IMG/VR virus record: IMGVR_UViG_3300044837_000096
Location: 1-27,457 of that record
Reading direction: 5' to 3' (one strand)
Length of the DNA: 27,457 nucleotides
From: a virus
Shown here: piece by piece, positions 1-27,457 of the stretch
Position numbering within the stretch: position 1 is the stretch's first letter
Layout: every line of letters begins with the position of its first letter
Made by a program: the position numbers and the translations under genes
The notes under the pieces: generated by a model
The model's input: only the letters and a program-made list of their open reading frames with translations
Databases searched by the model: none
Told to the model about the DNA's origin: nothing

Positions 1-2
1 TT

Positions 3-323
3 TGTGAGCTAGTGAACGCGGCATATAATATATTAGCTGGAGAACATATTCCATGCAGGACGGTCCCCAAGGTAATGGAGCTATGTTTTAAATTGAGTCA
101 CGAAAGACGCTCAATTTTATTGAGCGACATTGTCAAAATGATTTTAAATGGGCAAGAACTCAATCCTAAAAAGCGCCCAGACAAAGTCTATCGTAAAAAC
201 CTCTGGCATGATCTCGCTAAGGTAGCCAAAGAGCCAAAATATACTGAAACATTTAAGTCTATATACCCAAAAAAGTATCATAAATATGTGGAGTCCATTG
301 GCGATTCTAGGACTAAAAAGTGA
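3..323 (+). CDS. Hypothetical basic protein, possibly cut by the left edge
   Basis: I do not recognise this protein. The reading frame is open to the left edge. The first in-frame start inside the window is GTG at 12, giving 103 residues, but no convincing ribosome binding site precedes it, so the true start may lie outside the window. The product is rich in Lys and Arg, especially in its second half (KKRPDKVYRKNLWHDLAKVA and a Lys/Tyr-rich C-terminus), with no Cys cluster or membrane segment. Its stop overlaps the start of the next gene (GTGA at 320-323), so it is the first visible member of a four-gene + strand operon that leads to a RusA-like resolvase. Nucleic-acid binding is a guess from charge only. 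Confidence 0.6.
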   Translation, partial: CELVNAAYNILAGEHIPCRTVPKVMELCFKLSHERRSILLSDIVKMILNGQELNPKKRPDKVYRKNLWHDLAKVAKEPKYTETFKSIYPKKYHKYVESIGDSRTKK

Positions 324-556
324 GCTATGAATCAAAGTTATGCACATACATTGAACAGATAAGCGATGAATTCCATTCAACCTTCTCAATCCACGATGAC
401 AATACGCTTAAAAATATGATGGGTTTTGATGGCGACTTCGAGAACCTGACTAATATTATTAGAAAATACATTCCATACGCTGAATTAGAATTTACAAAGT
501 CTGGAATGATGGGAAAGGAGCCATATGATTTATATTTTATTAGACTATTGCCCTAG
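320..556 (+). CDS. Hypothetical small acidic protein
   Basis: This is a 78-residue product that I do not recognise. It starts at GTG 320, which overlaps the TGA of the upstream gene by 4 nt (GTGA), so translation is probably coupled. It is mildly acidic with no Cys cluster, signal peptide or membrane segment. Its position between a basic protein and a RusA-like resolvase suggests a role in phage DNA metabolism, but nothing in the sequence shows that. The reading frame has no internal ambiguity, and the tight coupling is the main evidence that it is real. Confidence 0.55.
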   Translation: MSYESKLCTYIEQISDEFHSTFSIHDDNTLKNMMGFDGDFENLTNIIRKYIPYAELEFTKSGMMGKEPYDLYFIRLLP

Positions 557-576
557 GATTAGCTCATCATTAATGA

Positions 577-999
577 ATGATTCTATTCAGAACAACCGTG
601 GAAGTCGAAAAGCATGTCACTAAAAAGAACAAGCACCAGGCTCTTGTTAACAGAAAAACTGGAGCCGCTTACGTGTACCTTGCAGCAGAGGCAGTTAAGG
701 CGCAAACACATCTTACGAAAATGCTCCAGCTCCAAAAAAATAGACAAATTCAAGACGCCATAATTGAATGCGATATAACCTGCACCATTCTTTTTTATTT
801 CGATGATTACTACACCAAAAAAGGTGAACGTAATAAACGCCTACCGGACTTAGATAATCTATTCAGCCTTCCTTGCGACTCACTCACTAAGTCGGGACTG
901 ATCACCGATGATAGTATTATTTGTTCGTTTGATGGGTCTCGGCGCTTGCCGGGTAAGACAAATTGCGTTGAGATTATTATATCGGATTTTGCCAAATGA
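577..999 (+). CDS. rusA: RusA-like Holliday junction endonuclease
   Basis: RusA-family enzymes are dimeric endonucleases that cut four-way DNA junctions during phage recombination and before packaging. The 140-residue length matches the family. The signature is at residues 90-112: PDLDN (Asp91, Asp93), then DSLTKSG, then the DD pair (Asp111-Asp112). Asp91 to Asp112 has the same spacing as the catalytic Asp70 to Asp91 of E. coli RusA. The oddity is at residue 97: the Lys that E. coli RusA needs (Lys76, in DxDNxxK) is Ser here (DLDNLFS). The start is ATG 577, because a stop codon in this frame lies directly upstream. It is third in the + strand operon and overlaps the next gene by ATGA at 996-999. 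The family call is firm; activity is uncertain. Confidence 0.88.
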   Translation: MILFRTTVEVEKHVTKKNKHQALVNRKTGAAYVYLAAEAVKAQTHLTKMLQLQKNRQIQDAIIECDITCTILFYFDDYYTKKGERNKRLPDLDNLFSLPCDSLTKSGLITDDSIICSFDGSRRLPGKTNCVEIIISDFAK

Positions 1000-1181
1000 G
1001 ACTCGCTGACTTCACACTTGATGAATATAAAATCATAGTCCCAGTTATTATGACTCTAGCTGTGGGTATTTTTAAAATAATTCGATGGTGTGCCCGAGTA
1101 GACTATGACTTAGACAACTTTGGTAAAATTCTTAATACCGAAAAAGCTAAATCTAGGCTTGAAAAAGAACAGAAAAAATAA
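996..1181 (+). CDS. Small single-pass membrane protein
   Basis: This 61-residue protein is not recognised. It has an acidic N-terminus, one hydrophobic segment at about residues 12-29 (KIIVPVIMTLAVGIFKII), then a polar tail ending in a Lys/Glu-rich stretch likely to be helical. It starts at ATG 996, overlapping the RusA-like gene stop by 4 nt, and is the last gene before the terminator at 1220-1257. One membrane helix with a charged cytoplasmic tail is a common build for phage accessory proteins. No specific function can be read from it. Confidence 0.6.
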   Translation: MRLADFTLDEYKIIVPVIMTLAVGIFKIIRWCARVDYDLDNFGKILNTEKAKSRLEKEQKK

Positions 1182-1219
1182 TAAATAAATTTTGCAAGAC
1201 GTTAAGTATTTGAAAACGG

Positions 1220-1257
1220 CCCGGCTAGGGAATTAGCTTTAGCCGGGTTTATTTTTT
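1220..1257 (+). terminator. Intrinsic terminator between convergent gene blocks
   Basis: An 8-bp perfect stem (cccggcta at 1220-1227 with tagccggg at 1240-1247) encloses a 12-nt loop and is followed by tttatttttt on the + strand. It closes the + strand operon. The T-rich tract lies inside the last codons of the - strand gene that ends at 1249, so the two transcription units overlap at their 3' ends. Read on the - strand, the same stem is followed by only four Ts, so it may be weakly bidirectional. Confidence 0.85.
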
Positions 1258-1548
1258 GATTACGAATAATCCTACTAATGCGCCCAAAGAAAAAGAAAAT
1301 AAACCGACCGTAAGCATACCCTTTAAATCTGTCTCTTCTTCACATGGAGCGGGGTGAGACTGCAGATAAGTACAAGCCGCCATCTCACTATCCATAAACA
1401 TAAATTGCTCCGCTGGAATAACGACCCCAGAATAAGGCGCCTCTTCTCCAAGACTAATCTTTCTTGCGCTCTTCATATCTGCGATTGCTGTTCTTGATAG
1501 CAGTGTCAATATCAGTATCTTTACGATAAGACTCTTGGTATTTTTCAA
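1249..1548 (-). CDS. Exported, C-terminally anchored spanin-like lysis protein
   Basis: The product is 99 residues. The N-terminus is a signal peptide (KSLIVKILILTLLSRTAIAD) with a likely AIA cleavage site, then a short periplasmic region with two Cys residues (CTYLQSHPAPC), then a C-terminal hydrophobic segment at about residues 76-97. It starts at TTG 1548 with a strong GGAGG seven bases upstream. That Shine-Dalgarno site and the first 95 nt lie inside the upstream lysis gene in another frame, which resembles nested Rz/Rz1 gene pairs. Unlike Rz1 it shows no clear lipobox, so it is not a standard outer-membrane lipoprotein. Its role as a spanin partner is inferred from topology, nesting and position after a holin-like gene. 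Confidence 0.6.
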   Translation of the reverse strand: MKNTKSLIVKILILTLLSRTAIADMKSARKISLGEEAPYSGVVIPAEQFMFMDSEMAACTYLQSHPAPCEEETDLKGMLTVGLFSFSLGALVGLFVIKK

Positions 1549-1660
1549 AGTCAGACCTCCACTCTTTAGCTTTCTGTTTAGATCTGAACTTACTCCACAC
1601 CATTAAACTCACACTGACTGCGAAGAATAAAAATATAGAGAAGTCTTTAAGATGGCTCAT
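1454..1660 (-). CDS. Inner-membrane spanin-like protein (Rz-like)
   Basis: This is a 68-residue protein with one N-terminal membrane segment (residues 7-22, FSIFLFFAVSVSLMVW) followed by a highly charged, probably helical region rich in Lys, Glu, Arg and Asp. That is the layout of inner-membrane spanins, which join with an outer partner to fuse the two membranes at the end of lysis. I chose ATG 1660 because an AAGG site lies about nine bases upstream and the start overlaps the holin-like gene's end by 14 nt. A longer frame upstream starts without a comparable site. The exported protein at 1249-1548 is nested in its 3' part. It is shorter than lambda Rz. Confidence 0.6.
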   Translation of the reverse strand: MSHLKDFSIFLFFAVSVSLMVWSKFRSKQKAKEWRSDFEKYQESYRKDTDIDTAIKNSNRRYEERKKD

Positions 1661-1847
1661 CGGTCTTGCCTTTTGAAATGGCATTGGCTCCGAGATATAC
1701 GCCAGTAATACCAGCACTCGCCGTTAAGCAGATCATTGTTAAATCATCATTGATGCCGAGAAGTTTATAGATAGGAGGAAGCAGGACTATTATGCCCAGC
1801 TGAATTGATGACATGATTAATTTACGAGACTTGAATTTCGATTTCAT
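1647..1847 (-). CDS. Holin-like two-helix membrane protein
   Basis: This 66-residue protein has a basic N-terminus (MKSKFKSRK), a first hydrophobic segment at about residues 13-30 (SSIQLGIIVLLPPIYKLL), a short acidic turn (GINDDL) and a second at about 37-56 (MICLTASAGITGVYLGANAI), then a charged tail. Size, basic start, two helices and position directly before spanin-like genes fit a holin, which forms holes in the inner membrane to trigger lysis. The start ATG 1847 has AAGGG about seven bases upstream and overlaps the DUF5675 gene end by 26 nt. The holin call is from topology and context; no family motif was matched. Confidence 0.6.
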   Translation of the reverse strand: MKSKFKSRKLIMSSIQLGIIVLLPPIYKLLGINDDLTMICLTASAGITGVYLGANAISKGKTDEPS

Positions 1848-2241
1848 GATAATCCCTTATCTCTAACGTGAATGGTTTTTTATCCATAAGCGATTCGAAC
1901 TGTTCTAAAGCCTGACGAGACATTAGCACTGCTTTTTTGCCATTTAAGACGCCCAACTTTATCCCTAGTGAGATACAGCCCCTAAGCTCGGTGCAGACGT
2001 TGGCTGAGTGGATACGAATTGAGTCCCGCCCTGGAACGCCAATTAGAATATAAGTTTTTTTCTCAAACTTCGGTGAGAATGATCTAATCACTTCGTACGT
2101 GCCTTGAGGGATAGAAGAACTATTATGAATATTTAGGTTGTACGGTAATTCGAGTGAGATGAACGTCTCACCGCTTGGTAAGAGTAAAATACCAAATGTG
2201 CCGTCTGCTGTGGATTTACCCCGCTGAAGTATCAGTGTCAT
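1822..2241 (-). CDS. DUF5675 family protein, lysis-region
   Basis: The 139-residue product carries the conserved pattern I associate with DUF5675: GTFGILLLPSGETFISLELP near the N-terminus, IPQGTYEV, SPKF, then VPGRDSIRIHSAN (about residues 69-81) and RGCISLG (about 86-92). The His in the RIH motif and the Cys in RGCISLG recall the His/Cys arrangement of L,D-transpeptidase-like folds, so an action on peptidoglycan is possible but unproven. Its location just before the holin-like gene supports a lysis role. There is no signal peptide, so any cell-wall access would depend on the holin. It overlaps the upstream 63-residue gene by 26 nt. Confidence 0.72.
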   Translation of the reverse strand: MTLILQRGKSTADGTFGILLLPSGETFISLELPYNLNIHNSSSIPQGTYEVIRSFSPKFEKKTYILIGVPGRDSIRIHSANVCTELRGCISLGIKLGVLNGKKAVLMSRQALEQFESLMDKKPFTLEIRDYHEIEIQVS

Positions 2242-2407
2242 CTTGTTCTCTTGAGATAGGATTTTCGTTATTTAATTGGTCTTTAATTCCTAATCTTGAA
2301 TCTGCAATAGATAGCCGCTTCTTCTTAAGAGCCTGCCCCACGTCAGCACTTGGGTAATCCATCTTAAGATTAAAGTTGGAGGCTTTTACTGGTTGATCAT
2401 CGTTCAT
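2216..2407 (-). CDS. Hypothetical small hydrophilic protein
   Basis: This 63-residue product is not recognised. It is polar, with a Lys/Arg-rich middle (QALKKKRLSIADSRLGIKDQ) and an acidic end, and has no Cys or membrane segment. It starts at ATG 2407, overlapping the end of the 472-residue ejection-type gene by 11 nt, and its own end overlaps the DUF5675 gene by 26 nt. It therefore links the ejection and lysis blocks in one transcript. It could be a small virion or lysis accessory protein. Confidence 0.55.
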   Translation of the reverse strand: MNDDQPVKASNFNLKMDYPSADVGQALKKKRLSIADSRLGIKDQLNNENPISREQDDTDTSAG

Positions 2408-3815
2408 TAATTAATCCTGAGTTTAATAGAGCATTGCCACCATTAACTGTTCGGTCATTTATAAGGCCAGGCGACAACTTAAGAATTTTACTTAATTCAT
2501 CCATAGTAACCGCAGAAGATGAAGATAGTCTTGGCGATACAAATCGGCGTGCAATAGGTGTTAATATAGCTCCCGGAACGCCGCCCGCAACGCCGCCCGC
2601 AACAGCAGCGGTCGTATCCAAAAATCCCCCAGGTTGATGCTGACCAGTAACAAAAGCACGTCGTTCAGCAGCTTCTTGAATTGGCTCCAATAGTCCGTAT
2701 TGTTTTTTGCCTGATTCAAACATATTAGCTAGTTCTGGATTCAGGGCTGTTGCAGCGTCCTCTACGGCCCCACGGTAAGCTTGGTATGCAGACTTCCCGG
2801 CCTGACCCTTTTCTGGATCCATCCAGTTTCCGGCCATTTTATTATAGCCACGCTTAATTTTTTCAGCCTGCTGAAATCCTAAACCAGAGTCGCCACCCCT
2901 AACGTCAGAAGCTACCAAAATATTATCTAGTTCTTTTTCTAGTTTATTTGCCACGTCGGCCTGAGATGGATCGCCACGAAGGGTGTTTATTTTATTTCTA
3001 ATAGCGTTATAGACCTGATTTTCGTCTACCTTAGCCCCGCTTTGATCTAATTGTTTTAGCGCGGTATCTATTTGAGTATGAGCATCGTCGGCAGCCTTAG
3101 AAACTCTGTCCGTAATATTTTGTTGTGAGTCCCCAAATCTTACATAACCGTTATCAAGTAACTGTCGTCCGGCATCGTCAGCAAACTCAGACGCCTGCTT
3201 ACCCGTCGCGCCAGTAGAATTAACTGCTGTAGTTTCGGCCATGCTACCTAACTTATTACCTAATCGTGGAAGAACATTGGCGACCCAGCTAAGTACCGCA
3301 CCCCACTTAGCCCCTCTTAAAGTATCCGTACCGGCATCTGATAAATTGTCAGCCTCAGAATTACCAAGTCCGTAAGCAGCACCTTCGGTAGCGCTACGAG
3401 CAACGGTTGGTATAAATTTACCAGAGCCCGCAGGTAAAAACCCAGCGCCCCTTATGCCTCCAGTAATTTGCCCTATCGCTGACGCTATTGGGTTTGCTTT
3501 GTCCGAGTGTTGATCGGCACGAAGCGCATCACGGTTTTGTGTATAAGCTGCACCAAGCTCCTTAGGGTCTAAGGTAGGCGTCGCAAACGCTAAATGAGAA
3601 TCTTTCTGAAACGGCTTCCAGCTTGCTAGGTTTTTAACTCCAGCAGCTCGTCCGATTAATCCAAACGCTCCACCAGCTTCATCATCAAACCCACCCATAA
3701 AACCTGAGGCGTGTTGTCGTGCTAAAGACTCAAGCTCGGACGGCTTAGGGACATCTAAAGTGTTGTCCCATGATGGCGCTATTTCTTTTGTGTCATCCCA
3801 TGATGGGCCAGCCAT
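2397..3815 (-). CDS. Putative ejection (internal virion) protein, 472 residues
   Basis: I recognise the type rather than a named family. The N-terminus has two copies of PSWDxT ten residues apart (residues 4-9 and 14-19), followed by a Gly-rich stretch (GFMGGFDDEAGGAFGLIG). The middle is charged and helical, with many Asp, Gln and Lys residues, and a Gly/Ala-rich weakly hydrophobic segment lies near the C-terminus (AAVAGGVAGGVPGAILTPIA, about residues 402-421). Such helical proteins with amphipathic glycine segments, coded after the tail nozzle, are typical of podovirus ejection proteins that leave the head with the DNA and form a channel in the host envelope. It is the last of four such genes in a row here. 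Confidence 0.6.
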   Translation of the reverse strand: MAGPSWDDTKEIAPSWDNTLDVPKPSELESLARQHASGFMGGFDDEAGGAFGLIGRAAGVKNLASWKPFQKDSHLAFATPTLDPKELGAAYTQNRDALRADQHSDKANPIASAIGQITGGIRGAGFLPAGSGKFIPTVARSATEGAAYGLGNSEADNLSDAGTDTLRGAKWGAVLSWVANVLPRLGNKLGSMAETTAVNSTGATGKQASEFADDAGRQLLDNGYVRFGDSQQNITDRVSKAADDAHTQIDTALKQLDQSGAKVDENQVYNAIRNKINTLRGDPSQADVANKLEKELDNILVASDVRGGDSGLGFQQAEKIKRGYNKMAGNWMDPEKGQAGKSAYQAYRGAVEDAATALNPELANMFESGKKQYGLLEPIQEAAERRAFVTGQHQPGGFLDTTAAVAGGVAGGVPGAILTPIARRFVSPRLSSSSAVTMDELSKILKLSPGLINDRTVNGGNALLNSGLINER

Positions 3816-4790
3816 TTATTTATACCTCAAAAATTGTTTTGTGTTGGCGTCAAATATAGCTGTTTTTCCATCTTTAGTTTGGCGCTCTACTTCTTGAGCT
3901 TTCGGCGAAGGATTAATTAGTCCAGATGGCGACCCTTGGCCCAATAGGCCCTTGGCGACTGGCTTGCCTTCATCATCGAAAGATAGCTGATACCTAGTCG
4001 GCCCATTACCCTTACCATGAACAACGTCGTTATATTGATTGATAAGCCTCTTAGCGTTGTCCTGAAAATCCGCAGTAGGCAGATTCGTATCCAACTTGCC
4101 CGCTGTGGCTTTCAAGAGATCCATATCTTGATTAGATACGCTGCCCAGTGCTCCACCCGTTGGAGAATTGGCCCTCATCTCTTGAAGTTTACCTATAGCA
4201 ATATTGGCCTTGATAGTATCAAGCGTGTTATTTAGCTGTGATGCAGACGTCCCAGGGACATGAGACAGTCTTCCCATAACTTGGCCGGTAGCATTTGGAT
4301 TTTTTTCAGAAAAATCAAGCGCTCGCCCTAACTCCTGAGAGAGAAAACTGGCTTGATCGGTGGCGGCTTGCTGAGACTTATTGTTCTTTTCTGTTTTATC
4401 TGCTGCATCACTTTTTTGTTTACTAATCTCTCCTATAAGCTGCTGGGCTTTAAGTTGATTGATAAGATCGTCATTGCCTGCTGATTTAATCTTAGCCTGT
4501 CCTGAGATATATTCTGGAGAGTAACCCTTAAATACAGCGCGCCCTGGATTGTTAGGATCTTCTTCTAAAATCTCACCTTTTTGCGCGCCTTCATTGATAA
4601 TGTCTTGGATTTTTTTCTTTTGAAACGATGGGTCGGGCATGTACCCACCCTTACCGTCATCAATCAATCCTTGTGTAGCCAACTGCATCTTTCGATCTTT
4701 TTGCTTATCCTGTGCACTAATATAAGACGATAATCCTTGTTGCAAACCGCCAATTAATCCCGCGCCTAAATTATATCCATCCATAGCCAT
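3816..4790 (-). CDS. Putative ejection (internal virion) protein, 324 residues
   Basis: The N-terminus is a Gly-rich amphipathic stretch (GYNLGAGLIGGLQQGLSSYI) followed by Lys/Gln/Asp-rich helical sequence to about residue 250 and a Gly/Pro/Ser-rich C-terminal part (GLLGQGSPSGLINPSP). There are no Cys clusters and no long hydrophobic helix. The start ATG 4790 has AGGAG eight bases upstream. The stop abuts the next start without a gap (3816/3815). Composition and position between two similar proteins support a virion-internal role. It could also be a head-completion factor; no enzyme motif is visible. Confidence 0.55.
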   Translation of the reverse strand: MAMDGYNLGAGLIGGLQQGLSSYISAQDKQKDRKMQLATQGLIDDGKGGYMPDPSFQKKKIQDIINEGAQKGEILEEDPNNPGRAVFKGYSPEYISGQAKIKSAGNDDLINQLKAQQLIGEISKQKSDAADKTEKNNKSQQAATDQASFLSQELGRALDFSEKNPNATGQVMGRLSHVPGTSASQLNNTLDTIKANIAIGKLQEMRANSPTGGALGSVSNQDMDLLKATAGKLDTNLPTADFQDNAKRLINQYNDVVHGKGNGPTRYQLSFDDEGKPVAKGLLGQGSPSGLINPSPKAQEVERQTKDGKTAIFDANTKQFLRYK

Positions 4791-4799
4791 ACATAACTC

Positions 4800-5276
4800 C
4801 TAAAATTGAGAACCAAGATAAGCGCCAGCGCCAGCACCGGCTTGCGCTGCAGCTGGATTACCACCGCTGAAATAAGCACCCGCTCCTGCCCCCGCTAAGC
4901 CTAGAACTCCAGTGACTAAACCTCTACGCTTAGCATCTTTTGCGGCTTGAGCTTGTTTTCTCGCCAGTTCTTCTTGTCTTAAAATCTCTAGATTTTTTGC
5001 ATTCACATCTTGAAAACCAGCCTGTCTTTGAGAATAAAGAAACGGCATATTCCGATCAAACGTACTATTAATATCATCCATCTTTTGTGCGCCCATGGAT
5101 CCCAGTTTATTCGCAAGAGCACCATTCGAAACATCACCTTGGGAGAATCCGCCTTGAGATATCATTCCCGCGAATCTTTTTCTTAAACTATCTAAAGTCT
5201 CTGCCCCGCCTTGAGCTAAATAAGGATCTGTTGCTGCGATACCTTGTGCATTTGGATCAAGTACTGCGTCTGCCAT
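4800..5276 (-). CDS. Putative ejection (internal virion) protein, 158 residues
   Basis: The first 110 residues are polar and probably helical, ending in a basic Lys/Arg/Ala stretch (EELARKQAQAAKDAKRRG). The last third is a Gly/Ala-rich hydrophobic region from about residue 118 (LVTGVLGLAGAGAGAYFSGG, then more Gly/Ala repeats to the end), which could insert in a membrane. Helical body plus glycine-zipper tail is common in small podovirus ejection proteins. It sits in the four-gene run between the tail genes and the lysis genes. No catalytic motif is seen. Confidence 0.58.
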   Translation of the reverse strand: MADAVLDPNAQGIAATDPYLAQGGAETLDSLRKRFAGMISQGGFSQGDVSNGALANKLGSMGAQKMDDINSTFDRNMPFLYSQRQAGFQDVNAKNLEILRQEELARKQAQAAKDAKRRGLVTGVLGLAGAGAGAYFSGGNPAAAQAGAGAGAYLGSQF

Positions 5277-5285
5277 ATGTCTGCC

Positions 5286-6032
5286 TTATCCTGTGACCGT
5301 AGCATTGCCACGGCTCACTGTTGGAGTTACTGCTGCTGGCGTCGGAGTCACTGCTGGAGGTCTACTGCCGTAGTAATTACCAACACCTGAACCAAGTAAG
5401 CCTAATCCTGCGCCTGCCAATTGAGATTGTTGTTGATTAGCTGCTGACGCCATTTGTGCAGACTGCAAGGCCGTATTAAGATCCGCGCTCGTCTTGGCTT
5501 GAGTCGGAGCTATCATCGCCGCCGCTAGATCTTGTTTTTTCTGAAAAGAACTATTGACCAAATCCTGCTGATACTTTTGAAAATCTTGATCCGCCTGCTG
5601 ACCGACAAGAGCCTCGCCCATTTGTCTGCGACCAGAATGTAACATCCCAGCCGCGCTTGCATTGGCTCTGATTGTTTTTTGTGAATTCATCACATTCTGG
5701 GCCATGTTTCTTCGAGCCACGGCAGTCTCACCTTGTGCGTATTTTGTCGGATCAAAATTATTATAATTGTCAGTCGCGTTCTTATGTAATTGGTTTTTAT
5801 AATAGTTTTGTAACGATTGCTCTCTGATTTGATCATAGCTAACTCGACCTTTTTTGTAGGAGGGCATATCTTGATAGCCTCGGCCACTATTAAACCCATT
5901 CTTACCAGTCAGCTCATCTTGAAAATTCTGTTCGGCAGCTCTCGCGTTAGGATCGTCCACCTGAAGATCTTGGGTCTGTCTATTCTGCATATTAGACTGA
6001 CCCTGATTTGTGATATCTTGTAAAGAAGCCAT
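5286..6032 (-). CDS. Putative ejection (internal virion) protein, 248 residues
   Basis: This 248-residue product is strongly enriched in Gln and Asn (QGQSNMQNRQTQDLQ near the start), with a helical, Ala/Gln-rich middle and a Gly-rich hydrophobic segment at about residues 203-221 (SQLAGAGLGLLGSGVGNYYG). A Pro/Thr/Val-rich tail follows (PAVTPTPAAVTPTVSRG). The start ATG 6032 has AAGGGG upstream. It is the first of the ejection-type genes after the nozzle and a small tail protein. The Pro/Thr tail is low in complexity and may be flexible or exposed. No family is named with certainty. Confidence 0.57.
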   Translation of the reverse strand: MASLQDITNQGQSNMQNRQTQDLQVDDPNARAAEQNFQDELTGKNGFNSGRGYQDMPSYKKGRVSYDQIREQSLQNYYKNQLHKNATDNYNNFDPTKYAQGETAVARRNMAQNVMNSQKTIRANASAAGMLHSGRRQMGEALVGQQADQDFQKYQQDLVNSSFQKKQDLAAAMIAPTQAKTSADLNTALQSAQMASAANQQQSQLAGAGLGLLGSGVGNYYGSRPPAVTPTPAAVTPTVSRGNATVTG

Positions 6033-6042
6033 AGCCTACCCC

Positions 6043-6375
6043 TTAAAACGCAAACACGCGTGCAGTCCCTAAAGACCCAGCACACTTTAAAGTTAAAATA
6101 TTCTTAGTACTTAAAATAGTCCCATCGTAAATACGCATATCCGCACTTAAACCCACAACAAAGTAATTCTGCGGAGCAAAATCAAGCCCGTGAGAAATTG
6201 AAGTGTCAGTGTTTAAACTCGTAAAAGTCACGCTCAGCAAGGCCCCTCTGAAATTATCGGATGGAATAACCCCATGATTTAATATGCTATAGGTGTCTTT
6301 AAGAAAAATCGAGATGGCTTTTATCTGATCATCCTTAGGTACACTTTCTATATTATAACCAGCGCGTGGAATCAT
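6043..6375 (-). CDS. Small beta-rich tail or virion protein
   Basis: The product is 110 residues. The N-terminal half is polar; the C-terminal half is beta-rich (GALLSVTFTSLNTDTSISHG then YFVVGLSADMRIYDG) and ends in GTARVFAF. This resembles small virion proteins found next to podovirus tail nozzle genes, but I cannot assign a family. Its start overlaps the nozzle gene end by 4 nt (ATGA at 6372-6375), so the two are translationally coupled and probably made in related amounts. It might cap the nozzle or form a short fibre. Confidence 0.55.
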   Translation of the reverse strand: MIPRAGYNIESVPKDDQIKAISIFLKDTYSILNHGVIPSDNFRGALLSVTFTSLNTDTSISHGLDFAPQNYFVVGLSADMRIYDGTILSTKNILTLKCAGSLGTARVFAF

Positions 6376-8306
6376 ACAGACCTCAAATACCTAGACTCGA
6401 CCGTATACCCATTCACACTTAGAGCTTGAGATGACTGAATTAAAATCTCAATTGAAAGTGATTTAGCTGAAATTCCATAATCAATTCGCTGTTGGAATGA
6501 TGAAATAGTGAAGTTTCGTTGTAAGTAAATCGAAGTCCCATAGTCTGGATACATGTTTAATGTGACGGCACTCATTGAAGTACCGCTAGATGTAGTATTT
6601 AGAAAAAACCTTCTCCATAGCTCTTGAGTCGATTCGCCTAAGCGCTTGTGGTACCGAGTTTTAATGGCGAGAGTGATCGGCAATCCAAAATCGGTATTTA
6701 ACGTATCATTGAACCTGACCGACTGTTGATAAGACGCCCCTGTTTGCCAATAGGTTAAGTCTCGAACTGAAGCACCATAAGCAAAATAAGCAGGTCCCGC
6801 ATTTTGATCTATCGCTAAATTATCATAAATAGACCACGCTTTTGCGACATAATCATAAACAAAAGATTTATTCGAAGCTGAGAACACTACCTGGTTATTT
6901 TTCTTTATATGAATTGCCGAGATATTAGTCTTATCTACTTGGTCTAGATAAAATTTGATTTTATCAGAGGAAATATCATTAAAAGAAGACCCGTTATATT
7001 CTATAATCCCCGTGGGATCCACGAACCACACTAGATTTTCAAAAGAAATGACGGCGCGGTTATTCACGCAACCGTACTCAAAAGTCAAATCGCTCGTCGT
7101 TAGCGTCTCTGGTGCTGAGCCGGATATTTCGTGAACTGAATACTGTTTAAATACTAATAAATTAGTTTGGTAGTTACACATGGCCGTAATGACGTCGCCA
7201 TTGCCATTGCCAAGTATGACAAAGTTCTCCTCATCAACCTGTTCTGGATCATCAGAGTTAGAATAATAAACGGTGGATGGCATGGCTAGAGTCGTGTTCA
7301 AAGGTAAAGTGAATGAAGACAAGCTAGTGCTGCTAGTCACGATATTAGCCATGAAAAGCATGTTATTATAAGTCTGAACATATTTAGGATGTAAGTTTAG
7401 TGGAGTTTGGAACCTATAATCTACACTTAGAGTGTAATGGTCAAACGTGACATAATTTAAAAGCGTCCCACCAAGCATCCCCGTCGTAACGGAGAGAAAA
7501 GTCGAGTGCCTAACGTCATTGAAATAAGATCTAGGGTCTCCAGATGTCGTCGATGCTCCTGGAAGAACCATGTGAGCGATAGCTGTTGAAATGCCGTACT
7601 GTGGCGCATACTGAAAACCATAAATGATCCACTGACCCTTAGCTACAATAGTCGCCCCCACGATGGCTGTGGCTACGTCTGAATAGGGCTGCTCTTGCAT
7701 TTCGGCAAGAGTAAACATTTTCGTCTGCATCGCTACAGTTTGTAAGCTATAGCCGTTTCTTAATCCACCAAGCCCAAAAGCATAGAGAGTCGTTCCAATT
7801 ACAGCAGTGACGTTATTAACGGGAGCGAGGCTGGTATTGAATGTCGCGCTAAAAAATAATGATATGCCTAGTAGACCTGCGGCGCCATCACTTGAATTCC
7901 ATTCCACCGAATTAGAGGCATCATATCTTTTAAATGCATAGCCATTAGCAAAATACATGTAATTGTTTTGAACGACAGAATCAATGGGAAGGTTTGTTCC
8001 GAGACTACCGGCTACTGCAGCATTTGTTCCACGCAAGTAAAGCGTCTGGCCGGAGTCAAATAACTGATAACTCTCGCCACTATCTTTTGTGTATTGTAGA
8101 TTACTTCTAGGCGCGAGAGTAAAAGTAGTAATCGGTAGAGAATAAGAAACCTGCACTCCGGCACGTGAAGTCCATTTACCCGGACGGATAAAAGTATAGT
8201 TACGTAAATCTAAAACTTCCGTTACAGCGGTGTTATATTCGCTGATCTTGACGTTAATACCGCCAGAATTGTTATAAGATTCTTCTTTATACTTTTGATA
8301 AGCCAT
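6372..8306 (-). CDS. Tail nozzle / stabilisation protein
   Basis: The 644-residue product is almost all beta-strand. An N-terminal block (EVLDLRNYTFIRPGKWTSRA, about residues 30-49) looks like the start of phage nozzle proteins, where a rule of the type 'these data, with this offset' precedes a beta-propeller. Further repeats of short strands include VWFVDPTGIIEYNGSSFNDI at about residues 425-445. In podoviruses such as P22 (gp10) this protein hexamerises under the adaptor ring and closes the tail tube. It directly follows the adaptor gene, with one base shared between them, which is the usual order. I am fairly sure of the class, less of the exact family. Confidence 0.72.
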   Translation of the reverse strand: MAYQKYKEESYNNSGGINVKISEYNTAVTEVLDLRNYTFIRPGKWTSRAGVQVSYSLPITTFTLAPRSNLQYTKDSGESYQLFDSGQTLYLRGTNAAVAGSLGTNLPIDSVVQNNYMYFANGYAFKRYDASNSVEWNSSDGAAGLLGISLFFSATFNTSLAPVNNVTAVIGTTLYAFGLGGLRNGYSLQTVAMQTKMFTLAEMQEQPYSDVATAIVGATIVAKGQWIIYGFQYAPQYGISTAIAHMVLPGASTTSGDPRSYFNDVRHSTFLSVTTGMLGGTLLNYVTFDHYTLSVDYRFQTPLNLHPKYVQTYNNMLFMANIVTSSTSLSSFTLPLNTTLAMPSTVYYSNSDDPEQVDEENFVILGNGNGDVITAMCNYQTNLLVFKQYSVHEISGSAPETLTTSDLTFEYGCVNNRAVISFENLVWFVDPTGIIEYNGSSFNDISSDKIKFYLDQVDKTNISAIHIKKNNQVVFSASNKSFVYDYVAKAWSIYDNLAIDQNAGPAYFAYGASVRDLTYWQTGASYQQSVRFNDTLNTDFGLPITLAIKTRYHKRLGESTQELWRRFFLNTTSSGTSMSAVTLNMYPDYGTSIYLQRNFTISSFQQRIDYGISAKSLSIEILIQSSQALSVNGYTVESRYLRSV

Positions 8307-8971
8307 TAAAAGATAAAATCTCCACCATTATCATCATCCATTGTTTGAACCACAGTCCGAGGGGCGTCCGCATTTCGTTGCTCGGCGTCTCTCTTCAATC
8401 CAGTTTCAAAATCACTAATCTCTTTTTGTGCTAGTGCGGCATCTCGACCGTCTTTAAGTAATCCTTTTCGGCACGCATAAAGTGCGATCATTTCGTGATA
8501 CTGAGGAGGGAGGTCCGGCTGATCGGCGTCTAACACCATATCTGCGATTAAATACTCATATTCCATGTACATAGTTCGAGCGAGGTCTGGAGCTGGAACT
8601 AAAACGATATAATTTCCTTGAAAGTAATATCCTTGAGGAGTGCCGGTCTGATTATTCACTAAATACTGTTGGTTACGGGTAATTTTAGTTAAAGGTTGAA
8701 CTACTAAATCTGCAGTGGTCGTACCTTGCATAACTACGTTAATAGTGTGAAGGCGTTTAAAATCTGAAGGTAATGCGTACTCACGTTGCGAAGGTACCAA
8801 GGTAGTTTGTTTTTTAACAATCGTATGACCTTCAAAAGCTTGATTTAAAATCTTCTGTACTTCTTTTTGCGCGTTGTTTAACCAAGTATTAACTTGAGAA
8901 ACAGAAAAATAACCATTATCTACGTCATCTAGTAACCCAGAAGTTAAGACTCTTAATTGTAGAAACGTCAT
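8306..8971 (-). CDS. Head-to-tail adaptor protein
   Basis: This 221-residue protein has the layout of podovirus adaptor proteins that form a ring between the portal and the tail nozzle: an N-terminal helical region (FSVSQVNTWLNNAQKEVQKI, about residues 22-41), a central beta domain with REYALPSDFKRLHTINVVM (about 63-81) and YIVLVPAPD, and a C-terminal helix pair (PPQYHEMIALYACRKGLLKD). The tail end is acidic. Position directly before the nozzle gene supports the call. Its start ATG 8971 lies 10 bases after the end of the Trp-repeat gene. Confidence 0.78.
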   Translation of the reverse strand: MTFLQLRVLTSGLLDDVDNGYFSVSQVNTWLNNAQKEVQKILNQAFEGHTIVKKQTTLVPSQREYALPSDFKRLHTINVVMQGTTTADLVVQPLTKITRNQQYLVNNQTGTPQGYYFQGNYIVLVPAPDLARTMYMEYEYLIADMVLDADQPDLPPQYHEMIALYACRKGLLKDGRDAALAQKEISDFETGLKRDAEQRNADAPRTVVQTMDDDNGGDFIF

Positions 8972-8981
8972 TATGCCATCC

Positions 8982-9263
8982 TTAGCATTCTTCTATGTTA
9001 TTCGTACTTGCCGCCGTCCAGCTAGTCGAAATTGTAACCCCTGAAAAACTCCAACTAGTAGAAACTAAAGTTAACCCCGTCCATGATGTTGTAACTAAAG
9101 TCGCTCCTAGACTTGTCACCGGCCCATACCATAAAGAAGTACATGGCCAGACAAGACCGTTAGTTAAGAGGCCCACTCCTTCGACTGTTTGAGTTTCTGT
9201 TAACCCATAGTCTAAAAGAGCGACCCCCCTAACGGTGACATCAAATAGATGCGGCGTCCCCAA
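8982..9263 (-). CDS. Short Trp/Ser/Thr-repeat structural protein
   Basis: The 93-residue product is not a known family to me. Its C-terminal half contains an 11-residue repeat built on a Ser/Thr-Ser-Trp core: TTSWTGLTLV, STSWSFSGVTI, STSWTAAS, after a related segment with CTSLWYG. These are likely short beta-strands. The gene overlaps the end of the glycosyltransferase gene by 23 nt in another frame, and precedes the adaptor by 10 bases. It is probably a virion surface or tail protein. The Ser/Thr richness makes it one candidate substrate for the glycosyltransferase encoded just upstream, but that is inference. Confidence 0.6.
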   Translation of the reverse strand: MGTPHLFDVTVRGVALLDYGLTETQTVEGVGLLTNGLVWPCTSLWYGPVTSLGATLVTTSWTGLTLVSTSWSFSGVTISTSWTAASTNNIEEC

Positions 9264-11538
9264 GGTAGTCCCCTATAACTTTATGTATCGGCGCTTCAAT
9301 TCCCGCCAATTCCAGAAAGTCCCTCGCTACAAAATTCCAAGAGTAATCGGTCGATACTGCATTCATATCAATCGACTCCCATTTTCTCTCTTCTAATACT
9401 GATTTAATCTCTTGAGCCCAAATCTCTCTCTCTTCTTCGGTATTCGCCTCTAAGAATAATAGAGATGCCCAGTTACGGTCGGCAAACGGTCTGACGATAT
9501 CTCGTAAAGCCCCGACCTCTCGAACAATCCCATAACAGCCGGCATACATCGCCTCAACCGCTGTAATACAAAACGTCTCGATAAAGTCCGCATTATAAAG
9601 CCAAATGACTGACTCTTTCATTTCACGAGCGAGAGTGTGTTGATCGACATTCCCGTGGTATTTAACCCATGGTCTCTCTTGAATCATAGTCTGCAATTTA
9701 TCGTGCAATTCTTTACGCCCGTATTTTACGAGATTTTCTAATCCGTAGTAGACGTGGAGTTCGAGAGGTTTGCCTGTAATCTCTCGTGCGCGCTCGGTGA
9801 TAAGTATGGCGCGGTCCAGTCCGCGATCAGGAGAATTAGGCCAAACAATCTTATTCTCGTTTTTAACTGCAGTAATCGCGAACCGTTCTTTGTTAACTCC
9901 GTTTCGACTGATATGAATTTTCTCGTAAGGTATTCCTTGCTGAATATGTACGTAGTCCCTATGGAATGGTGAGAGACAGATATGTTTATCATAGACATTC
10001 GATACCTCAGCCCCAGGAGTGTACAGATCGTGACACCACAAAAACGTCTTAGCATCCGTTAATTTAATATTATGCCTCCACGCAATGTGAAGGTCAGGTT
10101 TATACTTAGAAAAATACTCATACATTGAGTGCGCCGGTCGGTACTCCACTCCACTCTCACAAATCTTAGTTGTCTCACGAGTGTTAAATACAATGATATT
10201 ACGACCAGTCATTCTCTTCATGCGTTTAGCGACTTCGATCAGTGCGGTCTCTGAGCCGCCCATTCCTTTAACTGCATACAACTCTTCATCAAACGGATAT
10301 GGGTGAGAGTTAGGAATAGAAGAGAACACGATTTCATCTGTCTCTATTTTTAAAGAGTCAGAATGATTAATCATTTGGTTTTTCAAATTTAAGTACTGCT
10401 CTAAGATCTGTTTTGTCTCTGGATGATCGAATTTAGCTAAGCAGTCCTTAGCCTCGACAATCGCACCGTCTAGATCACCCATTTTAAATTTAATCATTGA
10501 GATAGCGTTACGAGGAATATGATCATACGCCGCATGATTTACAAAAATAAACCCGGTGCCGTTACGAGGTTTAATACAAGCCGCCGCTGCGGTATACATC
10601 GGTAGCGCCTCAGCATCTTTACCTTGCTGCACGAGACAGTCTGCGATTAGACAGAAGAATTCAGCCCTCATAGGAGATAGAACTAGTCCCTGTAATGCTA
10701 ATTGATGCCCCTTGAGAATAAGGCGTAAATCACGCTCTTGATGCGGCTTATGTAGTTCTTCAATGAAAAATCTCTGAATGCAAGAGCGTACGAGATACTC
10801 AAAACACAAGATGCGGTCGTGAAGCTCAAGCTTAGGATGAGTGACAATCTTATCAAGCCATGTATAAGCCTCAGCGAATCGTCCCTTATCATGAAGCTCC
10901 TTCCCGTAATACCATTCTAATCTTGGCGGTAATCCTTCAGGTTCTTTAGATCGTTTTTCTAGCATTGAAACATTACGGGAAAAGTCTTTTTGATAATCGG
11001 CTTCAGTGCGACGGTGATTAATCGTCCAATTCGGGACTTGGTTTGCATGTACTGGCTCTTTAGCCATCATTCCTTCATGAATGAAATACTCCCATTCGAA
11101 TTTCTTAGATCTTTTAACAACGCGTTCACGTAAAAACGTACAAATTGGATTACCGGCTGGGTCAAAAGTGTAGTTATAGGGTGCCATGTGAAAGTCCCCG
11201 AGTAACATCACATTATCACGCCATAAAATGAATTTTTCTTTAGAAGACATCTCGTCATCCAAATCCATCCACATTAAATAATCTGTTGTGACGTCTTTCA
11301 TTGAGAAGTTACGAGCTTTAGCGAAGTCATCGCACCACTCAAAGTGTTTTACAAAAACCGGAGCGCCCGCAATTTGAGATGCTTCGTGAGAAGTGGCGAA
11401 TTCAATGGTGCCGTCTTTAGATCCAGTATCAGTGAGCCAAATTTCATCAAAACAACCATGAACAGAGGCTAAAAAGCTCTTAATATGGTCAATTTCGTCT
11501 CTCATAATACTGCATAGTGCGATGGTCGGTCGTTTCAT
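9241..11538 (-). CDS. Two-domain glycosyltransferase, GT2-TPR-GT4 fusion
   Basis: At 765 residues this joins two glycosyltransferase domains. Residues 1-180 are a GT-A, family-2-type domain: LCSIMRDEIDHIKSFL, DEIWLTDTGSKDGT (31-44), DFAKARN (71-77), and the metal-binding MWMDLDDE (89-96). Residues about 200-385 look like TPR-type helical repeats. Residues about 420-690 are a GT-B, family-4-like domain: GGSETALIEVAKRM (427-440) and the EX7E signature ETFCITAVE with Glu654 and Glu662. Both catalytic signatures are present, so both halves may be active. The start ATG 11538 has AGGAG upstream. It sits among structural genes, between fibre-type proteins and the adaptor, suggesting modification of virion proteins or of the host surface. 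The sugar donors and the acceptor are unknown. Confidence 0.88.
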   Translation of the reverse strand: MKRPTIALCSIMRDEIDHIKSFLASVHGCFDEIWLTDTGSKDGTIEFATSHEASQIAGAPVFVKHFEWCDDFAKARNFSMKDVTTDYLMWMDLDDEMSSKEKFILWRDNVMLLGDFHMAPYNYTFDPAGNPICTFLRERVVKRSKKFEWEYFIHEGMMAKEPVHANQVPNWTINHRRTEADYQKDFSRNVSMLEKRSKEPEGLPPRLEWYYGKELHDKGRFAEAYTWLDKIVTHPKLELHDRILCFEYLVRSCIQRFFIEELHKPHQERDLRLILKGHQLALQGLVLSPMRAEFFCLIADCLVQQGKDAEALPMYTAAAACIKPRNGTGFIFVNHAAYDHIPRNAISMIKFKMGDLDGAIVEAKDCLAKFDHPETKQILEQYLNLKNQMINHSDSLKIETDEIVFSSIPNSHPYPFDEELYAVKGMGGSETALIEVAKRMKRMTGRNIIVFNTRETTKICESGVEYRPAHSMYEYFSKYKPDLHIAWRHNIKLTDAKTFLWCHDLYTPGAEVSNVYDKHICLSPFHRDYVHIQQGIPYEKIHISRNGVNKERFAITAVKNENKIVWPNSPDRGLDRAILITERAREITGKPLELHVYYGLENLVKYGRKELHDKLQTMIQERPWVKYHGNVDQHTLAREMKESVIWLYNADFIETFCITAVEAMYAGCYGIVREVGALRDIVRPFADRNWASLLFLEANTEEEREIWAQEIKSVLEERKWESIDMNAVSTDYSWNFVARDFLELAGIEAPIHKVIGDYLGDAASI

Positions 11539-11546
11539 TTATTCTC

Positions 11547-12209
11547 CTATGATTTAGTTACTACCGTAGAAGAGTTTGATAAGGATTTTGTCGCAAGTAA
11601 AGAACCACCACGAGAATTAATCTGCCATGCGCCAGAAGTTTTAGTGAACTGTTGATTACCTTCTAAAAACTCCTGCATCCGTTTCATGTAACCGAATAAA
11701 TCACCCGGATCTAAGACGTTTGAGCCGAAAGTTGAAGTAGTCGCACCGATTCTTAAGAGAATTTCAGCAGAAAGTGAGTTACCTGACCCACCGCTACCGG
11801 CTAAAATAGTGTTCCCTAAGGCGATTAAAGAAGTACCGATAGCCACGCCGGTTGTACCAAGTGCGATATTTGAAGCGCCATACCCTAAGAGTGTCAGTCC
11901 TTGAGCGAGGCTTGACGTACCTTGGGCTACGATAGTAGTGCCGTATTCATCGGCCCTATCTACTGGGTCAATTGCTCCTGTGACGAAACGGACTGAATTA
12001 TCAAGACCCGTGGTCGCACCATCAATTAAAAATACGATTGGCGTCGTCGTGCCGTATTGAAATGCATAAAACCCAGTAGCTCCGATAACTGAGGTTATTC
12101 CCGGAGGAGTCACTGCAGTGCCGTAGTTATTAAATGATAAAAAAGTGGGTGAGAGACCTGAATTAGAACGAGGGTCGCCTGAACCAAATCTCACATAATA
12201 AGTCTTCAC
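11547..12209 (-). CDS. Fibre/spike-like protein with YadA-type heptad glycine repeats
   Basis: The 220-residue product has a beta-rich N-terminal half, then seven heptads with Gly at every seventh position (Gly90, 97, 104, 111, 118, 125, 132), for example GTTIVAQ, GTSSLAQ, GASNIAL, GTSLIAL. This spacing resembles the left-handed beta-roll repeats of trimeric YadA-type adhesin heads. After a Gly/Ser linker comes a helical region (LFGYMKRMQEFLEGNQQFTK) and a Ser/Thr-rich tail. Such a design suits a trimeric fibre. The start ATG 12209 overlaps the preceding fibre gene by 4 nt. It may be a tail fibre, head fibre or partner of the 662-residue protein. Confidence 0.62.
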   Translation of the reverse strand: MKTYYVRFGSGDPRSNSGLSPTFLSFNNYGTAVTPPGITSVIGATGFYAFQYGTTTPIVFLIDGATTGLDNSVRFVTGAIDPVDRADEYGTTIVAQGTSSLAQGLTLLGYGASNIALGTTGVAIGTSLIALGNTILAGSGGSGNSLSAEILLRIGATTSTFGSNVLDPGDLFGYMKRMQEFLEGNQQFTKTSGAWQINSRGGSLLATKSLSNSSTVVTKS

Positions 12210-14194
12210 GATCCCACCCTTGCTATACTGAAAAATACTTTACTGTTACTAGCCGTTATCGTTGGTAACGTCGCACTTGATGAGAGCTGAATTCTAATTG
12301 TATCGCCAGTAGCACACGTAATAATGTCTGAGATCTGACCATTTTGAGCGGTCATTGCACCGCCTGCGTAAGTTTGAAGCTCACTTACTGCGGTGCCGTT
12401 TTTCTGTAACTGCATGTCTACAGTAGTATTAAGAGCGATAGTACCCGCTGTTTGTATGTTGGAATTTACTTGATATTTACCAGGAGCCGGGACTGTATAC
12501 ACTCCACTCGCCATAGCATTATGAGTATCAAAATCTTTAGTAGTCCATACTATGGTGGCTAGAGAACCACTGATACTTGTACTACTAGCAAAGTAACGTG
12601 CGTTTATGGGTTCTGAAGCCGCTATTTGTTGAGGGCTTTGTCGTAAGGCAATGGATAAATAGCCGGACGTAATTGTTACAGACCCATTGCTTCGAACACT
12701 AATCGTGTCCCCAACAATTAAATTAGGTACAATGATAGATGATGATTGCTGCGAATTATTGACGGAATTCATATTCTGGAAAGATGAGCCGTTTTTATAA
12801 ACGACTGTCGTCGGAGATGATGCACTCGCATAAGTCATGGAAACATCGTAATCGCCAGGCACCGCGACCGTATAAATATTCGTAGCCCAACCTGCGACAG
12901 AATCTTTTGTAGCTGTGAACGTAATATTAGTTACGTTTGCGGTGACGGCTTGTGAAGTTTGCGTCCCAGTAAAAACCACTGGCTTAGTATTCGCGCTTGT
13001 ACTTAAAACATTGTTAGATGCCCATCCTGCAATAGGAACTGTGAACTCTAATTCGAAGCCGAAATTAGCCGTAGTAGTTGGCAGGTTACCACTACCAATA
13101 AAAAAAGTGGCTGCAGCAGCATTAGAAACAAGAATTCTAAATTGAGTCGCGCTGTAAGGCACCATCCATACACTTTGACTATGAGAAACACCATCTGAAG
13201 TTAACCCGCCAACGCCCCAGCCACGCCAAGCTTCGTCATCGGTAGTTGTTCCGCTTGTATTTACGGTCACAAAAGTTGTGTTAAAACTTAGTCCCGTGGG
13301 TAAAGAATAAAGATACGCACCAGAGCCCGCAGCAGAACCAGCCGATGCGGCATTTCGATAGAAGTACTTAAAGTACCCCATGTCGCCTTGGCGCTCCCAA
13401 AACACTGTGTCTTGAGTCATTGACGTTGGCTTAGTCGGTGGCGTTGTTACTGCGCCAATTGTCATTACGCCAGCATTTACAAGGGCGGTATTAACCGACC
13501 CACTGGCACTTACTTGCGGGCCTACTGAAATATTATCAAAGGCTAAGGTATAAGCAGAAGCACTTGTCGATGTGACGTGAAAAATTAAGCGGTATGACGT
13601 AGAGTTAATAGCAGTCTGAAAAGTACATTGGCCTTGCTGGCTTGGTATACTTGTAGAAATGATCGAGTTACCAGAGGGCTGTGGTAACAATACCGCATTC
13701 GTTACATCATATACCCAGCAAGTTAAATCACCACTAGCGAAAGTCCCACTTATAACTTCATAATCAAAGTTGATCGAAAGCACTCGGCCTTGATCTGCTC
13801 TATCGATTGAAAAATTATAACTAAATCCTTCGCCCTGTCTGTTAGCAGCGTCTTTAACAAAATTAAAATCTTGACCGTTTCTTAACGGAGTCGTTGAGGA
13901 TACACCAAAAGTAACTGTTGGACTTCCGCCCGTTCCATCTACAGGAGTCGCCTGCGCCGCATCGGCATAAGTCGCCCAACCTTGTGCAGAGCTTTCCGCA
14001 TTATAATTAGTAATATAATTAATCGACAATGGATCGCCGACATTCCTCCATAAGAGAGTTGTCGAATCGTACTGCTGCACGCGAAGAGAGGTGGTGTTAA
14101 ATATCACCGTACCATTAGACGGAGTGAGCGCATCACGTTGCGCTTGTGTATAAGATAAAATTCCGGCCCCGCCGCCGCCAGGAGAAAATAGCAT
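12206..14194 (-). CDS. Modular head- or tail-fibre protein with sugar-binding-like and C1q-like domains
   Basis: The product is 662 residues. Residues 13-52 form a small N-terminal module common in phage fibre and appendage proteins (LSYTQAQRDALTPSNGTVIF). Residues about 58-230 look like a carbohydrate-binding-type beta sandwich (NYNAESSAQGW to FDNISVG). The C-terminal region holds two related jelly-roll-like units, at about 400-520 and 530-660, each with the pattern 'VYTVPAPGKYQV' or 'IYTVAVPGDYDV', a segment on added noise-like Asn/Ser strands, and 'GDTIRIQL' or 'GDTISVRS', typical of C1q/TNF-like trimers. It follows the terminator after the decoration gene. It is probably a receptor- or glycan-binding fibre. 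Confidence 0.72.
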   Translation of the reverse strand: MLFSPGGGGAGILSYTQAQRDALTPSNGTVIFNTTSLRVQQYDSTTLLWRNVGDPLSINYITNYNAESSAQGWATYADAAQATPVDGTGGSPTVTFGVSSTTPLRNGQDFNFVKDAANRQGEGFSYNFSIDRADQGRVLSINFDYEVISGTFASGDLTCWVYDVTNAVLLPQPSGNSIISTSIPSQQGQCTFQTAINSTSYRLIFHVTSTSASAYTLAFDNISVGPQVSASGSVNTALVNAGVMTIGAVTTPPTKPTSMTQDTVFWERQGDMGYFKYFYRNAASAGSAAGSGAYLYSLPTGLSFNTTFVTVNTSGTTTDDEAWRGWGVGGLTSDGVSHSQSVWMVPYSATQFRILVSNAAAATFFIGSGNLPTTTANFGFELEFTVPIAGWASNNVLSTSANTKPVVFTGTQTSQAVTANVTNITFTATKDSVAGWATNIYTVAVPGDYDVSMTYASASSPTTVVYKNGSSFQNMNSVNNSQQSSSIIVPNLIVGDTISVRSNGSVTITSGYLSIALRQSPQQIAASEPINARYFASSTSISGSLATIVWTTKDFDTHNAMASGVYTVPAPGKYQVNSNIQTAGTIALNTTVDMQLQKNGTAVSELQTYAGGAMTAQNGQISDIITCATGDTIRIQLSSSATLPTITASNSKVFFSIARVGS

Positions 14195-14205
14195 CCTTGC
14201 CCCTT

Positions 14206-14267
14206 AAAAAAGCCGCACACGTGGAGCGCTAGGACAGCAATCCTTTGCTATCCCCACGTGTGAAGCC
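14206..14267 (-). terminator. Branched intrinsic terminator after the capsid/decoration genes
   Basis: Read on the - strand, a perfect 9-bp stem (CACACGTGG at 14262-14254 with CCACGTGTG at 14224-14216) can be lengthened past one mismatch by four more pairs, and is followed by six Ts (14211-14206). Inside its loop is a second stem, GGATAGCAA with TTGCTGTCC, with one G-U pair and a four-base AGGA loop. It lies between the decoration-like gene and the fibre gene. It would partly stop transcription after the high-copy capsid genes and so lower the output of tail genes. Confidence 0.88.
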
Positions 14268-14273
14268 CAAATA

Positions 14274-14696
14274 TTAAATACCGTAGTTCTGTTTAATATC
14301 TTGTGTAGCTTGAATAACGATTCCAACTGACAAGTCAGTTACAGCCGTATTCGCACCACTTGAATTCAACACGAGATGGTCTCCCGATTGAACAGCAAAG
14401 CTAGAAGAGTTAAAGCTCACGCCTTGAACCCCACCAGAAACACCGAACGTACCGAGAAGAGTAACCGCCGCGCCTACTGTAAAAGTAGTTACACCGGCAG
14501 TCGTCCATCGACGCAAGGCCATTTGGTATACAGGAGAGCCTGAAGCTCCGACCGCGCCCAATTGAAAGCCCAAAATTTGTCCCGCTGACGGAACAGAACC
14601 AGCTAGAACAGAAACGCCCGTTGCAATTGCACCGAGTGTAGTCTGAATAACATAATTCTTCTCCGAAGCATCCTTATCACGATTTGCAATACCCAT
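14274..14696 (-). CDS. Capsid decoration-like protein
   Basis: The 140-residue protein is beta-rich, Gly/Ser/Thr/Val-rich, and has no Cys. An internal helix-free core (SVLAGSVPSAGQILGFQLG; VGAAVTLLGTFGVSGG; AVQSGDHLVLNSSGANTAV) ends in VIQATQDIKQNYGI. This composition and its place two genes after the major capsid protein fit a capsid decoration or head-fibre-type protein. It has a strong AAGGAG site upstream of ATG 14696 and sits just before a terminator, so it should be made at a high level. The specific family is not known to me. Confidence 0.6.
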   Translation of the reverse strand: MGIANRDKDASEKNYVIQTTLGAIATGVSVLAGSVPSAGQILGFQLGAVGASGSPVYQMALRRWTTAGVTTFTVGAAVTLLGTFGVSGGVQGVSFNSSSFAVQSGDHLVLNSSGANTAVTDLSVGIVIQATQDIKQNYGI

Positions 14697-14699
14697 AAT

Positions 14700-15164
14700 T
14701 TAAACTCCTTTAATTCGTTTATCGTAAATTCTTCGTTTATCCATTTTTTTCACTGAATGAGTCAGAACGTCCTTAGTATCCTTCTTAACCGCGTCTCTCA
14801 TCTCATAAGCCATATCGCCAGCTAAATTAGAAACACGACGAGATTCTTTACTTCTCGACTTCTCTTCTTCGCTTTCGATAAACTTTAAAGCGCTATTCGG
14901 GTCCTCTAATGAACATAATTTAAAATACACTGGTAGATATCCCCAATCCGCTCTTCTCCCATTGAACATCCATGTGTCTGTGAGAGAGAAAACGTGATAA
15001 GGCTCCGCCGTCGCGATATTGTAAATAGTCCCGTCTACTTCATAAGGTCGCATTACGAATTTATTATGATAAACCCGTAATACCCCATCTCCTGTTTTTT
15101 TACAGAAGAAGTCCCTATCGAATCTTTGGACAAGTTCATTAAGAGTAGAAAGACTTAAGTTCAT
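14700..15164 (-). CDS. Hypothetical head protein after the capsid gene
   Basis: This 154-residue protein is unrecognised. I chose ATG 15164 (MNLSLSTLNEL), eight bases after the capsid stop, with GAGTG upstream; a longer frame from 15206 would overlap the capsid gene by 34 nt. The N-terminal part is mixed alpha/beta (FCKKTGDGVLRVYHNKFVM, then MRPYEVDGTIYNIATAEPYH), and the C-terminal third is highly charged and helical (Glu/Ser/Lys/Arg), ending basic (KKMDKRRIYDKRIKGV). Its location suggests a head-completion or capsid-associated protein, although a DNA-binding role for the basic tail cannot be excluded. Confidence 0.6.
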   Translation of the reverse strand: MNLSLSTLNELVQRFDRDFFCKKTGDGVLRVYHNKFVMRPYEVDGTIYNIATAEPYHVFSLTDTWMFNGRRADWGYLPVYFKLCSLEDPNSALKFIESEEEKSRSKESRRVSNLAGDMAYEMRDAVKKDTKDVLTHSVKKMDKRRIYDKRIKGV

Positions 15165-15172
15165 TTTCACTC

Positions 15173-16393
15173 TTAAGGGCTTGTATAAGTTTGTAGAACG
15201 CCGCAAGCGCTCGGTTGTACGTTGAAGCAGTTAAAGAAATGTCGGATGCGGATTTCAAACGCATCAACACCGCTTTGTGCAATGTATGGAGTGCCTTGTT
15301 CATCAGCAGTTTCCATTTCACACAATACAGCTTTTTCCCAAACGCTATCTGGTAGTAAAAAGATACGAGTCGGGCAGTCTTTATCTGCAACAACTGGGCA
15401 TCCGTTCCACTCCAAATAATATTCAGAATCCTTCGCAAAACCACCGTCACCTTTTACGCCTTGACCTACGTTTACATAACGCTTGTCTACGGTTAAAAGT
15501 TTTTGGTAGAAACGACGAGATTGATAATCTGAATACCAAGTTTTAATCTTAGCACCGCCACGTTGTTCAGCAGCATTTTGCACACCTTGAATTGCATCAA
15601 GAGTAAGCTGACCGTTTAGTGTAGTGACGTTACCTTGATATGCTTGGTAGAGAGAGCGATCAATCCCAAAGATCGAGCCAGTGCCGCCATCTAAAGCAGT
15701 CAACAAACCTTGAACTTCGTTATTAAACGATCCGCTACGCACGATAATATCATTGGCTGTTGCTGTAACCGCAGGACTCACTGTTAATGTAACAGTAGAA
15801 TCATTCGGCGTACCTGAAACAGCTGTCACCGTAACCGAGCTTTGTGTAAGCGCGCTACCGGTGTAGATATCAAACACTAAACCCACATCAACGAACTTCA
15901 TCGCTGGCTCTGTATCTTCGCGACCTTTAATCACGATAGATGTAGATCCGGCAACGGTCGTATTGATACGAGCGATGTCTGAAGTACCATCCCAAGACAA
16001 TTGGCGATTCTCATCAGATTTTAAATCCTTCATACCCATTTCCATTTCATATTGGAACTGACGTACGAAAGAACCTTTATCGTTCTGAGAAGCTTTGATC
16101 ATCTGGCCAGTCAAACCGAAACGAAGGTAATTAAGCTTAGCTAGAATTGTAGCCTGCGCTCCACCTTGAGTGCCGATTGAAGGTAAGTTACCACCGTCAC
16201 TTGTCGCGCCAATACCTTGGTTACGACGAAGACGGAGTGGACGTTGTACTTGCGAACCGGCCCAAGAATATTTCATCTTGTCAGCGGCGCGATAGATATC
16301 AACGTCTTCATTTAAATTGTCCACGATTGGACCTTTGTAGAAATTCATCAAGTTATAAACTGACGAACTTGTATTTGCGAATATATTAGCCAT
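15173..16393 (-). CDS. Major capsid protein, HK97-fold type
   Basis: The 406-residue length, position right after a scaffold gene, and composition fit an HK97-fold capsid protein. The N-terminal arm (residues 1-50) and spine-like segment (FVRQFQYEMEMGMKDLKSDE, about 108-127) precede an Ile/Thr/Val-rich stretch at about 165-220 (for example VTVTAVSGTPNDSTVTLTVS), which could be an insertion domain. The segment KTWYSDYQSRRFYQKLLTVD (about 283-302) and the end GVDAFEIRIRHFFNCF look like the P-domain. The start ATG 16393 has AGGAG upstream with good spacing, consistent with high expression. No protease gene was seen nearby and no cleavage site is obvious. Confidence 0.85.
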   Translation of the reverse strand: MANIFANTSSSVYNLMNFYKGPIVDNLNEDVDIYRAADKMKYSWAGSQVQRPLRLRRNQGIGATSDGGNLPSIGTQGGAQATILAKLNYLRFGLTGQMIKASQNDKGSFVRQFQYEMEMGMKDLKSDENRQLSWDGTSDIARINTTVAGSTSIVIKGREDTEPAMKFVDVGLVFDIYTGSALTQSSVTVTAVSGTPNDSTVTLTVSPAVTATANDIIVRSGSFNNEVQGLLTALDGGTGSIFGIDRSLYQAYQGNVTTLNGQLTLDAIQGVQNAAEQRGGAKIKTWYSDYQSRRFYQKLLTVDKRYVNVGQGVKGDGGFAKDSEYYLEWNGCPVVADKDCPTRIFLLPDSVWEKAVLCEMETADEQGTPYIAQSGVDAFEIRIRHFFNCFNVQPSACGVLQTYTSP

Positions 16394-16414
16394 CCTTGAC
16401 TCCTATAAAATTAG

Positions 16415-17311
16415 TTAATTAATTGCCCCTCGCAGGATTTCATCAGCAACATTTTTCAGTGCGATTTTTCCTGGAGCAGCGCCCGGAGTACCACCACCGC
16501 GACCAGTATCGGCAGCGACTTGGTTAGTATTACGAGCTTGTTTTGCTTGTTCTTTGTTCCATTGGTTAAATTGCTTCACTAGATTATCGTGTGACGCTTT
16601 AAAAAACGGCTCCATAAACTGTTCGTTAAGATCCTTCGGTGACACTTTCTGTCCGGTCTCTTGTTCAATTTGTCGGATTTTATTCTCGGCATATCCATAC
16701 GCTGAGAACGCATCCGCCTTAGGATATTTTTTAATCAAGTTCGTTTCGAATGTCTGAAGGTTTGCCTCTAGAGCTTGTTCTTGCGCTGCGATTTTCTCTC
16801 GACTTGTTTCATCGATAAATTGATCGTAGCGATTAAAACGGTCCATTAATTCTGGTGGTAGCTGGCCCGGTTGTGGCGCTGGAGCTTGTTGGGCGCTATC
16901 CATAACATACTTTAAATAAGCATGATATTGAGCAGGGTAGAGCCGTTTAAATTCCGACGCTAATGCAGGGTTTGCTTTAACCTTATCAAGATCGGCAGCT
17001 AGATTAGCGTTGTACTTACGCTCAGTAGCTACTTCTTGAGTTTTCTTTGTGTAGTCAGCTTGTCTCATGATTGATTTTTGTAAATCATCAATCGACATTT
17101 TCTGACCGTTGATAGTTACTTCCTTGTACTTCGACAAATCCGCAACGGCTTGAAGCTGGGCGGGTGTTTGTTCTGCACCTTTAGTTTCTATCGGTAACTC
17201 TCCACTCACGCCATCAGTCGGTGCGGGATGACCATCAGACGTATCTGTGGTGCCCGCATCGGTATTCATAGCATCTAGTGCTTCATTACTTAGATCTGGA
17301 AATTCTGCCAT
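16415..17311 (-). CDS. Capsid scaffolding protein
   Basis: This 298-residue protein is acidic at the N-terminus and predominantly helical. It contains VTINGQKMSIDDLQKSIMRQ at about residues 65-84 followed by ADYTKKTQEV, a motif common in phage scaffold proteins coded before the capsid gene. A Pro/Gln-rich break at about 142-153 (APAPQPGQLPP) separates a second helical region from a Gly-rich linker (GRGGGTPGAAPG) and a short C-terminal helix, which in known scaffolds binds the capsid protein. The start ATG 17311 has AAGAAAGAG upstream. Confidence 0.82.
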   Translation of the reverse strand: MAEFPDLSNEALDAMNTDAGTTDTSDGHPAPTDGVSGELPIETKGAEQTPAQLQAVADLSKYKEVTINGQKMSIDDLQKSIMRQADYTKKTQEVATERKYNANLAADLDKVKANPALASEFKRLYPAQYHAYLKYVMDSAQQAPAPQPGQLPPELMDRFNRYDQFIDETSREKIAAQEQALEANLQTFETNLIKKYPKADAFSAYGYAENKIRQIEQETGQKVSPKDLNEQFMEPFFKASHDNLVKQFNQWNKEQAKQARNTNQVAADTGRGGGTPGAAPGKIALKNVADEILRGAIN

Positions 17312-17323
17312 AAAGTTTTTCTC

Positions 17324-17335
17324 TTTCTTAAGAAA
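17324..17335. repeat. 12-bp perfect palindrome before the scaffold gene
   Basis: The sequence tttcttaagaaa is a perfect palindrome in the 50-bp gap between the 107-residue gene and the scaffold gene. It overlaps the purine-rich ribosome binding stretch of the scaffold gene. It might be a regulatory site or simply an AT-rich coincidence; no partner copy was seen at other gene junctions. Confidence 0.3.
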
Positions 17336-17361
17336 AGTGTTTTATGTATTAATTCTTAAAA

Positions 17362-17685
17362 TTACTTAACTTTCAATTTGTTCTTCATAATGTTCATTCT
17401 AACGGCGTTGCCTAACCCTCTTGGTTTTGCTCCGCTTGCTAGTTGTTTCGACGTTTCGGCTTCAGCTCCGCCCATCATTTCGTCAGTCAATTGCGCATCG
17501 TCTGGTGGGGCATTGGGATCGTTCGGGTCTTGTGGCGGCATCATTGGGCCTTTTAATTCTGGCTTATCAACTTCTAATAGAGCGGGCGCAGAGTCTTCTT
17601 TTTTTAAGTCCTCTTGCACTTTATCGCCCTGATCTTGACCAACTAAAATCTTAATCGTTAAAGCTTTCTGTCTATTTTCGAACAT
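17362..17685 (-). CDS. Hypothetical Pro/Asp-rich protein between portal and scaffold
   Basis: The 107-residue product is not recognised. It has an acidic, proline-rich middle (LKGPMMPPQDPNDPNAPPDD) and a basic end (MNIMKNKLKVK). Its start ATG shares one base with the portal stop (TAATG at 17684-17688), and the portal C-terminus is also Pro/Met-rich, so the two low-complexity ends are adjacent in the genome. It is likely disordered and may act in head assembly with the portal or scaffold. No enzyme motif is seen. Confidence 0.6.
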   Translation of the reverse strand: MFENRQKALTIKILVGQDQGDKVQEDLKKEDSAPALLEVDKPELKGPMMPPQDPNDPNAPPDDAQLTDEMMGGAEAETSKQLASGAKPRGLGNAVRMNIMKNKLKVK

Positions 17686-19673
17686 TACATTGCCCCTTCC
17701 ATGGGTGGCGGCATCGGCGGTGCTCCGGGAGGTGGCGGCATACCGCCCATGTCTTGACCTTCTGGTGGCATCATCGGAGCCGGTGGCATTAAGAACATTT
17801 TGTGCTGTTGAATATCGTTTACTAAAATTAATTGTACTTCAGGTGGATACTGAGTGAACTTCAACGTCTTGCGAAGTCGGTTCTTCTTCTCGAAATGCAT
17901 TTGATGATTATCGTCTGGATGAATTAAAGGAGTAGACCCTTGTTCAATCTCTTTAACTGTTCTCTCTACTTGGGCACTGTCAATCGCTAGGTCTTCCCAT
18001 ACGTTTTGAATATCGCCAAACTCCATATCCTCTAGAGTTTTAGCCTTCACTGCAGGGTCCATTTGATCGCCTAAAAGACCTTGAGAGAACAAATTCATAA
18101 TATCGTTACGCTTGACTGATTTAGAACCAGGTAAAGTTGAACCTTTAATTACAATCACGTCAGGACTTGGCGGGATCTTATCGCCAGTCACTTCTGTGAA
18201 TGAATACTCACCACCTTGGCCAGTCTCTTTAACTGTGCGAGGCTGAGTGTAGAATTTGTGAGTGAATTTGAGAACAATACGACCGACATCAGCATGGCTA
18301 TTTTCATTCGATTCAACGACCGTACCAATACGAGTGTCATCTTGTTCAACGAGTAGCTGCATTCCGATAGCTGGAATATCTGAAGAAGGCGCTTGGCCTT
18401 TAGACGGTTCGCCAATACCAACAATCTCAGAGAATGACGCCATTAGATTAGCGTCTTCTTGAAATGCGTACTGAGGTAACTGCGGCATTACTACCGACTT
18501 AGGCATCTCACTCTCAGGGACTTGATTATATTCTAGAACTTCGGTCGTATCGTTTAACGCCTCTTCGTTCATGCCGTGACCTTTAGCCGCGACAAACTTC
18601 ATATTTAAAGCTTTTTTAATATACTCAGACTTCTTACGAAGAATGACATTCATCTGATCCTGTAAAGGACGCATATGAGTAATAAGAGACTCAGACAGAA
18701 ACTTACCACCCACCTTAACGTCATCGAATTTAACAAAGGGTATTTCGTCGACTGGTAGAGGTTTATAAGCGAGCAAGATATTGTTAGCAGTAATAATAAG
18801 TCTACCATTTGGGAATTTCTTTGAAGGTCGTTCATATAAAGCACACTCAATTGCTGAATTCTTCTGCGCTTGCTGGCTTGTCGTTGTACCAGCTTTATTA
18901 GTCATCGAGTTAATGCGTAATAGATTTTGAATATTAGATAAATAAGCATCCTCTGGTTTTACTTCCGCACCACGCTCGTAGTTATCTCTGAAATATGAAA
19001 GCGGTCTGAGGCGTGTGTGGAGTAACCATCTTGCATCGTCCATACGTTTAGCTAATGGATCGACGAATATCTCTAAAGGTGAGATGACATCAATATATAC
19101 ATCGCCCTCAGACTGTTGCTTCTGCGCACCCTGATCGTCGGTGTAATAGATCTTCTTGCCCTTATCTGGGTCCCAACCTATTTTCATCCAACCAACACCT
19201 GCTTGCTGCATCCACATGGTGTTCTCAATGCGCTTCTCGCTATACCGCTCGCGGTCCATAACATTTACTAGAACCTTAAGCGAAATGCGTGCGGCTTCTT
19301 TGTCTTCTTCACTTGGACTTTCGGGCCTAACGTCATACTTAGGAGCGTTCTTACATAACCTAGCCAATCGATTTTGAATTGAAGGCAAGATCATATTCTT
19401 ATGCACACGTCCACGAGAAGGTGAAGCTGCGGCACCTGAATATGAACGAAACATTCTGTTCTTAGGATCGAAGTAAACCGAATCGTAACCTAGTAGATAA
19501 GCAGTATTGGTAACAACTGAAGACTCAAACGCCATGCGAGACGTATCAGTGCGACCCTCTTCAAGACGTGAGCGCACGAAAGCAACAATCTTGCTCTCAT
19601 CCAACTTCGGAGCTTGAGGCCCCTCTTGCTTACCGCCAAAGAGTAAATCTCCAGCAGCTTTGATGAAATCCAT
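17685..19673 (-). CDS. Portal protein
   Basis: The 662-residue product lies between the terminase and the scaffold genes, the usual place for a portal. Residues 75-125 (FRSYSGAAASPSRGRVHKNM, then IQNRLARLCKNAPKYDVRPE) and about 190-222 (GDVYIDVISPLEIFVDP, then MDDARWLLHTR) are typical of large podovirus portals. A helical region of Glu/Asp/Lys-rich sequence follows. The last 35 residues are Pro/Met/Gly-rich (PPEGQDMGGMPPPPGAPPMP), probably disordered. The start ATG 19673 has GGAGTGAA upstream. Portal dodecamers form the head's DNA entry channel and the docking site for the terminase. Confidence 0.9.
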   Translation of the reverse strand: MDFIKAAGDLLFGGKQEGPQAPKLDESKIVAFVRSRLEEGRTDTSRMAFESSVVTNTAYLLGYDSVYFDPKNRMFRSYSGAAASPSRGRVHKNMILPSIQNRLARLCKNAPKYDVRPESPSEEDKEAARISLKVLVNVMDRERYSEKRIENTMWMQQAGVGWMKIGWDPDKGKKIYYTDDQGAQKQQSEGDVYIDVISPLEIFVDPLAKRMDDARWLLHTRLRPLSYFRDNYERGAEVKPEDAYLSNIQNLLRINSMTNKAGTTTSQQAQKNSAIECALYERPSKKFPNGRLIITANNILLAYKPLPVDEIPFVKFDDVKVGGKFLSESLITHMRPLQDQMNVILRKKSEYIKKALNMKFVAAKGHGMNEEALNDTTEVLEYNQVPESEMPKSVVMPQLPQYAFQEDANLMASFSEIVGIGEPSKGQAPSSDIPAIGMQLLVEQDDTRIGTVVESNENSHADVGRIVLKFTHKFYTQPRTVKETGQGGEYSFTEVTGDKIPPSPDVIVIKGSTLPGSKSVKRNDIMNLFSQGLLGDQMDPAVKAKTLEDMEFGDIQNVWEDLAIDSAQVERTVKEIEQGSTPLIHPDDNHQMHFEKKNRLRKTLKFTQYPPEVQLILVNDIQQHKMFLMPPAPMMPPEGQDMGGMPPPPGAPPMPPPMEGAM

Positions 19674-19687
19674 TTCACTCCGAAAAA

Positions 19688-19906
19688 TTACATGAATTCA
19701 GTCATTGAACTCATATCGTCTATAGCAAAATTATCTTTCTTAACTGTGGCCTTCGGTTTATCGGTTGTCACGCTGGCCGCTTGATACTCAAAAAAATTCC
19801 TAGACATTAGTTTGTTAACTAAAGTTTGCGAATGCCATGCCCAATATAAGTTTGAAGCCATAAACATTAAACCCAAGACAAGTACTACGAATTCAGTTTC
19901 GGTCAT
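19688..19906 (-). CDS. Small membrane protein between terminase and portal
   Basis: This 72-residue protein has one N-terminal membrane segment at about residues 6-25 (FVVLVLGLMFMASNLYWAWH), then a polar tail (VTTDKPKATVKKDNFAIDDM). I do not recognise a family. It is joined to the upstream gene by an ATGA overlap (19903-19906) and lies 15 bases from the portal start. Together with the two hydrophobic ORFs in 22214-22431, it makes the packaging block unusually rich in small membrane proteins. Confidence 0.6.
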   Translation of the reverse strand: MTETEFVVLVLGLMFMASNLYWAWHSQTLVNKLMSRNFFEYQAASVTTDKPKATVKKDNFAIDDMSSMTEFM

Positions 19907-20454
19907 TTCGCCTGACCAATCATCATCTCCCCATCTTTAGGGAACATGATCTGCTCAATCGTCAAACGCTCAGTCTTCGCAATCTCTTCAGCCATTCCGG
20001 CCTTACAAAGTCTTACATTCTTATAAATCATGTATCCGTTATGCGGGAATTTACCGCCACACAAATGAGCGATCAGACGTTCGTCACACTCTAACCATGC
20101 ACCGTCTGTAGCTCCAGACTCTTTCAAAGCTGCCAAAGCAATAGCCACATTACCGTCTAGCGCCATTAATTCTTCATTCAGTTTAATCCGATCAGCGAGA
20201 GTCTCTGCCGATGGCGTACGAACGGACTTCAATGAACTTACGGAAACTGCTCCACGCGATTCTACTAATGCCGACTCTTTGTCTGATGATGGGCCTGTAT
20301 GTGCTGCTAGTGGGCTGCCCTCTGCTATTCGTGTGGCTAATTGTTCAGCTTCTGCTAACACACTTTCAGTAGTCTTCGGTTTGGGACCTGGCTTTTTGCG
20401 TAAGACTTCTGATGAATGCGCTTTCGTATCCTGGGTCATTGGGGTGTCTGACAA
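19903..20454 (-). CDS. Hypothetical protein overlapping the terminase nuclease gene
   Basis: This 183-residue product is unrecognised. It starts at TTG 20454, preceded by AGAGG, so its first 89 nt overlap the terminase nuclease gene in another frame; an ATG at 20439 is the alternative. Residues about 17-30 are basic with an AT-hook-like stretch (VLRKKPGPKPKTT), then Ala/Glu/Ser-rich sequence and a mixed C-terminal domain (DERLIAHLCGGKFPHNGYMI). The stop overlaps the next gene by ATGA. A DNA-contact role in packaging is possible but speculative. Confidence 0.6.
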   Translation of the reverse strand: MSDTPMTQDTKAHSSEVLRKKPGPKPKTTESVLAEAEQLATRIAEGSPLAAHTGPSSDKESALVESRGAVSVSSLKSVRTPSAETLADRIKLNEELMALDGNVAIALAALKESGATDGAWLECDERLIAHLCGGKFPHNGYMIYKNVRLCKAGMAEEIAKTERLTIEQIMFPKDGEMMIGQAK

Positions 20455-21184
20455 CTTGAACCTCTTTCGGTTTGTCTGGATAAAATACTATGTCTTCAAT
20501 TGAACTAAGTGCGTCTAGCAGGTCATCATGCGCTCCGCGCGGGAATGATTTATATTCTAATAACAAATCATCCAGACCTTGGCTCAAGAAAATTTTGCCG
20601 AATTCAAATCTAGGAATCAAGCTCCGAATCCTGGCCCCTTTAGAATTGTCTGATTTTAATCCGCCATCGGTCGTGAACGACGCCCGCTTAATACCTTTAA
20701 GTGGAATGATCTTATTCCTTCTTAACATCTCTTCGGCGATAAATTGCTTAAGCGCAGATTGATAAGCGACTTCTTCTATGCCAACGGCTTGAGGCTTTAG
20801 GTCGTCATAGAGTTTAAATATCCAAGATAGAGTTTCTGTTGCCGTGATGCGTTGACGGCGTGCCATTGTAACATACCAGTTTTTATCTGGATCAACTCTC
20901 ACAACTACCGAAGCCGTATAATCAGCACCGTCATTTAATGAGATCGCTGGATCGATGAATATAAAAGTGTAATAAACTGGTGGAAGAAAGTCGTAGTACT
21001 TAATCCAACCTTGCTTAAAGTCTTGGTCTTCGTCTGGGACTGTAATATTTAAATAATTATTACTGAATTTATAAACGCCTTGGGATCTGCGTAATTCATC
21101 TAGCTTAGATTGAGATAAAACTTCTGGGAAGAATAACGATAGATCGTCGTTATAAGCTCCCGAATAAACTATGTCCCATTTCAT
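20366..21184 (-). CDS. terL: Large terminase, C-terminal nuclease domain as a separate ORF
   Basis: The 272 residues correspond to the second half of a large terminase. Residues 17-66 match the linker that normally follows the ATPase (SLFFPEVLSQSKLDELRRSQ, then YLNITVPDEDQDF). The RNase-H-like nuclease follows with its acidic triad: Asp78 in FIDPA, Glu137/138 in VGIEEVAY, and Asp220/221 in HDDLLDAL. It lacks a Walker motif of its own. The ATPase half is encoded at 21493-22224, with a 102-residue ORF between. The start ATG 21184 shares a base with the upstream stop (TAATG). The two halves must associate for headful-type or site-specific packaging; this is inference. Confidence 0.88.
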   Translation of the reverse strand: MKWDIVYSGAYNDDLSLFFPEVLSQSKLDELRRSQGVYKFSNNYLNITVPDEDQDFKQGWIKYYDFLPPVYYTFIFIDPAISLNDGADYTASVVVRVDPDKNWYVTMARRQRITATETLSWIFKLYDDLKPQAVGIEEVAYQSALKQFIAEEMLRRNKIIPLKGIKRASFTTDGGLKSDNSKGARIRSLIPRFEFGKIFLSQGLDDLLLEYKSFPRGAHDDLLDALSSIEDIVFYPDKPKEVQVVRHPNDPGYESAFIRSLTQKARSQTEDY

Positions 21185-21492
21185 TAATAAGGAATAAAGC
21201 TTGAGCCTGCAAACCCGTCAGACAGTTTCTTCATAATGTAAGCAGTACCTAAACCAGCGAATTGAAAATTACCAGTACCGATAGACATTGGAGTATTAGT
21301 TAGTAGAGCGCCGGTAGCGATCAAACTACCAGACACTGCGAAAGTGCCGCCAGAGATATAAAGAGTACCGCCAACAGCAGTGATGACCATATCTATAACC
21401 GATGGTCCGGCAGACAAACCAAGAATAGTACTAGCGCCGCCAGCGAGAACAGCGGTTGTCACGCCATAGCTTTGAAATTCATTACGAGACAT
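21184..21492 (-). CDS. Structural-type ORF inserted between the terminase halves
   Basis: This 102-residue product is beta-rich and Gly/Thr/Ser/Ala-rich (VGGTLYISGGTFAVSGSLIA, then GTGNFQFAGLGTAYIMKKLS, ending FAGSSFIPY). The style resembles small phage virion surface proteins, not a homing endonuclease, intein or terminase part. It starts at ATG 21492 directly after the ATPase ORF stop (TAG), in the same frame, with an AGGGG site in that ORF's last codons. It ends at TAATG, overlapping the nuclease start. An imperfect 15-bp repeat (12 of 15 identical) flanks it (21193-21207 and 21503-21517). Its job is unknown. Confidence 0.65.
   Translation of the reverse strand: MSRNEFQSYGVTTAVLAGGASTILGLSAGPSVIDMVITAVGGTLYISGGTFAVSGSLIATGALLTNTPMSIGTGNFQFAGLGTAYIMKKLSDGFAGSSFIPY
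21193..21207. repeat. Imperfect 15-bp direct repeat at terminase insert (copy 1)
   Basis: The + strand sequence aataaagcttgagcc matches aataagccttgaggc at 21503-21517 at 12 of 15 positions, in the same orientation. The two copies lie at the two ends of the ORF inserted between the terminase halves. They could be a trace of an insertion or recombination event. They are short and imperfect, and one copy is at the coding end of each adjoining gene. Confidence 0.35.
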
Positions 21493-22224
21493 CTAAACCC
21501 CTAATAAGCCTTGAGGCTCCAAAGAATAAACACCCATATCTTTCGGTAGTTTCTTTAAATGATCAACCGATTTTATTCCTAGCTCGTTCTTCAAGACCCA
21601 CCCAATAAGATCATCGTCGGAATAACGCGTTCCAACAATCACGTATGTGCCGGTCGGTGAGAGAATAGATTGATTGTATTGAAAGTGATTTACCACATTC
21701 TGTCGGCCTTCATGCGTGATCGAGTTACCCGGAGTATTTAAATCATCACCAATGATCACGTCATAATGCTGTGAGGTTTTCTGTGCACCAATACCCGATG
21801 CAGTGACTGACGCTTCTTTAATTACTTTATCTCTTGGTTTAATAGTTAGCTCTGACTCTGACCAAGTGTTACTAGACCAATCGCCAAAGATACGCGTGAA
21901 TGTTTCACTCTCTAAGTGCTGTCTAATCTCTCGAACGAACTTCGCGCTATTTGTGTAAATCTCTGAATCGATTAGAATTCTTAAATTTGGATTGTTCATT
22001 AAAAGCCAAATTGGATAAGCCACAGAACAAAGTGAGCTTTTGAATGTTCCACGTGGCACACATATCAGCTTACGTTTCGTCTCAGACTCTAACGCTGTGA
22101 TAATAGACTTGTGCGTTCGTTCAGTTATGTCCCGATAGCCCAATAGGTTTTGAGCTGTGTGGAATAGAGAGTCTCTATAGCACTCTTGAACCATCTCTTT
22201 AAGAGCGCGTTCTTCATTTTGCAC
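21493..22224 (-). CDS. terL: Large terminase, N-terminal ATPase domain as a separate ORF
   Basis: The 243 residues hold the packaging motor ATPase: Walker A CVPRGTFKSS (residues 55-64, Lys62), Walker B YDVIIGDD (154-161) with its acidic pair, and coupling motif VIVGTRYSDDDL (195-206). The ORF ends at TAG 37 residues after the motif III, in the linker before the nuclease domain, so this is a full ATPase but only half of a normal terminase. The start at GTG 22224 has no clear ribosome site; it overlaps the short hydrophobic ORF upstream by 11 nt and may rely on coupling. ATG 22194 is another possible start. The nuclease half is at 20366-21184. Confidence 0.9.
   Translation of the reverse strand: MQNEERALKEMVQECYRDSLFHTAQNLLGYRDITERTHKSIITALESETKRKLICVPRGTFKSSLCSVAYPIWLLMNNPNLRILIDSEIYTNSAKFVREIRQHLESETFTRIFGDWSSNTWSESELTIKPRDKVIKEASVTASGIGAQKTSQHYDVIIGDDLNTPGNSITHEGRQNVVNHFQYNQSILSPTGTYVIVGTRYSDDDLIGWVLKNELGIKSVDHLKKLPKDMGVYSLEPQGLLGV
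21503..21517. repeat. Imperfect 15-bp direct repeat at terminase insert (copy 2)
   Basis: This is the partner of the copy at 21193-21207 and lies in the last codons of the ATPase half of the terminase. The distance between copies is 310 bp, about the size of the inserted 102-residue ORF. Confidence 0.35.
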
Positions 22225-22345
22225 AAAAAACCACGTAAATGAATAAAATCAATTCGAAAGTCGTGGTCCATGGATCAGGGCGCAATGCAGCCAATATGGC
22301 GCATACAAGTAAAAAGATGGCCTGTCCGCGTCTGTGCTTTAACAA
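22214..22345 (-). CDS. Short hydrophobic ORF between terminase subunits (2 of 2)
   Basis: This 43-codon ORF is too short for most gene finders. It encodes two hydrophobic segments separated by a polar turn: GQAIFLLVCAILAAL (residues 7-21), RPDPWTT, then FELILFIYVVFCA (30-42). It has no ATG; the likely start is TTG 22345 (or 22351), without a strong ribosome site. It overlaps the preceding 30-residue ORF's stop and ends 11 nt inside the terminase ATPase gene. Two helices with a short turn suggest a small membrane protein. Confidence is limited by the weak start. Confidence 0.4.
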   Translation of the reverse strand: MLKHRRGQAIFLLVCAILAALRPDPWTTTFELILFIYVVFCAK

Positions 22346-22431
22346 ACGCAAGCACCATGAAGCATTATAGCAGCGAGTATCATGCCAAGCAGCAGTCCAA
22401 CAATGAGATTAACGCCTTCTTCTAAAGTCAT
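22339..22431 (-). CDS. Short membrane ORF between terminase subunits (1 of 2)
   Basis: A 30-residue ORF starts at ATG 22431, overlapping the terminase small-subunit stop by ATGA. After MTLEEG comes a single hydrophobic helix, VNLIVGLLLGMILAAIMLHG (residues 7-26), then ACVC. The clean start overlap and the evenly hydrophobic helix argue that it is a real microprotein. Function is unknown; a single helix with a short N-terminus could be a toxin-like or membrane-modulating peptide, but nothing shows this. Confidence 0.5.
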   Translation of the reverse strand: MTLEEGVNLIVGLLLGMILAAIMLHGACVC

Positions 22432-22787
22432 GGCTTTTTCATAATCGCTTTGTATTCGGCCTTGAGACGTTCAATCTCGTTTTGATCTGTCTTGTCTTCG
22501 AATTCGACTTTGTCTGGCACTTTACCGTGGATTCTCGCCAGTAGTGATTCTAAGCGCGTGGGGTCGCCACCACTAGAACCTTTAGCCATAATCGCTGCAA
22601 CGTATAGCTCTATCATTGGCGTCTCGCCTGGGGTCTTTAAGATCGATTCTAATTGAGCTTTAGTAAGCCATAGGAACTTGTAAATAATGGTTTCAAGTTG
22701 AACCTTGGTGAGACGTCTAATCGCTATCTGGCCTTCGGGGATTTCTCTACCTTTGGCCGCTTTATTCCCCTTCTTAAACTGAGGCAC
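22428..22787 (-). CDS. terS: Terminase small subunit
   Basis: I chose GTG 22787, which has AGGAG at good spacing and leaves a 14-nt overlap with the methyltransferase gene; a longer frame from 22817 has no such site. The 119-residue product begins with a basic segment (PQFKKGNKAAKGREIPEG) often seen at the start of small terminase-like proteins, then helical regions (QLETIIYKFLWLTKAQLESI and MIELYVAAIMAKGSSGGDPT), and LLARIHGKVPDKVEF, ending in a charged helix. In terminases the small subunit recognises the packaging site and regulates the motor. Position directly upstream of the large subunit supports this. Confidence 0.7.
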   Translation of the reverse strand: MPQFKKGNKAAKGREIPEGQIAIRRLTKVQLETIIYKFLWLTKAQLESILKTPGETPMIELYVAAIMAKGSSGGDPTRLESLLARIHGKVPDKVEFEDKTDQNEIERLKAEYKAIMKKP

Positions 22788-23838
22788 TAAGACTCCTCTC
22801 GTTTTGTCTGTCTGCATTAAGCCACTGTTTATAGATCTGACTAGCTACTCTTTGCATCATAAATGGAGGGACAGACATGCCGCAAACATAGCCTAGCTCT
22901 TGATTTAGTGAATTATAATCTTCTGGGAAGGTCTGAACTCTTTGGAAGAACTTTTGATTAAGGCCGGCACAGACGTCCCAATGAAATAGATCAGACTTTG
23001 AGTGGCCTGTAATCGTATTAGCCGGCGCCTTCGGATTGAGCTTAATTTTACTAAAGTAAGATCCAGTCTCATGAACGCTCGCGAAGCTATCGCCACGCTT
23101 ACATTTATGCCAATAATCGAAATACTTGGTTTCTTGGTTCTTAATCTTACCAATAGCACTTTCGCCCAGCATGGCTTGCTCAATAGATATCGATGGTTCG
23201 TTAAACTCTAATTGGAGCTTTGGCAAATTAAGGGTCTTTTTTTTCGCTATAAAGAAGCATCTCTCTCGTCTTTGCGGAACGCCCATAAAGGCAGAATTTA
23301 ATAAAAAGAGTTGTAGATCATAACCAGCATCGTCGAACCCGCTGGCAATTTGTTTTACGTAACCTTTAGCCTTACCCATTAACAGCCCCTTAACGTTCTC
23401 GGCTACTACAATCTTAGGCTGTAACAATTTGGCTGTATCTATAAAGTGAAAGAATAAGTCATCTAAAACTTGGTGGGCCTGACCTTCTCTGAATTTCTTA
23501 TTGTCGCCCCAAGCCTTTTCGCGGCTGCCAATCATGGAAAAGCTAGAGCATGGCGGTGAGCCGTCTAGAATATCTAGATCATGTAATTCGTGTAGCTTCT
23601 CCCGCGAGATCTTGTTAAATTCTTGAACGCCCATTAGAAATGAATACTTTGGTTTATGATTAGCCCGATAAATAGCCATCATTTTTGGATCTATCTCTAC
23701 TCCGCCTAATACGTCGAAGCCTGCAAGCTTATAGCCCATTGTTGATCCTCCCCCACAATGAAATATACTAAAGACTTTTTTCCCATTCTTAGGAATGGTC
23801 TCTAGATCTGTAAGATTCCAAGGGCCCGTTTTAAGCAT
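22774..23838 (-). CDS. dcm: C5-cytosine DNA methyltransferase
   Basis: The 354 residues (from ATG 23838; ATG 23850 and a longer frame from 23880 are alternatives) carry the family motifs in order: SAM-binding motif I FSIFHCGGGSTMGYKLAGFD (23-42), the catalytic Pro-Cys in GSPPCSSFS (93-101, Cys97), ENV (147-149), QRRERCFFIA (189-198), a target-recognition region (about 200-290), and the final GMSVPPFMMQRVASQI (320-335). All are intact, so it should be active. Phage enzymes of this type protect their DNA from host restriction. No restriction partner is visible. It overlaps the ParB-like gene by 8 nt and lies before the terminase small subunit. Confidence 0.92.
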   Translation of the reverse strand: MLKTGPWNLTDLETIPKNGKKVFSIFHCGGGSTMGYKLAGFDVLGGVEIDPKMMAIYRANHKPKYSFLMGVQEFNKISREKLHELHDLDILDGSPPCSSFSMIGSREKAWGDNKKFREGQAHQVLDDLFFHFIDTAKLLQPKIVVAENVKGLLMGKAKGYVKQIASGFDDAGYDLQLFLLNSAFMGVPQRRERCFFIAKKKTLNLPKLQLEFNEPSISIEQAMLGESAIGKIKNQETKYFDYWHKCKRGDSFASVHETGSYFSKIKLNPKAPANTITGHSKSDLFHWDVCAGLNQKFFQRVQTFPEDYNSLNQELGYVCGMSVPPFMMQRVASQIYKQWLNADRQNERSLSASV

Positions 23839-24397
23839 CTTTCTTATCATCCCACTCAAAGCCACATTTAGGGCATTCATGATGGAAGTTATCGAAGTTA
23901 TTTAGGTCTAGTTCGGTCCCGGTATTTTTGATCTCAGGCTCAGATAGGTAGGATTCGTTAAACTTGCCGAGATTAATTTCAGGAAGTCTAAAGTTAAGCT
24001 GTAATTCGTCAAAAGAGATACCGGCTGTTTGAGTAAATTCATAAAGGCCGTCTTCAGTAATTGAGCCATACTGAGAAGTTAGGGCTAGAACCTTCTTTTT
24101 GGCCTCTTTAAGATCTCTAGCTTGTACGAAATTAACTGGGAGCTTATCAGGGATATGAATCCCCTCTTCTCTCATCCCTTTTAATGTTCTAAGTCTTTGG
24201 TGACCATTAATAATAAAGTTCTTTTTATCGTTTTGCCAAATTGTAATAGGCTCAGAAAACCCTAACTCTAATAATTGCTTCTTAAATTTATTATAACTAT
24301 CCTTAGTTAACTCTTTTAATTCGCCCTGAAATGGAATTAGCGAATCAATTGGGAGACTTGTATGGCCTTCACATTGAATTACAACTTGTTGATTCAT
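23831..24397 (-). CDS. ParB/Srx-domain protein with C-terminal zinc motif
   Basis: The product is 188 residues from ATG 24397, which shares one base with the upstream stop (TGATG). Residues 14-100 form a ParB N-terminal-type domain, with SLPIDSLIPF (14-23), EPITIWQN (49-56) and the signature INGHQRLRTLKGM (63-75). The C-terminal end has HHECPKCGFEWDD (172-184), half of a zinc ribbon. Phage ParB-type proteins beside DNA methyltransferases are common, and some have nuclease or nucleotide-binding activity. It lacks the HTH and dimer domains of true chromosome-partition ParB. Its partner is likely the adjoining cytosine methyltransferase. Confidence 0.82.
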   Translation of the reverse strand: MNQQVVIQCEGHTSLPIDSLIPFQGELKELTKDSYNKFKKQLLELGFSEPITIWQNDKKNFIINGHQRLRTLKGMREEGIHIPDKLPVNFVQARDLKEAKKKVLALTSQYGSITEDGLYEFTQTAGISFDELQLNFRLPEINLGKFNESYLSEPEIKNTGTELDLNNFDNFHHECPKCGFEWDDKKDA

Positions 24398-24603
24398 CAA
24401 TCTACTACTCTCTTGCTTGGCAATGGTGGTACTGCTTGCTTCGATCGCTGGCGATATTTACCATTAATTAAACTATTGCAGTGCCCGGTAATCCTACGGT
24501 TCGACCGCCCACTAAAAACCTCGCCAAGGCAATTAACGTAATAGGCTAGGAATTCAGTTTCAACAAATCCAGCCGGTACACTAAATGGCGCTTTTCTTCT
24601 CAT
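24397..24603 (-). CDS. Small basic protein, possibly NUMOD4-like
   Basis: The product is 68 residues from ATG 24603, preceded by AAGGA; a GTG at 24621 is in the same frame but has no better site. The start lies inside the SAM-methyltransferase-like gene with a 23-nt overlap. The stretch EFLAYYVNCLGEVFSGRSN, followed by RRITGH, loosely resembles the YxVSNxGxVxS pattern of NUMOD4 modules linked to homing HNH endonucleases. The tail is basic and Pro-rich (KQAVPPLPSKRVV). No HNH motif is present, so if related it would be a remnant or DNA-binding module only. Uncertain. Confidence 0.5.
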   Translation of the reverse strand: MRRKAPFSVPAGFVETEFLAYYVNCLGEVFSGRSNRRITGHCNSLINGKYRQRSKQAVPPLPSKRVVD

Positions 24604-25156
24604 AATTAGAGTCCTTAACACAAACCATTAGGCCATTATTATTTTGATAATCCATCTCAATTGACCACTCTGGGCGATCTGCTATATATTCTATAATCGC
24701 GTCCCTCAACCCCTTGTCAGAGCCATCTTCGCCTTTATGAGCATAGCTAACGGTATCATGTAGGACGATATACTTAGTCACGTTCTTGGCATGTCTTGCC
24801 AGCTCTGCCTTTAATTGCTTATAGGTGTGGAGCGTATCGCAAAAAAACAATTCAACTGGCTCAATGGGTACAGCTTCGAGCGTAGAGATTTGGTTAAATT
24901 CAAGATCGGTCTCTCCCCGAAGGGGGACAAAGAAGTCTACATCTCTTGGATCGATATTGATATCAAACGTAGCAATTGACGTTCCTGGGCGCCCACCAAG
25001 GCCCTTAAGTAGGGCGCAAAAGCTGGCTCCATGCCGGAATCCGAATTCAACCACCGTACTTACTCTTGAGGACAGCTCAACAAGGGTATCTAAATGCTCA
25101 GCAATATCTGGGGTGTCTTTTCGGTATTGTTCTAAAGCTTGCTCTATAGTAACCAT
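24581..25156 (-). CDS. Class I SAM-dependent methyltransferase-like protein
   Basis: The product is 191 residues. Motif I is VVEFGFRHGAS (35-45), followed by an acidic strand end TFDIN (63-67). Then come FFCDTLHTYKQLKAELARHA (104-123) and YIVLHDT (129-135), the pattern of Methyltransf_24-type enzymes, where His/Asp residues lie near the active site. Substrate is unknown; related phage and surface-polysaccharide enzymes act on sugars or small molecules. It starts at ATG 25156, with a perfect 9-bp inverted repeat covering the start codon (25155-25176). It could equally be a non-enzymatic relative. Confidence 0.75.
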   Translation of the reverse strand: MVTIEQALEQYRKDTPDIAEHLDTLVELSSRVSTVVEFGFRHGASFCALLKGLGGRPGTSIATFDINIDPRDVDFFVPLRGETDLEFNQISTLEAVPIEPVELFFCDTLHTYKQLKAELARHAKNVTKYIVLHDTVSYAHKGEDGSDKGLRDAIIEYIADRPEWSIEMDYQNNNGLMVCVKDSNYEKKSAI

Positions 25157-25176
25157 ACCTGAAGAGTTTCAGGTAT
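25155..25176 (-). promoter_or_regulatory. Perfect inverted repeat over the methyltransferase start
   Basis: On the + strand atacctgaa (25155-25163) and ttcaggtat (25168-25176) form a perfect 9-bp inverted repeat around gagt. The - strand ATG (25156-25154) begins inside the repeat, so in the RNA a hairpin would hide the start codon and the only nearby purine-rich site. It could be a translational switch or a repressor operator. The AT-rich stretch ttaaatagtcgtcaa just upstream could hold a promoter. Confidence 0.5.
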
Positions 25177-25191
25177 TTAAATAGTCGTCAA

Positions 25192-25281
25192 CTATAGATT
25201 TTCTAGCGTCTCTCGGTCTCTCTTAAACATATCTCTAAATCTTTTATCAGCCAATTGATACCCAGAATCAAAGCCATGCAT
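25192..25281 (-). CDS. Short ORF, possible C-terminal half of a frameshifted gene
   Basis: A 29-codon frame from ATG 25281 encodes MHGFDSGYQLADKRFRDMFK and a charged end. No ribosome site precedes it. In small phage proteins, an N-terminal 'F..ARDEAA' is often followed by a 'F..GY..A' segment. The 22-residue ORF just upstream has the first part in another frame and this one has the second, so the two may be pieces of one gene split by a one-base change. Alternatively this is chance coding. Confidence 0.35.
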   Translation of the reverse strand: MHGFDSGYQLADKRFRDMFKRDRETLENL

Positions 25282-25289
25282 AAATGAGA

Positions 25290-25358
25290 CTATGATTGAG
25301 AATCAACAGCAGCCTCATCCCTAGCGGTCTCAAAGTTATCGTTTTTAGGTTGGTTCAT
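25290..25358 (-). CDS. Short ORF sharing the FETARDEAA module
   Basis: A 22-codon ORF from ATG 25358 overlaps the upstream gene's stop (ATGA). Its residues 5-17 (KNDNFETARDEAA) are nearly the same as residues 5-17 of the 45-residue ORF at 25552-25689, and the 37-bp DNA under them is 35/37 identical. It ends after AVDSQS. The start overlap argues for translation, but it looks truncated; the continuation may be the -1 frame ORF at 25192-25281. Confidence 0.4.
   Translation of the reverse strand: MNQPKNDNFETARDEAAVDSQS
25312..25348. repeat. 37-bp direct repeat R1, copy A
   Basis: This copy matches 25643-25679 at 35 of 37 positions in the same orientation. It codes on the - strand for the N-terminal module KNDxFETARDEAA of two short ORFs. 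Confidence 0.85.
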
Positions 25359-25555
25359 AATTCACCAAGCAATTCAGCACTGCTGAAATTAATAAACTCA
25401 TAAAACCCAATCGCATCTAGGCCGCCCTTATGAAAAATCCAGAACAACTCGTCTTGGTCGATAAAGTACAAAAACATTTCATCATGTTCTCGGTGATAAC
25501 CAACAAACCATGACGAGCGCATTTGCATTGTAACTTTGTATTGTGGCTCACTCAT
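25355..25555 (-). CDS. Hypothetical aromatic-rich small protein
   Basis: The product is 66 residues from ATG 25555, with CAGGGGGAAAAGA directly upstream; a longer TTG-started frame from 25588 ignores that site. It is rich in Phe, Tyr, Trp and acidic residues (SWFVGYHREHDEMFLYFIDQ, then DELFWIFHKGG, AIGFYEFINF). It could fold as a small beta-rich domain; it does not show an unbroken membrane helix. Its start overlaps the 45-residue ORF by ATGA, and its own stop overlaps the next short ORF by ATGA. It occupies the variable slot of the second copy of a duplicated cassette. Confidence 0.6.
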   Translation of the reverse strand: MSEPQYKVTMQMRSSWFVGYHREHDEMFLYFIDQDELFWIFHKGGLDAIGFYEFINFSSAELLGEL

Positions 25556-25579
25556 TCTTTTCCCCCTGTGGGCGCTGGG
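25549..25579. repeat. Direct repeat R2, copy A (gene-boundary repeat)
   Basis: This 31-bp copy matches 25747-25776 apart from one base gap and a substitution. On the - strand it encodes a PAPTGGKE C-terminus, a Shine-Dalgarno site and the first codons (Met-Ser-Glu) of the next gene, so the repeat spans a gene boundary. Confidence 0.85.
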
Positions 25580-25689
25580 GGTTTGCAAAATAAATTAATA
25601 AATTTCCTCATGACGCTCTTCTTTGATTCCGGCGCTTCCGCTGCCTCATCCCGAGCGGTCTCAAATTTATCGTTTTTAGTGTCGGCCAT
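25552..25689 (-). CDS. 45-residue ORF with FETARDEAA module
   Basis: This ORF from ATG 25689 has GGAG nine bases upstream and ends by ATGA with the next gene. Residues 5-17 (KNDKFETARDEAA) match the 22-residue ORF downstream. Then come a basic stretch (ESKKSVMRKFINLF), a Cys and KPPAPTGGKE. The C-terminal PAPTGGK also ends the 88-residue gene upstream, because both are coded by repeat R2. It appears to be a composite of two repeated modules. No function is known. Confidence 0.6.
   Translation of the reverse strand: MADTKNDKFETARDEAAEAPESKKSVMRKFINLFCKPPAPTGGKE
25643..25679. repeat. 37-bp direct repeat R1, copy B
   Basis: This is the partner of 25312-25348 (35 of 37 identical). It underlies the KNDKFETARDEAA module of the 45-residue ORF and overlaps the 3' end of the 25-residue membrane ORF. 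Confidence 0.85.
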
Positions 25690-25753
25690 AGGTGCTCCAT
25701 AAATGTAAAAGTCCACAACTAATCCAAACTAGCCACCAGATTACTTCACTCAT
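25676..25753 (-). CDS. 25-residue Trp-rich membrane microprotein
   Basis: The ORF begins at ATG 25753 with a perfect AGGAGG five bases upstream, one of the best ribosome sites in the window. It encodes MSEVIWWLVWISCGLLHLW, then STYGRH: a single hydrophobic, Trp-rich helix. Its start overlaps the 88-residue gene by 8 nt and its end overlaps the 45-residue ORF start. The excellent site in a region of tightly packed genes argues for real translation. It fills the variable slot of the first copy of the duplicated cassette. Confidence 0.55.
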   Translation of the reverse strand: MSEVIWWLVWISCGLLHLWSTYGRH

Positions 25754-26012
25754 TCTTTCCTCCTGTGGGCGCTGGGTCTGGTTCTATTCTTTGTGCGACC
25801 ATTTCAAGATAGGGAATGAGGTCTTTAGCAACATGTGTTCGAACATCTTTGCGGTTATCCACATCTCTTAAAGTAATAAGCTCAGAGTCACGGTATGCTA
25901 CTCGTCTAGTAATTCGCCAAATTTTATTTTTATGATCGCGAACATCTCTTACCTTGTCGCCAGGTAGAAATGTAGGTAGCTCGTTTAGATTGAAAGGATT
26001 AATGGGTCTCAC
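25746..26012 (-). CDS. Hypothetical small SH3/KOW-like protein
   Basis: The product is 88 residues from GTG 26012, joined to the upstream gene by GTGA. The central part, FLPGDKVRDVRDHKNKIWRI (about residues 15-34), has the 'PGDxV...D......W.I' pattern of small SH3- or KOW-like beta barrels; the rest is charged (RDVDNRKDVRTHVAKDLIPY). It ends PAPTGGKNE, coded by repeat R2. I cannot name a family. Small barrels of this kind often bind nucleic acid or protein, so it may be an early regulator. Confidence 0.6.
   Translation of the reverse strand: MRPINPFNLNELPTFLPGDKVRDVRDHKNKIWRITRRVAYRDSELITLRDVDNRKDVRTHVAKDLIPYLEMVAQRIEPDPAPTGGKNE
25747..25776. repeat. Direct repeat R2, copy B (gene-boundary repeat)
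   Basis: This 30-bp copy pairs with 25549-25579. On the - strand it carries the PAPTGGK end of one gene, an AGGAGG site and the Met-Ser-Glu start of the 25-residue membrane ORF. Confidence 0.85.
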
Positions 26013-26371
26013 TTATTCTCCTTCCCCTCTATCCCAGAGAGTAATGCGAGCACGTCGGATTGGGCTTTGCCAGCAATGTAGCCGTTATCAAAATCCGGCA
26101 CGTTTCTACCAGGGCCATAGCCGTCACTAGAACTGCAAGCATGGCCTGTTGCTTTTGCGTAATATGTAAGCGCCTCAGCTTGCCGCTCTATAATTTTATG
26201 CAGCAATTCTACTTCGGATTGGCGAGATGAATGGCCATCTAAAAACCCAAGTTGATAGCAGAATGGGTCGTCTAAAGGCTTACGCTTTTCGATACCCAGT
26301 CCGCAAGCGTGAGCAATGTTTGCCGTACTTGCCTTAGTTTTTAATTTTAGTAGGGCGGTTATGAGGTTCAC
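26009..26371 (-). CDS. Hypothetical protein with two GYxxG-type segments
   Basis: The product is 120 residues from GTG 26371, which has GGGAG upstream and overlaps the preceding stop as GTGA, as do its neighbours; ATG 26383 in the same frame is the alternative. It contains two related short segments, FCYQLGFLDGHSSRQSE and FDNGYIAGKAQSDVLALL, separated by a helical stretch (ELLHKIIERQAEALTYYA). Segments of this kind occur in many small phage early proteins of unknown role. Cys28, Cys43 and Cys84 do not form a clear metal site. Confidence 0.6.
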   Translation of the reverse strand: MNLITALLKLKTKASTANIAHACGLGIEKRKPLDDPFCYQLGFLDGHSSRQSEVELLHKIIERQAEALTYYAKATGHACSSSDGYGPGRNVPDFDNGYIAGKAQSDVLALLSGIEGKENK

Positions 26372-26817
26372 GCTGGCTCCCATTTAATCTTTAATTTTAT
26401 ATGACAAATATCGCATTGAAACGGTGCTGCTCCGCCAACGTGCGAAACTGCTTTGTGCTCACACTCTTTAGCTTCAATCTTTTCTACTCCAAATAAAACC
26501 GCGCGGTGAGTGTCGCCAGTATTCACTGGGTGTTTGTCGACTTCTTTCCATTCGTAAGCGTAGTTACCAGTGATGTTCCCACTAACCACCGGGCACTCAC
26601 TCAAATACTTATCGAGTGCGGCATTGGCGAGATGCGCGGCCTCTTCTATCGTACAAGCGTAATTCTCGATTGGGCTGAAATGTTCTTTTGTAAATCTAAA
26701 TCCCATAGCAGGTTTCTCCTTCGGCTTTAAGCCAGCACATTCGTGATTGATATTAGCTTTCGTAGTTTTGAACGTTTTAAAGCATAAGCGGCATTCGCTA
26801 GTTAACCAGTCACTCAC
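26368..26817 (-). CDS. Hypothetical protein with N- and C-terminal zinc motifs
   Basis: The product is 149 residues from GTG 26817, overlapping the upstream stop by GTGA. The N-terminus holds Cys9, Cys12, His25 and Cys27 (CRLC, then HEC), a zinc-knuckle-like site. The C-terminus holds Cys119, His121 and Cys135, Cys138 (CEH, then CDIC), a second site. The middle is a small mixed domain (IEEAAHLANAALDKYLSECP). Two zinc sites around a compact centre suggest a nucleic-acid or protein adaptor. No catalytic motif is seen. Confidence 0.65.
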   Translation of the reverse strand: MSDWLTSECRLCFKTFKTTKANINHECAGLKPKEKPAMGFRFTKEHFSPIENYACTIEEAAHLANAALDKYLSECPVVSGNITGNYAYEWKEVDKHPVNTGDTHRAVLFGVEKIEAKECEHKAVSHVGGAAPFQCDICHIKLKIKWEPA

Positions 26818-27140
26818 TTTTCACCACCTAAAACGCGGTCGGCTTCTGCTAATAGCGGTTCAACGTCACAATCGCTTAAGTCGCCTTCTTGATGAAGCTT
26901 TAGAGCATCACGCAAATTTTGGGCGAGCTTGGTGAGAATTTTTTCATTTATGAGTAATTCGTTTTCGTATGGAGTTAGGTAAACTTCTGGTGCATTATCA
27001 TGTGTGATTGTTTTTAATTTCTCAATCTCAGCCCGCGCGGTCTCGAGTTCGGCGCGAAGATGAGCCACCTCGTCGTTAATGCAATTATGTTTTTGACCGT
27101 CACCAATAAAATGACGACACTTTGGGCATTCATGACTCAC
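26814..27140 (-). CDS. Hypothetical zinc-knuckle and coiled-coil protein
   Basis: The product is 108 residues from GTG 27140, overlapping the upstream gene by GTGA. It starts with Cys5, Cys8, His18 and Cys20 (CPKC, then HNC), the same C-x2-C-xn-H-x-C pattern as its downstream neighbour. Residues about 24-44 form a likely coiled coil (VAHLRAELETARAEIEKLK), followed by a second helix. The C-terminus is acidic. It may dimerise through the coil. Function unknown. Confidence 0.65.
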   Translation of the reverse strand: MSHECPKCRHFIGDGQKHNCINDEVAHLRAELETARAEIEKLKTITHDNAPEVYLTPYENELLINEKILTKLAQNLRDALKLHQEGDLSDCDVEPLLAEADRVLGGEK

Positions 27141-27457
27141 TTCGACTCCTTACGCAGACTTGCGAGAGTGGCGCGGGCGCGTTCATCAATGGCGCGAATA
27201 ATATCTCTTAAATCCTCAGCACTGGTTTTTTCTAAATCAATGCCACAGTCATCGACACAGCCTTCTGCAAGCGCGGTGTCCGCCTCATCTAACTGCGCTT
27301 GGAGTTTCTGGAGGGCGGCAGCATCAATCAACTTCATAGCCTCACCGCGCATATCATTCGGTATCGATTCAAAAGACGTATAAACTGCGCAGCCCAGGTA
27401 ACTATCAGTTGTAATATCTTTTTCTTCTGGCGCTATCCAAAACTCTCGCGAGCTATC
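27137..27457 (-). CDS. Partial hypothetical gene cut by the right edge
   Basis: The frame is open from the right edge to 27137, 106 codons, with an internal Met at 27352 that a gene finder might take as the start. The extra 35 residues before it read like real coding sequence (FWIAPEEKDITTDSYLGCAV), so the true start is likely outside the window. The visible C-terminal part is helical and charged (KLIDAAALQKLQAQLDEADT, then LRDIIRAIDERARATLASLR). The stop overlaps the next gene as GTGA. No family is recognised. Confidence 0.6.
   Translation of the reverse strand, partial: DSSREFWIAPEEKDITTDSYLGCAVYTSFESIPNDMRGEAMKLIDAAALQKLQAQLDEADTALAEGCVDDCGIDLEKTSAEDLRDIIRAIDERARATLASLRKESK

Follow-up and report, generated by a model that had tools for sequence, protein, structure and literature searches.

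The DNA analyzed here (the window) is a 27,457-base fragment of an IMG/VR virus record from an uncultivated phage and, according to family scans of the PHROGs/Pfam type, encodes a P22-like portal, a major head protein and a scaffolding protein. In the interval separating early small genes from the methyltransferase/terminase block, its minus strand carries, in order, an 88-residue gene, a 25-residue ORF (X1), a 45-residue ORF (KND1), a 66-residue ORF (X2), a 22-residue ORF (KND2) and a methyltransferase-like gene (table 1). Two different DNA repeats, R2 and R1, border the X ORFs such that R2, a variable gene and R1 follow one another twice in tandem; a preliminary description of the window had reported this arrangement, and all of its elements were confirmed by their positions, alignment scores and simulations. 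Its term "array" overstates the case, since there are only two units. Downstream of the second unit, a perfect 9-bp inverted repeat (ATACCTGAA-ACTC-TTCAGGTAT, 25155–25176) reaches into the methyltransferase start codon, with TTGACG just upstream, and is a possible operator or translational hairpin. A scan of the window for known RNA elements, tRNA and tmRNA returned none.

Table 1. Positions of the repeats and genes at the duplicated locus, and of the terminase halves in the window and related contigs.
Feature	Genome	Positions	Strand	Remarks
Whole duplicated locus	Window	25290–25776	−	
88-aa ORF, GTG start	Window	25746–26012	−	Upstream gene; 3′ end (...PDPAPTGGKNE-stop) is R2 copy 1
R2 copy 1, CCCAGCGCCCACAGGAGGAAAGAATGAGTGA	Window	25746–25776	−	Covers the end of the upstream gene, a GGAGG ribosome site and the Met-Ser-Glu start
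X1, Trp-rich 25-aa ORF, MSEVIWWLVWISCGLLHLWSTYGRH	Window	25676–25753	−	14-nt overlap with next ORF; coding status uncertain
R1 copy 1	Window	25621–25690	−	
KND1, 45-aa ORF, MADTKNDKFETARDEAAEAPESKKSVMRKFINLFCKPPAPTGGKE	Window	25552–25689	−	Its tail is a repeat of that of the 88-aa gene
R2 copy 2, CCCAGCGCCCACAGGGGGAAAAGAATGAGTGA	Window	25548–25579	−	Differs from copy 1 by one mismatch and an additional A
X2, aromatic-rich 66-aa ORF	Window	25355–25555	−	Family match absent
R1 copy 2	Window	25290–25359	−	
KND2, 22-aa ORF, MNQPKNDNFETARDEAAVDSQS	Window	25290–25358	−	
Methyltransferase-like gene, 191 aa, RMNT_CmcI	Window	24581–25156	−	Conserved downstream anchor; 54% identity in L033
Terminase large subunit, two genes	Window	21493–22224 and 20366–21184	−	
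Split terminase halves	L005	3912–4655 and 8550–9374		
Split terminase halves	L009	246–1001 and 6078–6914		
Split terminase halves	L010	1244–1987 and 7525–8340		
Split terminase halves	L014	4917–5648 and 8073–8885		

The two copies of R2 agree in 30 of 32 columns and comprise the 3′ end of the gene preceding X, a Shine–Dalgarno sequence and an ATG-AGT-GA start; the inserted A lies in an A-run and shifts the stop of the upstream gene, whose product ends in GGKNE in one copy and GGKE in the other. R1 spans the start and core of the KND gene, where it encodes KNDxFETARDEAA, and its copies are identical at 53 of 70 nucleotides (76%), with an alignment score of 36 as against at most 16 across 100 Markov simulations. 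The consensus patterns of R1 and R2 match the window twice each, where 0 matches are expected (100 shuffles). KND1 and KND2 are small paralogous proteins with 14 of 22 residues in common, and differ in length. Homology between the units ends sharply at X codon 3 and at the KND gene start.

Upstream of its ribosome site, R2 includes 15 identical nucleotides (CCCAGCGCCCACAGG) that encode the PAPTGG tail of the 88-residue protein. Since no part in translation start is evident for these nucleotides, they argue for common descent of the R2 copies and not for a ribosome site that both simply share. The same PAPTGG tail is also fused to the end of KND1, and such a fusion is what the junction of a tandem duplication would leave. 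We considered whether the repeats could instead have separate causes, with R2 a regulatory element associated with gene starts, KND a family of short functional peptides, and no single duplication having taken place. Start-associated sequences are known from cluster K mycobacteriophages (PMC3203893), junctions of the (A/G)TGAGT type recur in this operon, and in the related contig L013 a 0.7-kb stretch (750–1436) holds six copies of GGGGTTAA that resemble start-associated sequences, four of them no more than 4 bases from the ATG of a small gene. Nonetheless, R2 occurs only twice in the window, contains the 15 identical nucleotides of upstream coding sequence, and recurs with R1 in the same order, and we regard separate causes as very improbable.

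The ORFs in the middle of the two units are as first described, Trp-rich with 25 residues in X1 and aromatic with 66 in X2, and homology between them is undetectable (P = 0.16). Homology across the whole unit, which would be expected of a fresh duplication and lost if the middle had been replaced, is therefore absent. X1 itself is weak as a gene, and perhaps none at all: its hydropathy is ordinary given its base composition (P = 0.30), although its four Trp codons are unusual (P = 0.001) and a good GGAGG site precedes it. These features bear on a scenario of decay, in which the two units started out with one and the same middle gene, a deletion removed most of it from the first unit, and the 25-residue ORF is a chance translation of the remnant. 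The shortness of X1, its overlap with the next gene and its unremarkable hydropathy fit such a remnant, whereas its ribosome site and its Trp codons do not; nor does the DNA of X1 show homology to that of X2, and we consider decay unlikely.

Structure prediction for X2 from its single sequence gave strands plus one helix at low confidence (pLDDT 55). For X1, X2, KND1, KND2 and the 88-residue protein alike, the libraries against which each was scanned (from among Pfam, PHROGs and PADLOC) returned no convincing family. X and KND are paired and overlapping in both units and stand among early small genes, as might be expected if the pair were a functional two-gene unit directed against the host or a rival phage (e.g., a membrane peptide and its partner) and had been duplicated to diversify X. 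Against this putative role, the proteins scanned have no match in Pfam, PHROGs or PADLOC, and the two X ORFs are unrelated; we place it as the most remote of the readings considered here.

The repeats have not diverged evenly. Identity is 94% of columns in R2, 90% in the R1 core (codons 5–17, with 4 differences in 39 nt) and 52% in the R1 edges (13 differences in 27 nt; core vs. edges, Fisher P = 0.001). Three of the four base changes in the core are synonymous, one being CGG to AGG, and because the core changes are mostly synonymous while the edges have diverged, the peptide core KNDxFETARDEAA is probably under selection, few as the counted changes are. The pattern in R1, small numbers notwithstanding, fits selection on the peptide better than selection on the DNA as a recombination site. 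A candidate homology between KND and the small genes of 62 and 66 residues at the corresponding locus of L033 and L005 was rejected (profile probability 0.1%), as was the notion of R1 as a widespread motif, a relaxed FETARDEA pattern having matched just two near-identical tape-measure-like proteins, a match judged to be chance.

No close phage is present in GenBank: blastn with 23–27.5 kb of the window recovered only a DNA methyltransferase and one hypothetical gene at 66–69% identity. Queries with the 124-residue upstream gene, and with the portal in GTDB genomes, yielded zero relatives. We gathered 31 related contigs from IMG/VR with a portal profile, the closest of which (L002/L033) encodes a portal and both terminase halves that are 65–75% identical to those of the window (70–75% for the terminase halves of L033).

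The terminase large subunit of the window is encoded by two separate genes, the N-terminal part matching positions 267–470 of phrog_38 and the C-terminal part positions 486–713. Equivalent halves occur in several relatives (table 1; also L007 and L011), with one to about eight unrelated genes (0.3 to 5.6 kb) intervening; among these there are often members of a gene family of about 100–120 residues, sometimes as tandem copies. By these comparisons, the split subunit appears to be carried by the whole clade of the phage; our literature search found nothing matching it. Elsewhere in the window, a 765-residue protein (9241–11538, minus strand) is a fusion of two different glycosyltransferase families (phrog_13126 and phrog_2170) and has counterparts of 38–61% identity in the relatives. 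Short tandem repeat arrays are found in L007 (1–127), L036 (11451–11720) and L037 (near 11108–11326); those of L007 and L036 consist of 12-nt units at or near a contig end, and that of L036 encodes a Gly/Asn/Asp/Tyr-rich protein.

The preliminary description had proposed that repeats placed across gene junctions could let genes be exchanged by homologous recombination, a proposal against which absence of the repeats from relatives would count. The first part of it stands, in that 30–40 nt of near-identity border unrelated genes, where homologous recombination could remove a middle gene or swap it, but no exchanged form was found anywhere. Neither IMG/VR nor GTDB genomes contain a true match to the R1 pattern, the R2 pattern was not found in IMG/VR, and KND1 has zero matches in phage GenBank. 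The one relative that clearly covers the locus, L033, lacks R1, R2, X and KND altogether; a phosphoesterase-like gene lies upstream of its methyltransferase, together with a stretch that is largely non-coding and a 62-residue gene that is also present in L005. An R1-like peptide was likewise not found on contigs around more distant methyltransferase relatives, and no ancestor with a single unit turned up among the relatives. These border sequences were thus not found around another gene in IMG/VR (R1 and R2), in GTDB (R1) or in the closest relative, and by the standard that the preliminary description set itself, the data searched do not support exchange. Among the window proteins scanned there is no integrase of the kind that an integron-like cassette array would need.

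These searches weigh on the possibility that the locus is an assemblage of exchangeable microgenes, with R1 and R2 kept as homologous landing sites and the middle genes swapped among phages by general recombination. In its favor, two unrelated ORFs are each flanked by near-identical stretches, and lambda Red can recombine DNA diverged by 22% (PMC2327257); yet the borders are missing from the collections searched and from the closest relative, the units number two, and the pattern in the R1 core is explained by protein coding. We judge this account distinctly unlikely, and consider it about as unlikely that R1 and R2 are maintained as the ends of an exchangeable two-gene unit, in which case other middle genes would lie between these borders in close relatives of the phage. 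With one relative clearly covering the locus, and with the nearest records possibly missing from the set searched, exchange of the middle genes is unproven but may still occur.

The account we favor, with moderate confidence, is that a pair of small genes was duplicated in tandem and that one middle gene was then replaced or lost. Tandem duplication is marked by paralogous units that lie side by side and agree in order and orientation, as they do here, and boundary mosaicism by a non-homologous gene with homologous DNA on either side, here X1 and X2 between R2 and R1. Under this hypothesis, the pair formed by X and KND, bounded by the 3′ end of the 88-residue gene, would have been duplicated in tandem, with one junction joining the tail of that gene (R2) to the end of the first KND gene, whereby gene end, ribosome site and start codon would have been copied together. 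The middle gene of one unit would later have been replaced or lost through recombination at or near the gene borders, and the KND core would have been conserved because the short peptide is used. Alternatively, the two units could derive from two different parents. Indeed, the unequal divergence of R2, the R1 core and the R1 edges is ill suited to a single neutral duplication of one age in the absence of selection or separate exchanges, and may leave room for a two-parent origin. Tandem paralogues of small genes are found elsewhere in the clade (301/302 residues in L005, 118/122 in L014), as are repeats in L013 and L015, showing that small-gene duplication is common in this group. As none of the related phages examined has the repeats, the usual phage processes of gene duplication and mosaic recombination seem to account for the locus, which is one isolated example of something already known.

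A close precedent is provided by genes 67 and 68 of mycobacteriophage Island3, which have 18 C-terminal residues and about 50 bp in common, read as the outcome of recombination between repeats (Pope et al. 2011; PMC3029335). As at our locus, adjacent small genes there have a common C-terminal tail and a DNA repeat, and recombination explains the gain or loss of one gene (PMC3029335); however, an empty form is known in that case (Brujita), whereas here two types of repeat border two middle ORFs and the alternative form was not found. The boundary sequences of mosaic lambdoid phages similarly place homology at gene borders that flank non-homologous genes (cited in PMC3029335 and PMC2327257), but they are common to different phages, whereas this genome is the only one in which R1 and R2 were found. 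The start-associated sequences of cluster K mycobacteriophages resemble R2 in their position close to the ribosome sites and start codons of small genes (PMC3203893), but occur in many copies at many genes, unlike the two copies of R2, which extend into upstream coding sequence.

Border sequences of this kind cannot be found at most mosaic junctions (PMC3029335), and a clear case such as this one therefore has some value. At present, the locus is one well-formed and statistically secure instance of a duplication whose middle genes are not homologous. Should close relatives bear it out, it would capture in compact form how repeats at gene junctions let the small-gene regions of phages gain and swap genes, a process of which few clear examples exist.
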